DNA of 64,000 nucleotides, from assembly GCF_001610835.1 (NCBI RefSeq), contig NZ_CP011270.1:5288001-5352000 (forward strand), written 5' to 3'. Positions 1 to 64,000 of this stretch are shown here, one piece after another (position 1 is the first letter of the stretch; every line of letters starts with the position of its first letter). Both the position numbers and the translations under genes were made by a program. This stretch comes from Planctomyces sp. SH-PL14. GTDB lineage: Bacteria; Planctomycetota; Planctomycetia; Planctomycetales; Planctomycetaceae. The notes beneath the pieces were generated by a model. It was given only the letters and a program-made list of their open reading frames with translations. It was not told the DNA's origin and did no database searches.

Positions 1-178
1 CCGGCACTCGATCTCGCGGTTGACCTGCCGCGGCCGGCTGGCCGCGTCCGTAAGCCCAGGTGACGGACCGTCCGATACGCGACGGGCCCCCGTCTTTCTG
101 CCGGCCGCGCTTTCCACCCCCAACCTCCGCAGGATACCCTGCTTCGTTCCCGGATGGACCCTCCCGCTGAGTCTTCGT

Positions 179-2005
179 ATGTCGACCGCCCCCACGCCCG
201 CCAACGCCGCCGCGACCTCCACCGGCACCGCCGCCCCCGGAGCGGGCCCGGCCACGTCGACGACCCCCGCCAAGACCAAGAAGGACTCCCCGCCGGAAAG
301 CGCGCGGGACACGATCGAATCGATCATCTTCGCCCTCCTGATGGCGTTCCTGTTCCGCACCTTCGAGGCGGAGGCGTTCGTCATCCCCACCGGCTCGATG
401 GCCCCCACGCTGTACGGGCGGCACAAGGAGGTCCACTGCCACGAATGCGGGTATCCGATCGTCGTCGGCGCGAGCGATGAAGTCGACAACAAGGACGGCA
501 CCCTCATCAACCGCCTCAACCAGGTCGTCTGCCAGAACTGCGGCGGCGTCACCGACGCCTACGAAGACGTCCCCTTCAACGGCGACCGGATCCTCGTCAA
601 CAAGTACCCCTACGAGTTCGGCGAGCCCGACCGCTGGGACGTCTTTGTGTTCAAGAATCCGGAACAGCCGGAGATGAACTACATCAAGCGCCTCGTCGGC
701 CTCCCCGGCGAGACGATCCGCATCCGCAACGGCGACCTGTACCGCGTCGTCGACGGCAAGGCCTCGATTCTCCGCAAGCCGCCCGAAAAGCAGCGGTTCC
801 TCCAGATCCCCGTCTACGACGACCGCTACCCCGCGGAAAAACTCCTCGCGGCGGGCTGGCCGGAACGCTGGGCCGCCGTCGAGAAGACGGGGCAGCCGAA
901 CGGGAACGGGGCCATCGACGGCTGGGAACCGACCGACCTCGGCTGGAAGCACGACCCCAAGACCCGCGAGTTCCGCCTGGAGAAGGCGGACGCCGCCCCC
1001 CGCACGATCCGCTACCGCCACTACCTCGCGACCCCCGAGGTCTGGCAATCCCTCGCCAGCGGCATCGACGTCCGCCCCGCGGCCTCCCTGGTGGCGGACG
1101 ACTGCGGCTACAACAACTTCACCGTCCGGGCCCCCTTCAACGACGGCATCTCACCGGCGAACCTCGAACTCGGCGCCTACTGGGTCAACGACCTCACGGT
1201 GAACTTCGGGCTCGAGCTGACGGCGATCGATCCGGGGGCCGCCGTCGTCCTGGAACTTCTCGAAGGGGTCTACCAGTACCAGTGCAAGATCGACCCCAGC
1301 TCCGGCATGGCGACCCTGACCGAGACGTCGATGACCGGCAACGTCACGGTCGAGCTCGCCTCGCAGCAGACCTCGCTCCGCGGTCCGGGGACTTACGCCA
1401 TCACCTTCACCTGCGTGGACGACCGCCTCTGCCTGTGGGTCGACGGCAGCCTCGTCGACTTCGGCCCCAAGGCGAGCCTCGAGCATTTCGCCACCGCCGA
1501 CTCCCTGCCGCACCCGCGGGACCGGTCGCCGGTCGGGATCACGGTCGCGGGGGCCCAGGCCACGGTCCGGGACCTGCTGCTCCAGCGGGATGTGTATTAC
1601 CGGACGGCGGAGTCGCATTGCCTGCATGGCCTCGAAGACCAGCTCGCCCGGCTTCTCGGCAACGTGGAGCAGTGGAGCGAGCTGTACTCGAACACGGAGA
1701 AGTGCCAGACCCGCGACCTCCAGGTCGATCGGAACGGGTTCCTGGCCTTCGGCGACAACAGTCCCCGCAGCAGCGACAGCCGCTTCTGGCGCGACACGCA
1801 GAGCGTCCCGCGGGACTTCCTGGTCGGCAAGGCGTTCTGGATCTACTGGCCGCACGGGATCCCGTTCCTCAATGGGGGGAAGGGCTTCACCGTGATGAGG
1901 CACGCCGTTGACCGGGACGTGATCAAGGACAAGAGCTGGCTCAACTACCCCAAGATGACGTTCCCGTTCTACCCGCAGTTCTGGCGGATGAAGCGGATCC
2001 GCTGA
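179..2005 (+). CDS. lepB: Signal peptidase I with large insertion
   Basis: Membrane-bound serine protease that removes signal peptides from exported proteins. From the ATG at 179 the product has 608 residues, two to three times the usual length. A charged N-terminus leads into one membrane segment (about 47-60). The catalytic serine is S73 in PTGSMAPTL and the general-base lysine is K170 in NYIKRLVGLPGE. The C-terminal box GDNSPRSSDSRFW is present. Two additions are visible: a CxxC pair of Zn-ribbon type (CHEC near 87 and CQNC near 118), and about 350 residues between the lysine region and the C-terminal box that look beta-rich and LamG-like. The ORF is open upstream to position 20, but those 53 residues do not resemble the family, so the internal ATG is preferred. 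Catalytic identity is secure; the role of the insert is unknown. Confidence 0.93.
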   Translation: MSTAPTPANAAATSTGTAAPGAGPATSTTPAKTKKDSPPESARDTIESIIFALLMAFLFRTFEAEAFVIPTGSMAPTLYGRHKEVHCHECGYPIVVGASDEVDNKDGTLINRLNQVVCQNCGGVTDAYEDVPFNGDRILVNKYPYEFGEPDRWDVFVFKNPEQPEMNYIKRLVGLPGETIRIRNGDLYRVVDGKASILRKPPEKQRFLQIPVYDDRYPAEKLLAAGWPERWAAVEKTGQPNGNGAIDGWEPTDLGWKHDPKTREFRLEKADAAPRTIRYRHYLATPEVWQSLASGIDVRPAASLVADDCGYNNFTVRAPFNDGISPANLELGAYWVNDLTVNFGLELTAIDPGAAVVLELLEGVYQYQCKIDPSSGMATLTETSMTGNVTVELASQQTSLRGPGTYAITFTCVDDRLCLWVDGSLVDFGPKASLEHFATADSLPHPRDRSPVGITVAGAQATVRDLLLQRDVYYRTAESHCLHGLEDQLARLLGNVEQWSELYSNTEKCQTRDLQVDRNGFLAFGDNSPRSSDSRFWRDTQSVPRDFLVGKAFWIYWPHGIPFLNGGKGFTVMRHAVDRDVIKDKSWLNYPKMTFPFYPQFWRMKRIR

Positions 2006-2022
2006 GGGGCTGAGATCGGGGT

Positions 2023-2399
2023 AGCCACTGAGGAACACAGATCAACACGGATAGGAGAGGCCGGAGAAAAACGGGTGCCGCCGGCCCAAAGGGCCAGTTA
2101 TTCCCCCAGCCCGGGCCAACGGACCTGGAATCGCCAGGATGAGCGGGAAACAGGCCTGAAAGGCCGGCCATTCGGTCCCGGCAAAGCGTCCTCTCCGACA
2201 ACGTTGCTCGGAAACGAACGGCTGGCCCGTTGGGCTGTCGATCCTCTCATCGCCACGCCCAGGGCCGATGGCCCTGGCTGGAAGAACGGATGACCCTTCG
2301 GGCCGACCATCCTGCTTTGCGGGCCGAACATTCGGATTTGAACCGCGGGCGGATTCCGCCCGCGGTCCTATCTGTGTTCATCCGTGTTTATCTGTGGCC
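2023..2399. repeat. Hairpin-rich repeat family A inside an inverted CACAGAT cassette
   Basis: The gap after lepB holds no gene. Its outer arms (2023-2055 and 2370-2399) are inverted copies of a CACAGAT/ATCTGTG-type repeat. The interior (about 2079-2340) is a GC-rich block of short hairpins such as AGGGCC-GAT-GGCCCT near 2264. It aligns over nearly its whole length with the block at 39212-39447 and partly with 10316-10407. Confidence 0.75.
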
Positions 2400-2437
2400 C
2401 ATTCCTCTGTTGCTGATTGTCGCTGCTACCCGACTCT

Positions 2438-3685
2438 TCAGTCCTTGAGCCGCTCCGGCGAGAGCGGCGTGATGCCGAACTCGCGCGATTCGGGGATCGA
2501 GATGAGCTGGTACTCGATCGAGTCCGCCGCCTCGAACTTCTCCTGGTTCTCCTTCAGGTTGCCGGTCCCGGTCTTGATCGCTTCCAGGAACACTGCCTGG
2601 GAGGACTCCAGCTCCTCCTTGAGGGCCGCCTGCAGCTTCTGCATCGATTCGTTGAGCTCCCCCTTCTGGCGGGCCGCTTCGAGCTCCGCGGCCTGGGTCA
2701 GGAACGTCGCCAGCGGACGGAGCTTGCTGTTCCCGAGCATCGTCGTTTCCAGTCCCACGGGGACCTGATCCTCAGCCGGTTCCGCGGAGGCGTCGTACGC
2801 CAGGTAGCAGTGGCCGGGGACCATCACGAGGTGCGCGTTCAGGCCGATCTTCGTCAGGATCGAGGCCATCAGGACCGAGCCGTCCACGCAGTTGGCCTGC
2901 GTCGCCTTGATCGAGTCGTCCAGGAACCGCACGTGCTGGCTGTAGACCTGCCGCGCCCTGGGGGAGGTCGAAATGTCGCTGTACTTGATCCCCCGCCGCT
3001 GCAGGACGTGCCAGATGGCGAAGACCTGCTGGTGCACCACTTCTTCCTTGCCGCTCTGGTAGCCGGTGAAGGAGTCGATCATCTCCGACTGGAGGGCTTC
3101 TTTCAGGATCTCGTCGATCAGCGGATGGTTCTCGTTGACGTAGGCGGCGAACATCCACGAGCAGTCATAGGGAGGCTCGTCCTCTCCCTGCACGACCGCC
3201 CAGGGGCAGTCGTTGACCGAGCGGAGCGTGAGCGACTTGGTCTGTTCCCCCAGCAGCTCGCCGTCGACCGTCACCTTCATGACCAGGTTCACGGGCCGCT
3301 GCTGCCGGCACTTGTGCAGCGCGTCGAAGTCATACACCCCCTTGGGGATGATGATCACTTCCTCGTAGTCTTCCTCGGCGGTCGTGGTGAAGACCGACTT
3401 CTTGAGGAACCCCTGTCCGGAGACCTCCACGCGGATCTCGGCCCCCTCCTCGATGTCGGTCAGGCAGACGCCGAAGTAGCCGTTCCGGTCCCCCAGGCAG
3501 GGGGTCTCTTCTTCGTCCGCCTCTTCCTCATCGGCGTCTTCGTTCCAGTCGATCGTGGCGGTCGAGATCAGGAGGCTCGGGAAGACGTCCCGTTCCATGT
3601 AGACCCACGGCTCGAACGCGTCGTCGGCCCGCAGCGGGGCGACGAGGGCGAGCGCAAGACAGACCGTCAGCAGGCACCGCGACAT
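2438..3685 (-). CDS. Secreted transglutaminase-like domain protein
   Basis: A 415-residue protein. The start at 3685 (MSRCLLTVCLALALVAPLRA) gives a clean signal peptide; the 15 codons upstream do not look like signal sequence. An acidic stretch follows, then a beta-rich region. The C-terminal half has the transglutaminase/cysteine-protease-like signature: C266 in NCVDGSVL, H292 in PGHCYLAY and D298. This is the Cys-His-Asp order of the superfamily. Substrate and reaction are unknown; it may be a peptidase, a transferase or an inactive relative. It is convergent with lepB across repeat family A and transcribed alone. The domain call is fair; the function is not assigned. Confidence 0.7.
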   Translation of the reverse strand: MSRCLLTVCLALALVAPLRADDAFEPWVYMERDVFPSLLISTATIDWNEDADEEEADEEETPCLGDRNGYFGVCLTDIEEGAEIRVEVSGQGFLKKSVFTTTAEEDYEEVIIIPKGVYDFDALHKCRQQRPVNLVMKVTVDGELLGEQTKSLTLRSVNDCPWAVVQGEDEPPYDCSWMFAAYVNENHPLIDEILKEALQSEMIDSFTGYQSGKEEVVHQQVFAIWHVLQRRGIKYSDISTSPRARQVYSQHVRFLDDSIKATQANCVDGSVLMASILTKIGLNAHLVMVPGHCYLAYDASAEPAEDQVPVGLETTMLGNSKLRPLATFLTQAAELEAARQKGELNESMQKLQAALKEELESSQAVFLEAIKTGTGNLKENQEKFEAADSIEYQLISIPESREFGITPLSPERLKD

Positions 3686-3870
3686 GATGTTTTCCGAACC
3701 ATGAAGAACAGCGACCGGCGCCGCGAGCACGGGCGCCTCATCCCGAGAGGGATTCTGACACAGCCGGCGGCGGCTGGCGACAAAACTTTCCGGGATGTCA
3801 TCCGCCGCCCGGCGCGGGAAACAGGCGTGCGGAAGGCGAAGAGTTTGCGGTCTCGGCGGCCGGGACCAGC

Positions 3871-4050
3871 CGGGAGGGCGAAGCTCCTGCTGAGCCGCAA
3901 AGGTTCACGAACGCTTTCCCTCCTCTTCTCAAGATCCCGCCTCGTTTCTGGAGGCACGGTCCTAGCGACGGTGGCTCCCCTGGGGAGTGGAACGAACAGG
4001 CGATCGGGCACATTTTCCGCTGCCGCGGCTCGGCCGGAGCCTCGCCCTCC
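3871..4050. repeat. Intergenic element with ~27-bp inverted termini
   Basis: The 494-bp divergent gap has no plausible gene. Its ends at 3871-3897 and 4024-4050 are inverted copies, 23 of 27 bases matching, built around GGGAGGGCGAGGCTCC. No ORF of its own is convincing. Confidence 0.6.
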
Positions 4051-4179
4051 CGATCTCGGCATCGCCAGCAACGTCGCGGCCTCAATCCCTCCGGAACCGG
4101 AATTGCTCACGGTTCCTTCGCACAGAAATGTAGGATGACGTCGCCAGATTCGATCCCATCCCATCGAACAGAGGTCGCA

Positions 4180-5538
4180 ATGCGGAGTCGCACCAAGTCT
4201 CACACGTGGCTGGCGGTCCTGACCGCCGCCTGCCTGGCCTCCAGCTCACTCGTTTGCGCGCAGGAAACCTTTGACGAGGTGGTGAAACGGACGCAGAAGG
4301 AGAAGGGCTCCTTTGCCGCCCGGCACCAGAAGCTTCTCGACGAGCGGTATGACCTCAAGGACCGCCCGGCCGACGGCGCGAAAATGGCCCGCGGCAAGGC
4401 AGTCCAGGAAGGGGTCCGGGTCCGTCTCCCGGACGGCATGACCTGGGACAAGCTGGCGGGTATGACGCCGGAGGAGATCAAGGAGGGGGATCACTGGCCG
4501 GCCGGTTTCTATCCGCTGCCGCATCCGCACCATGAGGCGGGGGGGATGCTGTTCCCCAAGCTGCAGATCGAGGAGGTCAAGAAGCAGAACGCCCGCGACC
4601 TGACCCGTTTCGACCTCGACTTCGATCTCCCGGACCATCTGCTTCCGGAGTTCCCCGCTCCGATCTACCTCACGACCCGGCCCGACCTGGGAGACGTCTC
4701 GAAGGGGAAGCTGGTGACGCTGGACAACTATTATGAGCTGTTCCAGGAGGCCCTGAACCCGAAGCAGCTCGAAGGTCTGCGTCTGCTCCTGACGCCGTTC
4801 CCGCAGCAGCAGTTCAACGCCACGGACGACCGCCGCAGTCTCCGTCCGAGCCTGGGGGTTGCCTGTTTCGACTGTCACTCGAACGGCCACACGAACGCCG
4901 CCACGCATACCGTCGGGGACATCCGCCCGAATGAGCACCGTCATCGGATTGACACCCCGACGCTGCGGGGCGTCAACATCCAGCGGCTGTTCGGCTCGCA
5001 GCGGGCGCTGAAGACGATCGAGGATTTCACCGAGTTCGAGCAGCGGGCCGCTTACTTCGATGGCGATCCGGCGACGGCTGCCAAGAAGGGGATCAATCCG
5101 CTGGAGCGCGGAAGCCAGGTCCACTTCATGGCGGAATTCCAGGAACTGCTCGACTTCCCTCCGGCTCCGAAGCTCGACCTTTTCGGCAAGCTCGATCCGA
5201 AGAAGGCGAGCGAGAGCGAGCTTCGCGGGCAGGAGCTGTTCTTCGGGAAGGCGCAGTGTTCGATCTGTCATCCGGGTCCGTACTACACGGACAACCTGAT
5301 GCACAATCTGCGGACGGAGCGGTTCTTTAAGGAGAAGATGATCAATGGCCGGAAGGCGTCGGCGGATGGTCCGATCAAGACGTTCCCGCTGCGGGGGATC
5401 AAGGATTCGCCGCCGTACCTGCATGATGACCGGCTGCTGACGCTGGAGGACACGGTGGAGTTTTTCAACGTGGTTCTCGGGACGGAGCTGAACAAGCAGG
5501 AGAAGGCGGATCTGGTCGCATTCCTCCGTTGCTTGTGA
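4180..5538 (+). CDS. Di-haem cytochrome c peroxidase-like protein
   Basis: A 452-residue exported c-type cytochrome. The ATG at 4180 gives a signal peptide ending near SSLVCAQ; 15 upstream in-frame codons are rejected because they precede the charged n-region. Two haem-binding CxxCH motifs are visible, C229FDCH and C360SICH. The C-terminal block LRGIKDSPPYLHDDR followed by LEDTVEFFN is typical of the di-haem peroxidase/MauG superfamily. It is expected in the periplasm, passing electrons to peroxide or acting in MauG-like oxidation. It is a single gene, with repeat B downstream. Confidence is good for the superfamily and low for the substrate. Confidence 0.85.
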   Translation: MRSRTKSHTWLAVLTAACLASSSLVCAQETFDEVVKRTQKEKGSFAARHQKLLDERYDLKDRPADGAKMARGKAVQEGVRVRLPDGMTWDKLAGMTPEEIKEGDHWPAGFYPLPHPHHEAGGMLFPKLQIEEVKKQNARDLTRFDLDFDLPDHLLPEFPAPIYLTTRPDLGDVSKGKLVTLDNYYELFQEALNPKQLEGLRLLLTPFPQQQFNATDDRRSLRPSLGVACFDCHSNGHTNAATHTVGDIRPNEHRHRIDTPTLRGVNIQRLFGSQRALKTIEDFTEFEQRAAYFDGDPATAAKKGINPLERGSQVHFMAEFQELLDFPPAPKLDLFGKLDPKKASESELRGQELFFGKAQCSICHPGPYYTDNLMHNLRTERFFKEKMINGRKASADGPIKTFPLRGIKDSPPYLHDDRLLTLEDTVEFFNVVLGTELNKQEKADLVAFLRCL

Positions 5539-5548
5539 CGTCGACGCG

Positions 5549-5860
5549 TCCTTGCCGGCGCAGCGCCCATAGCTCAAACCCAACGTGCCACGGCCGCCGG
5601 GGTCAAGGGGGTCTCACCCCCTTGCCGCCGGAGGCCTCTTCCATGAGGAACCGTGGTCAACAACGTGCGTCCGCTTTGTGGGACCGGCGTTGAGAGGTCC
5701 TCGCACGCCTTGCAATCGCCGCGGGTTGGTCAGGGGGCATCCGGCACGTGGTCCGCGTTTGGATACGCCATCCTTCAGATATCTCTCGACGGCCAGGCCT
5801 CCGGCGGGCAAAGGGGCGTTGCCCCTCTGCACTCCCCACCAGGGTGCCCCTGGACCCGGG
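5549..5860 (-). repeat. Repeat family B, full copy 1
   Basis: Full-length copy in reverse orientation. The CCAGGG-GCA-CCCTGG end lies at the right, and the TTGCCGGC/CAAACCCAACGTGCC end at the left. The hairpin AGGGGC-AAC-GCCCCT lies near 5811-5830, and the CAAGGGGG/CCCCCTTG hairpin near 5605-5630. It fills the gap between the cytochrome gene and the next small gene. Confidence 0.88.
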
Positions 5861-5970
5861 TCATTCGCGGTTTGTCTGGACTCGCGGTATCGTGACAGCG
5901 GGCGCGGCTCGCGGAATGGCGTCGATCGCCATCGTTCCGTTTCCTCGCCGCCCGTGGAGTCCGCCTGTCC

Positions 5971-6225
5971 ATGCCTTCCCATCCCCCCCGTCCCGCCTCT
6001 CCCGCCGCCACCGTGCGCAAGGGAATCCTGACGGGGCTGGTCCTGGCCAGCTTCGCCGGCACCGCCGCGGCCCAGGCCCCCGCACCTGCCCCCGGCACCG
6101 TTCCGGCCGCCCCTGCGGTCGACCCCGGAGCTGTGAAACCGGTCTCGATCCTCGACTGGGGCATCGTGGCCATCATGGTCGGCGCCGCCCTCTTCGTCGT
6201 CTGCCGCTCGAGCCACCGCAATTGA
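5971..6225 (+). CDS. Small membrane-anchored exported protein
   Basis: An 84-residue protein. The N-terminus (about 17-36) resembles a signal sequence ending at FAGTAAAQA. An Ala/Pro-rich linker follows, then one membrane segment in DWGIVAIMVGAALFVVCRSS and a short basic tail. There is no known domain. The signal-linker-TM layout and the GC bias at third positions suggest a real gene. It sits just ahead of the ketoacyl synthase gene, separated by 106 bp, in the same direction. No function can be assigned. Confidence 0.6.
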   Translation: MPSHPPRPASPAATVRKGILTGLVLASFAGTAAAQAPAPAPGTVPAAPAVDPGAVKPVSILDWGIVAIMVGAALFVVCRSSHRN

Positions 6226-6331
6226 ACACGTCCGTGATCCGCGGAGGCGTAGCGAAAGTCCTGTGTCCGATGTCTTCGTCCGGAGAAGGAGCCACCGGGG
6301 TCGGCGGATCGATTGAGCGGGTTGCGACCAC

Positions 6332-7582
6332 GTGAGCAGCGAATCCGACCCGATTGTCGTCAGCGGCCTGGGCCTCTGGACCCCGCTCGCCGCCACCCGC
6401 GAAGCGAGCTGGGACGCCCTCCTGACCGGCCGCTCCGCCATCCGCTGGCTCGACTCCTCCCGCGACTTCCCCGAATGGGGCCCCGCCGCGCGAGGCCAGT
6501 GGGCCGGCGCTCCCGCGGCCGAACGCCCGCACCGCGCCGTCGCGGCCACGATGGCCGTGGCCGTCGTTGAGGAGGCGCTACACCACGCCCGGTACCAACC
6601 CTCCGACCTCGCCGAACCCGAGCGGCGGCGGATCGGCTGCGTCTTCGGCGCCTCCAAGGGGAGTTTTGACTCACTCGCTCCCGGCTTCGCGTCCTCGGAA
6701 AGCGGAGCCCCCTCGCGCGACGACTCCCTCTGGAGTCTCGCCCCCTCAGCCCCGCTCGACGCCATCCTCCAGCGGCTGCGGCTCGGCGGCCCCGCGACCT
6801 GCCCGGTCGCGGCCTGCGCCACCGGGAGTCTGGCGATCCTCATGGGGGCGCAGTGGATCGAACAGGGGCGGTGCGACGCAGTCATCGTCGGAAGTGCGGA
6901 CGCCGCGCTCCATCCCGGCCTCCTCGCGTCTTATCGCCGCATGGGCGTGACGGCCCGGATCGCTGAGGACCCCGCGACGGCGGTCCGGCCGTTCGACCGC
7001 GACCGGAGCGGCTTCCTCGTCGGCGAGGGAGCGGCCGCCCTGGTTCTCGAACGCCGCTCCGCCGCACAGTCCCGCGGCGGGGCGCCCCTGGCCGCCTGGG
7101 ACGGCGGGATCCTCGTCAGCGACACCGCCGGCATGCTCTCGCTCGAGGCGACGGGCCATACCGTCCGCGACGCCATCGCGCGACTGAACCTCCGCCGGCC
7201 CGCCGCGGCCGAAGCCGGGACGACCGCGATGCCCGTCGATCTCATCAGCCTCCACGGCACCGCCACCCGCGAGAACGACAGCAGCGAGGGCCGCGGGCTG
7301 CGGGCGGCCCTCGGCGACTCGGCTGCGTCCGCCGCCGGCTTCAGTCTCAAGGGGGCGATCGGCCATCTGCTCGGAGGGGCCGGGAGCGTCGAAACCGCGG
7401 CCGCGATCCTGGCCCTGCGGGATCAGATCGTGCCACCCACGGCCAACCTGAACGTCCTGGATGAGGAGTGCGGTTTCACGAACCTGTCGCCGCAGCCGCT
7501 CCGCCGGCCGCTCCGGTCCGCTCTCAAGCTGTCGCTCGGTTTCGGCGGCCACGTCTGCGCGATCCGCTTCCGGCGTCCCTGA
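6332..7582 (+). CDS. Beta-ketoacyl-ACP synthase (FabF/KAS-II type)
   Basis: A 416-residue condensing enzyme of fatty acid or polyketide synthesis. The catalytic triad is visible: nucleophile C162 in ACATGS, H308 in HGTATREND and H345 in KGAIGHLLGGAGS. The phrase FDRDRSGFLVGEGA is typical of KAS enzymes. The start is GTG at 6332. No acyl carrier protein, dehydratase or other fatty-acid gene lies nearby, so it may be a stand-alone or specialised KAS rather than the housekeeping FabF. Divergence in the N-terminal third (SRDFPEWGPAARG) also argues for a specialised role. Confidence 0.87.
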   Translation: MSSESDPIVVSGLGLWTPLAATREASWDALLTGRSAIRWLDSSRDFPEWGPAARGQWAGAPAAERPHRAVAATMAVAVVEEALHHARYQPSDLAEPERRRIGCVFGASKGSFDSLAPGFASSESGAPSRDDSLWSLAPSAPLDAILQRLRLGGPATCPVAACATGSLAILMGAQWIEQGRCDAVIVGSADAALHPGLLASYRRMGVTARIAEDPATAVRPFDRDRSGFLVGEGAAALVLERRSAAQSRGGAPLAAWDGGILVSDTAGMLSLEATGHTVRDAIARLNLRRPAAAEAGTTAMPVDLISLHGTATRENDSSEGRGLRAALGDSAASAAGFSLKGAIGHLLGGAGSVETAAAILALRDQIVPPTANLNVLDEECGFTNLSPQPLRRPLRSALKLSLGFGGHVCAIRFRRP

Positions 7583-7788
7583 CCGTCTTCCGGGCCGACA
7601 GGCTGGCCTGCCGCGGCGCAGCAAAGCTCGCCGTCCCCCCACAAGAACTCTCCAAAGACCTCATTTCGGGCCTGTTTCTGCACCGGCATGTCGGTTGCGT
7701 TTGTGCACTTCCCAAGAGTTCACAGTTCACGATGCCTGCGCGGCCCCCGTGAGGCGGTGCCGGTGTTTTCCTGCCAGGAGACAAAGTC

Positions 7789-9216
7789 ATGAAACGGTCC
7801 ACTTACTATTTTGCGCAGGCGACAATGCTGGCCGGCTGCTGGAGCGTCGCCTTCGGCCAGGCCGGCACGCCGAATCCCGGCTCCGCCTCCGCACCGGTCG
7901 CCAACCCGGCCTCGCGTCTTTCCAACAACATCCAGAGAACGGCGAACTTCCGGGGTGAGGCGGGCAGCGCCTGGTTCAACGACGATGGCGTGCGGAAGGA
8001 GCTCGGACTGAGCCCCGAGCAGTTCGAACGTCTCAACCGCAGCTATACGGACACGTGGACGCGTTACAACGAGTCGATGGCCGGCCTGAAGGAGGGAGAC
8101 GCCGACTCCCCGACCCGTCAGGAGCAGCTCCAGCGTCTGAACAACACGTTCAACAACAACCTGACGACGACGACCAAGGACATCTTCAACACTCCGACGC
8201 AGCGTGATCGGTACGACCAGCTCTCGCTGCAGTACCAGGGGCCGGGCGCTTTCGGCCAGCAGTCGCTTCGGGAACAGCTCCGGCTGAACGACGAACAGAT
8301 GCTGCGGATCGATCAGTACGGACGGAACTGGGGACAGAAGGGCAACCGCCTGCTCCAGACGTACCAGTCGAATCCCGAGGTGGCCGCACGGCAGTTCAGC
8401 GCCGCTCGGGCGGAGACGATGCAGAACATCAATTCCGTGCTGACGCCCGAGCAGCGGGCGACGTACTCGCAGATGACCGGGACGCCGTATGACTTCGGGA
8501 TCGGCACCTACGCCAACACCCAGTTCGGACCGACGTTCGGAACGGGGGTCGACGGCGTCGGCCTCGGCATCGGCCTGAACGGGATCAATACCGGCATCAA
8601 CACCGGGACCACGGTCGGCAGCGACGGCACCGTCCCGATGGATCCGGGCACCAACTCGACGCAGCCCGGCGCGAACCCCACGACCGGGGGCGTTCGGCCG
8701 GGCGCGAATCCCGACACCGGCGGTGTCCGTCCCGGTGCGAATCCTGACACCGGCGGTGTTCGACCTGGTGCGAATCCTGACACCGGCGGTGTCCGTCCTG
8801 GTGCAAATCCGAACACCGGCGCTTTTCCTGGGGCGAACCCGTCACGCCCGTCCAACGATATTCCGAGGATTCCCGGAGCCCGGCCGGGAACGCGGCCAGG
8901 AACTCAGCCCGGGACGAATCCCGGCGGTAACCTGCCGCAGCCCGGCACGAACCCGGGCGGTAACCTGCCGCAGCCGGGTACGAATCCTGGTGGCAACCTG
9001 CCTCAACCCGGAACGAACCCCGGCGGTAACCTGCCGCAGCCCGGCACAAATCCCGGAGGGGTCACTCCGGCACCGGGCGTGAATCCGGCGGTGCCCGGCA
9101 CACCGGCCGTTCCGAGTGCCCCGACCGTCCCCGGCGGACCCGCCGCTCCGGGCGGAGCGGCAGCGCCTGGCGGAGCCGTCGCTCCCGGCGGAGCCGCGGC
9201 ACCGGGTGGACGCTAG
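7789..9216 (+). CDS. Secreted protein with Pro/Gly/Asn tandem repeats
   Basis: A 475-residue exported protein with signal peptide MKRSTYYFAQATMLAGCWSV. Residues about 45-230 are helical and carry LSPEQFERL and LTPEQRATY, reminiscent of the LTxxQ motifs of Spy/CpxP-like periplasmic proteins. The second half is low complexity: four to five units of PGANPDTGGVR (8690-8830), then units of PGTNPGGNLPQ (8905-9060), then an Ala/Gly/Pro tail. The repeats are almost perfect in DNA, so copy number may vary between strains. Probably periplasmic or envelope-associated. It is followed at once by a strong terminator, so it is monocistronic. Confidence 0.75.
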   Translation: MKRSTYYFAQATMLAGCWSVAFGQAGTPNPGSASAPVANPASRLSNNIQRTANFRGEAGSAWFNDDGVRKELGLSPEQFERLNRSYTDTWTRYNESMAGLKEGDADSPTRQEQLQRLNNTFNNNLTTTTKDIFNTPTQRDRYDQLSLQYQGPGAFGQQSLREQLRLNDEQMLRIDQYGRNWGQKGNRLLQTYQSNPEVAARQFSAARAETMQNINSVLTPEQRATYSQMTGTPYDFGIGTYANTQFGPTFGTGVDGVGLGIGLNGINTGINTGTTVGSDGTVPMDPGTNSTQPGANPTTGGVRPGANPDTGGVRPGANPDTGGVRPGANPDTGGVRPGANPNTGAFPGANPSRPSNDIPRIPGARPGTRPGTQPGTNPGGNLPQPGTNPGGNLPQPGTNPGGNLPQPGTNPGGNLPQPGTNPGGVTPAPGVNPAVPGTPAVPSAPTVPGGPAAPGGAAAPGGAVAPGGAAAPGGR

Positions 9217-9241
9217 GCCTACGGCAGACAGCGATCGCTGA

Positions 9242-9288
9242 CGCGACGCCCTTCGCTCCACCACGAGCGAGGGGCGTCGCTTTTTTTG
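9242..9288 (+). terminator. Rho-independent terminator
   Basis: Stem GCGACGCCC/GGGCGTCGC with a further inner pairing (CGCT/AGCG), followed by seven T residues. It lies directly after the secreted repeat protein. Confidence 0.9.
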
Positions 9289-9376
9289 ATTCGTGCCGCT
9301 TAACCTCCGCGATCTTGCGAACGACGTCGCCAATGACCCCTCCTCGACTTCACCCCTGCCCGCCTCGCCTGCCACA

Positions 9377-10309
9377 ATGAACGCCTCCGTTCCTGTGGAT
9401 CTCCCGATGCCCTCCGTTTCCCCCGCCTTCACCGACTCCGCAGAGGCGACCGCCGAGACCCTCCTGAAACTGGCCCTCGCCGAGGATCTTTCGACGGCGG
9501 GTGATCTCACGTCCCGTTCGCTCATCGATCCGCGCTGGCAGGGGACAATCCAGGTCGTGGCCCGCTCACCGGGAATGCTTTCCGGCGGCCCCATCGCCGA
9601 ACGCGTCTTCCTGACCGTCGATCCGACCAGCCGCGTCACCCGCTTCGTGGCCGACGGACAACGCCTCGACCGCGGGACGGTCGTCCTCGAAACGACCGGC
9701 CCGATCGCCTCGCTCCTGACCGCCGAGCGGACCGCCCTCAACTTCCTGACGCACCTGAGCGGGATCGCGACCCTCACGCGGCGGTTCGTCGACGCCTGTG
9801 CCGGCACGCGGGCCCAGGTGCTCGACACGCGGAAGACTCTCCCCGGCTGGCGGCATCTCGCCAAGTACGCGGTCGCCTGCGGCGGAGGAACGAACCACCG
9901 CATGGGGCTCTACGACGGCGTCCTCATCAAGGACAACCACCTCGGCGCCTGGTCCGCCGGCCCCGAGCGGCCGACGATCGCCGCCGCCGTCGAGCATGTC
10001 CGGAAGGTCAATCCGCCGGGCCTCCCGATCGAGACGGAGGTCGATTCCCTGGACCAGCTCGCCGATGTCCTCCCGGCACGGCCCGACATCGTGCTCCTCG
10101 ACAACATGCCGCCGGACCAGCTCCGCGAAGCGGTCCGGCTGCGGGACCGCTCCGCTCCGGACGTCCGGCTCGAGGCCTCGGGGGGAGTTAACCTCTCGAC
10201 GATCGGCGCGATTGCCGCCACGGGGGTCGACCGCATCAGTGTCGGCGGCCTCACGCATTCCGCCCCGGCCCTCGACCTCGGCTTCGACTGGATCCGCCGC
10301 GACGGGTGA
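9377..10309 (+). CDS. nadC: Nicotinate-nucleotide pyrophosphorylase (carboxylating)
   Basis: Quinolinate phosphoribosyltransferase of NAD biosynthesis: quinolinate plus PRPP gives nicotinate mononucleotide, CO2 and PPi. About 310 residues from the ATG at 9377; the reading frame stays open back to 9293, and an ATG at 9407 is also possible. Family blocks are clear: EDLSTAGDLTSRSL, LDTRKTLPGWRHLAKYAV, GGGTNHRMGLYDGVLIKDNH, and the C-terminal phosphate-binding EASGGVNLSTIGAIAATGVD. nadA and nadB are not in the window. It lies just after a terminator and so has its own promoter. Confidence 0.95.
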   Translation: MNASVPVDLPMPSVSPAFTDSAEATAETLLKLALAEDLSTAGDLTSRSLIDPRWQGTIQVVARSPGMLSGGPIAERVFLTVDPTSRVTRFVADGQRLDRGTVVLETTGPIASLLTAERTALNFLTHLSGIATLTRRFVDACAGTRAQVLDTRKTLPGWRHLAKYAVACGGGTNHRMGLYDGVLIKDNHLGAWSAGPERPTIAAAVEHVRKVNPPGLPIETEVDSLDQLADVLPARPDIVLLDNMPPDQLREAVRLRDRSAPDVRLEASGGVNLSTIGAIAATGVDRISVGGLTHSAPALDLGFDWIRRDG

Positions 10310-10315
10310 GCGGTG

Positions 10316-10407
10316 GTCAGTCGCTCCGGCCCAACGGGCCAGCGATTCCCCTGGCCAGGGCCATCAGGCCTGGCTGGAAGAACGGATGGCCCTTCAGGCC
10401 GGACTCG
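10316..10407 (+). repeat. Repeat family A, partial copy
   Basis: Short copy of the hairpin-rich family A, with the shared phrase CTGGCTGGAAGAACGGATG. It lies between nadC and the next gene. The CACAGAT flanks seen around the other two copies are absent. Confidence 0.65.
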
Positions 10408-10539
10408 CAGAACTTCGCTTTCGATCCTCCCAACCGCCATAACCGGTCTTCTCCGGCGGCCGGACATTCTTCAGGCATGTTGCAAAATGTGAACTAGGGT
10501 TGAGACGGACAATGGCGCCCCCTTCCGCACCGATCCGTC

Positions 10540-12087
10540 ATGAGTCGATTGACCCATCCCGCTCCGGCCCCTGCTGCTTCTTCCGCCCCGGGGGAAGTTC
10601 CGCCCGGCGACGGCACCCTCACGCAGGTTCAGGAGGAACTCCTCCTGCTTCTGAACGGAGAGGAAACGGCCCCTCCGCCCCGCGCGGCGGTGGTCGAGGC
10701 GCCCCCGCCCCCGGCGCCTCCCGTTCCCGCTCCCGGCGACGCTCCTCCGGAGAAGGCCGCCCGGTCCGGAGCCGCGGGAGCTCAGGATCCCGAGGCCAAG
10801 ACGGAGGGCTGTCCCTCTTGCGGCTTCACCGGCTCGTGGGGGATGGGATCCTGGTGTCCCGAGTGCGGCTACTTCCCGCGCGTCGGACGTCAGGGAGACG
10901 CGATTGAGGCGGCCGACCCGGAAGACGCGCTCCCCCCGACGCTGTGGTCGCTCATCCCCGGATGGATCTGGGCTCTGCTCGGCGGGATGGCCGGGATCAT
11001 GATCGTCAGCGCTTCCATGCCGCTCGTCCTGAAGGACCCGCTGCACCGCGGAGCCGCCGCGGCGGTCCAGCTCGGCATCGGCCTGCTGCTGGGGATCTCT
11101 TCGCAGGTCCGCGCCTTCATCTATGCGATGAAGACGCACGAGCAATACAAGTTCTATGCGATCGTCACCTCGCCGCTCGCCATCTGGAGGGGGCCGATCA
11201 AGCTGTTGCCGCAGACGCGGCCGGTCTTCTTCTGCGCGGCCTGGGGCTGGACGGCGGCGCTCGGCGCCGGTCTGTTCATGGGGCTCCACTGGCCGGTCCT
11301 CTTGAAGGCGTTCCAGGACTACATGGCCGAGGTCCGCAAGGCCGAGGCGCTCAACGTGCTTCCCAAGGAGAGCAAGGACAAAGCGAAGGGGGGGGAGAAG
11401 AAGCCCGGCGAGATGTCGTTCGGCGAGTTCATCGGCGAGATCGGCAAGACGCTGGCTCCCGAGGAAGAGAAGCCGAAGATGAAGTTCAAGGTCAAGAAGG
11501 AGAAGAGCGAGAAGGACATCGACGAACTGATGGAGGATCTCGTCTCCGAAGTCCCGGTCGATATGAAGGACAGCGGCGCGGAAGAGGGTAAGACCGAAGA
11601 CGCGCTCAAGAAGGCCGGGGACGCGGCCAAGAACGCCGAAGAGGCGGCCAAGGGAGCAGGGGATGCCGCTGAAGGAAAGGATGGAGAGTCCGGGGATGAG
11701 CAGAACCCCGCGGACGATGAACCGACGGGGCAGCGGTGCCTGATCATCGGCTACACCGCGAACGCCTCGGGCGAAGTCCGCTCGCTCCTTGTCGCGGTCC
11801 CGCTCAAGGACGGAAAGCTGCGGTTCGCCGCCAAGCTGCCGCTCGACTCGCTGACCAATCGCGATCTCGCCGAGCTCCGCAAGGTGCTGGCCAAGATCCG
11901 CACCAAGAGCCCGGCCACCCCCTGTCCTTACGGCGGGGTCTGGGTTCGGCCGGTCCTGCAGTGCCACGTGGAGCATGACGGCTGGACATCGGACGGCCGC
12001 CTCCGGTCTCCCAATGTGGAAGAGCTCGTGATCGAGCGGACCGAGATTCGCGAACGCTCGGCCTCCCGGACGCCGACGCTCCGCTGA
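10540..12087 (+). CDS. Zn-ribbon membrane protein of unknown function
   Basis: A 515-residue protein not recognised as a named family. An Ala/Pro-rich N-terminus is followed by a CxxC...CxxC zinc ribbon (CPSCGF and WCPECGY, about 91-112). Three hydrophobic segments follow: LIPGWIWALLGGMAGIMIVS, AVQLGIGLLLGISSQ and FFCAAWGWTAALGAGLFMG. A long Lys/Glu/Ala-rich stretch (about 265-390) is probably coiled coil. The C-terminal domain (about 395-500) is soluble. Likely an inner-membrane protein with a large soluble part. A 68-bp gap separates it from the glycosyltransferase gene, so they may be co-transcribed. Confidence 0.75.
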   Translation: MSRLTHPAPAPAASSAPGEVPPGDGTLTQVQEELLLLLNGEETAPPPRAAVVEAPPPPAPPVPAPGDAPPEKAARSGAAGAQDPEAKTEGCPSCGFTGSWGMGSWCPECGYFPRVGRQGDAIEAADPEDALPPTLWSLIPGWIWALLGGMAGIMIVSASMPLVLKDPLHRGAAAAVQLGIGLLLGISSQVRAFIYAMKTHEQYKFYAIVTSPLAIWRGPIKLLPQTRPVFFCAAWGWTAALGAGLFMGLHWPVLLKAFQDYMAEVRKAEALNVLPKESKDKAKGGEKKPGEMSFGEFIGEIGKTLAPEEEKPKMKFKVKKEKSEKDIDELMEDLVSEVPVDMKDSGAEEGKTEDALKKAGDAAKNAEEAAKGAGDAAEGKDGESGDEQNPADDEPTGQRCLIIGYTANASGEVRSLLVAVPLKDGKLRFAAKLPLDSLTNRDLAELRKVLAKIRTKSPATPCPYGGVWVRPVLQCHVEHDGWTSDGRLRSPNVEELVIERTEIRERSASRTPTLR

Positions 12088-12155
12088 CCTTTTCACCCAT
12101 CCGACTTCAGACGGCCGGGGTCTCCCGGTCCGTTCCTGCCTGCGGAACCGCTTCG

Positions 12156-13298
12156 ATGTTGTGGGAATCGCTCTACTGGGGGAGTCTGGCGGGAGTCGTT
12201 TACCTCTTTGCGGGGTATCCGGCGCTGCTGCTGGTTCTCGGCCGGCTTCGTCCTTTCCGGGCCGCCAAGGCTCCGTGGTCGGAGTCCGTTACGGTGATTG
12301 CGGTCGGACACAACGAGGCTCATCGCTGGCCGGCCAAGATCGACAGCATCCTGGCGACGCGGGGCTCGGATCAGATCGCGCAGATCCTGATCGGCTCCGA
12401 CGGCTCGACCGATGACACGGTGGCGCGGCTCAGCGCTCATCCCGATCCGCGGGTGCGGGTCGTCCACTTCGATCAGCGGCGGGGAAAGCCCGCCACGCTC
12501 AACGACGTCATTCCCCTGGCCGCGTCGGAGGTCGTGATCCTGACCGATGCCCGGCAGCGCCTCGATTCGGAAGCGATCGCGAAGCTGACCGAGAACTTCG
12601 CGGATCCGCGGGTCGGCGTCGTCTCGGGGGAGCTCGTGTTCGAGACCTCGAGCACGGACAGCACGGCGGCGCGGGGAATTGGCCTGTACTGGGTCTACGA
12701 AAAGCTGATCCGCAAGGCGGAGAGCCGGTTCCGTTCGGTGCCGGGGGCGACCGGGGCGCTGTACGCGTTGCGGAAGTCGTTGTTCCGGCCGATTCCTCCG
12801 AACACGCTTCTCGATGACGTCGTGATTCCGATGCAGGCGGTGGAGCAGGGGACTCGCTGTCTGTTTGAGCCGGGGGCGATTGCGTGGGACCGTCCGAGTC
12901 AGGAGGCGGGGCAGGAGGCGGTACGGAAGCGGCGGACGATCGCGGGGGCGGCGCAGCTTGTGTTGAATCAGCCGCGGTGGTTGTTGCCGTGGAAGAATCC
13001 GATCTGGTGGGAGTTCTGTTCGCACAAGATCGGGCGGTTGTTGTCGCCGGTGCTGCTCGTTCTGGTGCTGGTGGCCAATGCGATGTTGCTGGACCGGTGG
13101 ATGTATCGCGGGTTGTTTGCGGCTCAGCTGGCGTTCTATGGGCTGGCGGGGGTTGGTTATCTGTTGCAGCGGGCGGGGATGCGGTCGCGGTTGTGCGGGG
13201 CGTGTCTGATGTTTGTGTCGCTCAACACGACGACGGTCGCGGCCTTGTGGGATGCGGTGCGAGGACGTTTCCAGGCAACCTGGCAGAAGACAACTTAA
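12156..13298 (+). CDS. Family 2 glycosyltransferase, membrane-bound
   Basis: A 380-residue processive-type GT-A glycosyltransferase. An N-terminal membrane helix precedes the catalytic domain: ESVTVIAVGHNE, the nucleotide-binding GSDGSTDDT, a DxD-like TDARQ, and ED/acceptor region LLDDVVIPMQA with downstream RKRRTIAG. About three C-terminal membrane helices follow. It probably transfers a sugar from a nucleotide-sugar to a lipid or a growing polysaccharide on the inner membrane. No other polysaccharide genes are near, so the product is unknown. Confidence 0.85.
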   Translation: MLWESLYWGSLAGVVYLFAGYPALLLVLGRLRPFRAAKAPWSESVTVIAVGHNEAHRWPAKIDSILATRGSDQIAQILIGSDGSTDDTVARLSAHPDPRVRVVHFDQRRGKPATLNDVIPLAASEVVILTDARQRLDSEAIAKLTENFADPRVGVVSGELVFETSSTDSTAARGIGLYWVYEKLIRKAESRFRSVPGATGALYALRKSLFRPIPPNTLLDDVVIPMQAVEQGTRCLFEPGAIAWDRPSQEAGQEAVRKRRTIAGAAQLVLNQPRWLLPWKNPIWWEFCSHKIGRLLSPVLLVLVLVANAMLLDRWMYRGLFAAQLAFYGLAGVGYLLQRAGMRSRLCGACLMFVSLNTTTVAALWDAVRGRFQATWQKTT

Positions 13299-13301
13299 TA
13301 G

Positions 13302-13510
13302 CCGGGTCCAGGGGCACCCTGGTCAGGGGGTGCAGGGGGGCCCGTGTTGTTTTCTTGGCCCTCTTGCCCGCCGGAGGCCTGGCCGTCGAGAGATATCTGA
13401 AGGAGTGAGTGTCCAGGCGCGGACAACGTGCCGGATGCTCCTCACCGACCCGCTGGGATTCCAGGGCGAGCGGTCCGATTTGAGAGAGCCCTCAACGCCG
13501 GTTCCCCAGC
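13302..13510 (+). repeat. Repeat family B, left-end copy 2 (long-hairpin subtype)
   Basis: Carries the CCAGGG-GCA-CCCTGG end. Hairpin II has a longer loop (GGGCC...TGTTGTTTTC...GGCCC), shared with copies 4 and 6. The right-hand third of the element is missing. Confidence 0.8.
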
Positions 13511-13589
13511 GACACCGCTCGCGCCGTGAACACCCGTCGCCCACCCGTGTTCCTCTCGCGCGCCCTAATCGATGGGGCATACTTCCGAG

Positions 13590-13627
13590 TCAAACGGAAC
13601 TCCCGCGAAATCCCCAATTCCGTTTGA
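13590..13627. repeat. 10-bp perfect inverted repeat upstream of a small gene
   Basis: Arms TCAAACGGAA and TTCCGTTTGA are separated by 18 bp. The site lies 60 bp before the ATG at 13687. It could be an operator or a transcript hairpin; there is no T-run. Confidence 0.4.
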
Positions 13628-13686
13628 CACCGTCCCCCCTCGACCTACGTTCGAATGTCCGATTCTGTTGCGTTTGAGAAACACCC

Positions 13687-14283
13687 ATGGACCGCCTCGA
13701 GCGATACCTCGGCTCCCGCCCGACCCGTCCGTCGCAAGCGAAGCCGCCTGCCCCGCCTGTTTCGCCCGCCGCGCCGGTCGCGACTGTCGACCCGACGGAG
13801 CGTCCGAGCCGGCTCGGCCTGCGCCGCCAGGCCATGGACCTGTGCATCGTCGGCTTCGCCCTGTTCGCCGCGATCATCGTCCTGAACGACTCCGCCAACC
13901 GCCGCTGGTCCGTTGCCATGGGGCCGACCTATCGCCAGGGGCAGCGCTATGTTGCCATGGCGGCCGACTGGACGAACCGCAAGCTCCAGTCCGCCAAGGA
14001 CGCGACGGTCCCGGTCCTGCGGGAGAAGATCGGCCAGCCGGAACCGGCGATCGCCCTGGCCCTCGAAGACATCGGGGACAGCCTGTCGCTCGAGGAGGAG
14101 CCGATCAACCTCGCCGAGAACACTCCGAACGTCCCGACGGTCGGCACGCTCCGACTGCAGACGGTTGGCCAGACCAAGCTTCACTCGCGCCCGATCGACG
14201 CGCTTCCGAGCGGTTTCGACGGGGACGTGGAACGGAAGAACAGCGAAGTCGAAGAGTTCGAGATCCAGCTCCGGCTGGAGTAA
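13687..14283 (+). CDS. Single-pass membrane protein, unknown function
   Basis: A 198-residue protein. A Pro/Ala-rich cytoplasmic N-terminus (1-45) precedes one membrane helix (about 52-66, MDLCIVGFALFAAIIVL), followed by a soluble, acidic C-terminal part. No domain is recognised. The high-GC codon pattern matches its neighbours. The start at 13687 is the first ATG after the inverted repeat at 13590. Confidence 0.6.
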   Translation: MDRLERYLGSRPTRPSQAKPPAPPVSPAAPVATVDPTERPSRLGLRRQAMDLCIVGFALFAAIIVLNDSANRRWSVAMGPTYRQGQRYVAMAADWTNRKLQSAKDATVPVLREKIGQPEPAIALALEDIGDSLSLEEEPINLAENTPNVPTVGTLRLQTVGQTKLHSRPIDALPSGFDGDVERKNSEVEEFEIQLRLE

Positions 14284-14795
14284 CGTCCGACCGCTTGAAT
14301 CGCTCCCCGCTTCTGGAGCGAACGACCGACGTCTCCCGTGTGTGACCCGGTCCGGAGAACGTGACCGCTTTCCTCGCGAACCACGCGCTCGTTCCGACGG
14401 CGGCGTTCCCATCCCGACCAGGCCAGTCGGCGGGAGAGAGTCCCGCCCGAGACCAGCGCCGCGGGGTCGCGGTCTCTGCCGATCGAGCTTCCTCCAGCGG
14501 TGAGACCGTCCTGGGGATGAGGCTCTCTGGCGGTTCAGGGCTTTATCGCAAAACAGATCGCTCGCCACCGGCGGATCGCGGCCGTCCGGCATTCTCTCCA
14601 GGCGGTTCGCCATCGGTCATTGATCGCCATGAGGGGCAGGGCACGTAACGCCCGGTGGTCCTTGCGGGCCTGCTTTTTTCCAGGCGAAAGTCGCCGTGAT
14701 GCTTCGGCACACCACGTGCATGACTCCGGATTCAATCCAACGACGACGCGTCGCAGAGAGTCCTGAACACCTTGGAACAACCCGGAGCCCTCGTC
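14284..14795. other. Gap with no recognised feature
   Basis: About 510 bp between the single-pass membrane protein and the 48-residue gene. Only fragmentary reading frames without coding character are present, and no repeat family member was seen. Confidence 0.5.
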
Positions 14796-14942
14796 ATGAA
14801 AGCGCCCCAGCGACAGACCGAAGAACAGCCGCTCGACCTCAGCCGCAGCGGGAAGATCAAGTACGCCCTCGTCGGTTGGCTCCTCGGCCTGCCGCTGCCG
14901 ATCATTCTGTTGCTCCTCGTCTTCCGAGGATGCGACTTCTGA
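14796..14942 (+). CDS. 48-residue membrane microprotein
   Basis: A very short frame that standard length cut-offs would miss. It translates as a polar N-terminus (MKAPQRQTEEQPLDLSRSGK), one strong membrane helix (about 22-43, rich in Leu, Ile, Val and Pro) and the tail FRGCDF. A rho-independent terminator begins 35 bp downstream on the same strand. That supports a real, separately transcribed small gene. No function can be given. Confidence 0.6.
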   Translation: MKAPQRQTEEQPLDLSRSGKIKYALVGWLLGLPLPIILLLLVFRGCDF

Positions 14943-14977
14943 TCGAGCGCCACGTCGTTCAATCGTGGTCATACAAC

Positions 14978-15040
14978 CGCGGTGCCGTCACCTGATGTTG
15001 GAGTCCTTCGGGAAGCAATCAGGAACGGCACCGCGTTTTT
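14978..15040 (+). terminator. Rho-independent terminator
   Basis: Outer arms CGCGGTGCCGT/ACGGCACCGCG with inner pairing CCTGAT/ATCAGG, then TTTTT. Placed to terminate the 48-residue gene. Confidence 0.85.
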
Positions 15041-15159
15041 GCGCGCACTCAACAAGTGCTCCCCTCGGCGGACTCTCTTGAGCGGCTGACAGCTCCCCGC
15101 GGCGGCGATACTCTCCGGGCTCCCGCTTCCTCTCTCTGCCGCTTCGAGCCGACGAACGA

Positions 15160-16062
15160 ATGAACGACATCGTCCTGGTCACGGAGGATCGCTTCGAAGA
15201 TCCCCGGGCCGATCCCCAGGGAAAGCAGGTCTTTGTCGAAGAGGGGCTTCTCAGCGCGGCGTTCGAGCGCCGCGGCGCGCGGGTCCGGCGGGTTGCCTGG
15301 TCGAACCGGGCCTTTGACTGGTCGCAGGCCAGCGTGGCCCTTGTTCAGTCGACATGGGACTACATTCACCGGCTGCCGGAGTTCCGAAGCTGGCTCCAGC
15401 GGACCGCCGCCGTGACCCGGCTCCTGAACCCGGCCGAGCTGATCCTCTGGAACTCCGACAAGCGGTACCTGCTCGAACTGGAACGCGCCGGGATCCGGAT
15501 CCCGCGGACCCGTGTCGTGCCGGCGGGGAGCGACCTGTCCCTGGCCACCCTCTTCGAGGAGCTGCGGCAGGAGGAGCTGGTCTTCAAGCCGGCGGTCTCG
15601 CTCGGAGCGCGGGACACGCACCGCGTCCATCGCGACGCTCTTCCGGAGGCGGGGCGGACCTTCGCCGAACTGATGCGGCGCGAGGCGGTCGTCGTTCAGG
15701 AGTTCCTTCCCGACGTTCTCGCCGCCGGAGAGGTCTCGGTGGTGCTGCTCGGCGGACGCGCCTCACACGCGGTGAGGAAGATCGGCCGCGCGGGAGACTT
15801 TCGCGTCCAGGACCACTTCGGCGGGCGGGTCGAGCCGCATTCGCCGACCGAGGCCGAGAGGGCCTTTGCCGAGCGGGTCGTGGCCGCCTGCCCTGTCGCT
15901 CCCGTCTACGCGCGGATCGACCTCGTGCGGCATCCGGACGGAGGGCTGTGCCTGATGGAAGCGGAGTTGATCGAGCCGGAGCTGTTCTTCCGGCTCCATC
16001 CCGCCGGAGCGGACCGTCTGGCGGAGGCGGTGGAACGATGGGACGGAGTTCCCTCCCGGTGA
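15160..16062 (+). CDS. ATP-grasp family ligase
   Basis: A 300-residue protein with the layout of small stand-alone ATP-grasp enzymes (RimK, glutathione synthetase and DcsG-like). The N-terminal pre-ATP region ends in STWDYIHRLPEFRSWL. ATP-binding strands follow at LVFKPAVSLGARDTHRV and VVQEFLPDV. The metal-binding end is YARIDLVRHPDGGLCLMEAELIEPELFF, with the E..E pattern of the family. Such enzymes join a carboxylate to an amine or thiol through an acyl phosphate. The substrate is not deducible and no biosynthetic neighbours are present. Confidence 0.78.
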   Translation: MNDIVLVTEDRFEDPRADPQGKQVFVEEGLLSAAFERRGARVRRVAWSNRAFDWSQASVALVQSTWDYIHRLPEFRSWLQRTAAVTRLLNPAELILWNSDKRYLLELERAGIRIPRTRVVPAGSDLSLATLFEELRQEELVFKPAVSLGARDTHRVHRDALPEAGRTFAELMRREAVVVQEFLPDVLAAGEVSVVLLGGRASHAVRKIGRAGDFRVQDHFGGRVEPHSPTEAERAFAERVVAACPVAPVYARIDLVRHPDGGLCLMEAELIEPELFFRLHPAGADRLAEAVERWDGVPSR

Positions 16063-16349
16063 GGGAACATCGCCGGATCCTCTGATGGGATGCGCGAGAC
16101 ACGTCCCGCACCGCGATGGCTTCGCCCCCGCACGGTCCGGTCCCCGCGGATCTGTGTCAAACTGCGGCTTCCTTCTCGGGGCCGGCACTGAAGATGTGTG
16201 CGAAACGCAACAGTCTCCGTTGCGGAGATCACTCATGTGATCCTCGCCAAATCCTCATGTCGTTTGACGCTAGCAGTCTCGTTGGCGAGCGATATAGTCA
16301 GAGTCGAAGCCCCTCTCGCCCGTGTCTTGTTCTCGACACCGAGGTTCTG

Positions 16350-17306
16350 ATGCCGCGCCTCTCTTTCTGCGGACTGGTCGTCGCCAGTCTGATCTTCGCC
16401 GCCTGTTCACTCGCGGTTGCCGCTGAGCCGGACTCGACCGCCCTGCAGTCGGCGGTGGTCGCCTCGGCCGAGGCTTATGAGAAGGCCTTCGCGGCCCGCG
16501 ATGCCAAGGCGCTCGTGGCCCTCTTTACGCCCGAGGCGGAGTACGTCGGATCGGGTGGGACGGTGTTCCACGGCCGCGAGGCGATCCAGGCCGAGATGGA
16601 GTCCTCCTTTGCCGTCGAGCCGCCGGGAACGGTGAGCATCGAGATCCTTTCGATCCGTCCCGTGGCCGATGGGGTCCTTGTCGAAGACGGGGTGTCGGAG
16701 TTCACCCCCAAGGAGCCCGGCCCGTCCTCCATGACGCGGTACTCCGCCACGCACGTGCGCCAGAAGGACGGGACGTGGCGGATCGCGAGCGTGCGGGAAC
16801 TGGAGCCCGCGATCCTGACGCCGCATGCCCGGCTGATGGACCTGGCGTGGCTTGTCGGCGAGTGGCGGGAAGAGATCGACGGACATGTCGTCGAGACGAC
16901 GTGGAAGTGGTCCGAGGACGGGAACTTCCTCATCAGCGAGTTTGCCGCGCGGCATGCGTCCAACGTTCTCATGAAGGGGACGCACCGGGTCGGCTGGGAC
17001 GCGGGACGGCGGCAGTTCCGGTCCTGGGTCTTTGAATCGAACGGCGGCGCGGCCGAGGGCTGGTGGGAACAGAACGAACAGGGGACCTGGGCCGTGCGGG
17101 TCAACGGGACGGACGACGACGGGAACGCGGTCGCCGCGACCCTCACTTATCAGCGCGACGGCAACGACGCCCTGCTCGTGACGCAGGAGCATCGCTCCCG
17201 CGGCGGTGTGGCCCTCCCGGCCGACGCGCATCGGGTGGTCCGCAAGCCTCCGGCGGCAGGGACCCCCGCCAAGCGACCGGCGGCGCAGGCGGCTGCGACG
17301 AAGTAA
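16350..17306 (+). CDS. Secreted SnoaL/NTF2-like protein (SgcJ/EcaC type)
   Basis: A 318-residue exported protein. The ATG at 16350 gives the signal peptide MPRLSFCGLVVASLIFAACS; an upstream in-frame ATG at 16116 adds 78 residues without signal-peptide character. Residues about 30-150 form an NTF2-like fold (AYEKAFAARDAKALVALFTPEAEYV, GREAIQAEMES). The second half (about 165-300, LAWLVGEWREEIDGHVVETTWKW) resembles lipocalin-like or DUF1579-type beta-barrel proteins. Probably a periplasmic small-molecule-binding protein; no catalytic activity can be claimed. Confidence 0.7.
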   Translation: MPRLSFCGLVVASLIFAACSLAVAAEPDSTALQSAVVASAEAYEKAFAARDAKALVALFTPEAEYVGSGGTVFHGREAIQAEMESSFAVEPPGTVSIEILSIRPVADGVLVEDGVSEFTPKEPGPSSMTRYSATHVRQKDGTWRIASVRELEPAILTPHARLMDLAWLVGEWREEIDGHVVETTWKWSEDGNFLISEFAARHASNVLMKGTHRVGWDAGRRQFRSWVFESNGGAAEGWWEQNEQGTWAVRVNGTDDDGNAVAATLTYQRDGNDALLVTQEHRSRGGVALPADAHRVVRKPPAAGTPAKRPAAQAAATK

Positions 17307-17473
17307 CAACGACAGACGCCCGGCGTGAGTCGGGCGCCTTGGGGGACCGCGTAACAGGACGGACGCGACAGCGCGAACAGAGCGGCTCGGACGCCAACTC
17401 AACAGACATCCGGTCCGGGGACGACGCGTCCCGGATCCGCAATCCAACACAGGCGGGCGAGGAGCAGATTCCC

Positions 17474-19765
17474 ATGAAGCGATCCCTCTGGCGTTCGGGG
17501 CTGGCCGGCGTGCTGGCGATGATGATGGCAACGGGACCGGCCTTCGGTCGCGGCTTCGGCGGCGGCGGATTTGGCGGCGGTGGGGGTGGCTTCCGCGGAG
17601 GCGGAGGGGGCTTTGGCGGCGGTGGATTCGGCGGGGGCGGGATGGGAGGCGGCGGCTTCCGCGGCGGGATGCCGTCCGGCGGCTTTGGTGGCGGCGGCTT
17701 CGGCGGGGGCGGGGGTGGGAACTTTGGCGGAGGGGGCTACCGCGGCGGCGGAGGGAACTTTGGTGGTGGTAACTTTGGCGGCGGGAACTTCGGCGGGGGA
17801 GGTCTGTCGGGGAGCGGGTTCCGTCCCGCGCCGCAGGTCCGTCCGGGGATGCCGTCGGGGATAGGGCTTCCGGGTGGTGGAGGCGGCGGCATTGGAGGCG
17901 GGGGATTCAATCGGCCCGGGGGTGAGTTCGGCGGCGGTGGTGGGATGAACCGGCCGAACGTCGTGCATCCTCCGGGAGGGGGCGGCATCGGTCTCGGCGG
18001 CGACGGCGGACGGTTCGGCATTGGCGATCGCCCGCAGATCCAGCCGGGAGGCGGAATCAATCGCGGGGACCTGAGCCCGGGGAACCGTCCCGGCCTCGGC
18101 GGTGGGGGCGAAGGACTCCGTCCGGGAGCGGGCGGAGGGGGGACTGCCAACCTGCCCGGACTCGGCGGCGGTGGCGTCCGGCCCGGCCAGGGAGGAGCGG
18201 GCGAGCGGCTGCCTGGAATTGGCGGCGGCGGTGTCCGGCCTGGTCAGGGGGGTGCGGGCGAGCGGCTGCCGGGGATCGGAGGGGGCGGGACCCGTCCCGG
18301 TCAGGGTGGGGCCGGGGAGCGGTGGAACGCCCAGAATCCAGGCTCGATCTCCGACCGGCACCAGGATCTGGCCAACCGCTTTGACAACATGGACCAGCAC
18401 TGGGGGGACAGCGGCTGGCATCATCAGAACTGGGAAGGCCCCAACGGCGGCGATGTCAATCACATCGGCTTCTGGGGACCGAACGGCTACTGGGGACACA
18501 CCGGCGTCTCGGGCCCCAACGGCGGGCACTGGGGGCACTCGACCGGGATCGGTCCCAACGGAGCTTACGGCCGGACGACCGGCATCGGACCGAACGGCGC
18601 GGTGTGGGGACATGGCGGCGCGATCGGACCGAACGGCGCCTTCGGGTACGCAGGCTACGCCGGACCGGCCGGCCATTGGTCCCGCAACTGGGGGGGCTGG
18701 TACAACGGCTACGCTCCCGCGTGGGGGAACGGCCGCTGGAACTACCTGTGGGATCAGTACCCGGTCGCCATGGGCTTCGGCTGCACGATGTGGGGACTCA
18801 ATTCCGTTGCCTGGGCCTTTGGGGTCGGAACTTACTGGAACCCGTATTGCGATGGGCCGGTGTACGTCAACAACCAGCCGGTTGTGACCTACACGGAGCC
18901 GGTCGTCGGCGATCCGTCGTACGATCAGCAGGCCGCTGACAACGCCGCCGCCGACGCCGCGGCGGGTCCCGGACAGCAGGGGGAAGATCCGCTGACCGAG
19001 GCATTCAACCTGGCCCGGGTCTCGTTCTACAACGGGGACTATCAGGACGCCCTCAAGAGGACGAACGACGCCCTGGTCAAGGCGCCGCGGGATGCGGCGA
19101 TCAACGAGTTCCGCAGCCTGTGCCTGTTCGCGCTCGGCCAGTACCGCGACTCAGCGGCGACGATTCATTCCGTCCTGGCCGCCGGGCCGGGGTGGGACTG
19201 GACGACGATGATCAGCCTGTACCAGAACCAGGACACGTACACGGCCCAGCTCCGGGCTCTGGAGGATGCGGCGAAGGCCAGTCCTGATGCGGCGGATCTG
19301 CGGTTCCTGCTGGCGTATCACTACATCACGTGCGACCACAAGGACGCCGCGGTGGTGATGCTGAAGGAAGTGGTCCGGCTGCAGCCGAAGGATGAGCTGG
19401 CGGCGGAGCTGGTGAAGATGTACAGCCCGGCTCCGGATCAGCCGGCCGCCACGGCGGAGGCGAAGGCTCCGGATCTGGAGAAGCCCGCTTTCCCGATGGA
19501 GAAGCTGGAAGGGGACTGGACGGCGAAGGATGATTCCGGGGGTGCGTTCAAGCTTCACCTGGGTGACAAGGACGTGTTCACGTGGACGTTCACGCGGGAT
19601 GGTCAGCCGCAGGCGGTTTCGGGGGCCTATATTGTGCGGGGGACGAACCTGGTGATGCAGCCGGACAGTGGCGGCACGATGATCAGCACGATTGCGTTGA
19701 AGAACGACAGCACGTTGAGCTTCACGCCGGTGGGCAATGCGAAGGCGCTGACGTTCACGAAGTAA
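17474..19765 (+). CDS. Secreted Gly-rich protein with TPR domain
   Basis: A 763-residue exported protein. The start at 17474 is preceded by a purine-rich GGCGAGGAG and gives a signal peptide ending at GPAFG. Residues about 24-290 are extremely Gly-rich (GGGGFGGG units, then LPGLGGGGVRPGQGG units). A block of GPNG/WGH repeats (about 320-400) follows, then an aromatic region. A TPR-like helical domain (about 500-640, NLARVSFYNGDYQDALKRTNDAL) and a C-terminal beta domain (about 665-763) complete it. The last parts resemble those of the TPR gene at 61137. Likely envelope or surface; role unknown. Confidence 0.72.
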   Translation: MKRSLWRSGLAGVLAMMMATGPAFGRGFGGGGFGGGGGGFRGGGGGFGGGGFGGGGMGGGGFRGGMPSGGFGGGGFGGGGGGNFGGGGYRGGGGNFGGGNFGGGNFGGGGLSGSGFRPAPQVRPGMPSGIGLPGGGGGGIGGGGFNRPGGEFGGGGGMNRPNVVHPPGGGGIGLGGDGGRFGIGDRPQIQPGGGINRGDLSPGNRPGLGGGGEGLRPGAGGGGTANLPGLGGGGVRPGQGGAGERLPGIGGGGVRPGQGGAGERLPGIGGGGTRPGQGGAGERWNAQNPGSISDRHQDLANRFDNMDQHWGDSGWHHQNWEGPNGGDVNHIGFWGPNGYWGHTGVSGPNGGHWGHSTGIGPNGAYGRTTGIGPNGAVWGHGGAIGPNGAFGYAGYAGPAGHWSRNWGGWYNGYAPAWGNGRWNYLWDQYPVAMGFGCTMWGLNSVAWAFGVGTYWNPYCDGPVYVNNQPVVTYTEPVVGDPSYDQQAADNAAADAAAGPGQQGEDPLTEAFNLARVSFYNGDYQDALKRTNDALVKAPRDAAINEFRSLCLFALGQYRDSAATIHSVLAAGPGWDWTTMISLYQNQDTYTAQLRALEDAAKASPDAADLRFLLAYHYITCDHKDAAVVMLKEVVRLQPKDELAAELVKMYSPAPDQPAATAEAKAPDLEKPAFPMEKLEGDWTAKDDSGGAFKLHLGDKDVFTWTFTRDGQPQAVSGAYIVRGTNLVMQPDSGGTMISTIALKNDSTLSFTPVGNAKALTFTK

Positions 19766-19772
19766 GCCCCAA

Positions 19773-20083
19773 CCGGGTCCAGGGGCACCCTGGTGGGGAG
19801 TGCAGAGGGGCAACGCCCCTTTGCCCGCCGGAGGCCTGGCCGTCGAGAGATGTCTGAAGGAGTGCGTGTCCAAGCGCGGACAACGTGTCGGATGTCCCTA
19901 TATCAACCCGCAGGGATTCCAGGACGAGTGGTGAGTCCTCAACGCCGGTGCCACAAAGGGGACATCCGTTGTGTCCCACGGTTCCTCATGGAAGAGGCCT
20001 CCGGCGGCAAGGGGGTGAGACCCCCTTGACCCCGGCTGCCGTGGCACGTTGGGTTTGAGCGATCGGAGTCCGTCCGGCAAGGA
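19773..20083 (+). repeat. Repeat family B, full copy 3
   Basis: Full-length forward copy filling the convergent gap between the Gly-rich gene and the porin gene. Hairpins are CCAGGG-GCA-CCCTGG, AGGGGC-AAC-GCCCCT, GGGACA/TGTCCC and CAAGGGGG-TGAGA-CCCCCTTG. Confidence 0.9.
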
Positions 20084-20089
20084 CGCGAC

Positions 20090-21469
20090 TCAGTATGTAA
20101 TCTGCGTCCGCAAGCCGAGCACCAGCGCAGTATCCACCGCCTGACGCGTCGGATTGACCACCTGCAGATCAGGTGTGATGTGGAACCACGGCGTCACAGC
20201 AATGTTGTAATACAGCTCCACCCCCTGCTCGTTCGTCAGGGGCACGAAGGGAGCCAGGGTCCGCTGCAGGTCGCTGCTCGTCTCCATGAAGTAGTACCCG
20301 ATCCCAAACGTATCGGCCGGCCGGGACTTGAGCGGGCTCGACCCCCCCACACCCACCGTCGCCGTATAACGGATCGGATTCGGATTGCCGTCCGACAGGG
20401 CGAACTGGCCGAAGACACCCCAGCCCCGCTGCGGATTCTCCGGATCGACGAACAGGTACTGGTCGAACGCATACATCAGCGACCACGAACTGCTCTTCTG
20501 CGGGAACAGAACCGCCGGCCCGTCCGGCGTAATGACGTACGCCGCGTCGTCGAGGGCGTTCACGGTCCGGCTCGACCAGCTGAAGTACATCTGCTGATGC
20601 CCCGGGAGATCCCGGAGCTTCACCGGGATGTTCAGGTTCCCGAACAGCGAGGCGCCGTTCGAGAAGGCGTCATCGACCCCGCTCGTCGTCGGGTGATTGA
20701 CCGGATCGATCACGATCATGCTGAAGATCGGCTCCTTCCCGTCGAGGATCGCGAAGCCCGCGCCAAGCGACGAGTAGGGGACGGTCCGGCCGAAGATCGG
20801 CGGCAGCGTGAACGACGTGTTCATGAACTGCGTCTGCCCCTTGCCCGCGGCGAAGGGGTGCATGTAGCCGTCCACGATGTTCAGCTTGCCGGCGAAGACC
20901 ATCAGGTTCTCGTTCACGATCTGCGTGAATTTGAGCCCCGTGATCGAGGTCACATGCTCGCCCGGCTTGGGAAACAGGGCCGCGGTATTGACCGGGCTGA
21001 TCGCTCCCGTTGAGCCGTTGACATCATCCCCGTAGAGAGTCTCGCCATGCAGATCGACGATCAGGCCTTCCCACAGCCCCAGCTTGCTGGCGTCCGCCGT
21101 GAGGTAGTAGTCGTTCCGGCCGCCAAAGACGAACTCCTGGTTCCGACCGCCGCTCGCGACCCCCTGGTAGATCAGGGTCGAGGTGGCGTCGAACTTCATG
21201 CCGTGCTCGGCCAGGGCGGGGCGGAGGCCCCCCATCTCGCCGAGGAGATTCGTCCGCTTCGGACTGAAGAGGTCCGACATCGGACACAGCTCATGCGCGA
21301 AGCTCTCGTCCCCTTCGGTGAAGACGCACGAGAGGTCGTCGTCCGCCTGCGCCCGCGCGGCCAGGCCGGCGCCGATGGCGAGCGCGAGGATCACGAAGCC
21401 GGCGCGACGGAGGGCCGGGGTCGAGACGAGCGGATGATCGAACGGCGGAGCGAAGCGAGCGCGCTGCAT
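20090..21469 (-). CDS. Carbohydrate-selective porin, OprB family
   Basis: A 459-residue predicted outer-membrane beta-barrel. An N-terminal hydrophobic segment (about 25-42) ends at ARAQA and acts as signal peptide. The alternating aromatic strands are typical of OprB: STLIYQGVASGG, GLIVDLHGETLYGDDVNG, GLKFTQIVNENLMVFAGKLN, GWGVFGQFALSDGNPN, FGIGYYFMETSS and the C-terminal VELYYNIAVTPWFHITPDLQ. OprB porins pass sugars across the outer membrane. The gene is single and divergent from the HAD phosphatase gene. Confidence 0.85.
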   Translation of the reverse strand: MQRARFAPPFDHPLVSTPALRRAGFVILALAIGAGLAARAQADDDLSCVFTEGDESFAHELCPMSDLFSPKRTNLLGEMGGLRPALAEHGMKFDATSTLIYQGVASGGRNQEFVFGGRNDYYLTADASKLGLWEGLIVDLHGETLYGDDVNGSTGAISPVNTAALFPKPGEHVTSITGLKFTQIVNENLMVFAGKLNIVDGYMHPFAAGKGQTQFMNTSFTLPPIFGRTVPYSSLGAGFAILDGKEPIFSMIVIDPVNHPTTSGVDDAFSNGASLFGNLNIPVKLRDLPGHQQMYFSWSSRTVNALDDAAYVITPDGPAVLFPQKSSSWSLMYAFDQYLFVDPENPQRGWGVFGQFALSDGNPNPIRYTATVGVGGSSPLKSRPADTFGIGYYFMETSSDLQRTLAPFVPLTNEQGVELYYNIAVTPWFHITPDLQVVNPTRQAVDTALVLGLRTQITY

Positions 21470-21598
21470 GGGGCATCCCTGCCACGGCGGAACTTACGGC
21501 GCAGAAATGAGCCTGCGAATGGTTTCGGCCCGCACCTTTCACCCGCGTCTCCCTCACGACGCGGACCATCGAACTTTTCCCCTCGGGCCGTGACCGGA

Positions 21599-22693
21599 AT
21601 GCGTCAGGCAAGTTGTGCGGGGGGCCCCGCGGTGGCACATCGGCGAAGACTGCCGCAGGGGGCCGACCTTCGTTCGATCGGCGGAGGCGTTCTCGCCCTG
21701 CTTCTGCTCGTCCTGGGGGCCGCGTGGGAGACGCCGCTTGCGGCCCAGGAGCCCAAGGTGGACGACCCGTTGTCGTCGTGGAACGACACCGCGACGAAAG
21801 CGGCGATCGTGTCGTTCGTGGACCGCGCGACGCGGCAGGGGAGCCCGGACTTCGTCCCGCCCGCCGAGCGGATTGCCGTCTTCGACAACGACGGGACCCT
21901 GTGGTGCGAGCAGCCAATCTACGTGCAGGCGGTCTTCATCGAGGCCCGCGTCCGGGCTCTCGCTGACCGGCACCCTGAATGGAAAGAGCAGGAGCCGTTC
22001 GCGTCGGTCCTCCGGGGAGACCCGAAGGGAGTCGCCGCCGCCGGCCAGAAGGGAGCGCTTGAGCTCCTGGCCGCGACCCATACCGGGATGACGACCGAGG
22101 AGTTTTCGAAGCTGGTCGTCGACTGGCTGGCAACCGCCCGGCATCCGAAGACCGGCCGCCGCTACACCGAGATGGTCTACCGGCCGATGCTGGAGCTCCT
22201 GGCCTATCTGCGGGCGCGGGGCTTCAAGACCTACGTCGTCTCCGGCGGCGGGATCGAGTTCATGCGCCCCTGGACACTCGCCACCTACGGCATCCCGCCG
22301 GAGCAGGTGATCGGTTCCTACGGCAAGCTCAAGTACGAAGTCCGGGACGGGACGCCGGTCCTGGTCAAACTGCCGGAGATCGGCCTGATCGACGACCACG
22401 CCGGCAAGCCGGTCGGGATCGAGACCTTCATCGGCCGCCGTCCGGTCGCCGCCTTCGGCAACTCCGACGGCGACCGCGAGATGCTGGAATGGGTCACGGC
22501 GGGCCGCGGCCTCCGCTTCGGCCTGATCGTCCATCACGACGACGCCGAGCGGGAATGGGCCTACGACCGCGAGTCGCACGTCGGCCGGCTCGATAAGGCC
22601 CTCGACGAGGCGAACGTGAAGCACTGGACCGTCGTGAGCATGAAAGCCGACTGGCGAACGATCTATCCCCCTGCGGTCGAGCGGACTCCCTGA
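21599..22693 (+). CDS. HAD-superfamily phosphatase, exported
   Basis: A 364-residue protein. The frame is open upstream to 21047, but that part is antisense to the porin gene, so the ATG at 21599 is chosen. It gives an N-terminal hydrophobic segment (about 32-44) ending at LAAQ. HAD motif I is FDNDGTLW, motif II is VVSGGG and motif IV is FGNSDGDREML, all intact. It resembles phosphoserine phosphatase-like HAD proteins with a helical cap. Probably a periplasmic phosphomonoesterase; substrate unknown. Confidence 0.83.
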   Translation: MRQASCAGGPAVAHRRRLPQGADLRSIGGGVLALLLLVLGAAWETPLAAQEPKVDDPLSSWNDTATKAAIVSFVDRATRQGSPDFVPPAERIAVFDNDGTLWCEQPIYVQAVFIEARVRALADRHPEWKEQEPFASVLRGDPKGVAAAGQKGALELLAATHTGMTTEEFSKLVVDWLATARHPKTGRRYTEMVYRPMLELLAYLRARGFKTYVVSGGGIEFMRPWTLATYGIPPEQVIGSYGKLKYEVRDGTPVLVKLPEIGLIDDHAGKPVGIETFIGRRPVAAFGNSDGDREMLEWVTAGRGLRFGLIVHHDDAEREWAYDRESHVGRLDKALDEANVKHWTVVSMKADWRTIYPPAVERTP

Positions 22694-22796
22694 TGCGGAG
22701 GAGCCTGAGCGGAGTCCTTTCGACCTTCCTGTCTTCATTGTCGGCCCGAGCCGTTCCCGCGATTCGGCCCCCCCACTGCACTTCCGGAGACCATTG

Positions 22797-23840
22797 ATGC
22801 GTCTTGCCCTTCCAATGCCCGCGTTCCTCGTTGCCGCATGGCTGAGCGCCGTGTCCCTCCCGCCCGCCGCTTCGGCGGACGATCCCGCCCCCGTGCGGGT
22901 CACGGTCGACAACTTCGCCCGCGCCGAGAGCGACATGTACTTCGCCCGCTTCGTGGGGGAGGGGTCGCTCGGCAAGTTCCATCACACCCGCGAGCTGGCG
23001 CCGATCGAGATGCAGACGGTGATCCGGCTCAATCGCGACACCCTCTACTCGATGGGGGTCTTCGATCTCGACGCGGGGCCCGTGACGATCACGCTCCCCG
23101 ACGCGGGAAAGCGGTTCATCGCCATGCAGGTTATCAATGAGGACCACTACACCCCGGAAGTGGTCTACCGGCCCGGCCCCCACACCCTGACGCGGGACGG
23201 AGTCGGGACGCGGTACGTGACCGCCGCGATGCGGATCTTCGTGAACCCCTCCGATCCCGAGGACCTCAAGGCGGTCCACGCTCTGCAGGACGCGATCCGG
23301 GCCGAGCAGAAGTCAGCCGGGACCTTCCAGATCCCCCGCTGGGACATGGAGTCGCAGAAGAAGATCCGCGAGGCGCTCCTGGCGCTCACCGCCGCCAACG
23401 GCGGCCTCGACTCCAAGCGGATGTTCGGCCGCAAGGACCAGGTCGATCCGGTGCAGCATCTCCTGGGAACCGCCGCCGGCTGGGGAGGCAACCCGCTGGC
23501 CGACGCGCTGTACGTCGGGGTGGTACCGAAAGCGAACGACGGCAAGACGGTCTACCGCCTGACCGTGAAGGACGTCCCCGTCGACGGGTTCTGGTCGATC
23601 AGCGTCTACGACAAGGAGGGCTTCTACGACAAGAACCCCGAGAACGCCTACACGCTCAACAACGTCACCGCCAGGCCGAACGCGGACGGCTCGGTGACCG
23701 TGCAGTTCGGCGGTTGCGGCGGCACCCCCAACTGCCTTCCGATCATGCCGGGCTGGAACTACCTCGTGCGGCTCTACCGCCCGCGGAAGGAGATCCTGGA
23801 CGGTTCGTGGACGTTCCCCGAAGCCGAGCCCGTGAAGTGA
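22797..23840 (+). CDS. DUF1254/DUF1214 domain exported protein
   Basis: A 347-residue exported protein with signal peptide MRLALPMPAFLVAAWLSAV. The N-terminal half (VIRLNRDTLYSMGVFDLDAG, RFIAMQVINEDHY) is DUF1254-like. The C-terminal half (YRLTVKDVPVDGFWSISVYD, NNVTARPNADGSVTVQFGG, PGWNYLVRLYRPRKEILDG) is DUF1214-like. These two domains usually occur together in secreted bacterial proteins of unknown biochemical role. It lies about 100 bp after the phosphatase gene in the same direction. Confidence 0.85.
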   Translation: MRLALPMPAFLVAAWLSAVSLPPAASADDPAPVRVTVDNFARAESDMYFARFVGEGSLGKFHHTRELAPIEMQTVIRLNRDTLYSMGVFDLDAGPVTITLPDAGKRFIAMQVINEDHYTPEVVYRPGPHTLTRDGVGTRYVTAAMRIFVNPSDPEDLKAVHALQDAIRAEQKSAGTFQIPRWDMESQKKIREALLALTAANGGLDSKRMFGRKDQVDPVQHLLGTAAGWGGNPLADALYVGVVPKANDGKTVYRLTVKDVPVDGFWSISVYDKEGFYDKNPENAYTLNNVTARPNADGSVTVQFGGCGGTPNCLPIMPGWNYLVRLYRPRKEILDGSWTFPEAEPVK

Positions 23841-23948
23841 CCTGTTCCTGATGGGGGCGCGGAGAGGGGGCGTGTCGCCGGCCGTGATTGCGAAGCGGAC
23901 GACCGCCCCGCCTGCGGCCACGGGGCATTCAATCAGGGAGCAATTGAA

Positions 23949-24734
23949 ATGCTGCGCGGGTTCATCATTGCCGGCCTCGTGACGTTGGGGATCCTGTTCG
24001 CTCTGTGCGCGGGGGTTGTCGCCTGGGTGAAGCTCAGCGGGTTCGACGGGGCGGACATCGCCAAGATGATGATCCCGACGCCGAACCGGGAGGAGCTCTA
24101 TCCCGACGCTCCGCCGATGCCCGCGAAGGTCGCCGCGACCGCGGAAGAGCTGCTGGGCGAGTACGAGGCCTTCCTGACCGCCGAAGCCCCGGCCGCCCTC
24201 GCCGCGCTCCAGCCGGGCCTCGACGACGCGGCGATCGAGCGGCTGGAGACCGAGCACGCCTTCCAGCTGCCCGACGACCTGCGGGCCCTCTACCGGTGGC
24301 GGAACGGGGCGAAGGAGGGGGCCGGGCCGCACGCCTTTGCCGACGGGCGTTTCCTTCCGCTCGAGGCGGCGATCGAGCAGCGAAGAGTCTTCAAGGCACA
24401 GATGGAGGAGGTGGTGAAGGAGAATCCGAAGCTGACGGATACGTTCGAGGGCTGGTTGTCGCACCGCTATCCGTGGATCGCCGTCATCGCCGACGAGGCA
24501 GGGGACGGGATGTTCTTCGACCCGACGCGAAAGGCCGACGAGGGGGCGGTCTTCCACTGCTTTGCCGAGGACGGCTACGTCTTCTATCCGTCGTGGACCA
24601 ACTACCTCGCTCAGCAGGTGGAGCTGGCCAAGGGGAAACTCCTTCAGAACGGTCAGCTCGGAGTCGAGTTCACCGAGAAGGGATACGCGGAGGCGGATGC
24701 GGTGCAGCGCCGCTTTGGAGCTCCGGCGCAGTGA
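23949..24734 (+). CDS. Membrane-anchored SMI1/KNR4 family protein
   Basis: A 261-residue protein. One N-terminal membrane helix (about 5-28) precedes a soluble domain. The domain carries SMI1/KNR4 hallmarks: LDDAAIERLETEHAFQLPDD, LRALYRWRNGAKEG, WIAVIADEAGDGMFFDP and VFYPSWTNYLAQ. SMI1/KNR4 (SUKH) proteins are often immunity proteins of toxin systems, but many are housekeeping. No toxin gene is adjacent here, so an immunity role is not supported. It is convergent with the HlyD-like gene, 13 bp apart. Confidence 0.82.
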   Translation: MLRGFIIAGLVTLGILFALCAGVVAWVKLSGFDGADIAKMMIPTPNREELYPDAPPMPAKVAATAEELLGEYEAFLTAEAPAALAALQPGLDDAAIERLETEHAFQLPDDLRALYRWRNGAKEGAGPHAFADGRFLPLEAAIEQRRVFKAQMEEVVKENPKLTDTFEGWLSHRYPWIAVIADEAGDGMFFDPTRKADEGAVFHCFAEDGYVFYPSWTNYLAQQVELAKGKLLQNGQLGVEFTEKGYAEADAVQRRFGAPAQ

Positions 24735-24747
24735 CGCGCAGGCCGGC

Positions 24748-25887
24748 CTACATGGCGATCTGGAGGTAGTTGAGCCAGGTGTACCAGCGGACGATCACCC
24801 GGCGGACGATCCGGAACGGAGTGCCGTACTTCGTATAGATCGCCGCCGCCCCGGCCGCCCCCGCGGGGAGCCGGTACCGCTTCTGCTCGTCCTCGTCGAT
24901 TCGGACCTTGATGGCGAACCGGCCCGCCGGAGAGCTCTCGGTCGCCGTCGGGAGCTGGCCGCTGGGGGTGAGCTGTCCCTGGCCGGTCGCCCAGATCACG
25001 TTCTCGACCTTCCCGCGGATCATCCGGCCGGGGTACATGTCGAGCGCCACCTCGACCTCGTCCTCCGGCTCGATCGTTCCCAGGTACTCCTGCGGCAGCG
25101 TGACGACCACGACTCCGTCGGGATTCGAGACGAACGTCAGGACCGGCACTCCGGGCTGGACAACGAAGCCCGGCTGGAGCTCGAGGTTGGTGACGAAGCC
25201 GTCGATCGGTGCCCGGACGGTCGTCTCGTTGAGGTCGTACCGTGCCTGGGCGAGCTGAGCCTTGAGCTGGGCGACGTCGACGTTCTCGCCGTCGGCGGTC
25301 TTGGCCTCCATCGCGAGTTTCGCCTTGGCGGACTGGGCTTCCGCTTCGCGGAGGGAGGCCTCGGCGCTCCGCAGGTTGCGGGAAGTTTCCTCGAACTGCT
25401 CCTGCGTGGCGGCGTTCTCCTTGGCCAGCCGCTCGAACCGCGCGAACTCCTGCCTGGCGAACGCGGATTCTTCCTTCAGCCGGTCGATGGTGGCGACCGA
25501 GGCGTCGTAGGTCGCCTTGAGCTGCGGGACGTTCTGCTCCGCTTCGGCGAGGGCCGCTTCCAGGCGGTCGACCTCGATCTGGAACGGCTCGGGATCGATC
25601 CGGAAGAGGACATCCCCTTTCTTCACCGGGACGTTCGGATGGACGACGACCTCCGCGACCCGGCCCGACTGCGGCAGCCGCGTGGCGACCGGGACGACCT
25701 GCTGAAAGATCCGCGCGTCGAGCGACTGCGGGTGGAGGAAGTTCACGGCAATCAGGATCCCGAAGCAGAACAGGACGCCGATCACGGCGGTGGCGATTTT
25801 GGCTTTGAGGTCGAACTTGAGGAGCTTGAAGCGGAAGAAGACGAGCCAGACGAGGAGGGCGTAGATATCGATCAGGAGCGCGATCAT
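24748..25887 (-). CDS. HlyD/EmrA-type membrane fusion protein (YiaV/YibH-like)
   Basis: A 379-residue periplasmic adaptor. An N-terminal membrane region (about 1-50) is followed by the biotinyl-lipoyl hairpin half-motif VATRLPQSGRVAEVVVHPNVPVKKGDVLF (residues about 68-96) and a long coiled-coil hairpin (about 105-215). The second lipoyl half is TTVRAPIDGFVTNLELQPG. A beta-barrel domain and a C-terminal segment follow. It lies 49 bp downstream of a DUF3302 gene on the same strand. This is the same arrangement as the yiaW-yiaV and yibI-yibH pairs of enterobacteria, so a two-gene operon is likely. No inner-membrane pump gene is present; the cargo is unknown. Confidence 0.85.
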   Translation of the reverse strand: MIALLIDIYALLVWLVFFRFKLLKFDLKAKIATAVIGVLFCFGILIAVNFLHPQSLDARIFQQVVPVATRLPQSGRVAEVVVHPNVPVKKGDVLFRIDPEPFQIEVDRLEAALAEAEQNVPQLKATYDASVATIDRLKEESAFARQEFARFERLAKENAATQEQFEETSRNLRSAEASLREAEAQSAKAKLAMEAKTADGENVDVAQLKAQLAQARYDLNETTVRAPIDGFVTNLELQPGFVVQPGVPVLTFVSNPDGVVVVTLPQEYLGTIEPEDEVEVALDMYPGRMIRGKVENVIWATGQGQLTPSGQLPTATESSPAGRFAIKVRIDEDEQKRYRLPAGAAGAAAIYTKYGTPFRIVRRVIVRWYTWLNYLQIAM

Positions 25888-25936
25888 GGGACGACTCCGG
25901 GAGCGGTAGAGCGAGGCGCGAAGCGGCGGTCGGGCG

Positions 25937-26188
25937 TCAGGCTTTGGCGGGCGGCCGGGGTTCGTCGACGCGGACGTGCGCGGGGTTCGTGTAGGCCCAG
26001 ACGAGGGCGATGGGCCAGGTGGCGAAGAGAGTCAGGAGGCTGAGCCAGCCGCAGCAGGTGATCGCTTCGGCCTGGGGGTGGTGGCGGTCGCGGGCGATGG
26101 CTCCCGGCAGGGCGGCGAGCCAGAGGAGGAAGAAGACGTTGACGGCGACCACGATGAGGATGATCGCGATCGTGATCACGTCGAGCAT
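25937..26188 (-). CDS. DUF3302 small membrane protein (YiaW/YibI-like)
   Basis: An 83-residue protein from the ATG at 26188; 26 upstream in-frame codons are rejected because MLDVITIAI is the family-like start. A first membrane helix (about 3-27) is followed by the conserved phrase LPGAIARDRHHPQAEAI. CGWLSLLTLFATWPIALVWAY then forms the second helix. This pattern closely matches the YiaW/DUF3302 family. It precedes the HlyD-like gene and probably works with it in the inner membrane. Confidence 0.85.
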   Translation of the reverse strand: MLDVITIAIILIVVAVNVFFLLWLAALPGAIARDRHHPQAEAITCCGWLSLLTLFATWPIALVWAYTNPAHVRVDEPRPPAKA

Positions 26189-26305
26189 GGGGAGGCTCCG
26201 GGAGTGGGGCGACGTTCGCGCGAACGTTGGGAGAGCGGACAGGCGAGAGGGCTGGTGGGCAGTCAATCACATCCGAGCGATCGCGACAATGATTCGTCCT
26301 CCAGA

Positions 26306-26450
26306 CCGGGTCCAGGGGCACCCTGGTGGGGGATGCAAGGGGGCCTGTGTTGTTTTACTGGCCCTTTGCCCGCCGGAGGCCTGGCCGTCGAGAGATCTCT
26401 GAAGGAGAGCGGTCCAGGCGCGGACGCCGTGCCGGCTGCCCCTCCCCGCC
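26306..26450 (+). repeat. Repeat family B, left-end copy 4 (long-hairpin subtype)
   Basis: Carries the CCAGGG-GCA-CCCTGG end and the longer hairpin II (AAGGGGGCC...GGCCCTTT, loop containing TGTGTTGTTTTACT). Truncated on the right. Lies in the divergent gap between the DUF3302 gene and the kinase gene. Confidence 0.8.
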
Positions 26451-26591
26451 TTCACCGCCGGCCCTTCCCCGCCTTCCGCGGCAGGATTGAACATTGCCGA
26501 TTTGCGATCATTATTCCGTGAGGCGTCCGCGCCGAGGCATGCGCTCCCGTTGGAGCGGTGCCGGTCGTTTCCGGTGTCCGTCCGGTCCGTG

Positions 26592-27653
26592 ATGTCCCAG
26601 GCCGCCCGCTATCTGTCGTCGATCCTGGCCGTGCTGATCGCGACGCTCGTGCGGCTGTGGCTCGATCCCCTCTTCGGCGAGCGCTCACCGTACATCACGT
26701 ACATCATCGCCACGATCGCGATGGCGTGGTACGCGGGGCCGGGGCCGGCGACCACCACGATGGTGCTCGGCTTCCTCTCGGCCTTCTACTTCTTCGCCTC
26801 CCCCCGCGGCTCGTTTCAGGTCAGCGGGGCCGACGCCCAGGTCGCCACGCTGTGGTACGTGGCGACCGGGGTCCTGGCGATTACGGTGACGGAGCTCACC
26901 CGCTCCGCCGAGCGGAGGGCGAACGCCGTGGCGCTGCAGCTGCAGGAGAAGCAGGCGCTGCTCGAACGCGAGGTCCGGGAGCGGTGGGAGGCGCAGGCGG
27001 AGTGCACGAGCCTCCTGCGGCGGATCGTCAGCATTCAGGAGGACGAGCGGCGGCGGATTTCCCGCGACCTCCACGACCAGTGCGGCCAGGACCTGACCGC
27101 CATGCGCCTGGAGCTGAAACTTCTCACGGAGTCGCTGCAGGCCGGAGGAGACGTGCAGGGCCGCCTGGAGACCCTGCGGCGGCTGATCGGGCAGGTGATG
27201 GACGAGATTCACCATCTGGCGGTCCGCCTGCGGCCGTCGGTGCTCGACGACCTGGGGCTGACCACCGCCGTCGAAAACTACCTGGGGTCGTGGCGGGAGA
27301 TGACGGGCCTGCCGGTCGACTTCGAGTGCCGGGGGTGGGACGGGCGCCGCGTTCCCGAGGAAATCGAGACCGCCCTATACCGCGTCCTCCAGGAGGCGCT
27401 GACGAACGTGGCCCGCCACGCCGCGACGGACGCCGTCAACGTGCTGCTGACGCGGGACGCCGACCACATCGACCTCATCGTCGAAGATCGGGGCCGCGGC
27501 TTCTCCGCGCAGGCCGCGCCATCCGTCGCGCCGGCGCGGCTGGGGCTGCGGGGGATGAAGGAGCGGATGGAAGCGGTGGGCGGACGCCTCGAGATCGAGT
27601 CGACGGAAGGACAGGGGACGACCGTCTTCGCCCGGATTTCCCTCAAGGTGTGA
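26592..27653 (+). CDS. NarL-type sensor histidine kinase
   Basis: A 353-residue kinase. The start at 26592 (MSQAARYLSSIL) is preferred over a TTG at 26487. Several N-terminal membrane helices (about 1-115) resemble the DUF4118/KdpD-like sensor module (PYITYIIATIAMAWYAGPGP, FYFFASPRGSF). A coiled-coil linker leads to a HisKA_3 domain with the phosphoacceptor H161 in RRRISRDLHDQCGQD. The ATPase domain has RVLQEALTNVARHA, DRGRGF and GLRGMKERM. The stop is one base before the ATG of the response regulator, so the two are translationally linked. Confidence 0.92.
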   Translation: MSQAARYLSSILAVLIATLVRLWLDPLFGERSPYITYIIATIAMAWYAGPGPATTTMVLGFLSAFYFFASPRGSFQVSGADAQVATLWYVATGVLAITVTELTRSAERRANAVALQLQEKQALLEREVRERWEAQAECTSLLRRIVSIQEDERRRISRDLHDQCGQDLTAMRLELKLLTESLQAGGDVQGRLETLRRLIGQVMDEIHHLAVRLRPSVLDDLGLTTAVENYLGSWREMTGLPVDFECRGWDGRRVPEEIETALYRVLQEALTNVARHAATDAVNVLLTRDADHIDLIVEDRGRGFSAQAAPSVAPARLGLRGMKERMEAVGGRLEIESTEGQGTTVFARISLKV

Positions 27654-27654
27654 C

Positions 27655-28305
27655 ATGCCCGCGCAGAACATCCGCATCTTCCTCGCGGAAGACCATGAGC
27701 TCGTCCGGGCGGGGCTGAAGCTCCTGATCGAGGCGCAACCCGATCTGTCGGTTGTCGGCGAGGCGTCCGACGGCGTCGCCGCCCTGGAGCGGATCGCCGA
27801 GCTCCGGCCGGACCTGGCGATCATCGACCTGAGCATGCCCCGCATGAACGGGATCGAGCTGACGTCGCACGTCCGCGGGCTTCCGTCTCCTCCTGTGGTC
27901 CTGACCCTCACGGCCAACGAGGATGCGGCTTATCTCCGGCAGCTCTTCCTGCTGGGGGTGTCGGGCTACCTCCTGAAGAAGTCGGCCGCCGACGACCTGA
28001 TCCGGGCGATCCGCACCGTGGTGAGCGGCGAGCGGTACGTGGCGCCGCACCTGATCGGCCACATGGTGGACCAGCTCACCGCCCGGGTCGCGGAGCAGGG
28101 GGCGGTCGAGACGTTGAGCGACCGCGAGCAATCGGTGCTGCGGATGATCGCCGAGGGACTGACCAACCGGGAGATCGGCGAGCGGCTCGAGATCAGCATC
28201 AAAACCGTGGAGACCTACAAGGGCCGGGCGATGCAGAAGGCGCACCTCCGCGGCCGGGCGGAGATCGTGCGGTTCGCCGTCGCCCAGGGGTGGCTCCGGG
28301 ACTGA
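27655..28305 (+). CDS. NarL/LuxR-family response regulator
   Basis: A 216-residue partner of the kinase just upstream. The receiver domain has the acidic pair in FLAEDHE, the phospho-acceptor D58 in AIIDLSMP, a conserved Thr in LTLTAN and a Lys in YLLKKSA. The C-terminal LuxR-type HTH reads LSDREQSVLRMIAEGLTNRE and IGERLEISIKTVETY. Expected to bind DNA as a phosphorylated dimer. Target genes are not evident. Confidence 0.95.
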   Translation: MPAQNIRIFLAEDHELVRAGLKLLIEAQPDLSVVGEASDGVAALERIAELRPDLAIIDLSMPRMNGIELTSHVRGLPSPPVVLTLTANEDAAYLRQLFLLGVSGYLLKKSAADDLIRAIRTVVSGERYVAPHLIGHMVDQLTARVAEQGAVETLSDREQSVLRMIAEGLTNREIGERLEISIKTVETYKGRAMQKAHLRGRAEIVRFAVAQGWLRD

Positions 28306-28490
28306 TGTGCCGGCCGAGCGGGTGGGCTGCAGCGTGGCGCCATGGCGGGGCGGAGGGATTTTGGATTCTCGGTCGATTTCGGGGTCAGGGGGACTTCACC
28401 CTGCATAGGATTCTGCCGGTCCCGAGAACGTCGGACCCCTGGCTTCTCCCCTCCCGTTCACTCTCGAACCTGAAGGTGATCCGCGCGCGA

Positions 28491-28688
28491 ATGAAACGCT
28501 TCCTCCTGATTGCGGCTGCCGCTCTCTACATCCTCTCGCCCATCGACCTGATCCCGGACATCGTCCCGGTGGCCGGCTGGGCGGACGACCTCGTGGTGCT
28601 GCTGCTGGCCCTCAACCAGGGACGGCAACTGCTTCGCGGCGAGCGGCGGTCGACGGTGATCCCGACGACCCGCGCGCAACCGCGGTAA
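28491..28688 (+). CDS. DUF1232 (YkvA-like) small membrane protein
   Basis: A 65-residue protein from the ATG at 28491; the frame is open upstream but only this start gives the family-like N-terminus. The core AAALYILSPIDLIPDIVPVAGWADD followed by LVVLLLALNQGRQLL is the DUF1232 signature (SPxDLIPD...G..DD). These are membrane-associated proteins of unknown function. It lies 185 bp after the response regulator. Confidence 0.88.
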   Translation: MKRFLLIAAAALYILSPIDLIPDIVPVAGWADDLVVLLLALNQGRQLLRGERRSTVIPTTRAQPR

Positions 28689-28872
28689 GCGGCCGATCGG
28701 AACAGAGGAGCGTGCGAGCGGAGCGACGTCGTCCCGCGGTGCGGAACCACGAACCACAGCTCACGGGGAAGTCGTCGCCCCGTTCGTACGCAGCAGACGG
28801 AAGGCGTCGAGAGCGACGCCGCAAGAAGCACTGACAAGAGAGCCGAGCGCAATCAATCCTGGCCACGCGCAT

Positions 28873-28926
28873 AAAAAAAGCGTGGCAAGGTCCCCTCGAG
28901 CTCCCAGCTCACCTTGCCACGCTTCC
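28873..28926 (-). terminator. Minus-strand rho-independent terminator with no assigned gene
   Basis: On the minus strand: AAGCGTGGCAAGGT, an 18-base loop, ACCTTGCCACGCTT, then TTTTTTT. The plus strand has no T-run. The gene it serves must lie at 28927-29444 on the minus strand, but none is recognised there. Confidence 0.85.
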
Positions 28927-29444
28927 GGATGTCAGATTGTTGTCCGCGGGTCACGGCCGTTTCGGTTGGCCGCAGCGGCGTTGTCCGAGACGGCGTCGGC
29001 CGTCGCGAACGAGATAAACCTAGGTCCGCTTTCGAAGGCGGCAAGTTCTTTTTTTCGCGTCCCCACCGAATGCCGGTGGTGACGGGGACCGAGCCACGAA
29101 GCCGGAGATTTCACTCGGACGCCGGTTGATTCCCGCCGAGCCGTCCGATGGAAGCGCGTCTGCGGCGGCCGAGACAAATCAAGAGACCGCCACTCACGAA
29201 ACACCCGATTTGCAGCGGAACGGGTGAGAAGTTTCCGTCTGGAGCGACTTTTGCACTCCAGTCGGCCGTCAAGGGATTTCTTGGGTAGGGACCACTGTTT
29301 CAACATGCGTCCACTACAAGATGTAGCGTTTCACAGCTATTATCGCTCGCAAGCTGGGACGGATGCGCATTTCCAGGCTGGGCGGTTTTTCTGCCGGGGA
29401 TTCGGCGGGACGAGCCGCTGAACATACGTACGGAATGGTGTTGA
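28927..29444 (-). other. Gene-less region upstream of an orphan terminator; possible ncRNA
   Basis: About 520 bp between the terminator and the NtrC-type gene, with lower GC than its surroundings. A minus-strand frame (28932-29306) stops just before the terminator but has an Arg/Ser-rich, non-protein-like composition. A hairpin GTCCCC...GGGGAC lies near 29058-29090. I looked for RNase P, tmRNA and SRP RNA signatures by eye and saw none. Confidence 0.35.
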
Positions 29445-30914
29445 ATGGCGAGTGTGTTGGTCATTGACGACGATCGCAGTGTCCTGCAACTCGTGCAAAG
29501 ATCGCTGGCGCCTTTGCAAGTCGAGGTCCTGACGGCGGCCTCGGCCGATGACGGCCTCCGCCTGATTCGCGAGAAGAGCCCGGACGCGGTCCTGTTGGAC
29601 ATTGTCCTGCCGCATACCTCGGGGCTCGACGTCTTCCGCCAGATCCAGACGATCGACCGGCGGCTCCCCGTGATTTTCATCACGGCGGGGGCCGGGAGCG
29701 ACACCGCCATCGAGGCGATGCAGCTGGGGGCGTACGACTACGTCGCCAAGCCGCTTGAGGTGGCGAAGCTCGCGGATCTGATCTCGCGGGCCCTCGAAAC
29801 GCGCCGGCTGATGAATGTCCCGGTGGCGGTGCCGATCGGCGAGACCACGGGAGAGAACGGGGATGTCTGCATCGGCCGCAGCCCGCAGATGCTGGAGGTC
29901 TTCAAGTCGATCGGGCGGGTCGCCAAGCAGAATGTGACCGTCCTCATCCGGGGCGAAAGCGGGACCGGCAAGGAGCTCGTGGCCCGGGCGCTCTACCAGC
30001 ACAGCAATCGCCGCAACCAGCCGTTCATGGCGGTCAACTGCGCCGCCCTTCCCGACACGCTGCTCGAGAGCGAGCTGTTCGGGCATGAGAAGGGGGCGTT
30101 CACGTCGGCGGACCGGCGGCGGATCGGGAAATTCGAACAGTGCAGCGGCGGGACGCTGTTCCTCGACGAAGTCGGGGACATGTCGCCTCTCGTCCAAAGC
30201 AAGGTCCTGCGGCTCCTTCAGGAGCAGCGGTTCGAGCGCGTGGGGGGGAACGAGACGATTTCGACCGACGTCCGGGTGGTGACGGCGACGAACCGTGACC
30301 TCGACAAGATGGTCGAAGAGGGTGAGTTCCGGGCGGACCTGCTGTACCGGCTGAACGGCGTCACGATTTTCCTTCCTGCTCTCCGCGAGCGTCCCGACGA
30401 CGTCCCGCTGCTGCTGCAGCACTTTCTGACGCGGGCTCGGCGGGACCTGGACAAGCCGGACCTTGAGGGGATCTCACCCGAGGCCCTGAGCGTCCTGATC
30501 GCGTATTCGTGGCCGGGAAACGTCCGGGAATTGCAGAGCGTCGTCCGCCAGTCCGTCCTGAACACGACGGGGCCGGTGATTGCTCCCGAGTTCCTGCCGA
30601 CCGAGCTCACGAATCCGCGGCGTGCGTCGTCCGCTGCGGCGTCGGATCGGTCGCCGGACGGGTTGCCTCCTTCGGACCTGCATACGTTCATTGATGGTCG
30701 GTTGCAGGGTGGGACGACGGACCTGTATGCCGAGACGCTGGAGATGATGGAGCGGTATCTGTTCACCCGGGTCTTGCAGGAGACGAAGGGGGTTCAGACG
30801 AAGGCCGCGGACATTCTGGGGATTACGCGGGGCAAGATTCGGGACCGGATTGCGGCGTTCAACATTCAGTTGGACAAGAATGTGACGATTGAGGACGCCG
30901 ATCACGGGGACTGA
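29445..30914 (+). CDS. NtrC-family sigma-54-dependent response regulator
   Basis: A 489-residue activator. The receiver domain (1-120) has D52 in LLDIVLP and the conserved KPL. The AAA+ domain has Walker A GESGTGKE (170-177), a GAFTGA-loop variant reading GAFTSA (217-222), Walker B GGTLFLDE and LRERPDDVPLL. The Fis-type HTH is C-terminal (AADILGITRGKIRDRIAAF). GAFTGA contacts sigma-54, so the Gly-to-Ser change at the fifth position deserves attention. No cognate kinase gene is adjacent; the orphan kinases at 33110 or 41743 are candidates. Confidence 0.93.
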   Translation: MASVLVIDDDRSVLQLVQRSLAPLQVEVLTAASADDGLRLIREKSPDAVLLDIVLPHTSGLDVFRQIQTIDRRLPVIFITAGAGSDTAIEAMQLGAYDYVAKPLEVAKLADLISRALETRRLMNVPVAVPIGETTGENGDVCIGRSPQMLEVFKSIGRVAKQNVTVLIRGESGTGKELVARALYQHSNRRNQPFMAVNCAALPDTLLESELFGHEKGAFTSADRRRIGKFEQCSGGTLFLDEVGDMSPLVQSKVLRLLQEQRFERVGGNETISTDVRVVTATNRDLDKMVEEGEFRADLLYRLNGVTIFLPALRERPDDVPLLLQHFLTRARRDLDKPDLEGISPEALSVLIAYSWPGNVRELQSVVRQSVLNTTGPVIAPEFLPTELTNPRRASSAAASDRSPDGLPPSDLHTFIDGRLQGGTTDLYAETLEMMERYLFTRVLQETKGVQTKAADILGITRGKIRDRIAAFNIQLDKNVTIEDADHGD

Positions 30915-30932
30915 GTGACGGGCACAGCCATA

Positions 30933-31098
30933 CCGGGTCCAGGGGCTACCCTGGTCAGGGAGTGCAGAGGGGAGAATCCCCTTTGCCCGCCGGAGGCCTG
31001 GCCTGTCTCGCTCTCTCTGAAGGAGCGAGTGTCCAAACGAGGACAGCGTGCCGTATGCCCCCCACCAACCCGCCGCGATTTCAGAGCGAGCGCCGAAA
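30933..31098 (+). repeat. Repeat family B, left-end copy 5
   Basis: Hairpin I is CCAGGG-GCTA-CCCTGG. Hairpin II reads AGGGGA-GAA-TCCCCT, where a C-G pair of other copies is replaced by A-T on both arms. The right part of the element is missing. Confidence 0.85.
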
Positions 31099-31351
31099 GA
31101 TGATCGCGTCCCGTTAGAGTCCAGCCTTCAGGCTGTCCGCTGCGTGGTCTTCGAACAGACGGTGTCCAGCGGGGCACGCTGAAGCGTGTACTCCAACGGC
31201 GCCGTCTTCCTCAGCCCCGACCGGCAGGAAGTCCCGCCAGGGACGGCCAAAAATAGCCCACCCTTTCAAGGGTGGGGCTGACGCCCCGTTCGACCGCGCA
31301 GTCCCGTCAGGGACGAAAGAAATCCTCTCTGTGCGAGCCAGAACGGTGGCT
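31099..31351. repeat. Mosaic of short intergenic repeats
   Basis: No gene. It contains paired GTCCCGYCAGGGAC units (about 31230 and 31300) and a perfect hairpin CCACCCTT-TC-AAGGGTGG near 31258-31276. Two family B copies face each other on either side. Confidence 0.55.
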
Positions 31352-31537
31352 CTGTCACTTCTCAACGCTCGCCTTGCTGTCCCTGCGGATTGATGTGGGG
31401 GGCATCCGGCACGCTGTCCTCGCTTGGATACGTGCTCCTTCAGATAACTCTCGACGAGACGGCCTCCGGCGGGCAGGAGGGCCAGAAAAGCAACACAGGC
31501 CCCCTTGCATCCCCCACCAGGGTGCCCCTGGACCCGG
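31352..31537 (-). repeat. Repeat family B, left-end copy 6 (long-hairpin subtype)
   Basis: Reverse orientation, facing copy 5. Hairpin II is the long form (GGGGGCC...GGCCCTC with loop TGTGTTGCTTTTCT). The right part of the element is missing. Confidence 0.82.
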
Positions 31538-31616
31538 TAGGGGGCTGTTCCGTCAGCGCGCAAAAAAAGGGACGGGCTCTGCACCCGTCCCCTCCGTCTT
31601 TCCCGCCCCCACGTCG

Positions 31617-32735
31617 CTATTCCGCAACGCGCGACTTTGCCGGATCTGCCGACGGCGACCGGTCGAACCGGATATGCGGCCCACGCACCCGCTCCGCCTG
31701 ATCCACCCGGACCCCCTGAGCCAAGGCCGCTCCCCGGGCCACAAAGTTCATAATGATCCGCGTCTTGTCCCGGGCCACCTCCAACGCATCCACGTTGTAA
31801 CCCGCCTGCCGGTACAACTCCCGGACATCCTCCTCCGTCCGCTCGTAGAAGTGCCAGTCCACATGCCACTGATACTCGGCACCGTGGTAGTTTAAGGCGT
31901 CCTTAAAGGCCACGTAAACAATTCCGTCTGTACCGACGGTATCGCGCCAACCGGCCAGGATCTTCACCAGATAACGGTCCGGAATGTAATCGCACAAACC
32001 AACGCTATAGATAATATCCGGCGTACCGAACTGGTCCCGGTTCCGCTCGGAAGAGGTTGTCTTAAGCGCGTTGTAGACAACGCACGTCAGATCCAGCTCT
32101 CCGGGTTTACCCGTAGCCGCCTCCGCCCGCAGGTGCTCCAGAGCCGATTCGTCCGTGTCGATGCACGTCAGATGCACGCTGTCGTCAATCAGCCGGAACG
32201 ATGCGTCATACTCCCGCCCCGGACCGGAAGCGACGTTCAGAATCGAGACCCGCTCCGTCCGGTTCAACACTTCTTTGACGATGAACTTCTGCACTGCCTT
32301 GAGACGCGTGCGGACCGCCTCCGCCAGGTCGCTCCGCAGGAAGTACAGGTCCAGATAACCGCCCAATCCCGTGGATTTCGTCTTGCCGTCGTAGATCCCG
32401 GTCAGCGTTTCGTAGTCCCCCGGATAGCCCCGCGGCTTCGTCCGGGCCCGATGCATGAACCAGCTCTGATCGAAGTAAGGAGAGATCCGGGCCCGGAACT
32501 GCTCCTGCGCCTCCTTGAGAAGCTGCGGGTTGTTTCCGATCGCCTTCTCCGCCACCCGGCAATCGACCCGGGAGCGATGGATCGCCGCCGTCAGCTCCTG
32601 CAGGAACGCATCGTCCTGCGGCTCCGCGTCCTTGGGAATCCGCTGCTCCAGAGAGCTCAGAACGTCAGTGAATGCCTTGACGTCAACGGAATAGAAGTTG
32701 TCGAGATCGAAACCGGGGACCGCGGAAGAATTCAT
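31617..32735 (-). CDS. Class I SAM-dependent methyltransferase
   Basis: A 372-residue protein. The SAM-binding motif I is VSILNVASGPGREYD and the acidic motif II is LTCIDTDESALEHL. Later strands are DIIYSVGLCDYIPDR and GIVYVAFKD. An N-terminal region carries RGYPGDYETL, a phrase I associate with PhcB-like methyltransferases; that link is tentative. Its base composition is visibly less GC-rich than its neighbours, with many A/T third positions. It is bounded on one side by a cluster of repeats, which hints at acquisition. Substrate unknown. Confidence 0.8.
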   Translation of the reverse strand: MNSSAVPGFDLDNFYSVDVKAFTDVLSSLEQRIPKDAEPQDDAFLQELTAAIHRSRVDCRVAEKAIGNNPQLLKEAQEQFRARISPYFDQSWFMHRARTKPRGYPGDYETLTGIYDGKTKSTGLGGYLDLYFLRSDLAEAVRTRLKAVQKFIVKEVLNRTERVSILNVASGPGREYDASFRLIDDSVHLTCIDTDESALEHLRAEAATGKPGELDLTCVVYNALKTTSSERNRDQFGTPDIIYSVGLCDYIPDRYLVKILAGWRDTVGTDGIVYVAFKDALNYHGAEYQWHVDWHFYERTEEDVRELYRQAGYNVDALEVARDKTRIIMNFVARGAALAQGVRVDQAERVRGPHIRFDRSPSADPAKSRVAE

Positions 32736-33109
32736 TTACAAAATATCCAAATGCGGCGATGCCGCGGAAATCTTTAACTCCGTTGAAATTTGGCCCTCGT
32801 GAACCCAGCGTGCTATCGATTATGTGGAATGTCAAGGCTGCATCGAATCGCATCGTCGTCGCGATTGAGCGCGTTATGTGATCTTGTTGCAAAGTGGCAA
32901 CATTGTGACAGCCGTTGTCATCAGGAATCTCCCGGAACAGACGGACGATTGCCGCCGGAAGGGAAATTTCGTGCTACCTGTTGTTGAGGCGAGGCATGGA
33001 TTTGCGATGCGCGCCGTCACAACCCCACCCGCCGCGCTCACGGCACTACGCAAGACGCTTCCAGACATTTCAAGTGTCTCCGAATCGCCACTTTTTTTAG
33101 AACTTTTCG
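32736..33109. other. Divergent intergenic region, AT-richer
   Basis: About 370 bp between the divergent methyltransferase and hybrid kinase genes. Composition is noticeably more AT-rich than elsewhere, as expected for two promoters, but no unambiguous promoter or operator was identified. Confidence 0.4.
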
Positions 33110-36100
33110 ATGAAGGTCGTCCCCACGGGAGTCCGTTCAGGACATTCCGCGCCGGAGGGTTCCCTCCTGGCGGGACGCTTTCGCGTTGCGCAAACGGTCC
33201 GCCACTCCCCGTCCAGCACCGCGTACCTCGCGGAGGACATCACCACCGGGCGGGACATCTTCCTGCGGCTGATCCCCACCGACGGAGCCAGCCCCGGTGC
33301 CATGGCCCGGATGGAACAGGAGGCGGCCGTCCTGGAAGGGATCGGGTCTCCCCGGATCTCCTCCCTCCTGGCTCATGGGCAGGAGAAGCGCCACTTCTGG
33401 TTTGCCTTCAGCCGGCCGGCGGGACGCTCGCTCGCCAGCCACCTCCGCTCCGCCCGCCTCGACTGCCGGCCCGCCCTTGAGCTGTTCCGCTCGCTCCTCT
33501 CCGGGCTGCGGGAACTCCACGGCCGGGGACTGCTGCACCGCTCCCTCCGGCCCGACAGCCTGTTCCTCGAAGACCTCAAGCAGCCCGCCGGCGTCGAGAT
33601 CGCCGGGTACTTCTCGCCGGACGCCGTCACGATCCTGCAGCGCGAAGGGAGCCACACCCCCCGCCTGATCGACGTCGTCCGCTACCTCCCCCCCGAACAG
33701 ACCGGGGTCGTCGACGAGCCTCTTTCCGAGGCCTCGAACCTCTACTCGGCCGGCTGCATCCTGTTCGAATGCCTGAGCGGCCGCACCCCGTTCGAAGGGA
33801 CGTCGCTCAACGAACTCCTCCACCGCCAGGCGACCCGCCCCGCTCCCCAGATCCGCGAGATCGGCGTCCCCGTCCCCCGCGTCGTTGACGAGATCCTCCA
33901 GCGGTGCCTCGCGCGGGACAGCCGCGTCCGGTACCAGTCGGTCGAGGCGGTCGAGGCGGACGTCGAGGCCCTCCTCGAACGGCTGAACCAGGGAGAGACC
34001 GACCCGGACCTCGGCGTCGGCGCGCAGGACCGGCGGGGCGTCCTCGTCGAATCGGCGTTCGTCGCCCGGGCCGAGGAACTGCGGCAGCTCAACGAGGCGT
34101 TCGCCGCGACCCTGGCGGGGGACGCGGACCTCACGTTCGTCGAAGGGGAATCGGGCTTCGGCAAGACGCGGCTTCTCTCGGAGTTCAGCGTCCGCATCTC
34201 GCAGACCGGGGCCATCGTCCTGCGGGGCCGGGCCACCACGGAGAGCAGCCACCAGCCGCTTGAAGTCATCGACGGAGTCGCCGCGGGCGTCATGACCCTC
34301 GCCCACGCGCGGCCCGAACTCGAACAGCGGCTGCGGAGCCGGCTCTCGACCGACCTTCCCCTCCTGGCCGAATCGCTTCCGACCCTCGGCCCGCTGGCGA
34401 GCGACGCCTCCGGGATCGTCGGCGACGCGGGGCCCGGCGGCGAGTCCCGCACGCTCGGAGCGATCGCCCGCCTGTTCGACGCCCTCGGCACCCCGCAGGA
34501 GCCGGTCGTCATCCTTCTCGACGACTGTCAGTGGGCCGCCGATCTCGTCCACCGGCTGCTCCAGCACTGGCGGGTCGTCCAGGCGGACCGCCCCGCCGGG
34601 ACGCGTCACGTCCAGATCGTCGTCTCGTTCCGCGCGGACGAAGTCCCCCCCTCGCACCCGCTGCGGCGGGTCCCGCACGCCCACATGGTCCGCGTCGGGG
34701 CGCTCGGCGCGGACGACATCCGGCGGCTGGCGGAGTCGATGGCCGGGCGGCTCCCCGAGGCGGCCCTCGAGACCGTCATCCGCCTTTCGGACGGCGTGCC
34801 GTTCATGGCCTCGGCGATCCTGCACGGCCTGGTCGAAACTCAGGCGATCCTCCCCGGGCCCGAGGGATGGCGGGTCGACGAGAGCGTCCTGACCCAGGCG
34901 GGCTTCGCGACGCAGGCCGCCTCGTTCCTGTCGCGGCGTCTCGACCTGCTCGCTCCCGAGGTCCGCCGGTTCCTGGCGGCCGGCGCGGTCCTGGGACGGA
35001 CGTTCGACCTCAAGTTCGCCATGGAGCTCTCCGGCGTCCGGGCCGAGGGAGCCTTTGCCGCCGCGCAGGAAGCCCGGCAGCGGCATCTCCTGTGGCTCAA
35101 TCACCATGACGGGAGCGGAACCTTCTCCCACGACCGGATCCGCGAAAGCCTCCTCGGGCAGCTCACCGAGGAGGAGATCCGCCGGCTGCATCGCCAGGTG
35201 GCGGACTACCTCGAAACGGCGCATCCGGACCGGATCGCCGAGCTGGCCCACCACTTCGACGCCGCCGGCGAGCATCCCCGCGCCCTGCGGTACGCCGTCG
35301 AGGCGGCCCGCCGCGCCCATCAGCACCACGCCCTCGAGCTGGCGGAGGAGCAGTACCGCATCGCCCAGCGGGGAGTGACCGGAGCGGCGCGGTCGACGCA
35401 GTTCCTCGTCGCCGACGGGCTGGGCGAAGTCCTGATGCTCCGCGGGAAATACGAAGGGGCCCAGCGGCTGTTCGACCTGGCCGCCCGCCTCGCCGATGGT
35501 CCCGCCGCCGAAGCGGACGTCCGCAGCAAGCAGGGCGAGCTGTACATGAAGCGCGGGGACATGGAGGCCGCCGCCCAGGAGTTCGAACGGGGGCTCGCGC
35601 TGCTGGGGGCCTCGATCCCCCGCAATCGCGTGAGCCTGGGGATCAAGCTGGTCGTCGAGGCGGTCGTCCAGGTCGCCCACACGCTCCTCCCCCGGCTGTT
35701 CGTTCACACCCGGATGCGGACCCCCGATCCGCGCGAGCGGCTGGCGCTGCGGCTCTACAGCGGTCTCTCGCACGCCTGCTGGTATTGCCGCAGCCTGCCG
35801 CTGGCGATGTGGGCCCACCTCCGCGGGATGAACTGCGGCGAAGTCTTCCTTCCCAGCCTCGAGCTGGCGCAGATTTATTCGAACCACGCCCCGGCGATGG
35901 TCCTGACCGCCGCCTACCGCCGCGGCGAACAGTACGCCCTCAAGTCCCTGCAGATCCGCCGCCAGCTCGGCGACCAGTGGGGCCAGGGGCAGTCGTACCA
36001 CTATCACGGCATCGTCCTCTACGCCGCCGCGCGGTACGACGAGTGCATCGAGAAATGCCGGCAGTCGATCCAGATCCTGGAGCGGATGGGCGACCTGTGG

Positions 36101-39061
36101 CAGGTCCACATCGCCCGCTACCAGATCGCCGCCTGCCTGTACCGCCTCGGCGACCTCGAAGGGGCCCTCGAGGAATGCCGCCGCAACTACGCCTCGGGGA
36201 TCACGCTCGGCGACGAGCAGGCCTCGGGGATCATCCTCGACGTCTGGGTCCGGGCGACCGGGGGCAGCCTCCCGCCGCACATCATCGACCAGGAACTGGC
36301 CCGCTCCCGGACCGACGCCCAGGGGCAGGCCCAGGTCCTGCTCGCCAAGGCGATCCAGCTCATCGCGACCGGCGATCCGCTCCAGGCGGTCGAGCTGCTG
36401 GAACGGGCCCGCGAGACGGTCCGGCGGGCCGGCGTCAGCAATCCTTACACATTGCCCATCCGCGCCTGGCTCGTGACCGCCTGGCGGACGAGCGCCCAGG
36501 CCGACGCCTCGCTCGGTCCCGCGCGACGGACCGCCGGCCTCCGGCGGGGGGCATGGGAACTCCGCAAGGCGATGCTGGAGGCGTGGCGGTATCCGCATGA
36601 GCTGCCGCATCTCTATCGCGAACTGGGACTGATCGAGGCGATGCTCGGCCGTCCGCGGCGGGCGTGGCGGGCGTTTGAGAAGAGCCTCCGCGCCGCCGAA
36701 CGGCTCGACGCTCAGGTCGAGTCCGCCGTCACCCGGACCGCCCGGGCCCGGCTCTCCCGCGAGATGGGCTGGACCGACCCCGCTCCCCCGGTGAATCTCC
36801 GCGCGGCGCGGCTCCGGAGCGGCGACTCCCTCATCCGGCGGCTCGAGTCCGCGCTGCGGATCGGTGAGGAGGCGGCTCCCACGATCTCGCTCGTCGACCG
36901 CTTCGACATGCTGCTCAAGTCGGGACGCACGATCACCTCCGCGCTGTCGTTCACGTTGATCGGCAAGGCGGTCCAGACGGCGGCGGAACGGCTGCTGCGG
37001 TCGGAGCGGGTCTTCCTGGTGCCGGTCGACGCGCAGGGACACCCGTCGACCCCGTCGGAGCGGGGAGGGCTCGACTACGACGAGGCGCTCGTCCTGCGGG
37101 CCATCGAGCTGCGGCAGGTCGTTTCGGCGGAGCCTTCGGAGCGGACCGGCCTGCGGAACGCCCACGCGGCCCTCTGCGCGCCCGTGATGGTCCGCGGCGA
37201 CATCACCTGCGTCCTGTACTCGGTCTGCCCGGACCTGCGGCAGGCGGTCGGGACCGACGAGGAACGGATCGCGGACTTCATCGCCACGCTGGCCGGCGCG
37301 GCGCTCGAGAACGCCGAAGGCTTCCAGCAGCTCCAGCAGCTCAACGCCACGCTGGAAGAGCGGGTCCGCGACCGGACCGCCGCGGTCCAGGAGCGGGCGG
37401 AGCAGCTCGCCGCCTCCAACGAAGAGCTGGCCCGCGTCGCCAACGAGCTTCGCGAGGCGGAGGTCCAGCTCGTCGCCTCGACCCACGCCGCCCAGGACGC
37501 CAACCGGGCCAAGAGCCGGTTCCTGGCCGCGATGAGCCACGAGATCCGCACGCCGATGAACGGCATCATCGGGATGGCGGAGCTGGCGCTCTCGACCGAG
37601 CTGACCGAGCGGCAGCGCGGCTATCTGAACACGGTCGGCCGCTCCGCGCGGTCGCTCCTGGCGATGCTCAACGACGTCCTCGACTTCTCCAAGATCGAGG
37701 CGGGGAAGATGGACATCGACGCCATCCCGTTCGACCTGCACGAGACGGTCGCCGACGCCGCCCGGCTCCTGGCGGTCCCGATCGCCGCCAAGGGGCTCGA
37801 CCTCGACGTGCGGATCGCCGCCGACGTCCCGGCCCAGGCGACCGGCGATCCGAACCGCCTCCGGCAGATCCTGGTCAACCTGATCGGCAACGCCCTCAAG
37901 TTCACCTCCCGGGGGCGGATCGGCATCACGGTCACGCGGGAGTCGCAACCGGCCGGATGGGGACTGGCGGAGACGGGGCAGATCCACTTCGTCGTCACCG
38001 ACACCGGGATCGGGATCTCGCCGCAGAACCAGCAGCGGATCTTCGAGGCGTTCGACCAGGGGGAGGCGTCGGTCACGCGGCGGTTCGGCGGAACCGGACT
38101 CGGGCTGTCGATCTCGTCGCAGCTCGTGGCGCTGATGCACGGCCGGATCTGGGTCGAGAGCCAGGAAGGGGTCGGAAGCGCGTTCCACGTCGCCCTGCCG
38201 CTGCCGGTCTCGCCGGTGCTGATGACGACCGTCGCGGGGCCTTCCGCCGCGCGGGAGGCGGAATCGTGGGTCGTCTTCGCCCGCGATCCCTCGGTGGTCG
38301 CCCTGCATGAGCAGCGTCTCTCCGCCACCGGACGGGAGGTCTGGGGGACGAGCCTCTTCAGCGAGGCGAAGAGCCACTACTTCGAGCGGCCCGCCTCCGC
38401 CCGTCCGCTTTCGCTCCTCATCGACCTGCCGCTCCAGGCGGCTCACGAGCTGAGCCTGATCGAGCGGCTCATCGACGAACAGCACGTCGCCCCGGCCGAC
38501 GTCGTGGCCCTCATCCCCGGCGGGGCCGAGGCGATCTACCAGGCGCTCGCCGGCCGCGGCATCCAGACGATCATCGAAAAGCCGGTCACCCCGGCGGCCC
38601 TCGTGGAGGTGCTGGACCGCCGCAGCGCCTCGGCCGGTCTCCCGATCGCGACCGACTCGGCCGCGGCGCCGACGGACACCGGTCTGCGGATCCTGGTGGT
38701 GGACGACAGCGAGGTGAACCGCGACGTGGCGGAGGGGCTGCTGGAGATACTCGGCCACCTGCCGGCGACGGCCGACAGCGGCGCCGCGGCGCTCGAGCGG
38801 CTGGCGGCCGAGACGTTCGACGTGGTCCTGATGGACATCGAGATGCCGGAGATGGACGGCCTGACCGCCGCCCGCCGCTACCGCGACCAGGAAGGGGAGA
38901 CCGAGACGCCGCTCCCGATCCTGGCGATGACGGCCCACGCTGCCGGCGGATTCCACCGCGAGTGCGAGAAGGCGGGGATGACCGGCCTGATCCACAAGCC
39001 GGTCCAGCCCGAAGAGCTCAAGCGGATCCTCGCCGCCATTCCGGCCCGCACCGTGCGGTAA
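33110..39061 (+). CDS. Pseudokinase-ATPase-TPR-GAF hybrid histidine kinase/receiver
   Basis: A 1983-residue signalling protein with no membrane segment. Domains in order: a Ser/Thr-kinase-like domain (about 20-295); an AAA/STAND-type ATPase (about 320-650, Walker A ESGFGKT with K352, Walker B-like [11 protein letters not shown]); TPR-type helical repeats (about 700-1200); a GAF-like domain (about 1270-1420); a coiled coil; HisKA with H1477 in [13 protein letters not shown] and a full HATPase ([16 protein letters not shown]); and a C-terminal receiver with D1909 in [13 protein letters not shown]. The kinase-like domain has HRS (143-145) in place of HRD, no VAIK lysine in the expected place and no DFG, so it should be a pseudokinase. 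No partner gene is adjacent. Confidence 0.9.
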
Positions 39062-39064
39062 GAG

Positions 39065-39525
39065 TTTGAAACACAGAGGCGCAGAGGGCACGGAGAAGGC
39101 AGAGAGAGCAGAAGAAGAGGGAGCCACAGATGAACACAGATGGACACAGATAAAGACAGGGATAGAGGCTAGGCATCCAATTCCAGCGGCCCCTCCGCTT
39201 CTGCCGCCGACAGGCTCTTCGGCCCAAGGGGCCAGACATTCTTCCAGCCAGGGCCACCGGCCCTGGAATCGTCCGGAACAGAAGAGAGAACAGGCCTGAA
39301 GGGCCGACCATTCCGTTTGGGCCACGGACGCTTCGCACAACCATTCGGAATCGAACGGCTGGCCCGTTGGGCCGTCGATGTCGTTCTTCGGCCTGACCAG
39401 GGCCGATGGCCCTGGCTGGAAGAACGGACGACCCTTCGGGCCTCCTGCCTTGATCTGTGTCCATCTGTGTTGATCTGTGGCTCCCTTCTCCTCTCTCTGC
39501 GCTCTCTGTGCCTCTGCGTTTCAAA
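39065..39525. repeat. Nested inverted-repeat cassette containing family A
   Basis: Three layers. Outer arms 39065-39090 and 39494-39525 are inverted (CACAGAGGCGCAGAG type). Middle arms 39123-39154 and 39452-39482 are inverted CACAGAT repeats. The centre, 39212-39447, is a family A copy with hairpins AGGGCC-ACC-GGCCCT and AGGGCC-GAT-GGCCCT. No gene lies between 39062 and 39687. Confidence 0.75.
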
Positions 39526-39687
39526 TCCCCAAGCCACGCTCCCCAGCGATTTCCCTACGTTTGACGTCCGGACGCCCGCCCGGACGGTGTGGAAAATGCC
39601 CTAGCTCCGTTCTCGACTTCTTGTCTACAGTCCGCGCGAATCGGCGGATTCCGCCGGTCGCTCACGTCACTCAGGGAGGGGTGCGAC

Positions 39688-41562
39688 ATGCCCGCGTCTC
39701 GTTCATTCCGTCGTCTGACCCGCTCGGTCGTCCTCCCCTCGTGCGTTTCGCTGAGCCTCGCTTCGAGCTGCGCCCTGGCCGGAGGAGCTCCGCCGACAAA
39801 GACCGAAGCCGCCCCCGCCCCGGCTGCCCCGATCGCCGCCTCGGCCGAGGGGGTCGTGCGGATCCGCGCGACGTCCGAGCCGGAAGGGATCGCCCGCCTG
39901 CGGGAGCTTCCGTACGTCCGTCATCTCGTGCGCTGGCTGTACCCCGAACCGTCTCGCCCGGCGCTCGCCATTGAGGTCATCGATCGCGACGCCGGCGTGG
40001 TTCATCTGAAGCTTCCGTTCGGCGTCGTCGCTCCGGACGCCGGCTGCCAGAAGGCGGACGGTTCATGCGGCGTGACGTCGATCGGCAACCTCGTCGGTGA
40101 GATGGGGCCGGTCAGCTCCCTCCATCACCTGCGGAACCGGATGATCCAGCGGATCGAGGCGGTCACCGGCACTTCCTCGTCCGCACCCCATCGTGAGCGG
40201 GCGACACCGGCGGGCGGCGTCCCGCAGCGGGCGGTCGACGTCGGAGCGGTGGAAGACCTGCTGTTCCCGGACCCGGCGACCGCCGAGCGGATCATCCAGG
40301 CGGCGGGGCAGGGGTTCCGCGTCGTTGTCCTCCAGCCGACCGCCGATCCGCATCCGATCCAGGACTCCCTCGACTGTCCGCGTCCGATCTTCCAGAACCA
40401 CACCGGCGAGCGGCACCCCGAGCCGACGCCGATCCCGACCGCGGCCTCGTCACCGCTGCCTCCGGCCCCGCGTCCGGTCCCTCCCGCTCCGCTCCCCGCC
40501 GCCGTCCTGGCGGAGAGGCCGGGGATCGCGATCGTCCCGCGTCGGCCTCCGGCACCGTTGCCCGGTCCCGCCGAGCCGCCGGCGATCCTGCAGAAGCTGC
40601 CTCACCTGTCGCAGCTGTTCGGCTATGCCGGATCGAAGGCGCCCCCGATCGCGCCTCCGACGGAGAAGCCCCGTCCCGCGGTGGCCGCGACTCCGGCCCG
40701 CACCGCTCCGGCACCCGCCTCGGCCCCCCGCCAGGGACGGGAGGCGATGTCTCCCGGGGAGCATCTCCGGATGGCCGCCAATCAGCTTCGGGAGGGAGGA
40801 CTTCCCCAGCATGCCGACCAGCTGGTGCGGCAGGCGAATGAACTGGAGCAGCAGGCCAGGAACCGGGTCGAACAGCTCCATCGCCAGATTGCCGAGCTCC
40901 AGCAGGAAGTCCAGCGCGTGGAGCGGCTGGCCGGCGTGCCGCAGATGATTTCGATTCGTGTCCGGATGATCGAGTTCGATCGGGACCAGCTTGCCACGCC
41001 CGAAGGTCAGGCGCTGCTGAAGCGGCACGGCCATCAGGGGGACGACAGCCAGGGGACGCTGTCCGAAGCGCTCTCCCGGCTGGCCCGGTCCCCGGAATTC
41101 CTGAAGGACGCAGTCAGCGAGAAGTGTGCCCGCGTGGTGTGTGCTCCGAGTCTCGTGAGTGCCATCAACCGGCCGGCCACGTTCATGAGCGGAGGCGAGT
41201 TCCCCGTTCCGGAATCGAACGGCACGAGCTTCCGGCCGTTCGGCATCCGCATGGAGTCGGTTGTGACCGCCGTGGGAGGGAATCGTGTCCGGATCGATGT
41301 CGCGCCGGAGATTTCCGAACGCGACATGAGCAACGCCGTTCAGGTCAACGGCTTCACCATTCCTGGTCTCATCAGCCGGAGAATCAATACGCAGCTGGAA
41401 CTGGCGCTCGGTGAGACGGCGGTGATTGGCGGCCTTATCTCGCTGGGGACGGTCGCTCCGGAGGCTCAGATCCAACCGGTGTCGCACGTCGCCTCAAAGC
41501 GTCCGGAAGTCGAGATGATGTTCCTCGTCACCGTCGAGCGCGTGGAAGAGTCCGCAAAGTGA
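39688..41562 (+). CDS. Secretin-domain (type II/III secretin-like) exported protein
   Basis: A 624-residue protein. The ATG at 39688 follows the ribosome-binding site GGGAGGGG and gives a signal sequence ending near LAGGAPPTK. A Pro/Ala-rich middle (about 250-360) and a short coiled coil (about 375-430) precede the C-terminal secretin core. That core reads ISIRVRMIEFDRDQL, VVCAPSLVSAINRPATFMSGGEFP, GNRVRIDVAPEISERD and INTQLELALGETAVIGGLI. Secretins form outer-membrane channels for type II secretion or pili. No other secretion genes are nearby, and the N-domains are atypical, so it may have a structural role. Confidence 0.8.
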   Translation: MPASRSFRRLTRSVVLPSCVSLSLASSCALAGGAPPTKTEAAPAPAAPIAASAEGVVRIRATSEPEGIARLRELPYVRHLVRWLYPEPSRPALAIEVIDRDAGVVHLKLPFGVVAPDAGCQKADGSCGVTSIGNLVGEMGPVSSLHHLRNRMIQRIEAVTGTSSSAPHRERATPAGGVPQRAVDVGAVEDLLFPDPATAERIIQAAGQGFRVVVLQPTADPHPIQDSLDCPRPIFQNHTGERHPEPTPIPTAASSPLPPAPRPVPPAPLPAAVLAERPGIAIVPRRPPAPLPGPAEPPAILQKLPHLSQLFGYAGSKAPPIAPPTEKPRPAVAATPARTAPAPASAPRQGREAMSPGEHLRMAANQLREGGLPQHADQLVRQANELEQQARNRVEQLHRQIAELQQEVQRVERLAGVPQMISIRVRMIEFDRDQLATPEGQALLKRHGHQGDDSQGTLSEALSRLARSPEFLKDAVSEKCARVVCAPSLVSAINRPATFMSGGEFPVPESNGTSFRPFGIRMESVVTAVGGNRVRIDVAPEISERDMSNAVQVNGFTIPGLISRRINTQLELALGETAVIGGLISLGTVAPEAQIQPVSHVASKRPEVEMMFLVTVERVEESAK

Positions 41563-41576
41563 TCCCGGACAGGAAG

Positions 41577-41661
41577 TGAAACACCAAGGCACCAGGATCA
41601 CACCAAGAGCACCAGGGGCCAACTTTGTGTCCTTGGTGCCCCCTTGTGTCTTGGTGTTTAA
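41577..41661. repeat. ACACCAAGG-type inverted repeat
   Basis: Arms of the ACACCAAGGCACCA / TTGGTGTTT type, related to the elements at 57892 and 63478. Lies in the gap before the histidine kinase gene. Confidence 0.7.
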
Positions 41662-41742
41662 CAACCCGGCCTCGCGTCTCCGGACCCTAGGCCCTGGTCC
41701 CTCGGCCCCTCTACGATAGCGCACCCCTTCCGAGGTCCTCGC

Positions 41743-43095
41743 GTGCGCTGGCCGATCCGATTGCAGATTCTCCTGCCGTTTGCCCTGCTCCAGGTGGCGG
41801 CGGTTGTTGTGCTGACGCTGCTGGCGGCCTCGTCGGCAATCCGGAGGGCTGAGGAAGAGACCGGGCTGAGGCTGCGACAGGTCGGCCAGACGCTCTCGAC
41901 GCTCAAGGTCAACTATAACGCCCGGATGCTCGAACAGCTCCGCGGCCTCCTGGGAGCCGAGGTCCTGCTGCGGGACGCCGGGGGCCGGATCCTGTCCTCG
42001 ACCCTCACCGATCCGGAAACCCTCACGCTTCCCACCCCCGAGGCGGCGGCCGAACTCGACCTCGCGCGGCTCAACGACGCCCCCCGCGTCCTGATCGGCA
42101 CGCAGTCGTTCCTGCCCGTGGCAATTCCGGTCGAGTCGTCCCCGCCGGGAAATCTGCTGCTGCTCGTTCCCGAGGATCGCTGGACGGCGGAACGGCGGCA
42201 GGCCGCGACCCCGCCGCTTGTCGTGGGGGCCATCACGCTGATCCTCGTCGTGGGACTCTCGACCTGGATCGCCTCCCGCTTTGCCAGCCGGATCCGGGTC
42301 ATGGAGGCGCAGGTGGCCCAGATCGCCAACGGCGACTTCATGCCGGTCCCGGTCCCACCGACTCCGGACGAACTCCACGACCTGGCCGCGAGCGTCAACC
42401 GGATGTGCGAGTCGCTCCGGCAGATGAGCCAGCAGATCCGCAGCACCGAGCGGGCGGGCCTGATCGCCCAGCTCGCCGGGGGCCTGGCGCATCAGCTCCG
42501 CAACGCGATCACCGGGGCGCGAATGGCGATCCAGCTCCATGCCCGGAAGTGCGCCTCGGGCTCCGACGAGAGCCTGCAGGTCGCCCTGCGGCAGCTCAGC
42601 CTGACCGAAGAGCAGGTGAAAGGGATCCTGACGCTCCATCGCCGGGAGCATCCGCAGGCGGTCGCGAGTCCGCTGGCTCCGATCGTCGACGACGTCGCGC
42701 AGCTCGTTCAGCCGTCGTGCCAGCACGGACAGGTGACGCTCACGGTGCCGGACCGCGTTCCCGACCTCACGATCCGCGACGCCGAGGCGATCCGCGCGGC
42801 GCTGCTCAATCTCGTCTTGAACGCGATCGAGGCGTGCGGGCCGGGGGGCGCGGTCGAGATCGCGGCCCGCGAAGGGGAGGGGGGGGGCCACGTCGAACTG
42901 CGGGTGTACGACACCGGACCGGGTCTCGCGCCGGAGGTGGTCGAATCGCTGTTCGATCCCTTCGTGACGACGAAGGCCGAAGGGGTCGGACTCGGGCTCG
43001 CCCTCGCGCGGAAGGCGGCGGAGGATCACCACGGACATCTCTCGGCCACGCGGCTCGACAACCGGACCGTCTTCACGATCCATCTGCCAAGGTGA
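41743..43095 (+). CDS. Orphan sensor histidine kinase with HAMP domain
   Basis: A 450-residue membrane kinase with a GTG start. The first membrane helix (about 6-30) and second (about 160-180) enclose a periplasmic sensor region. A HAMP linker (about 182-235, RIRVMEAQVAQIANGDF) leads to a divergent H-box with H250 in GGLAHQLRNAITGARMA. The ATPase domain has N in LLNLVLNAIEAC, DTGPGLAPE and GVGLGLALARKAAEDH. It resembles NtrB-type kinases that pair with NtrC-type regulators, and one such regulator lies at 29445. That pairing is a guess. Confidence 0.9.
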   Translation: MRWPIRLQILLPFALLQVAAVVVLTLLAASSAIRRAEEETGLRLRQVGQTLSTLKVNYNARMLEQLRGLLGAEVLLRDAGGRILSSTLTDPETLTLPTPEAAAELDLARLNDAPRVLIGTQSFLPVAIPVESSPPGNLLLLVPEDRWTAERRQAATPPLVVGAITLILVVGLSTWIASRFASRIRVMEAQVAQIANGDFMPVPVPPTPDELHDLAASVNRMCESLRQMSQQIRSTERAGLIAQLAGGLAHQLRNAITGARMAIQLHARKCASGSDESLQVALRQLSLTEEQVKGILTLHRREHPQAVASPLAPIVDDVAQLVQPSCQHGQVTLTVPDRVPDLTIRDAEAIRAALLNLVLNAIEACGPGGAVEIAAREGEGGGHVELRVYDTGPGLAPEVVESLFDPFVTTKAEGVGLGLALARKAAEDHHGHLSATRLDNRTVFTIHLPR

Positions 43096-43210
43096 GTCGT
43101 CAGTCGTCCGTTTTCAGGAAGACGAGGGGGGCACCATTCGGTAATGCCTGCCCAGCGGTTCGAAAAATGGTCTAAGCTGTCCGCATCCGGCCGCTCGCAT
43201 CGGTTGCTTC

Positions 43211-44509
43211 ATGAAAATCCGGCTTGTCGTCGTCAAAGGCCCCCACCTGGGGGAGCAGTTCCTCTTCGCCCACCACGAGCACTTTCTCGTGGGGCGGGCT
43301 CCCGTGGCCCATTTCCGGCTGGGGGACAAGGACCCGTACGTCTCGCGGCTGCACTTTGTGATCGAGGCCAATCCCCCCGCCTGCCGCCTGCTCGACCTCA
43401 ACAGCTCCAACGGCACGCTCCTCAACGGGACGCTGACCAAGACCGCCGACCTCAAGGACGGCGATCTCCTCCAGGCAGGCGAGACGACGTTCCGCCTCTC
43501 GCTGGTGCTCGAGCCGCACGAGACGATCGAGGACACGGTGGTCGGCCTCCATCCGCCGCGGAGGCCGGATCTGGGGCCGGGGAGCCGTCAGGACACGGCC
43601 GAAGTCGACAATTCCTTTGAGCTGATCCCGGAGGAGGCGGCGTCGGTCGGCTGGTCGCCCCCCGGGTACCGGCTCCTCTCGCGGATCGGCGAAGGGGCGA
43701 TGGGGACGGTCTACCGCGCCCGGCGTCTGGCCGATGCCGCGGAGGTGGCTGTCAAGATCGTCAAGCAGGCCTATGCCACGAGTCCCGCCGACCGTCAGCG
43801 GTTCCTCCGCGAGATCGAGGTGATGCGACAGGTGAATCACCGCCACATCGTGACGCTCCTGGAAGGGGGCTGTTCCGACGAGGAGCTGTTCCTCGTCATG
43901 GAACTGGTCGAGGGGGACAACCTCGAACAGTGGACCTCGCAGCGGAAGGAAAAGTCCGCCGAGCCGCTCCCGATCGCCACCGCGGTGAAGCTGATCCTCC
44001 CGATCCTCGACGCCCTGCACGCCGCGCACACGAGCGGCTTTGTCCATCGCGACGTGAAGCCCGCCAACATCTTCCTCAAGCGGGAAGGGCGGGCGATCCG
44101 GCCGGTGCTGGGGGACTTCGGCCTCGCGCGGGCGTACCAGGAGACGCAGCTGAGCGGCCTGACACTGACCGGCGAGCTGCGGGGGACGCTCCGCTACATG
44201 GCCCCTGAGCAGATCACCGACGCCCGCCGCGCCCAGCCGGCGTCCGATCAATACTCCGCAGCCGCGACGCTCTACTGGCTCCTGGCGGGCCGGCACACGC
44301 ACGACTTCGAAGCGGCGGTCCCGCGGGCCCTGTGCCAGGTGCTGCTCGAAGACCCGGTCCCGCTCGCCGGCCGGCGGGAGGGGATTCCGCCCGGGATCGT
44401 GACGGCGGTGCACCGGGCCCTCGCCAAGAAGACCGAGGAGCGGTTTCCGTCTATTGCCGAGTTCCGCCGCGCGCTCCTGGCCAGCCTGCGGCGACTGTCC
44501 CGATCCTGA
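43211..44509 (+). CDS. FHA domain Ser/Thr protein kinase
   Basis: A 432-residue protein. The N-terminal FHA domain (about 5-95) has GRAPVAHFRLGDKDPYVSRLH and LDLNSSNGTLLNG and binds phosphothreonine. The kinase domain (about 153-425) is complete: glycine loop IGEGAMGTVY, lysine K182 in VAVKIV, HRDVKPAN with D281, DFG at 302-304, and the APE-equivalent MAPEQ. In contrast to the pseudokinase at 33110 it should be active. It has no membrane segment. It lies 44 bp before a lipoprotein gene. Confidence 0.95.
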   Translation: MKIRLVVVKGPHLGEQFLFAHHEHFLVGRAPVAHFRLGDKDPYVSRLHFVIEANPPACRLLDLNSSNGTLLNGTLTKTADLKDGDLLQAGETTFRLSLVLEPHETIEDTVVGLHPPRRPDLGPGSRQDTAEVDNSFELIPEEAASVGWSPPGYRLLSRIGEGAMGTVYRARRLADAAEVAVKIVKQAYATSPADRQRFLREIEVMRQVNHRHIVTLLEGGCSDEELFLVMELVEGDNLEQWTSQRKEKSAEPLPIATAVKLILPILDALHAAHTSGFVHRDVKPANIFLKREGRAIRPVLGDFGLARAYQETQLSGLTLTGELRGTLRYMAPEQITDARRAQPASDQYSAAATLYWLLAGRHTHDFEAAVPRALCQVLLEDPVPLAGRREGIPPGIVTAVHRALAKKTEERFPSIAEFRRALLASLRRLSRS

Positions 44510-44553
44510 GTTCTCCGATCGTGAGCCCCGGCCCTGATCCTGCGAGGCATGTC

Positions 44554-45162
44554 ATGCGACGCCAGTTGGCAGCGGTCCTGATGGTGGTCGGCACGCTGAC
44601 GATCCTCGGTTGCGGCGATGGCGGCGGCAGGGGCGGTCGACGTGATGCCTGGGGGGAAGGGGTGCCCACACCGCTGCTCGAACCGTTCGCGGGGGCATGG
44701 AGGTGCAACGGGCCGGCGACATTGGCCGCTCGCGAGGCCGCGGGCCGCCCCGCCGAGGAAACCGCCCGGCTGCGCGAGCTCATCGAGAAGAACCCGGGGG
44801 TCCAACTGCTTCACGGGGACATCACGATCCGCGACAACCTGGCGATCGGGGCGGGGCTCCCGAGTTCGGAGTACCGGTTCTTCTCGCTGCATCGGCACGA
44901 CCAGCAGGTCTGCGGGAAGGCCTGGCACCACGAAGACCGCTTCGATCCGGGGGACATGAGCAAGTCCTACGTCCGGCTGGAACTCGTCGACGGGCGGCTG
45001 CACTTCCGCTCTCGCATGCAGGACGGCCTCATCGATCTCAACGACCCGGACCTGAAGGAGACGCTCGCGGTCGAAGGGGACGCCGCCCGCTGCACCGCCG
45101 ACAAGCCCCCCGGCGGCGACTGGAGCGAGTGGGAACTGCTGGTGTTTGATCGGAAGAAGTGA
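44554..45162 (+). CDS. Lipoprotein of unknown function
   Basis: A 202-residue protein from the ATG at 44554, chosen because it starts a signal peptide with lipobox LTILGC. A Gly/Arg-rich linker follows, then a compact domain with LLHGDITIRDNLAIGAG, YRFFSLHRHDQQVCGKAWHHEDR and MQDGLIDLNDPDL. No named domain is recognised. It is expected to be membrane-anchored in the envelope. It follows the FHA kinase gene closely in the same direction. Confidence 0.7.
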   Translation: MRRQLAAVLMVVGTLTILGCGDGGGRGGRRDAWGEGVPTPLLEPFAGAWRCNGPATLAAREAAGRPAEETARLRELIEKNPGVQLLHGDITIRDNLAIGAGLPSSEYRFFSLHRHDQQVCGKAWHHEDRFDPGDMSKSYVRLELVDGRLHFRSRMQDGLIDLNDPDLKETLAVEGDAARCTADKPPGGDWSEWELLVFDRKK

Positions 45163-45200
45163 CTGGACGATTTGGATTGCGCCGCGTCTTTGAAGGGCGG

Positions 45201-46154
45201 TTACCAGGTCGTGATCTGGCCGGTGCGCCGGAGCGGCTTTCCGTCGGCTCCCGCCAGCTTGACCTCTTCCTGAAGGTAGCCGCGGCGTTTGATGGCGAAG
45301 AGCGTTTCGTTGAGGACGCCGTCCCGCTTGTCGGCCTTGAGACGCTCGTAGACTTCCCCTGGAATGCGCTCGCCCCAGGTCATGACCTCGGACGTCCAGT
45401 TGGTCTCGCTGTTGGTGATGCGTCGGATCAGGAGCTGGCCGCGGGAGTTGTGAGCTTCAACGATCGCGTACCAGGCCGGTTCCCGCTCCTTGGCGGATGT
45501 CGCGGGATCGTTGTAATAGCGGTCGATCGCGCTCTTCTGATTGCGGCCGGTGACGATGTGGACTTCGTACTCCTCGTTGAGGTCGCGGCGGAGGGCGACG
45601 ACCCGGGATTCAATCTGCTGGAGTTTGGCGGCGTCGTGCGCGGAGCGGGCGGCGGCGGCTTCGTTCTGGAGTTGCTCGACCGCGGTTCGGGCGTCGGGAG
45701 CGATCGCTTCGCTGTCGGCGAGCGTCAGCAGGCGGTCGAGGTTGGCGCTCGTTCGCTGCTCGACCCGCGTCTGGCGGGCGGCGGGGGTCATGGTGGGGAC
45801 GGTGCGCCAGAGGGCGGTTCCCAGGAAGACGAGGCCCAGGAGTGTCCAGGTGAGCATCCAGCGGCGGACGTAGAGGTGGGCGAGGAGGACCTCAAACGAG
45901 AGGGGTGGGTCGCGGTAGGTGTGGAGGCTGGCGAAGTATTGATCGATTGCCTGGTCGACTTCGGCGGGGGTGAGTTGTTCGCCGGTGATCTCGGTGGAGG
46001 CGAGGAGTTTCTGTCGGAGGAGGGTGCGGGCTTCGGTGACGTTGAATTCGCGTTCGAGAGAGGCGCGTTCTTCGCGGAGGACGCGGGCGAGGTCCATGAC
46101 GCGGAGCATTTCCGGCAGGGAGAGCTCGTCGGCGGGTTTGGTGGGTGCCGGCAC
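45201..46154 (-). CDS. DUF6384-like membrane protein
   Basis: A 317-residue protein. A helical N-terminal region (LPEMLRVMDLARVLREERASLEREF) is followed by one membrane helix (about 98-115). A coiled-coil segment (about 128-175) and a soluble C-terminal domain (YEVHIVTGRNQKSAIDRYYND, ERIPGEVYERLKADKRDG) complete it. The MDLARVLR start recalls the DUF6384 family, but I hold that lightly. It is convergent with the lipoprotein gene across 38 bp. Confidence 0.6.
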   Translation of the reverse strand: MPAPTKPADELSLPEMLRVMDLARVLREERASLEREFNVTEARTLLRQKLLASTEITGEQLTPAEVDQAIDQYFASLHTYRDPPLSFEVLLAHLYVRRWMLTWTLLGLVFLGTALWRTVPTMTPAARQTRVEQRTSANLDRLLTLADSEAIAPDARTAVEQLQNEAAAARSAHDAAKLQQIESRVVALRRDLNEEYEVHIVTGRNQKSAIDRYYNDPATSAKEREPAWYAIVEAHNSRGQLLIRRITNSETNWTSEVMTWGERIPGEVYERLKADKRDGVLNETLFAIKRRGYLQEEVKLAGADGKPLRRTGQITTW

Positions 46155-46269
46155 GCGGGCGTTCCTTGGAGCAGCGGAGGGGGATGACGACGGCAGGCGG
46201 GTGAACGGAGGGAATCGTAGGGAGGATCATGGAGTTCCGGCCACGGTTCGCGGTCGCCGCTCGAGCACC

Positions 46270-46580
46270 GTCCTCGCCGGCACGACGTCTTAGCTCAAAC
46301 CCAACGTGCTACGGCCACTGGGGTCAAGGGGGCCTCGCCCCCTTGCCGCCGGAGGCACTTCCATGAGGAACCGTGGTCAGCAACGGACGTCCCCTTTGTG
46401 GAACCGGCGCTCAGGACTCACCGCTCGCTTTGCAATCCCTGCGGGTTGGTGAAGGGGCATACGACACGTTGTTCGCGTTTGGACACGATCTCCTTCAGAC
46501 ATCTCTCGACAGGCCAGGCCTCCGGCGGGCAAAGGGGCGTTGCCCCTCTGCACTCCCCACCAGGGTCCCCCTGGACCCGG
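46270..46580 (-). repeat. Repeat family B, full copy 7
   Basis: Reverse orientation. Hairpin I is CCAGGG-GGA-CCCTGG, hairpin II AGGGGC-AAC-GCCCCT, and the terminal hairpin CAAGGGGG-CGAGG-CCCCCTTG when read in element orientation. Lies between the 5' end of the DUF6384-like gene and the 3' end of priA. Confidence 0.9.
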
Positions 46581-46633
46581 TTCTTCCTCTCTACCTTCCG
46601 TCTTCAGCCTTAAGCCTTCCGCCTCTCCCCCAC

Positions 46634-48919
46634 TCACCGCATATCCAACGGATCCACATCAATGATGAACTCCACTCCCCCCTCCAACGTCACCTCCTTC
46701 TGCACCAGCCGCCACAACATCTGCAACGGCGGCAACGTCTCACTCGATAACTGCAAGTGATACCGATAATGCTTCTTGAGCTTCAGGATCGGCGCCGGCG
46801 CCGGCCCCAATATTCTCACCCGCTCCGGCAGCCCCTTCGCCCGCTCCTTGAACAAGTCCGCCACCCGCCGCGCCTCCGCCTGAACGATCGACTCCTCCGG
46901 ACCTCGAAAAATGATTCGCGCCAAATGCGTGAACGGCGGTGCCAGCATGTCCTTCCGATGCTGCAGCTCCAGATTCGCAAACCCCAGATAGTCGTGCTTC
47001 GCCGCCTTCTGAATCACCGGCTCGTCCGGACTCGCCGACTGCACCAGCACCCTCCCCCCACGCTTCCCTCGACCCGTTCGCCCCGCCACTTGGGCGATGA
47101 GCTGAAACGTCCGCTCCGCCGACCGCAGGTCAGGCTGATGCAACAGCGTGTCGGCGTTGATCACTCCCACCAGCGTCACGTTCGGAAAGTCCAGCCCCTT
47201 GGCGATCATCTGCGTCCCGAGCAGGATGTCGATCTCCCCATGCCGGAACGCATCGAGAGCCTTGTCATGGCTCCCCGGCTTCTTCATCGAGTCGCTGTCC
47301 ATGCGCAGCACCCGCGCATCGGGGAACTTCGCCTCCACCTCCTTCTCCAGCCGCTGCGTCCCCGTCCCCAGGTACTTCAGCCCCGGCATCCCGCACCCCG
47401 GACAAACCTCCGGCGCCGCGGTCTCATAGTCGCAGCTATGGCAGACCGCCCGCTTCCGGTCCTGATGCCAGGTCAGCGTGATGTCGCAGTCCGGACACTG
47501 AATCCCCTTCCCGCACCGCCCGCACCACAGGACCGGTGAATAACCGCGAAGGTTGAGGAACAGGATCACCTGCCCCTTGTCCTGCAGCGCCGCCCCGATG
47601 GCGACCCGCATCGCCCGCCCGATCGACTCCCCGCGCGTCACATGCGGATCGTTCCGCGTATCGACGACCACCACCGGCGGCAGCGGCCGCTGCTCGACGC
47701 GCCGCGGCAGCGACAGCAGCATCTCATGCTTCCGACGAGCCCGCAGCAGCGACTCCAGCGTCGGCGTCGCCGAACCCAGGATCAGTGGAATCTTCTCGAC
47801 GCGGGCCCGCTCGCGGGCCACCTCCCGGGCGTGGTACCGCGGCGACGTCTGCTGTTTGAACGTCGTCTCGTGCTCCTCGTCGATGATGATCAGCCCCAGG
47901 TGCGGACAGGGAGCGAAGATCGCACTCCGCGCCCCCACGATCACCTGCACTTCGCCCTCGGCGATCCGCTGCCACTGCGCATGCCGCTCGGCATCGCTCA
48001 GATGACTGTGCAGCACTGCCACCGACGGAAACCGGCTGCGGAACCGGCGGATCGTCTGCGGGGTCAGGCTGATCTCCGGCACGAGGACGATCGCCTGCTT
48101 GCCATAACTCACGACCTCCCGGATCGCCTGGATGTAGACCTCGGTCTTGCCGCTCCCGGTCACACCGTGCAGCAGGACCGTCTCATGTCGCCCCTCCCGG
48201 ATCAGCTTCAGGATCTCACCGAGAACGTGCTGCTGGTCCGCGTTGAGGTTGAGGTCAGTTTCGATCGTCACCGGTCCGATGTCGATCGCCGACGGCGTGG
48301 TCCGGCGCTTCACCGGGATGATGAGTCGCTTCTCACGAAGAGTCCGGATCGGTCCCGTCCCGCAGTCCGCCCGACGCGACAGCTCGTCGACCGCCAGCGG
48401 CTCGCCCGCGTGCAGCAGCACGTCGAGGATCCGCTTCTGCTTGGCGGGAAGGCTGAGCGCGTCGAGGCCGTTCTGAAGTTCGTGCGCCGCCTCGTAGCAG
48501 ACGATCTCCCGCGTCCCCGCCTGCTTCTTCACCCCGGCCGGGACCACGCTCTCCAGCACCTGTCCCCAACTGCACAGGTATCGCTCGCCAATCCAGCGGG
48601 TCAGCTCCAGCATCGGCCGCGACAGCAGTGGCTCCCGGTCGAGGATCTCGAGGACCGTCTTGAGCCGCTTGCTCGTGGGGGCGGTCGGGGTGACGTCCAC
48701 GCAGTAACCGACGGTCGGCTGGTCCCCCTTCCCGAACGGGACCCGGACCCGCTGCCCCGGCTGGATCAGGTCGCGGAGCTCCTGCGGCACGAGGTAGTGG
48801 AAGACGGTGTCGACTGGCCGGTTGATGACGATCGCGGCGACCAGCCGATCCTCCTCGGCCGCCCGCTCCCAGGGAGTCGGTTCGGGGGGAAGATCGAAGA
48901 GGTTGGGCTGGCGGGACAC
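46634..48919 (-). CDS. priA: Primosomal protein N', replication restart helicase
   Basis: A 761-residue superfamily 2 helicase that reloads the replisome at stalled forks. The N-terminal DNA-binding domain starts AAIVINRPVDTVFHYLVP. Helicase motifs are Walker A HGVTGSGKTE, DEEH in IIIDEEHETTFKQ, LGSATPTLESL, GTQMIAKGLDFPNV and QVAGRTGRG. The eight-cysteine zinc cluster is intact (CGRCGKGIQCPDC, CHSC and CPGC). Length and order fit the family. It lies upstream of infC on the same strand order but has its own start region. Confidence 0.96.
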   Translation of the reverse strand: MSRQPNLFDLPPEPTPWERAAEEDRLVAAIVINRPVDTVFHYLVPQELRDLIQPGQRVRVPFGKGDQPTVGYCVDVTPTAPTSKRLKTVLEILDREPLLSRPMLELTRWIGERYLCSWGQVLESVVPAGVKKQAGTREIVCYEAAHELQNGLDALSLPAKQKRILDVLLHAGEPLAVDELSRRADCGTGPIRTLREKRLIIPVKRRTTPSAIDIGPVTIETDLNLNADQQHVLGEILKLIREGRHETVLLHGVTGSGKTEVYIQAIREVVSYGKQAIVLVPEISLTPQTIRRFRSRFPSVAVLHSHLSDAERHAQWQRIAEGEVQVIVGARSAIFAPCPHLGLIIIDEEHETTFKQQTSPRYHAREVARERARVEKIPLILGSATPTLESLLRARRKHEMLLSLPRRVEQRPLPPVVVVDTRNDPHVTRGESIGRAMRVAIGAALQDKGQVILFLNLRGYSPVLWCGRCGKGIQCPDCDITLTWHQDRKRAVCHSCDYETAAPEVCPGCGMPGLKYLGTGTQRLEKEVEAKFPDARVLRMDSDSMKKPGSHDKALDAFRHGEIDILLGTQMIAKGLDFPNVTLVGVINADTLLHQPDLRSAERTFQLIAQVAGRTGRGKRGGRVLVQSASPDEPVIQKAAKHDYLGFANLELQHRKDMLAPPFTHLARIIFRGPEESIVQAEARRVADLFKERAKGLPERVRILGPAPAPILKLKKHYRYHLQLSSETLPPLQMLWRLVQKEVTLEGGVEFIIDVDPLDMR

Positions 48920-49029
48920 ATAGGAAGGATAGCGGTCGAGGACGGACAGTCAGTAGGGGGCGCGGAGAGCGGGAGTGGCGGCGTGACGAATGCGGCGCCG
49001 CGAGGCGCAAGACGTCTCCGCTAATGCAA

Positions 49030-49056
49030 ACAGCCAGGCCGGATGGGCCTGGCTGT
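49030..49056 (-). terminator. Terminator hairpin downstream of infC
   Basis: Near-perfect palindrome: ACAGCCAGGC and GCCTGGCTGT arms around a short loop. On the minus strand it is followed by a short T-run (TTTG). It lies about 30 bp past the infC stop. Confidence 0.65.
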
Positions 49057-49087
49057 CGCAATACGGTTCGCCACCGTCAACGTCACA

Positions 49088-49591
49088 CTACTTCGGCGTC
49101 AGGACCGCCATGATGCTGCGGCCTTCCATGCGGGGGGGCGATTCCACCTTCGCCACGTCCGCCAGCTTCTCGATCATGCTCTTGAGCACTTCGCGGCCCA
49201 GGTCGTGGTGCGCGTTCTCGCGGCCACGGAACTGAATCGTCAGCTTGACCTTGTCCTTCTCGGCCAGGAACTCCCGCGCGTGCTTCACCTTGAAGTCGAT
49301 GTCGTGCTCACCGATCTTCGGACGCAGGCGGATCTCCTTGATCTGCACCTGATGCGTCTTGGTGTTCTTGGCCGACTTCTTCTTCTGTTCGTACTTGAAC
49401 TTGCCGTAGTCCAGGATCCGGCAGACGGGAGGCCGCTCCGTCGGGGCGACTTCCACGAGATCCAGCCCAGCGTCATAAGCCATTCGCAAAGCATCTACCG
49501 TGGGAATCACTCCGACCATGTCGTTGCTCTGATTCACCACGCGCACCGGCGTGATCCGGATCTGTTCATTGATCCGATGTGACGTTTCGAT
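49088..49591 (-). CDS. infC: Translation initiation factor IF-3
   Basis: A 167-residue factor that binds the 30S subunit and checks the start codon. Family blocks are [56 protein letters not shown] and [10 protein letters not shown]. The best start is ATC at 49591: the minus strand reads GGGAG, an 8-9 base spacer, then ATC GAA ACG, which sits exactly where the family N-terminus begins. An upstream ATG at 49645 would add 18 unrelated residues and has no ribosome-binding site. Non-AUG starts are known for infC in other bacteria, where IF-3 represses its own translation through them. Confidence 0.95.
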
Positions 49592-49690
49592 AGCCTGTTC
49601 TCCCTCTGTCTGGAAATGGAATTGTCGATACGTCCCCCGCCACACCCGTCCGGTGAGGTGTGCGGTTGACGCAACATGACACTCTCACGG

Positions 49691-49719
49691 CTTTTATCGT
49701 CTTTTTTGAGAAACGTCAA
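49691..49719 (-). promoter_or_regulatory. Candidate sigma-70-type promoter for infC
   Basis: Minus strand TTGACG, 17-bp spacer, TAAAAG. Transcription would start near 49684, leaving a leader of about 90 nt before the ATC start of infC. Confidence 0.5.
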
Positions 49720-50020
49720 CAATTTCTCAGGGACATCGCTCCTGACCCCGGTTTCGGCCGGGACTTCGTCCGGGCTTCCGTTGAACGGAGGAAGCCTGAA
49801 CGACCCCGTCCGACGAGGCCAAGTTCGCCGCGGAACCGATCAATTCTTCGTGGCCTCCAGCGATTGTCCAGCCCCCTGAATTCCTGAACTTCGTCTCGGG
49901 CGGAGTGTCTCGCCTGAGCGGCGTCGACTATGTTCCCGAGACGGCGGCCGGCACTTTCTGCCGATGCTCGCATGTTGCTATCCCGTTTCCCCGTCTCCCT
50001 TTACCTCCCTCGCCATCCCC

Positions 50021-50611
50021 ATGAGCCAGCGCACCGCGACGATCCAGCGCAAGACCGCCGAGACCGAGATTTCGCTCAGCCTGACGCTCGACGGGACGGG
50101 ACAGGTCGACGTCCAGACCGGCGTCGGGTTCTTCGACCACATGCTGACGCTGCTCGGGAAGCATGGCCTCTTCGACCTGACGATTCGGGCGAAAGGCGAT
50201 CTCGAGGTCGATGCGCACCACACTGTCGAGGACACCGGGATCTGTCTCGGGAAGGCGCTTCTCCAGGCGGTCGGGGACAAGAAGGGGATCAACCGTTACG
50301 GCAGCATGACCCTGCCGATGGAGGACACGCTCGTGACGTCGGCGGTCGACCTGAGCGGGCGGTTCTGGTTCATCGACAAGTTCGAGTTCCCGTCGGAGAA
50401 GATCGGGGAGTTCGACACGCAGCTTGTGGAGGTCTTCTGGCAGGCGGTGGCGGCGAACGCCCTGATGAACCTGCACGTCGTGCTGCACCATGGCCGCAAC
50501 AGCCACCACATTTCGGAGGCGATCTTCAAGGCGACTGCTCGGGCTTTGCGGCAGGCGATCACGATCGACCCGCGGCAGACGGGGGTGCCGTCGTCGAAGG
50601 GCGTGCTCTGA
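50021..50611 (+). CDS. hisB: Imidazoleglycerol-phosphate dehydratase
   Basis: A 196-residue enzyme of histidine biosynthesis that dehydrates imidazole glycerol phosphate to imidazole acetol phosphate. The ATG at 50021 ([17 protein letters not shown]) matches the family start; 19 upstream codons are rejected. The manganese-binding signatures [14 protein letters not shown] and [17 protein letters not shown] are intact, as is GVGFFDHML. It is the monofunctional form, without the phosphatase half of the enterobacterial HisB. No other his genes lie in the window. Confidence 0.96.
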
Positions 50612-50728
50612 GGCCGAGAGGGGGAAGAGGAGAGGGGCCACAGATGGACACAGATCAACACAGATAAGGGCAGGAGGGGGCGTCAGGAGCTGTACGCCCT
50701 CTGCCTCTGGGTTACTGAGCCGAAGACT

Positions 50729-51042
50729 CGGGGTCCAGGGGGTACCCCTGGTGGGGAGTGCAGAGGGGCAACGCCCCTTTGCCCGCCGGAGGCTGTCTCG
50801 TCGAGAGATGTCTGAAGGAGATCGTGTCCAAACGCGGACACCCTGCCGGATGCCCCCACATCAATCCGCGGGGATTGCAGGGCGAGTGGTGAGTCCGCAA
50901 TGCCGCTGCCACAAAGCGGTCGTCCGTTGTGTCCCATGGGTCCTCAACGAAAATGCCTCCGGCGGCAAGGGGGCGAGGCCCCCTTGACCCCGGCTGCCGT
51001 GGCACGTTGGGTTTGAGCTATGGACGCTGCGCCGGCAAGTGC
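50729..51042 (+). repeat. Repeat family B, full copy 8
   Basis: Forward copy in the convergent gap after hisB. Hairpin I is extended by one pair (CCAGGGG-GTA-CCCCTGG); hairpin II is AGGGGC-AAC-GCCCCT; the terminal hairpin is CAAGGGGG-CGAGG-CCCCCTTG. Confidence 0.9.
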
Positions 51043-51050
51043 GGTTTGAG

Positions 51051-51632
51051 TCAGATCGGTGTCGCCCGGTAGAGCACATGCCGACAGAGTCGGTCGCCAG
51101 GCGCGATCGACGGATGGTCAAAGTCGTCCCGCGGGTCGTGCCGCATCCCGATCCGCTCCATGACGCGGCGTGAACGGAGATTGCACATCGCCGTCATCGA
51201 GACGACTTCCGGCAGTCGAAGCGGACCGAAGGCGTGGCTCAGGACCGCCCGGGCTCCCTCGGTGGCGAAGCCCTGTCCCCAGCACTCGGCGGCCAGTCGC
51301 CAGCCGATCTCGACGCATGGCGTGAAGTGAGCGGTGAACCGCGGAATCGCCAGCCCGATAAAGCCGGCGAAGGGGGTGATCCCCGACACCTCGACGGCCC
51401 ACAGGCCGAAGCCGTGATCTGCGAAGTGCTGCTGAATGCGGCCCACCATCGCGTCGCTCTCCTCTCGGGAGAGCGGCTTCGGGAAGAACTCCATCACCCG
51501 GGGATCGGCGTTCAGGGCGGCAAAGGGCGCGAGATCCTCCGGACGCCACCGCCGCAGCATCAACCGCGGCGTCGTGATCTCGACGTCCGGTGCCGCCCAT
51601 CCCCTCTCGGATCTGTGTCCATCTGTGTTCAT
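51051..51632 (-). CDS. GNAT family N-acetyltransferase (RimJ/RimL type)
   Basis: A 193-residue protein. The start of the fold is ITTPRLMLRRWRPEDLAPFAALNADPRVMEF. The acetyl-CoA region is IGWRLAAECWGQGFATEGARAVL, followed by VSMTAMCNLRSRRVMERIGMRHD. It is likely to acetylate an amino group of a protein terminus or small molecule. The only in-frame ATG (51632) lies in a dispersed CACAGAT repeat and would encode MNTDGHRS; the next candidate is a TTG near the family start. The ends of this gene may therefore have been reshaped by repeat insertion. Confidence 0.85.
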   Translation of the reverse strand: MNTDGHRSERGWAAPDVEITTPRLMLRRWRPEDLAPFAALNADPRVMEFFPKPLSREESDAMVGRIQQHFADHGFGLWAVEVSGITPFAGFIGLAIPRFTAHFTPCVEIGWRLAAECWGQGFATEGARAVLSHAFGPLRLPEVVSMTAMCNLRSRRVMERIGMRHDPRDDFDHPSIAPGDRLCRHVLYRATPI

Positions 51633-51638
51633 CTGTGG

Positions 51639-53246
51639 CTAACTCTCTTCCGAAACGCCTCGCCGCGTCACCGTCCCCCAGCTCAGGCCGAACCGGGCGA
51701 GATATTTTCGTAGGCGGTCTGCGTCGTTGGGCATGGCTTTCTGTTTCCGCGAGACGGCGAACAGCGTTCGTCCCGCCTCGGAGAGCGAGGAGCACTGGCG
51801 GCAGACGCCGATGACCGCGGCAAGCTGGGCCCGGTCGAAGAGGTCGAGGGTCTCGATCTGGTCCGCGGTCAGGACCTCGTCCAGGCAGCCAGCATTCGTG
51901 TCGTCGTCCTGGCCTCCCCAGGCGGTTTGAAGCCGGCCAATCTCGTCGTCGACTTCCCGGATTGTCACCCGCCCCTGCTCGGCGAGCGTCGCCATGCGGG
52001 TCACGCAGGCGTTGAGGTCGCGAAAGTTGGCGGACCAAAGGGCCGCGGGGGACTCGGCGAAGGCGAGGAACCGGCGGCGGGCCTCCTTGTTGATCGTCAC
52101 CTTCCGGCCGGTCGCCGAGGCGAAGCGTTCCAGCTCGTAGTCCAGGTTCGGCTCGATGTCTTCGCGGCGGTCCCGCAGGCCGGGGAGGCAAAAGGTCCAG
52201 AGGTTGATCCGGGCCAGGAGGTCTTCGCGAAAGGTCCGCTCGCGGACGCAGGCCCGCAGGTCGCGGTTGGTGCCGGCGATGAGCTGGAAGTTGCTGGCGA
52301 CCTCGGTGTCGGAGCCGACGGGAAGAAACCGCTTCTCCTCGATCGCCCGCAGGAGCATCGCCTGCTCGTCGAGGCCAAGCTCGCCGATCTCGTCCAGAAA
52401 CAGCAGCCCCTCGTTGGCGGACTGCAGCAAGCCGCGGCGGGCTCCAGCGGAACCGGTGAAGGCCCCCTTGGCGTGTCCGAAGAGGGCCGACATCGCCTGA
52501 TCGCCCCGGAGTGTGGCGCAGTTCACCTCGACCATCTCGCCGCGGAGTTGCTCGCGCTGCCGCTTGAGCTCGTAGATCCGCCGCGCGAGCTGGGACTTGC
52601 CGGCCCCGGTGGGCCCGGTGATGAGGAGCGGGGCGGTGCTCGCGATCGCCACGACCTCGATCTGTTCGATCAGGGCGTTGAACCGCGCATTGCGGGTCTC
52701 GATCCCCGACTTGAGGAACGACCGGGCCTCTCGCCGCTCCTGCGAGAACCGTTTCGCGAGGGCGTCGTACTTCGAGAGGTCGAGGTCGATGATCCGGTAT
52801 CGCCCGCCGCCGATCTGGTTTCGGGGCGGGGGGGAGGTCTGGACGAGCCGGGCCGGGATGTGGCGGGACTCGGCGAGGAGGAACAGGCAGATCTGTTCGA
52901 CGTGGGTCCCGGTCGTGATGTGGACGAGGTAGTTCTCGTCCTCGACCCGGAACGGGTAGCGGCGGGCGAACTCGTGGAGGCGGCCGAAGACTTCGTCGAA
53001 GTCCCACGGGTCGGAGAGCGAGAGCTCGTGGACCTGGACTTTGGTTTCCGGGGCGACGACCGCGATGTCGCCGGCGACGAGGTCGGCCAGCTCCCGGTCG
53101 CGGGGGTCGTAGAGGAGCTCGAAGCGGTCGACGAGCAGTTCTTCGTGCTGGCAGAGGCTGACGCTCGGCCGCCAGCGGTGCCAGCGGTCTTCGCCGCGGC
53201 CGGAGTCGAGGTTGGTGCCCAGGATTCCGAGGAGGACGTTCCGCAT
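51639..53246 (-). CDS. rtcR: Sigma-54-dependent regulator of RNA repair, RtcR
   Basis: A 535-residue activator of rtc operons. The N-terminal CARF-type domain (about 1-180) includes NVLLGILGTNLDSG and YLVHITTGTHVEQICLFLLAE, as in RtcR, where it senses an RNA-derived ligand. The AAA+ domain has Walker A GPTGAGKS (211-218), the sigma-54-contacting loop GAFTGS (261-266), Walker B LLFLDE (281-286) and LRDRREDIEPNL. A C-terminal HTH segment is about 485-530 (SEAGRTLFAVSRKQKAMPND). It is divergent from rsr, whose upstream region has a sigma-54 promoter. That makes it the likely switch for rsr, the Y RNAs, rtcB and rtcA. Confidence 0.95.
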   Translation of the reverse strand: MRNVLLGILGTNLDSGRGEDRWHRWRPSVSLCQHEELLVDRFELLYDPRDRELADLVAGDIAVVAPETKVQVHELSLSDPWDFDEVFGRLHEFARRYPFRVEDENYLVHITTGTHVEQICLFLLAESRHIPARLVQTSPPPRNQIGGGRYRIIDLDLSKYDALAKRFSQERREARSFLKSGIETRNARFNALIEQIEVVAIASTAPLLITGPTGAGKSQLARRIYELKRQREQLRGEMVEVNCATLRGDQAMSALFGHAKGAFTGSAGARRGLLQSANEGLLFLDEIGELGLDEQAMLLRAIEEKRFLPVGSDTEVASNFQLIAGTNRDLRACVRERTFREDLLARINLWTFCLPGLRDRREDIEPNLDYELERFASATGRKVTINKEARRRFLAFAESPAALWSANFRDLNACVTRMATLAEQGRVTIREVDDEIGRLQTAWGGQDDDTNAGCLDEVLTADQIETLDLFDRAQLAAVIGVCRQCSSLSEAGRTLFAVSRKQKAMPNDADRLRKYLARFGLSWGTVTRRGVSEES

Positions 53247-53280
53247 CGGGTGTGTTCGCTGGAGGGTGGTCGAACCGCAT

Positions 53281-53592
53281 ACCTGCCGGCACGACGTTGT
53301 TTGCTCAAACCCAACGTGCCACGGCCACTGGGGTCAAGGGGGCCTCGCCCCCTTGCCGCCGGAGGCACTTCCATGAGGAACCGTGGGGCACAACGGACTT
53401 CCGCTTTGTGGAACCGGCGTTGAGGACTCACCGCTCCCTTTGCACTCCCCGCGGGTTGGTGAGGGGGCATCCGGCACGGCGTCCGCGCTTGGACACGCCC
53501 TCCTTCAGACATCTCTCGACGAGACAAGCCTCCGGCGGGCAAGAGGCATTCTGCCCCCTGCACCCCCTGACCAGGGTGCCCCTGGACCCGGT
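53281..53592 (-). repeat. Repeat family B, full copy 9
   Basis: Reverse copy inserted between rtcR and the sigma-54 promoter of rsr. Hairpin II reads AGGGGGCA-GAA-TGCCTCTT, with several arm changes that keep pairing. The element stops about 210 bp short of the promoter. Confidence 0.9.
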
Positions 53593-53670
53593 TGGCCAGG
53601 CTTGGGGTGAACACCAATCGGCGAATGGAACCATTCCGTGTCGGCCGAGACTTAGGATAACACGTGCGAT

Positions 53671-53709
53671 ACGGAAAGATAAACAGGATATCAAAAGATT
53701 ATTTCCGTT
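53671..53709 (+). promoter_or_regulatory. Possible upstream activator site for RtcR
   Basis: Inverted repeat ACGGAAA...TTTCCGT with 25 bp between the arms, about 95-130 bp upstream of the sigma-54 promoter. That is a normal place for an enhancer site, but the assignment is only by position and symmetry. Confidence 0.3.
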
Positions 53710-53802
53710 GGCATGGTGAACCGCCGGCCGTATCACCCGCCTGTGCCTCTAATCATGAATTGAAAAGGAGTTACAGAAATCCACCCGTTAGGATTCATCG
53801 AA

Positions 53803-53818
53803 TGGCACGCGACGAGCT
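53803..53818 (+). promoter_or_regulatory. Sigma-54 promoter for rsr-Y RNA-rtcBA
   Basis: TGGCACGCGACGAGCT has the -24 GG (53804-53805) and -12 GC (53816-53817) exactly 10 bp apart. The TGGCACG half matches the consensus fully. It lies 49 bp before the rsr ATG, downstream of the divergent rtcR. Confidence 0.85.
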
Positions 53819-53866
53819 TTCTCCTGATCCCATCAAACCACAAGCAGTTGTTGTGAGGAGAACCCG

Positions 53867-55456
53867 ATGGCCAGCAAGTCCCTGTTCCAGTCGATTCGCG
53901 GAAAACTGCTCCCCAAGACAGACGCCGTCAACGAGACGGGAGCGGCCGCCTACGCCCTCGAGCCGACCCAGGCTCTCGCCCACTTTGCCGCGACCGGCTG
54001 CCTGAACGCGACGTTCTACGCCGGAGCCGAAGCACAGCTCGATCAGGTCCTGAAGCTCTGCGAAAAAGTCCCGCCGGAATTCATCGCCCGCGTGGCCCTC
54101 TTCGCCCGGAACCGCGGCTACATGAAGGACATGCCGGCCCTGCTGTGCGCCGTCCTCTCCGTGAAGTCGCCCGGCCTCCTGGCGGAGATCTTCGATCGCG
54201 TGATCGACTCCCCCAAGATGCTCCGGAACTTCGTCCAGATCATGCGGTCAGGAGCCGTCGGCCGGAAGAGCCTTGGAACGCTCCCCAAGCGGCTCGTTCT
54301 TCAATGGCTGGAGAACCGCTCGGACGAGCAACTGTTCACCGGCTCGGTCGGCAACGATCCGTCGCTGGCGGACGTGATCAAGATGGTCCACCCCAAGCCG
54401 GCGTCCCCCTCGCGGGCGGCGCTGTACGGATACCTCCTGGGCAAGGACCACGACGCCGAGGCGTTGCCGGACCTCATCCGCGAGTACGAGAAATTCCGGC
54501 GGAACACGAACCCCGGCAAGGTGCCGGTGCCGAATGTGCCGTTCCAACTCCTGACCAGCCTCCCCCTCGTGGAGAAGGACTGGAAGGAGATCGCCCGGAA
54601 CGGCTCGTGGCAGATGACCCGGATGAACCTGAACACGTTTCAGCGACACCGTGTCTTCGCGGATGACGACCTTGTGAAGCTCATCGCCAACCGCCTGCGG
54701 AACGAGCGGCTGATCAAGGAGGCGAAGGTTTTCCCCTATCAGCTCATGGCCGCCCACCGGAACATCTGGAGTGAGATCCCCTGGGCGATCAGCGAGGCGC
54801 TGCAGGACGCAATGGAGATCGCGATCAGCAACGTGCCGCACCTCCCCGGCAAGGTGTATGTGTTCCCGGACATCTCGGGTTCGATGCACTCGCCGGTGAC
54901 CGGTCAGCGGGGGAACGGCGGCGGAACGTCGAAGGTCCGGTGCGTGGACGTCGCGGCCCTCGTGGCGGCGGCGATCCTGCGGCGGAACCCCACGGCGGAA
55001 GTCATTCCGTTCGAGTCCGACGTCGTGACCTGCAAGCTCAACCCGCGGGACTCGGTGATGACGAACGCCGAGCGGCTGTCGTCGCTCCCCTGCGGGGGAA
55101 CGAACTGCAGCGCTCCGCTGCGGCACCTCAACGCCCGCAAGGCGAAGGGGGACCTGCTCGTCTACGTTTCGGACAACGAGTCTTGGCTGGACTCGCCGCA
55201 CTACGGCCGGTTCGGCGGCGGCGCGACCGAGACGGTCCGGGAATGGCAGCAGTTCCAGTCCCGCAGCCCCGGAGCGAAGATGATCTGCATCGACATCCAG
55301 CCCTACGCGACCGTGCAGGCCCCCGACCGAACGGCCGGGGACATCACGAACGTAGCGGGCTTCAGTGACCAGGTCTTCCAGCTCATCGCGGACATCGCGA
55401 CGACCGGACCCGACCGGGAGCACTGGACCCGCCAGATCGAGCAGATGAAGTTGTGA
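53867..55456 (+). CDS. rsr: Ro60-family TROVE domain protein (Rsr)
   Basis: A 529-residue ring-shaped RNA-binding protein orthologous to animal Ro60. The TROVE HEAT-repeat domain covers about 20-325 (TQALAHFAATGCLNATFY, FIARVALFARNRGYMKDMP, FQRHRVFADDDLVKLIANRL). The vWA domain (about 328-515) has an intact MIDAS, DISGS at 335-339, with later T and D residues. Ro60 proteins bind Y RNAs on the outer surface and the ends of misfolded or damaged RNA in the ring. AGGAG lies 8 bases before the ATG. The RNAs encoded just downstream are its probable ligands. Confidence 0.96.
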   Translation: MASKSLFQSIRGKLLPKTDAVNETGAAAYALEPTQALAHFAATGCLNATFYAGAEAQLDQVLKLCEKVPPEFIARVALFARNRGYMKDMPALLCAVLSVKSPGLLAEIFDRVIDSPKMLRNFVQIMRSGAVGRKSLGTLPKRLVLQWLENRSDEQLFTGSVGNDPSLADVIKMVHPKPASPSRAALYGYLLGKDHDAEALPDLIREYEKFRRNTNPGKVPVPNVPFQLLTSLPLVEKDWKEIARNGSWQMTRMNLNTFQRHRVFADDDLVKLIANRLRNERLIKEAKVFPYQLMAAHRNIWSEIPWAISEALQDAMEIAISNVPHLPGKVYVFPDISGSMHSPVTGQRGNGGGTSKVRCVDVAALVAAAILRRNPTAEVIPFESDVVTCKLNPRDSVMTNAERLSSLPCGGTNCSAPLRHLNARKAKGDLLVYVSDNESWLDSPHYGRFGGGATETVREWQQFQSRSPGAKMICIDIQPYATVQAPDRTAGDITNVAGFSDQVFQLIADIATTGPDREHWTRQIEQMKL

Positions 55457-55459
55457 GGG

Positions 55460-55531
55460 AGTCGTCAGTGATCAGTTTTCAGTTGTCAGTCCGGAGGACT
55501 CCCTCTGGCTGACGACTGAGAACTGAAAACT
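55460..55531. repeat. Inverted-repeat hairpin between rsr and the first Y RNA
   Basis: Arms AGTCGTCAG (55460-55468) with CTGACGACT (55509-55517), and AGTTTTCAGTT (55474-55484) with AACTGAAAACT (55521-55531). The pairings compete, so two structures are possible. No T-run, so read-through to the RNA array is possible; it could guide processing. Confidence 0.6.
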
Positions 55532-55540
55532 GACAACTCC

Positions 55541-55686
55541 ACCGAATCCACGCCGAATGCCAGTGGGACTACATAACCGTAGTGTTGCGGGTTCGAATCC
55601 CGTCACGCTTCGCAAGAGGCGTGTAGCTCAATCCGGTTAGAGCATACGACCCTTGTCTCACGATTCCTTGTCGGTGCGGTTTTCGA
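55541..55686 (+). ncRNA. Y-RNA-like element 1, with full permuted tRNA module
   Basis: About 146 nt. The terminal helix pairs 55541-55555 with 55672-55686 (12 of 15 positions paired). The 5' signature AATGC-N4-GGGACTACAT is at 55556-55574, and the 3' signature CCTTGT precedes the returning strand. The tRNA-like part runs in permuted order. The T arm is 55587-55603 (loop TTCGAAT). The acceptor 3' strand 55604-55610 pairs with 55617-55623 over 7 bp, closed by the loop CGCAAG. TA at the U8/R9 position is followed by the D arm 55626-55643 with GG in its loop. The short helix TACG/CGTA occupies the anticodon-stem position. Confidence 0.88.
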
Positions 55687-55720
55687 TCATCGACCACAGA
55701 CCAACCCACAGAGGCGGGCA

Positions 55721-55793
55721 ACGCGGTTCGAATGCTGTTGGGACTACATTTTCTCAATGTGCGCGTCTCAGCAAACCCCTCGTCGAACCGCGT
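55721..55793 (+). ncRNA. Y-RNA-like element 2, minimal, no tRNA module
   Basis: About 73 nt. A perfect 10-bp terminal helix pairs ACGCGGTTCG (55721-55730) with CGAACCGCGT (55784-55793). The signature AATGC-N4-GGGACTACAT lies at 55731-55749 and CCTCGT just before the returning strand. The interior holds only a small hairpin ACATT/AATGT, with no T or D arm. It looks like the Ro60-binding part of a Y RNA on its own. Confidence 0.8.
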
Positions 55794-55825
55794 CTCCGTC
55801 CGCACGTGCCATTGAACATCGATCC

Positions 55826-55919
55826 ACATCCGTGAATGCCGTTGGGAGTACATGGTTCCGCCGGTTCAACTCCGGTAACCGCGCAAGCGGCTTCTCTCAG
55901 CACCTCTTGTCACGGATGT
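55826..55919 (+). ncRNA. Y-RNA-like element 3, T arm and acceptor only
   Basis: About 94 nt. A perfect 9-bp terminal helix pairs ACATCCGTG (55826-55834) with CACGGATGT (55911-55919). AATGC-N4-GGGAGTACAT is at 55835-55853 and CTCTTGT just before the returning strand. A good T arm follows (55860-55876, loop TTCAACT), then an acceptor-like stem CCGC/GCGG capped by a GCAA tetraloop. There is no recognisable D arm, so the tRNA module is incomplete. Confidence 0.8.
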
Positions 55920-55953
55920 TTTGAACACGGTTTCCTTTCGAGTCCCTTTCCCC

Positions 55954-56142
55954 GGAGCGAACATCCCTCGTCACGAATGCAGATGGAACTACATGGTTAA
56001 GGACCCGGAAGTCGTGGGTTCGAGTCCCACCGGCTCCACTCTCGTGAGCTGTCGATCGACAGCTCTTCAGGGGCCGTAGCTCAGTGGCCAGAGCGCCGTA
56101 AACGTTTCGTCGATCCTCGTCGTGACTGAGGATGTTCGCTCC
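55954..56142 (+). ncRNA. Y-RNA-like element 4, with full permuted tRNA module
   Basis: About 189 nt. The terminal helix is the longest: 13 perfect pairs (55954-55966 with 56130-56142), then GTCACG/CGTGAC. AATGC-N4-GGAACTACAT is at 55976-55994 and CCTCGT precedes the returning strand. The T arm is 56014-56030 (loop TTCGAGT). The acceptor strands 56031-56037 and 56070-56076 pair over 7 bp, and the D arm is 56079-56094. The acceptor end is closed by an extra perfect hairpin, arms GAGCTGTC/GACAGCTC around GATC (56046-56065). Confidence 0.9.
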
Positions 56143-56191
56143 CGCGAGATAGACTGTCAGCCCAAGCACCTTCGACCCCCAAGCCCCATCC

Positions 56192-56367
56192 GGAAGGAAA
56201 ATCCCTCATCACGAATGCGGACGGAACTACATGGTCTCCAAAACCCGAGGTCGTGGGTTCGAATCCCACCGGCTCCACTTTCGAGTTCTCACTCGGAGCC
56301 GTAGCTCAGCCTGGTAGAGCGCGAAAACGTTTCGTCAATTCTTGTCGTGATGACGGATCTTCATTCC
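56192..56367 (+). ncRNA. Y-RNA-like element 5, with full permuted tRNA module
   Basis: About 176 nt. The terminal helix pairs 56192-56213 with 56346-56367, 19 of 22 positions. AATGC-N4-GGAACTACAT is at 56214-56232 and TCTTGT precedes the returning strand. The T arm is 56253-56269 (loop TTCGAAT). The acceptor CGGCTCC/GGAGCCG (56270-56276 and 56295-56301) is a perfect 7 bp, and the D arm is 56304-56320. It shares AAACGTTTCGTC with element 4. Its 3' strand ends 22 bp before the rtcB ATG. Confidence 0.9.
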
Positions 56368-56389
56368 TCTGATCAAACCCTTCTCAATC

Positions 56390-57877
56390 ATGCTTCCTGA
56401 AACCATTGTCCCCACGGGGGACGCAACAGCTCTCCTTCCCACGGGGACGAAAGTTCCGCCCATCACGGTCATCGGCACCGAGGCGATCCGCGGGACCTTT
56501 GACGAAAAATGCCTCCAGCAGGCGATCAACTCCCGGCTTGCTCCGGGGGTCACGGATCTGGTCCTCAATCCCGATGCCCACTGCGGCTACGGGGCGCCGG
56601 TCGGGTGCGTGCTGGTCTCGCCTTCGCACGTCTATCCGGGGCCGGTCGGTGTCGACATCAAGTGCTCGATGAGCCTCCTGCAGCTCGACCTGCCGGCCGA
56701 TCAGATCATCGACCGGCCGACCCGGCGGGCGATCATCAACGCCATCTGCGAGCGAACGCCGACCGGCGCCGGACGCGGACAGCGGCACGCCAAGAAGTCC
56801 CGCTTCGTCGATGAAACGCTCGGCCGCCAGGCGGTGATCGAAGGAGCCTCGGAGTCGGTCTGCACCCAGCTCGGGATTCCGCCCGAGTGGGCGACCCGCT
56901 GCGAGGACTCGTTCCACGTCGGACATGACGGCACGGCGGACGCGCTCGGCCAGCGACTCCAGGGACATCTCGACGGCGGGTTCTTCCGGAACTTCGCCGA
57001 CAAGATCAACCAGCTCGGCTCGTACGGCGGCGGCAACCACTTCGGCGAGTGCGAAGTGGTCCAGATCGCCGACAACGACCGGGCGCGGACGGCGGCCGAG
57101 GTCTTCGGCCTGCGGGACGGGAAGGTCGCGTTCCTGTCGCACTGCGGTTCGCGGGGGATCGGACATAACCTTGCCAGCGGGCAGTTCAAGTCGCTCCAGG
57201 CCAAGTTCGAGAACTGGAGCATCCCGCTTCCCGGCGAGGACCGGGAGCTCGTCTACGCCCCGCTCGGCACCCCCGAGGCGGACGCGTACCTGGACGACAT
57301 GGCCCTCGGGGCGAACTTCGCCACGATCAATCACCTCCTGATCAACGCCCTCGTGCTCGAGGCGTTTCAGGAAGTGATCCCCGGCGTGACGGGGGAGCTG
57401 GTGTACTTCATCAGCCACAACATCGCCCGGCAGGAGATCGTCGGGAACCGGCTGTCGTGGGTGCACCGGAAGGGCTCGACGCGGGCCTTCCCGGGCGGCC
57501 ATCCGGCGCTGAAGGGGACGCTCTACGAGTCGACCGGGCATCCGATCCTGCTGCCCGGGAACCCGCAGGCGGGATCGTGTGTCATGGTGGCGGACGACGG
57601 GGCGGCGCTGAGCTGCTACAGCGTGAACCACGGAGCCGGACGGGTCCTGGGGCGCAAGCGGGCGATCCGCGAACTGGACCAGCGAAGCATCGACCAGTCG
57701 TTCGACGAGCAGGACATCCTGACGAACTGCCGGACCTATCCAAAGGATGAGGCCCCGGCGGCTTACAAGGATTTCAACGAGGTCCTGCGGTCGGTGAACC
57801 AGGCGGGCCTCGCGACCGAAGTCGCGCGGCTCAAGGCCCGGTTCGTCATCAAGGATGGCGACCAGGCGGACGACTGA
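56390..57877 (+). CDS. rtcB: RNA-splicing ligase RtcB
   Basis: A 495-residue GTP- and Mn-dependent ligase that joins 2',3'-cyclic phosphate or 3'-phosphate ends to 5'-OH ends. Metal and active-site motifs are intact: PDAHCGYGAPVG, GVDIKCSM with D89 and C92, GSYGGGNHFGECE, HCGSRGIGH and ISHNIARQE. The histidine that takes GMP is H414 in SVNHGAGR. RtcB heals tRNAs cut in the anticodon loop and other broken RNAs. It follows the Y-RNA array on the same strand and is probably co-transcribed with rsr from the sigma-54 promoter. Confidence 0.97.
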   Translation: MLPETIVPTGDATALLPTGTKVPPITVIGTEAIRGTFDEKCLQQAINSRLAPGVTDLVLNPDAHCGYGAPVGCVLVSPSHVYPGPVGVDIKCSMSLLQLDLPADQIIDRPTRRAIINAICERTPTGAGRGQRHAKKSRFVDETLGRQAVIEGASESVCTQLGIPPEWATRCEDSFHVGHDGTADALGQRLQGHLDGGFFRNFADKINQLGSYGGGNHFGECEVVQIADNDRARTAAEVFGLRDGKVAFLSHCGSRGIGHNLASGQFKSLQAKFENWSIPLPGEDRELVYAPLGTPEADAYLDDMALGANFATINHLLINALVLEAFQEVIPGVTGELVYFISHNIARQEIVGNRLSWVHRKGSTRAFPGGHPALKGTLYESTGHPILLPGNPQAGSCVMVADDGAALSCYSVNHGAGRVLGRKRAIRELDQRSIDQSFDEQDILTNCRTYPKDEAPAAYKDFNEVLRSVNQAGLATEVARLKARFVIKDGDQADD

Positions 57878-57891
57878 CCGACAGGTTGGGC

Positions 57892-57992
57892 AGTTGAAGA
57901 TTAAACACCAAGGCACCAAGGTGGCACCAAGAACACCAAGGATTCTCTTCGGGAAACCTTTGTGGCCTTTGTGCCACCTTGGTGCCTTGGTG
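57892..57992. repeat. ACACCAAGG-type inverted repeat between rtcB and rtcA
   Basis: Long imperfect inverted repeat with arms AAACACCAAGGCACCAAGG and CCTTGGTGCCTTGGTGTTT and further pairing inside. It may shape the transcript between the two repair genes. Confidence 0.8.
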
Positions 57993-58016
57993 TTTAACTT
58001 CCTATGGAGGTGATTG

Positions 58017-59078
58017 ATGGGCGCTGAGTTGGTGACGATCGACGGATCCCAGGGGGAAGGGGGCGGGCAGATCCTGCGCTCGACTCTGGCTCTCTCGCTC
58101 GTCACGCGGCGGCCCGTCCGGATCGAGAACATCCGCGCCGGTCGGCCCAAGCCCGGTCTGATGCGGCAGCACCTGACCGCGGTGCAGGCGGCGGCGCGGA
58201 TCGGATCGGCCGAGGTCACCGGCGCGGAGATCGGCTCCAAGGCGCTCACGTTCGTACCGCAGACGGTCACGCCGGGACGCTACACGTTCAGCGTCGGGAC
58301 GGCGGGGAGCGCGACGCTCGTCCTCCAGACCGTTCTGCCCGCGCTCATGATCGCCGACGGGCCGTCGCAACTGACGCTCGAAGGGGGGACTCACAACCAG
58401 TGGGCGCCGACCTTCGAGTTCCTGAAGCACGCCTATCTGCCGATCGTCAGCCGGATGGGGCCGAAGGTGACCGCTGCGCTCGAACGCCACGGCTTTCACC
58501 CGGCGGGGGGCGGGCGGTTCCAGGTCGAGATCGAGCCGGTCCCGCGGCTGAAGCCGCTCGATCTTCTCGAACGGGGCGAGCTGAAGAACCGGTCGGCCTC
58601 GGCGGTCGTGGCGAACCTTCCCGGGCATATTGGCGACCGCGAGGTGACGACGATCCTGGACCGGCTGAACTGGCCTCCGACGAACAGTCTCGTCGAGGTC
58701 GTTCCGGCTCACGGGCCGGGGAACGTCGTCTTTGCGACGCTGGAGTATGAGCACGTCACCGAGGTCTTTACGGGCTTCGGGCGGGTCGGGGCGAGCGCGG
58801 AGCATGTCGCGAACGAGGTGGTCCGGGATGTCCGGAACTACCTCCGGAGCGAGACGCCGGTCGGTCATTACCTGGCGGACCAGATCCTGCTGCCGCAGGG
58901 GCTCTGTGCGTATCAGTCCCGGCTCGATGGTGAGCCCGGTCGTTCGTCGTTTGCGACGGGACCGCTGACCCGCCACGGCATCACGCACATCGAGATCCTC
59001 CGCAAGCTGCTCGATCTGCAGATCACGGTGGAGGACCGTCCCGACCGGGCGCTCCACGTCGTCACGGTCGGTCCGTAG
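58017..59078 (+). CDS. rtcA: RNA 3'-terminal phosphate cyclase
   Basis: A 353-residue enzyme that turns an RNA 3'-phosphate into a 2',3'-cyclic phosphate with ATP, through a histidine-AMP intermediate. The start at 58017 follows GGAGGT. Motifs are DGSQGEGGGQILRS, RAGRPKPGLMRQHLTAV, EGGTHNQWAPTFEFL, HPAGGGRF and ADQILLPQG. The C-terminal RHGITHIEILRKLL carries the expected histidine. It completes the rtcR / rsr-Y RNA-rtcB-rtcA locus, which ends here. Confidence 0.96.
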   Translation: MGAELVTIDGSQGEGGGQILRSTLALSLVTRRPVRIENIRAGRPKPGLMRQHLTAVQAAARIGSAEVTGAEIGSKALTFVPQTVTPGRYTFSVGTAGSATLVLQTVLPALMIADGPSQLTLEGGTHNQWAPTFEFLKHAYLPIVSRMGPKVTAALERHGFHPAGGGRFQVEIEPVPRLKPLDLLERGELKNRSASAVVANLPGHIGDREVTTILDRLNWPPTNSLVEVVPAHGPGNVVFATLEYEHVTEVFTGFGRVGASAEHVANEVVRDVRNYLRSETPVGHYLADQILLPQGLCAYQSRLDGEPGRSSFATGPLTRHGITHIEILRKLLDLQITVEDRPDRALHVVTVGP

Positions 59079-59168
59079 CGCCCCGTCTTCGCGCGCGAGC
59101 CTCCGGGGGCCGTGCTGGCCGCGCCCGCGGGACCACCTTGAGGCGGCGGCGTGCACCGGCCTCAGGCG

Positions 59169-59429
59169 CTACTCTGCCCTTACGGAGCGATGGAGCGCCC
59201 AGGTGCACGTCATGCAGCCCAGGAAGGCCAGCAGCAGCCACCAGCCCGGAGGGATGGGCGTTCCCAGGATGAGCAGCCCGGCGAGGGCGAGACCGGCTTG
59301 CCCGGCCCAGACCGAGGCGAGGTTCGGCGCCGAACCGTGCGGCTGATCCCGCAGGCGGGCCGCGGAAAGCGGGAGAACGAGCGAGAGCAGGACAACTCCG
59401 GCGAGGGTGAAGCTGATCGTCGGGTCCAT
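59169..59429 (-). CDS. Small three-helix membrane protein
   Basis: An 86-residue protein with three hydrophobic stretches: FTLAGVVLLSLVLPLSA, WAGQAGLALAGLLILG and WWLLLAFLGCMTCTWALH. No named family is recognised. It is convergent with rtcA and lies downstream of mutY on the same strand, 173 bp away. The hydrophobic pattern makes chance unlikely. Confidence 0.6.
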   Translation of the reverse strand: MDPTISFTLAGVVLLSLVLPLSAARLRDQPHGSAPNLASVWAGQAGLALAGLLILGTPIPPGWWLLLAFLGCMTCTWALHRSVRAE

Positions 59430-59602
59430 CGGGCACCTCCACGAGACAACGTTCGAGGCCGTGGCGATTGGGTGTCAACCGGCGGGGACACGAGCCTGCG
59501 CTGGAAGCACCGTTCTCTATCAGTCTGACCGGCTCCGCCGCGGACCGTCAAACAGAATCCGGCCGCCCGGCTCCCGCGCTTCGCATTCGTGTCGGTCCTG
59601 TT

Positions 59603-60763
59603 TCAGGAAAACAGCCGCCGTTCGCGCGTGTGCTCGCGGACAGCTTTCGCGAGTTTCCGTCCGGTCATCGACAGCGGGACGTCGTCAATCTCCTGGAGCG
59701 TCACCCACCGCAGACCGGAATCGTCGGCGAACGTCGCCGGCTTGGCCGCACTCGCGGCGGTGAAGCAAAGGAGCCGGATCCGATACCGCGTGACGCCGTG
59801 GCGGATGTCTGTCAGGTGCGCCCAGTCGCGGCCGGCGAGGCCGACATTCTCCTTCAACCAGTCGCCAAGCGTGCCGATTGCCACCCGGTGCAGGGCGGCG
59901 TCCGACGCGGCGCCGCCGGCTTCGAGCGTCACCCGCGGGAAGTCCCACAGGCCGGCCCAGCGCTCCTCCGGGCCGCGGCGGCGGATGAGGACGCGGTCGC
60001 CCGACGAGACGACGACGGTCGCATCGATGACGTCGGTGAGTTCGGGCCGTTTGGCCTTCACGGGGATCTCGGCCTGGGTTCCTTCGGCGAAGGCGCGGCA
60101 GGAGGTCTTGAGGGGGCAGGCGGGGCAGTCCGGATCGGCGGGGCGGCAGATGGTCGCTCCGAGGTCCATGACGGCGTGGTTGAAGGCGCCGCTCTCATCG
60201 CGCGGGAGGATCCGTTCGGCGAAGGTCCAGAGGAGGGTTTGGCCTTCCTTGGAGCGAGGGTCGCCGCGGTAGCCGAGGAGGCGGCTGTAGAGGCGGAGGG
60301 TGTTGGCTTCGACGATCGGGGCGCGGGTGTCGTAGGCGAAGGAGGCGATGGCGCCGGCGGTGTAGCGGCCGACACCGGGGAGGGACATCAGGGTTTCGAC
60401 GTCCTCGGGGAAGGTGCCATTGAAGCGGGTGACGATTTCCTTGGCGGCGCGGTGGAGGTTGCGGGCGCGGCTGTAGTAGCCGAGTCCTTCCCAGAGTCGG
60501 AGGACGTCGTCTTCGGGGGCCTGGGCGAGGTCGTGGAGAGTGGGGAGCCGATCGAGGAACCGCGCGAAGTAGGGTTTGACGGCGGCGACGGTGGTTTGCT
60601 GGAGCATCGCCTCGCTGATCCAGATGCGGTACGGATCGCGGTTTTCGCGCCAGGGGAGGTCGCGTCCGTGGGTGGCGTACCAGCGGAGGACGGCGGTTCG
60701 CAGTCGTCGGAGTCGGGGTGTGTCGAACCAGTCCAGTTCGGTGGGGGGCATGGTGGTCGGCAT
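59603..60763 (-). CDS. mutY: A/G-specific adenine DNA glycosylase
   Basis: A 386-residue repair enzyme that removes adenine mispaired with 8-oxoguanine. The glycosylase domain has DPYRIWISEAMLQQTTV, LGYYSRARNLHRAA and the helix-hairpin-helix LPGVGRYTAGAIASFAYD with its catalytic Asp/Glu region. The 4Fe-4S cluster ligands are C-x7-C-x2-C-x5-C in CRPADPDCPACPLKTSC. The C-terminal NUDIX-like domain, which recognises 8-oxoG, begins near VIDATVVVSSGDRVLIRRR. All key parts are present. Confidence 0.95.
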   Translation of the reverse strand: MPTTMPPTELDWFDTPRLRRLRTAVLRWYATHGRDLPWRENRDPYRIWISEAMLQQTTVAAVKPYFARFLDRLPTLHDLAQAPEDDVLRLWEGLGYYSRARNLHRAAKEIVTRFNGTFPEDVETLMSLPGVGRYTAGAIASFAYDTRAPIVEANTLRLYSRLLGYRGDPRSKEGQTLLWTFAERILPRDESGAFNHAVMDLGATICRPADPDCPACPLKTSCRAFAEGTQAEIPVKAKRPELTDVIDATVVVSSGDRVLIRRRGPEERWAGLWDFPRVTLEAGGAASDAALHRVAIGTLGDWLKENVGLAGRDWAHLTDIRHGVTRYRIRLLCFTAASAAKPATFADDSGLRWVTLQEIDDVPLSMTGRKLAKAVREHTRERRLFS

Positions 60764-60807
60764 GATGCTGAAGCAAGGATGTCATTGCCACATCACGCCC
60801 CAAAGAA

Positions 60808-61133
60808 CCGGGGTCCAGGGGGCAACCCCTGGTGGGGAGTGCAGAGGGGCAACGCCCCTTTGCCCGCCGGAGGCCTGGCCGTCGAGAGATGTCTGAAGGA
60901 GTGCGTGTCCAAGCGCGGACAACGTGCCGGATGCCCCCTCACATCAAGACGCGGGGATTGCAAAGCGAGCGGTGCAGGTTGAGGGAGTCCTCAACGCTGG
61001 TCCACAAAAGGGACATCCGTTGTGTCCCAAGGTTCCTCACAGGAGTGCCTCCGGCGGCAAGGGGGTGAGACCCCCTTGACCCCGGTTGCCGTCGCACGTT
61101 GGGTTTGAGCTATCGACGCTTTGTCGGCAAGAA
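60808..61133 (+). repeat. Repeat family B, full copy 10
   Basis: Forward copy in the gap between mutY and the TPR gene, reaching almost to the stop codon of the latter. Hairpin I is CCAGGGG-GCAA-CCCCTGG; hairpin II AGGGGC-AAC-GCCCCT; terminal hairpin CAAGGGGG-TGAGA-CCCCCTTG. Confidence 0.9.
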
Positions 61134-61136
61134 CGG

Positions 61137-62555
61137 CTACCGCGGTGGAACCAGCAGCGGCGGCGTTCCCGCACTCGGCACCGGGGACGGAGCGACCGGA
61201 ATCGGCAACTCCACACCCGATCCATTCGCCGGCGTCGGCTGCGGCTCCGCCGGCGTCGGAACCGGAATCGTCGAACCACCCCGATTGCCCGGCGCCGCAG
61301 GCGTCGGCAACGCCGGCACCTGCGGAACCGTCGAAGGCATCGGAGCCGGCGGCAACGGATTGCCGTTGCCCGGCGCAATCCCATTCAACTGCGGCTGCGG
61401 CGGCACTGGAACATTCCCCCGCGGCATCACCGGATCCGACAGGTTCCGCGGACCCAGCAGCCCCCCATTGTTGTTCGGAGCCGCCGGAATCGGAGCGGGT
61501 GTCGTCGCCGCCGGCACATTCGCCGGAGGATTCAGGAACGCCGTCAGCCCAGGTGTCCCCCCACCAAACTTCGACGCCGCCTCGAGAATCTCCCGGGACC
61601 GCGGATCGTTGTCGAGGTGCATCATCACGCCGAGCAGGAAGAGCCGCTTGGCGTCGCGGACGTCATTGTTCGCCCACTGCACCACCGACTCCTTCAGCTG
61701 CTCCTTCCCCAGCCGGTTCTCCACACCGAGGACATCGTCGAGCTTCGCCGCCCGCCACGGCAGCCCCGGATCGAGCGCCGCCGCCTCTTCAAAGGTGTTC
61801 GCCGCCTCGACCAGCCGCCCCTTCCCGATGAAGGCGATCGCCAGCCGGAAATAGGGATCGGGAATGTCCGGCGCGGCTTCGATCGCCTTCTCATAGGCCT
61901 GGGCGGCGTTGGAGTACCGCAACGCCCGCATCTGCTGATCCCCCATATCCTGCAGCCGCAGCGCCCGGAGCTGCGCGTCGGGTGTTGAGGGCTTCACAAG
62001 CTGAGGATGCGTCTGGACATTCGGCCGGACGTTCAGTGGATCGCGGCCGATCGTCCGTCCCGCCTGACCGGGATCGGTCATCGCCGGGCTGAACGAGCCC
62101 GACGGAGCCGGAGCCCGCTCGATCGTGTTCCCGAACTGCGGATAGACATAAGGAGAGGTGACGCCGTACCCGTACGGAACGCCATAGCCGTACCCGTAGG
62201 GGACTCCATACCCGTACCCGCCGTATCCCACCCCTTCCGGGTTGCCGTACTGGTCGATGTAGAGCGGCGGGTAGATCACCGGGCCGCCGTAGGACGGGCC
62301 GCTGTAGACCGAGAGCCCCGGACCGTAGAACGAGGAGCTCGCGCCGTAATAGGTCCCGCCGGAGCCGACCGAGAAGCTGAAGCCCGGCCCGTAGCCAAAG
62401 CTCCCGCCGTGGTAATGGTTGTGACCGCCAAAGCCGCCGCGTCCGCCGTGGTAGTGATACGGATCGGCCTGTGCGGTCGGACCGGAAAGGGCACCACCGG
62501 CCAAGGCCAACGCCAGTGCCACGCGACGCACCGACTTCCAAGCAAAGGACATCAT
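61137..62555 (-). CDS. Secreted TPR protein with low-complexity flanks
   Basis: A 472-residue exported protein with signal sequence ending near TAQA. The N-terminal part (about 30-150) is rich in Gly, Tyr and His (YGYGVPYGYG repeats). A TPR region (about 195-300) reads GDQQMRALRYSNAAQAYEKA, DPYFRLAIAFIGKGRLVEAA and DAKRLFLLGVMMHLDND. The C-terminal 150 residues are Pro/Asn/Gly-rich. The TPR part resembles that of the Gly-rich protein at 17474, so they are probably paralogues. Likely envelope-associated; function unknown. Confidence 0.75.
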   Translation of the reverse strand: MMSFAWKSVRRVALALALAGGALSGPTAQADPYHYHGGRGGFGGHNHYHGGSFGYGPGFSFSVGSGGTYYGASSSFYGPGLSVYSGPSYGGPVIYPPLYIDQYGNPEGVGYGGYGYGVPYGYGYGVPYGYGVTSPYVYPQFGNTIERAPAPSGSFSPAMTDPGQAGRTIGRDPLNVRPNVQTHPQLVKPSTPDAQLRALRLQDMGDQQMRALRYSNAAQAYEKAIEAAPDIPDPYFRLAIAFIGKGRLVEAANTFEEAAALDPGLPWRAAKLDDVLGVENRLGKEQLKESVVQWANNDVRDAKRLFLLGVMMHLDNDPRSREILEAASKFGGGTPGLTAFLNPPANVPAATTPAPIPAAPNNNGGLLGPRNLSDPVMPRGNVPVPPQPQLNGIAPGNGNPLPPAPMPSTVPQVPALPTPAAPGNRGGSTIPVPTPAEPQPTPANGSGVELPIPVAPSPVPSAGTPPLLVPPR

Positions 62556-62811
62556 TTCTCTTCACTCCGGGCCCGGCGGCGCGGCGATCGAAAGACCGCC
62601 CCACCTTCCTCAATTCCACCCTCGCGGGGGCAGCGAGTCAACTGGGATCAATTTGACTCCGTCGGAAATCCATTGACGTTCGTTGATCGCAGCGGTTTGA
62701 CCGGGCGCGCGGGCAGGTCTATTCTCGATGTCGGCTTCGGGTCCGGACGTCCCGGTTTCGAGGCCGCCGCCTGGTCCCCCGCCGTTTTTCTACCTGCCTG
62801 GGAGCTCCTGC

Positions 62812-63396
62812 ATGCGCCGTCTGACTCAACTGGCCTCCGTGGCCGCCGCTCTGCTGTGCTTCGCCGCCCCCGCCTCCAAGCTTCATGCCGAAGACGTCAA
62901 GGTGGGCGACAAGGCCCCGGTCTTCTCCGCCAAGGACGACACGGGCAAGGAATGGAAGTCGGCCGATCACGTCGGCAAGAAGATCGTCGTCGTCTACTTC
63001 TACCCGGCCGACTGCACCGGCGGCTGCACCAAGCAGGCGATCGGCTTCACCAAGGACGCCAAGACCCTCGCCGACATGAACGTGGAAGTCGTCGGCGTGA
63101 GCGGCGACTCGGTCAGCAACCACCAGCTGTTCAAGAAGAAGGAATCGCTCGGCATCACCCTCCTGGCGGACGAAGACGGCAAAGTGGCGGAGGCCTTCGG
63201 CGTCCCGTTCGCTGCTGGTGAGAAGTCGGTCAAGGTGCCGGTCAACGGCAAGGAAGAGACGCTGATCCGCGGCGGCACCGCCCAGCGGTGGACGTTCATC
63301 ATCGGCAAGGACGGCAAGATCGCCCACAAGAACGACATGGTGAAGGCGGCCGACGACAGCGCGAACGTGATCTCGGTCGTCAAGACGCTGAAGTAG
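62812..63396 (+). CDS. Exported peroxiredoxin (AhpC/TSA, BCP-like)
   Basis: A 194-residue thioredoxin-fold peroxidase. The ATG at 62812 gives the signal peptide MRRLTQLASVAAALLCFAA. The fold shows VGDKAPVFSAKDDTGKEW, then VVVYFYPADCTGGCTKQAIGF, where the second Cys aligns with the peroxidatic Cys of BCP-type enzymes and the Thr is conserved. VEVVGVSGDSVSNHQLFKKK and the C-terminal WTFIIGKDGKIAH follow. Probably reduces peroxides in the periplasm; the electron donor is unknown. Confidence 0.88.
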   Translation: MRRLTQLASVAAALLCFAAPASKLHAEDVKVGDKAPVFSAKDDTGKEWKSADHVGKKIVVVYFYPADCTGGCTKQAIGFTKDAKTLADMNVEVVGVSGDSVSNHQLFKKKESLGITLLADEDGKVAEAFGVPFAAGEKSVKVPVNGKEETLIRGGTAQRWTFIIGKDGKIAHKNDMVKAADDSANVISVVKTLK

Positions 63397-63423
63397 CGGC
63401 AGGCGGTCTGCGAGAAGGAATTC

Positions 63424-63459
63424 CAGGTCGGTCGGTTCCCGGAACCGGCCGACCTTCTT
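63424..63459 (+). terminator. Possible terminator after the peroxiredoxin gene
   Basis: Hairpin AGGTCGG...CCGACCT with an inner GGTTCC/GGAACC, then CTTCTT rather than a clean T-run. Lies about 30 bp past the stop. Confidence 0.5.
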
Positions 63460-63477
63460 CGTGTTGGGTTTGAGGGT

Positions 63478-63614
63478 TAAACACCAAGACACCAAGGAAG
63501 AAAGCCGCACCACACTAGCCCGAAGCGCAAGCGAGGGAACCCGATTCCGCCCCTCGCTTGCGCTTCGGGCTAGTGTGACGATCTCTTGGTGCCTCCTTTG
63601 TGTCTTGGTGTTTC
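63478..63614. repeat. Nested inverted repeat, ACACCAAGG outside, CTAGCCCGAAGCG inside
   Basis: Outer arms are of the AACACCAAGACACCAAGG / TTGGTGTTT type. Inner arms are near-perfect: CACTAGCCCGAAGCGCAAG with its reverse complement. Fills the gap before the protease gene. Confidence 0.8.
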
Positions 63615-63638
63615 ACCCTGTCAGGAACGGAGTGGACA

Positions 63639-64000
63639 ATGGCTTCTCTGCGACAGATGGCGCTGGCCGGTCTCATGGGCTTCGGTCTGGCTTCGCCGGC
63701 CTTCGCCGCCGTTGAGCCGGCGGTGCTTCAGGCGGAGGCGGCCCGCGTTCAGGTCGTCAAGGAGATGTGCCCGACCGTCGTCGCCATCTTCGACGCCGGC
63801 GCCAAGGGAGGGGGCTCGGGAGTCCTGGTCTCGAACGACGGCTTTGCCGTGACGAACTTCCACGTCGTGGGCGAGCTCGGCGGGTTCATGAAGTGCGGGC
63901 TGAACGACGGCAAGGTGTACGACGCCGTCCTCGTCGGGATCGATCCGACCGGCGACGTGGCCCTCATCAAGCTCCTCGGGCGCGACGACTTCCCCGCGGC
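63639..64000 (+). CDS. Trypsin-like serine protease (DegP/HtrA type), cut by window end
   Basis: The first 120 residues of an exported protease; the window ends inside the gene. Signal peptide MASLRQMALAGLMGFGLASPAFA. The S1C fold is clear: GGGSGVLVSNDGFAVTNFHVV with the catalytic His, and GIDPTGDVALIKL with the catalytic Asp. The Ser and any PDZ domain lie beyond the window. Likely a periplasmic protein-quality-control protease. Confidence 0.85.
   Translation, partial: MASLRQMALAGLMGFGLASPAFAAVEPAVLQAEAARVQVVKEMCPTVVAIFDAGAKGGGSGVLVSNDGFAVTNFHVVGELGGFMKCGLNDGKVYDAVLVGIDPTGDVALIKLLGRDDFPA

What the first reader, a model, noticed from the sequence alone, without database searches (positions are those of the whole stretch)
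51639..59078. Complete RNA-repair locus: rtcR, sigma-54 promoter, rsr, five Y-RNA-like elements, rtcB, rtcA
The sequence shows intact RtcR (CARF plus AAA+ with GAFTGS), a divergent GG-N10-GC promoter, a Ro60 protein with MIDAS, five structured RNAs, then RtcB and RtcA with intact active sites. Similar rsr-yrlA/yrlB-rtcBA operons are known in enterobacteria, with one or two Y RNAs. Here the RNA part has expanded to five. I infer a damage-inducible unit that senses broken RNA, sorts it with Rsr and its Y RNAs, and reseals it.
Basis: partly seen in the sequence, partly recalled or inferred. Interest (0 to 1): 0.93.

Follow-up and report, generated by a model that had tools for sequence, protein, structure and literature searches.

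The report
RNA-repair operon with five Y RNAs
A planctomycete-like bacterium carries a complete gene set for sensing and mending broken RNA together with five small, partly tRNA-shaped RNAs built on one shared handle; relatives show that such RNA arrays are usual, and hint that damaged tRNA is what they deal with.

Summary
In detail: intact rtcR, a conserved sigma-54 site, a divergent rsr (Ro60), five Y-RNA elements, rtcB and rtcA. Three elements match Rfam YrlA (one over the gathering score) and one matches YrlB weakly; the fifth (55828-55917) has no Rfam match but scores 48.6 bits with a model built without the window. The claim of an expansion does not hold: of 80 relatives, 65 have two to five elements downstream of rsr. 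What stands out is the make-up of the arrays: plain hairpins, T-arm-only minihelices and permuted-tRNA YrlA on one Rsr-type stem, often in that order; the window's last two elements are duplicates. Second finding: the same Rsr-Y module lies with RtcR or, without RtcR (17 Acidobacteriota, 1 Myxococcota), beside 6-32 tRNA genes; 0 of 51 loci with RtcR and 18 of 25 without have five or more upstream tRNA genes, though few of these changes are independent. This fits a tRNA-damage response, mended by RtcBA or bypassed with spare tRNAs. Function is inferred. The main Y RNA papers were not readable, so priority is uncertain.

The parts
51639..53246 (-). rtcR, CARF-AAA+ sigma-54 activator
   Evidence: NF038308 816 bits, cut-off 650; PF06956 and PF00158; 62.7% to E. 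coli RtcR
53290..53600 (.). dispersed ~300 bp repeat in the rtcR-rsr spacer (not part of the mechanism)
53666..53683 (.). degenerate candidate RtcR site (GATA half-sites)
   Evidence: best match to the palindrome found in relatives, 2.9 bits, within the range of shuffles
53803..53818 (+). sigma-54 type site TGGCACGCGACGAGCT, beginning 64 bases before the rsr start codon
   Evidence: same distance in L034
53867..55456 (+). rsr, divergent Ro60/TROVE-vWA protein
55549..55678 (+). Y RNA 1, YrlA type (T arm, acceptor, D arm), box GAC
   Evidence: RF02553 61.9 bits; detector; 7-pair acceptor possible, though the minimum-energy fold shows T and D arms and both Y stems but not the acceptor stem (z -2.0)
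55724..55790 (+). Y RNA 2, hairpin type (YrlB-like), box GAC
   Evidence: RF02565 34.3 bits; held-out model 47.5 bits; fold z -3.4
55828..55917 (+). Y RNA 3, T arm plus a short second hairpin, no D arm, box GAG
   Evidence: no Rfam match at E up to 5; held-out model 48.6 bits; fold z -2.4
55969..56127 (+). Y RNA 4, YrlA type, box AAC, 7-pair acceptor stem
   Evidence: RF02553 60.0 bits; fold z -2.25
56207..56352 (+). Y RNA 5, YrlA type, box AAC, duplicate of Y RNA 4
   Evidence: RF02553 73.4 bits, gathering score 69; 118 of 141 aligned bases equal to element 4; fold z -2.9
56390..57877 (+). rtcB, RNA ligase
   Evidence: PF01139 334 bits; D, C, N, H, H, H, H positions aligned with E. coli RtcB
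57902..57996 (.). dispersed inverted repeat in the rtcB-rtcA spacer
   Evidence: 87 matches in the own genome including itself, many of them the two strands of one place
58017..59078 (+). rtcA, RNA 3'-phosphate cyclase
   Evidence: TIGR03399 360 bits, cut-off 250; 147 of 332 aligned residues equal to E. coli RtcA, the His of the C-terminal motif aligned

Best explanation
It is a tRNA-damage response operon. [quoted passage not shown] the parts are shown). RtcA and RtcB heal and seal cleaved ends (known chemistry; active sites shown). Every Y RNA carries the same Rsr-type stem (shown by covariation; binding inferred), so Rsr can be loaded with one of several heads: a bare hairpin, a T-arm minihelix or a permuted tRNA elbow. 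I infer that the heads dock Rsr onto different tRNA-acting partners, PNPase among them, so that broken tRNA is passed to decay or to repair. In relatives without RtcR the same Rsr-Y module often lies beside a large tRNA gene set, which suggests replacement of damaged tRNA in place of regulated repair.
For: Intact genes and active sites. rtcR, rsr, Y elements, rtcB and rtcA recur together in relatives labelled as several phyla; 41 of 51 named loci with RtcR also show RtcA in the held DNA. Conserved sigma-54 site. Stem: 95.3% of 512 cells paired, 13 of 16 pairs with a change on both sides, slid controls 32-60% (these rows had been picked by pairing). Pairing-blind test: 5 or 6 of 6 stem-1 pairs in 194 of 242 elements, against 42 on average and 56 at most in 200 permutations. 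Head type, box and order go together. RtcR and tRNA arrays exclude each other: 0 of 51 against 18 of 25, and in 7 of 7 further loci. Published: RtcR ligand is tRNA fragments (PMC7790460, passages); in Anabaena one repressor holds down both rtcB and a 26-tRNA operon, freed under translational stress (PMC10272220, passages).
Against: No expression, binding or substrate data for this organism. The RtcR-or-array pattern rests on few independent changes: 4 independent pairs on supported branches of the Rsr tree, none going the other way, but the sign test is not significant (median p 0.5). 8 of the 18 array loci also carry an RtcB of another lineage, so repair and replacement are not clean alternatives, and 7 of 25 loci without RtcR have no array. 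L106 counts as an array with only 6 spread-out tRNAs. Salmonella YrlA was not cut by the RecA-dependent nuclease (PMC7790460). The candidate RtcR site is degenerate in the window and a repeat lies next to it. No control was run for how often such loci have tRNA arrays by chance.
Confidence: 0.6

Rival explanations
1. Dosage only: the array gives more copies of one Y RNA function (gating or tethering Rsr); differences between heads are drift.
For: Elements 4 and 5 are duplicates (118 of 141). Copy number varies, 1 to 7 downstream of rsr in the 74 of 80 loci with any.
Against: Head type goes with the box: GAG box YrlA in 1 of 36, AAC box YrlA in 73 of 98 (window included; loci are related, so not independent). 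Order is kept: in 15 of 17 loci with both (window included) the last AAC-YrlA follows the last GAG element. L034, the nearest relative by the tree, reads Y-h-t-Y like the window's Y-h-t-Y-Y.
Confidence: 0.17
2. Decoys: tRNA-like heads compete with tRNA for a tRNA-cutting toxin or nuclease.
For: Linkage to tRNA arrays in relatives and on viral contigs with Rsr, where 21 of 46 hold five or more tRNA genes in the held DNA (no control, some contigs are near-copies). Two Acidobacteriota loci carry a Y RNA with D, anticodon-like and T arms. Named as a possibility for YrlA (PMC7790460).
Against: No anticodon arm is apparent in the five heads of the window. Decoys do not explain elements without a recognised tRNA arm, 102 of 297.
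Confidence: 0.12
3. The Rsr-Y part serves RNA decay with PNPase (RYPER) and merely shares a promoter with the ligase genes.
For: PNPase is in the genome; RYPER is described for Deinococcus, and Rsr-YrlA binds PNPase in Salmonella (PMC8394870, PMC4987338, passages).
Against: Repeated linkage of Rsr-Y with RtcR or with tRNA arrays is not expected of a general decay machine.
Confidence: 0.1
4. The elements are decayed tRNA genes or chance folds.
For: T-arm and D-arm stretches are strongly tRNA-like; ARAGORN calls no tRNA in the window.
Against: Covariation; 246 downstream elements against 4 on the minus strands and 3 in one shuffle of each of 80 loci; held-out model E about 1e-13 for elements 2 and 3.
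Confidence: 0.01

Closest known systems
Salmonella rsr-yrlBA-rtcBA operon with RtcR (PMC7790460, PMC9879122, PMC4987338; passages seen)
   Same: Gene order, divergent RtcR, sigma-54 control, Y RNAs between rsr and rtcB
   Different: Five Y RNAs of three head types here, two Y RNAs in Salmonella; Rsr far below the NCBIfam Rsr cut-off (57 against 900 bits)
YrlA and YrlB Y RNAs (Rfam RF02553, RF02565)
   Same: Stem with GAAUGC and UUGUC boxes; T arm, acceptor and D arm in permuted order
   Different: Element 3 has a T arm and a short hairpin only and matches neither family; element 2 is far below the YrlB gathering score
Deinococcus Rsr-Y RNA-PNPase particle (RYPER; PMC8394870, passages seen)
   Same: Ro60-type protein (2nvo, E 2e-13), Y RNAs, PNPase in the genome
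   Different: Linked here to RtcR and RtcBA; tethering not tested
tRNA array operons (Anabaena trn, PMC10272220; mycobacterial tRNA array units, PMC12803027; passages seen)
   Same: Large extra tRNA sets; Anabaena trn shares a repressor with rtcB
   Different: In the relatives here the array lies directly upstream of rsr and Y RNAs; the words Ro60 and TROVE occur in neither paper's main text

Membership tests
RtcR | full-length match to the RtcR equivalog model | tested here: met
   816 bits, cut-off 650
RtcR | activation by tRNA fragments with cyclic phosphate | not testable with these tools
   shown in Salmonella (PMC7790460)
Ro60/TROVE-vWA | TROVE and Ro60 vWA domains over Pfam cut-offs | tested here: met
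   29.4 against 23 and 59.9 against 27.7 bits
NCBIfam Rsr equivalog NF041674 | score over cut-off 900 | tested here: not met
   57.1 bits; not filed as this equivalog
YrlA RNA (RF02553) | gathering score 69 bits | tested here: inconclusive
   element 5 met (73.4); elements 1 and 4 below (61.9, 60.0) at E 3e-12 and 9e-12
YrlA RNA (RF02553) | T arm, acceptor, D arm order inside the Rsr-type stem | tested here: met
   elements 1, 4, 5, each with seven possible acceptor pairs; for element 1 the minimum-energy fold lacks the acceptor
YrlB RNA (RF02565) | gathering score 97 bits | tested here: not met
   element 2: 34.3 bits, E 8e-4; called YrlB-like only
bacterial Y RNA in the wide sense | conserved Rsr-binding type stem, encoded next to rsr | tested here: met
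   five of five elements by the detector; elements 2 and 3 also by the held-out model, elements 1, 4, 5 by Rfam
bacterial Y RNA in the wide sense | binding to Rsr | not testable with these tools
   needs CLIP or gel shift
rsr-yrl-rtcBA RNA repair operon | divergent RtcR, sigma-54 site, rsr, Y RNA, rtcB, rtcA in order | tested here: met
rsr-yrl-rtcBA RNA repair operon | co-transcription and RtcR-dependent induction | not testable with these tools
   needs RNA-seq and mutants
RtcB ligase | metal and guanylylation residues | tested here: met
   D, C, N, H, H, H, H aligned with E. coli (residue numbers recalled)
RtcA cyclase | equivalog score and catalytic His | tested here: met
   360 against 250 bits; His aligned (its role is recalled)
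RYPER | Rsr tethered to PNPase by a Y RNA | not testable with these tools
   PNPase gene present, nothing more

The most novel reading that the evidence does not exclude
Bacterial Ro60 with a set of Y RNAs is the core of a general tRNA-damage system: one constant protein, interchangeable RNA heads that each imitate a different part of tRNA (elbow, T-arm minihelix, and in two Acidobacteriota loci a D-anticodon-T body), and a swappable remedy, either RtcR-controlled RtcBA repair or a stand-by tRNA gene set that replaces what was cut. Viral contigs, probably of large phages, carry the module too.
Probability: 0.3. Interest if true: 0.85.

Novelty: new variant of a known kind. Interest (0 to 1): 0.6.

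Why it matters
What bacterial Ro60 and its Y RNAs do is an open question. Arrays of different tRNA-part mimics on one stem give testable units (one head, one partner). The either-or linkage to RtcR or to tRNA arrays makes tRNA damage the hypothesis to test, and the record titles name relatives, some with strain designations that suggest culture (Brevifollis gellanilyticus, Chthoniobacter flavus, Duganella), in which to test it.

Tried and rejected
A rule that pairs each 5' box with the nearest 3' box without regard to pairing picks a wrong, nearer 3' box for window elements 1, 4 and 5 (0, 2 and 0 of 6 pairs); kept only as a control over all loci. The first detector missed elements, many of them in Verrucomicrobia, and was replaced. 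Models R1 and R2 find only the short elements 2 and 3 properly, because their loop was made short; elements 1, 4 and 5 rest on Rfam and the detector. Elements 2 and 3 were in R1's own training set, hence R2. Over one family R1 rings in 12 of 170 genomes, an undercount for the same reason; Rsr rings in 53 of those 170. R1 and R2 also hit 11754-11799 (20 bits), stem 1 only, taken as chance.

Alanine identity (G3:U70) in element 4: among 92 YrlA with an acceptor stem of six or more pairs, 3:70 is G:C 37, G:U 21, A:U 14, others 20, so no general rule; dropped.

The T-only class depends on my D-arm pattern, which can miss odd D arms; a few detected elements are false (for instance one of 244 bases within the rtcR gene of L037) and some overlap (L075, L108). 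Sigma-70 promoters: none found; four terminator-like sites against 4.5 in shuffles.

The D-anticodon-T reading of the two Acidobacteriota elements: the minimum-energy fold shows the three arms for L050 but not for L052.

Claims about print rest on searches. Chen 2014, Wang 2018, Sim and Wolin 2018, Sim 2020, Burroughs and Aravind 2016 and Santamaria-Gomez 2021 are not held, so I cannot say that arrays, the T-arm class or the tRNA-array linkage are unpublished.
Full report
OBSERVATION. The four proteins are real and intact. RtcR scores 816 bits with its equivalog model (cut-off 650) and shares 331 of 528 aligned residues with E. coli RtcR. RtcB and RtcA keep the residues recalled as catalytic. 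Rsr is distant from the named Rsr group (57 bits, cut-off 900) though over the Pfam cut-offs for TROVE and Ro60 vWA; its best solved match is Deinococcus Rsr 2nvo, where D-x-S-x-S, T and D of the MIDAS line up.

THE FIVE RNAs. Rfam gives three YrlA and one weak YrlB. A detector that asks for GAATGC, a paired upper stem and a paired GTC box finds five elements in the window and none on its minus strand. Element 3 matches no Rfam family at E up to 5, but a covariance model trained on 27 elements of other genomes scores it 48.6 bits, E 5e-14. All five fold better than most shuffles (z -2.0 to -3.4; 0 to 5 of 200 shuffles fold as well). Elements 1, 4 and 5 can form permuted tRNA elbows with seven acceptor pairs; for element 1 the minimum-energy fold lacks the acceptor stem. 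Element 2 is a plain hairpin; element 3 has a T arm and a short second hairpin but no D arm. Elements 4 and 5 agree at 118 of 141 aligned bases.

RELATIVES. One scan of genome contigs gave 274 relatives, of which the best 80 were kept; all 80 were examined. On them the detector finds 246 elements downstream of rsr and 46 elsewhere on the same strand, against 4 on the minus strands and 3 in one shuffle of each locus (913,490 bases). A sequence-only 5' box occurs 228 times downstream, 34 times upstream and never on the minus strand. Downstream of rsr there are one element in 7 loci, two in 15, three in 13, four in 28, five in 9, six in 1, seven in 1 and none in 6 of the 80 (some contigs end just after rsr). 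Five is therefore ordinary. With upstream elements, L048 has 7 and L086 has 9.

STEM. On 32 chosen elements, 95.3% of 512 cells pair and 13 of 16 pairs show changes on both sides; partners slid by 1-3 columns pair in 32-60%. These rows had been selected by pairing. In the pairing-blind control, 194 of 242 elements have at least 5 of 6 stem-1 pairs; permutations give 42 on average and 56 at most.

HEADS AND ORDER. Of 297 elements (292 in the 80 loci, 5 in the window): T-acceptor-D 111, no recognised tRNA arm 102, T arm only 77, D only 5, D-anticodon-T 2. The three bases before the TAC box go with the head: GAG 1 YrlA of 36, AAC 73 YrlA of 98. In 15 of 17 loci with both, window included, the last AAC-YrlA lies after the last GAG element; in 37 of 53 loci with three or more elements, window included, the last is YrlA. 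The window reads Y-h-t-Y-Y, its nearest relative L034 Y-h-t-Y. Loci are related, so these counts are not independent.

CONTROL REGION. In 52 rtcR-rsr spacers (51 relatives and the window) TGGCACG is the most enriched 7-mer, 39 against 1.75 expected, and the best sigma-54-like site begins 48-95 bases before the end of the rsr start codon in 44 of 52 (the consensus and its weights are recalled and mine). The window's own score is reached by 23 of 200 shuffles. A palindrome TATC-N6-GATA, picked out afterwards from the ranking, occurs in 17 of 52 spacers against none in three shuffles, in 14 of these 17 about 174-215 bases upstream, and in some loci two sites lie about 20 bases apart. It is a candidate RtcR site, which a 2016 review lists as not known (PMC4987338, passages). 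In the window it is degenerate, and a ~300 bp genomic repeat lies beside it. rpoN is present once.

REPAIR OR REPLACE. ARAGORN was run on all 80 named loci. Four loci with little upstream DNA and no RtcR were dropped (L045, L066, L072, L081). Of the 76 left, 0 of 51 with RtcR and 18 of 25 without RtcR have five or more tRNA genes upstream of rsr, up to 32 (17 Acidobacteriota; L106, Myxococcota, has only 6). RtcA is found in 41 of 51 RtcR loci and in 0 of 18 array loci; RtcB of another lineage (26-32% identical) in 8 of 18. The array label needs 6 changes on the Rsr tree, at least 5 forced by well-supported branches, but a test on independent pairs has only 4 pairs (none going the other way) and is not significant. 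A draw of 396 genomes of L094's phylum gave 14 close relatives besides L094's own genome; 13 were fetched (one, cut by its contig, was left); 6 repeat named loci and 7 are new: 3 with 15-20 tRNA genes in the stretch and no RtcR, 4 with RtcR and no tRNA gene. Seven array genomes hold 50-65 tRNA matches in all, which would fit an extra set but was not resolved gene by gene. Among 46 viral contigs with Rsr, 0 have RtcR, 21 have five or more tRNAs in the held DNA, 31 have a detected Y element and one has nine; some contigs are near-copies, and there was no control.

LITERATURE. RtcR senses tRNA fragments and the role of Rsr and Y RNA is left open (PMC7790460, passages). YrlA carries tRNA modifications and tethers PNPase (PMC8394870, passages). 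Anabaena TrcR represses both rtcB and a 26-tRNA operon (PMC10272220, passages). Phage tRNAs evade tRNA-cutting defences (PMC10264068, title and abstract start; PMC11555353, abstract start on retrons and other defences; listing). Two mycobacterial tRNA-array papers do not hold the word Ro60. Jumbo phages with TROVE proteins are noted in PMC7824862 (passages).

VERDICT. A confirmed, complete locus of the RtcR-rsr-Y-rtcBA operon type, with an array of three head types that appears common among its relatives and is only partly covered by Rfam. The most valuable lead is the either-or linkage of the Rsr-Y module to RtcR or to tRNA arrays.

Noticed in passing
   Followed up: partly
55455-55545 and 57895-58000: Two further dispersed inverted repeats, 24 and 87 matches in the genome including themselves, one between rsr and the Y array and one between rtcB and rtcA; they give the miRNA-model hits.
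   Followed up: partly
L080, L091, L092, L094, L099 and 13 other loci: 6 to 32 tRNA genes upstream of rsr where RtcR is missing.
   Followed up: partly
L050:7837-7952, L052:4475-4590: Y RNA whose head reads as D arm, anticodon-type arm and T arm in normal tRNA order; ARAGORN calls it tRNA-Ser and tRNA-Leu though only 75 bases long. The minimum-energy fold shows the arms for L050 only.
   Followed up: partly
L051:5434, L067:7684, L095:7920, L100:8072: ARAGORN calls tRNA-Arg(acg) inside the rsr-rtcB gap of four RtcR loci.
   Followed up: no
L165, L190, L191 (viral contigs): Rsr with 9, 7 and 7 Y elements on viral contigs; the last two look like near-copies.
   Followed up: no
rtcR-rsr spacers of relatives: Palindrome TATC-N6-GATA, a candidate RtcR operator.
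   Followed up: partly
L019-L033: A second Rsr lineage (44-48% identical) in the same family with no rtcR, rtcB, rtcA or detected Y element in the held DNA (at most about 1.5 kb each side); YrlA matches lie a few hundred bases upstream of rsr in some genomes, such as G024.
   Followed up: no
L078:9995-12208: RtcB reading frame split by another ORF, perhaps an intein or homing gene.
   Followed up: no
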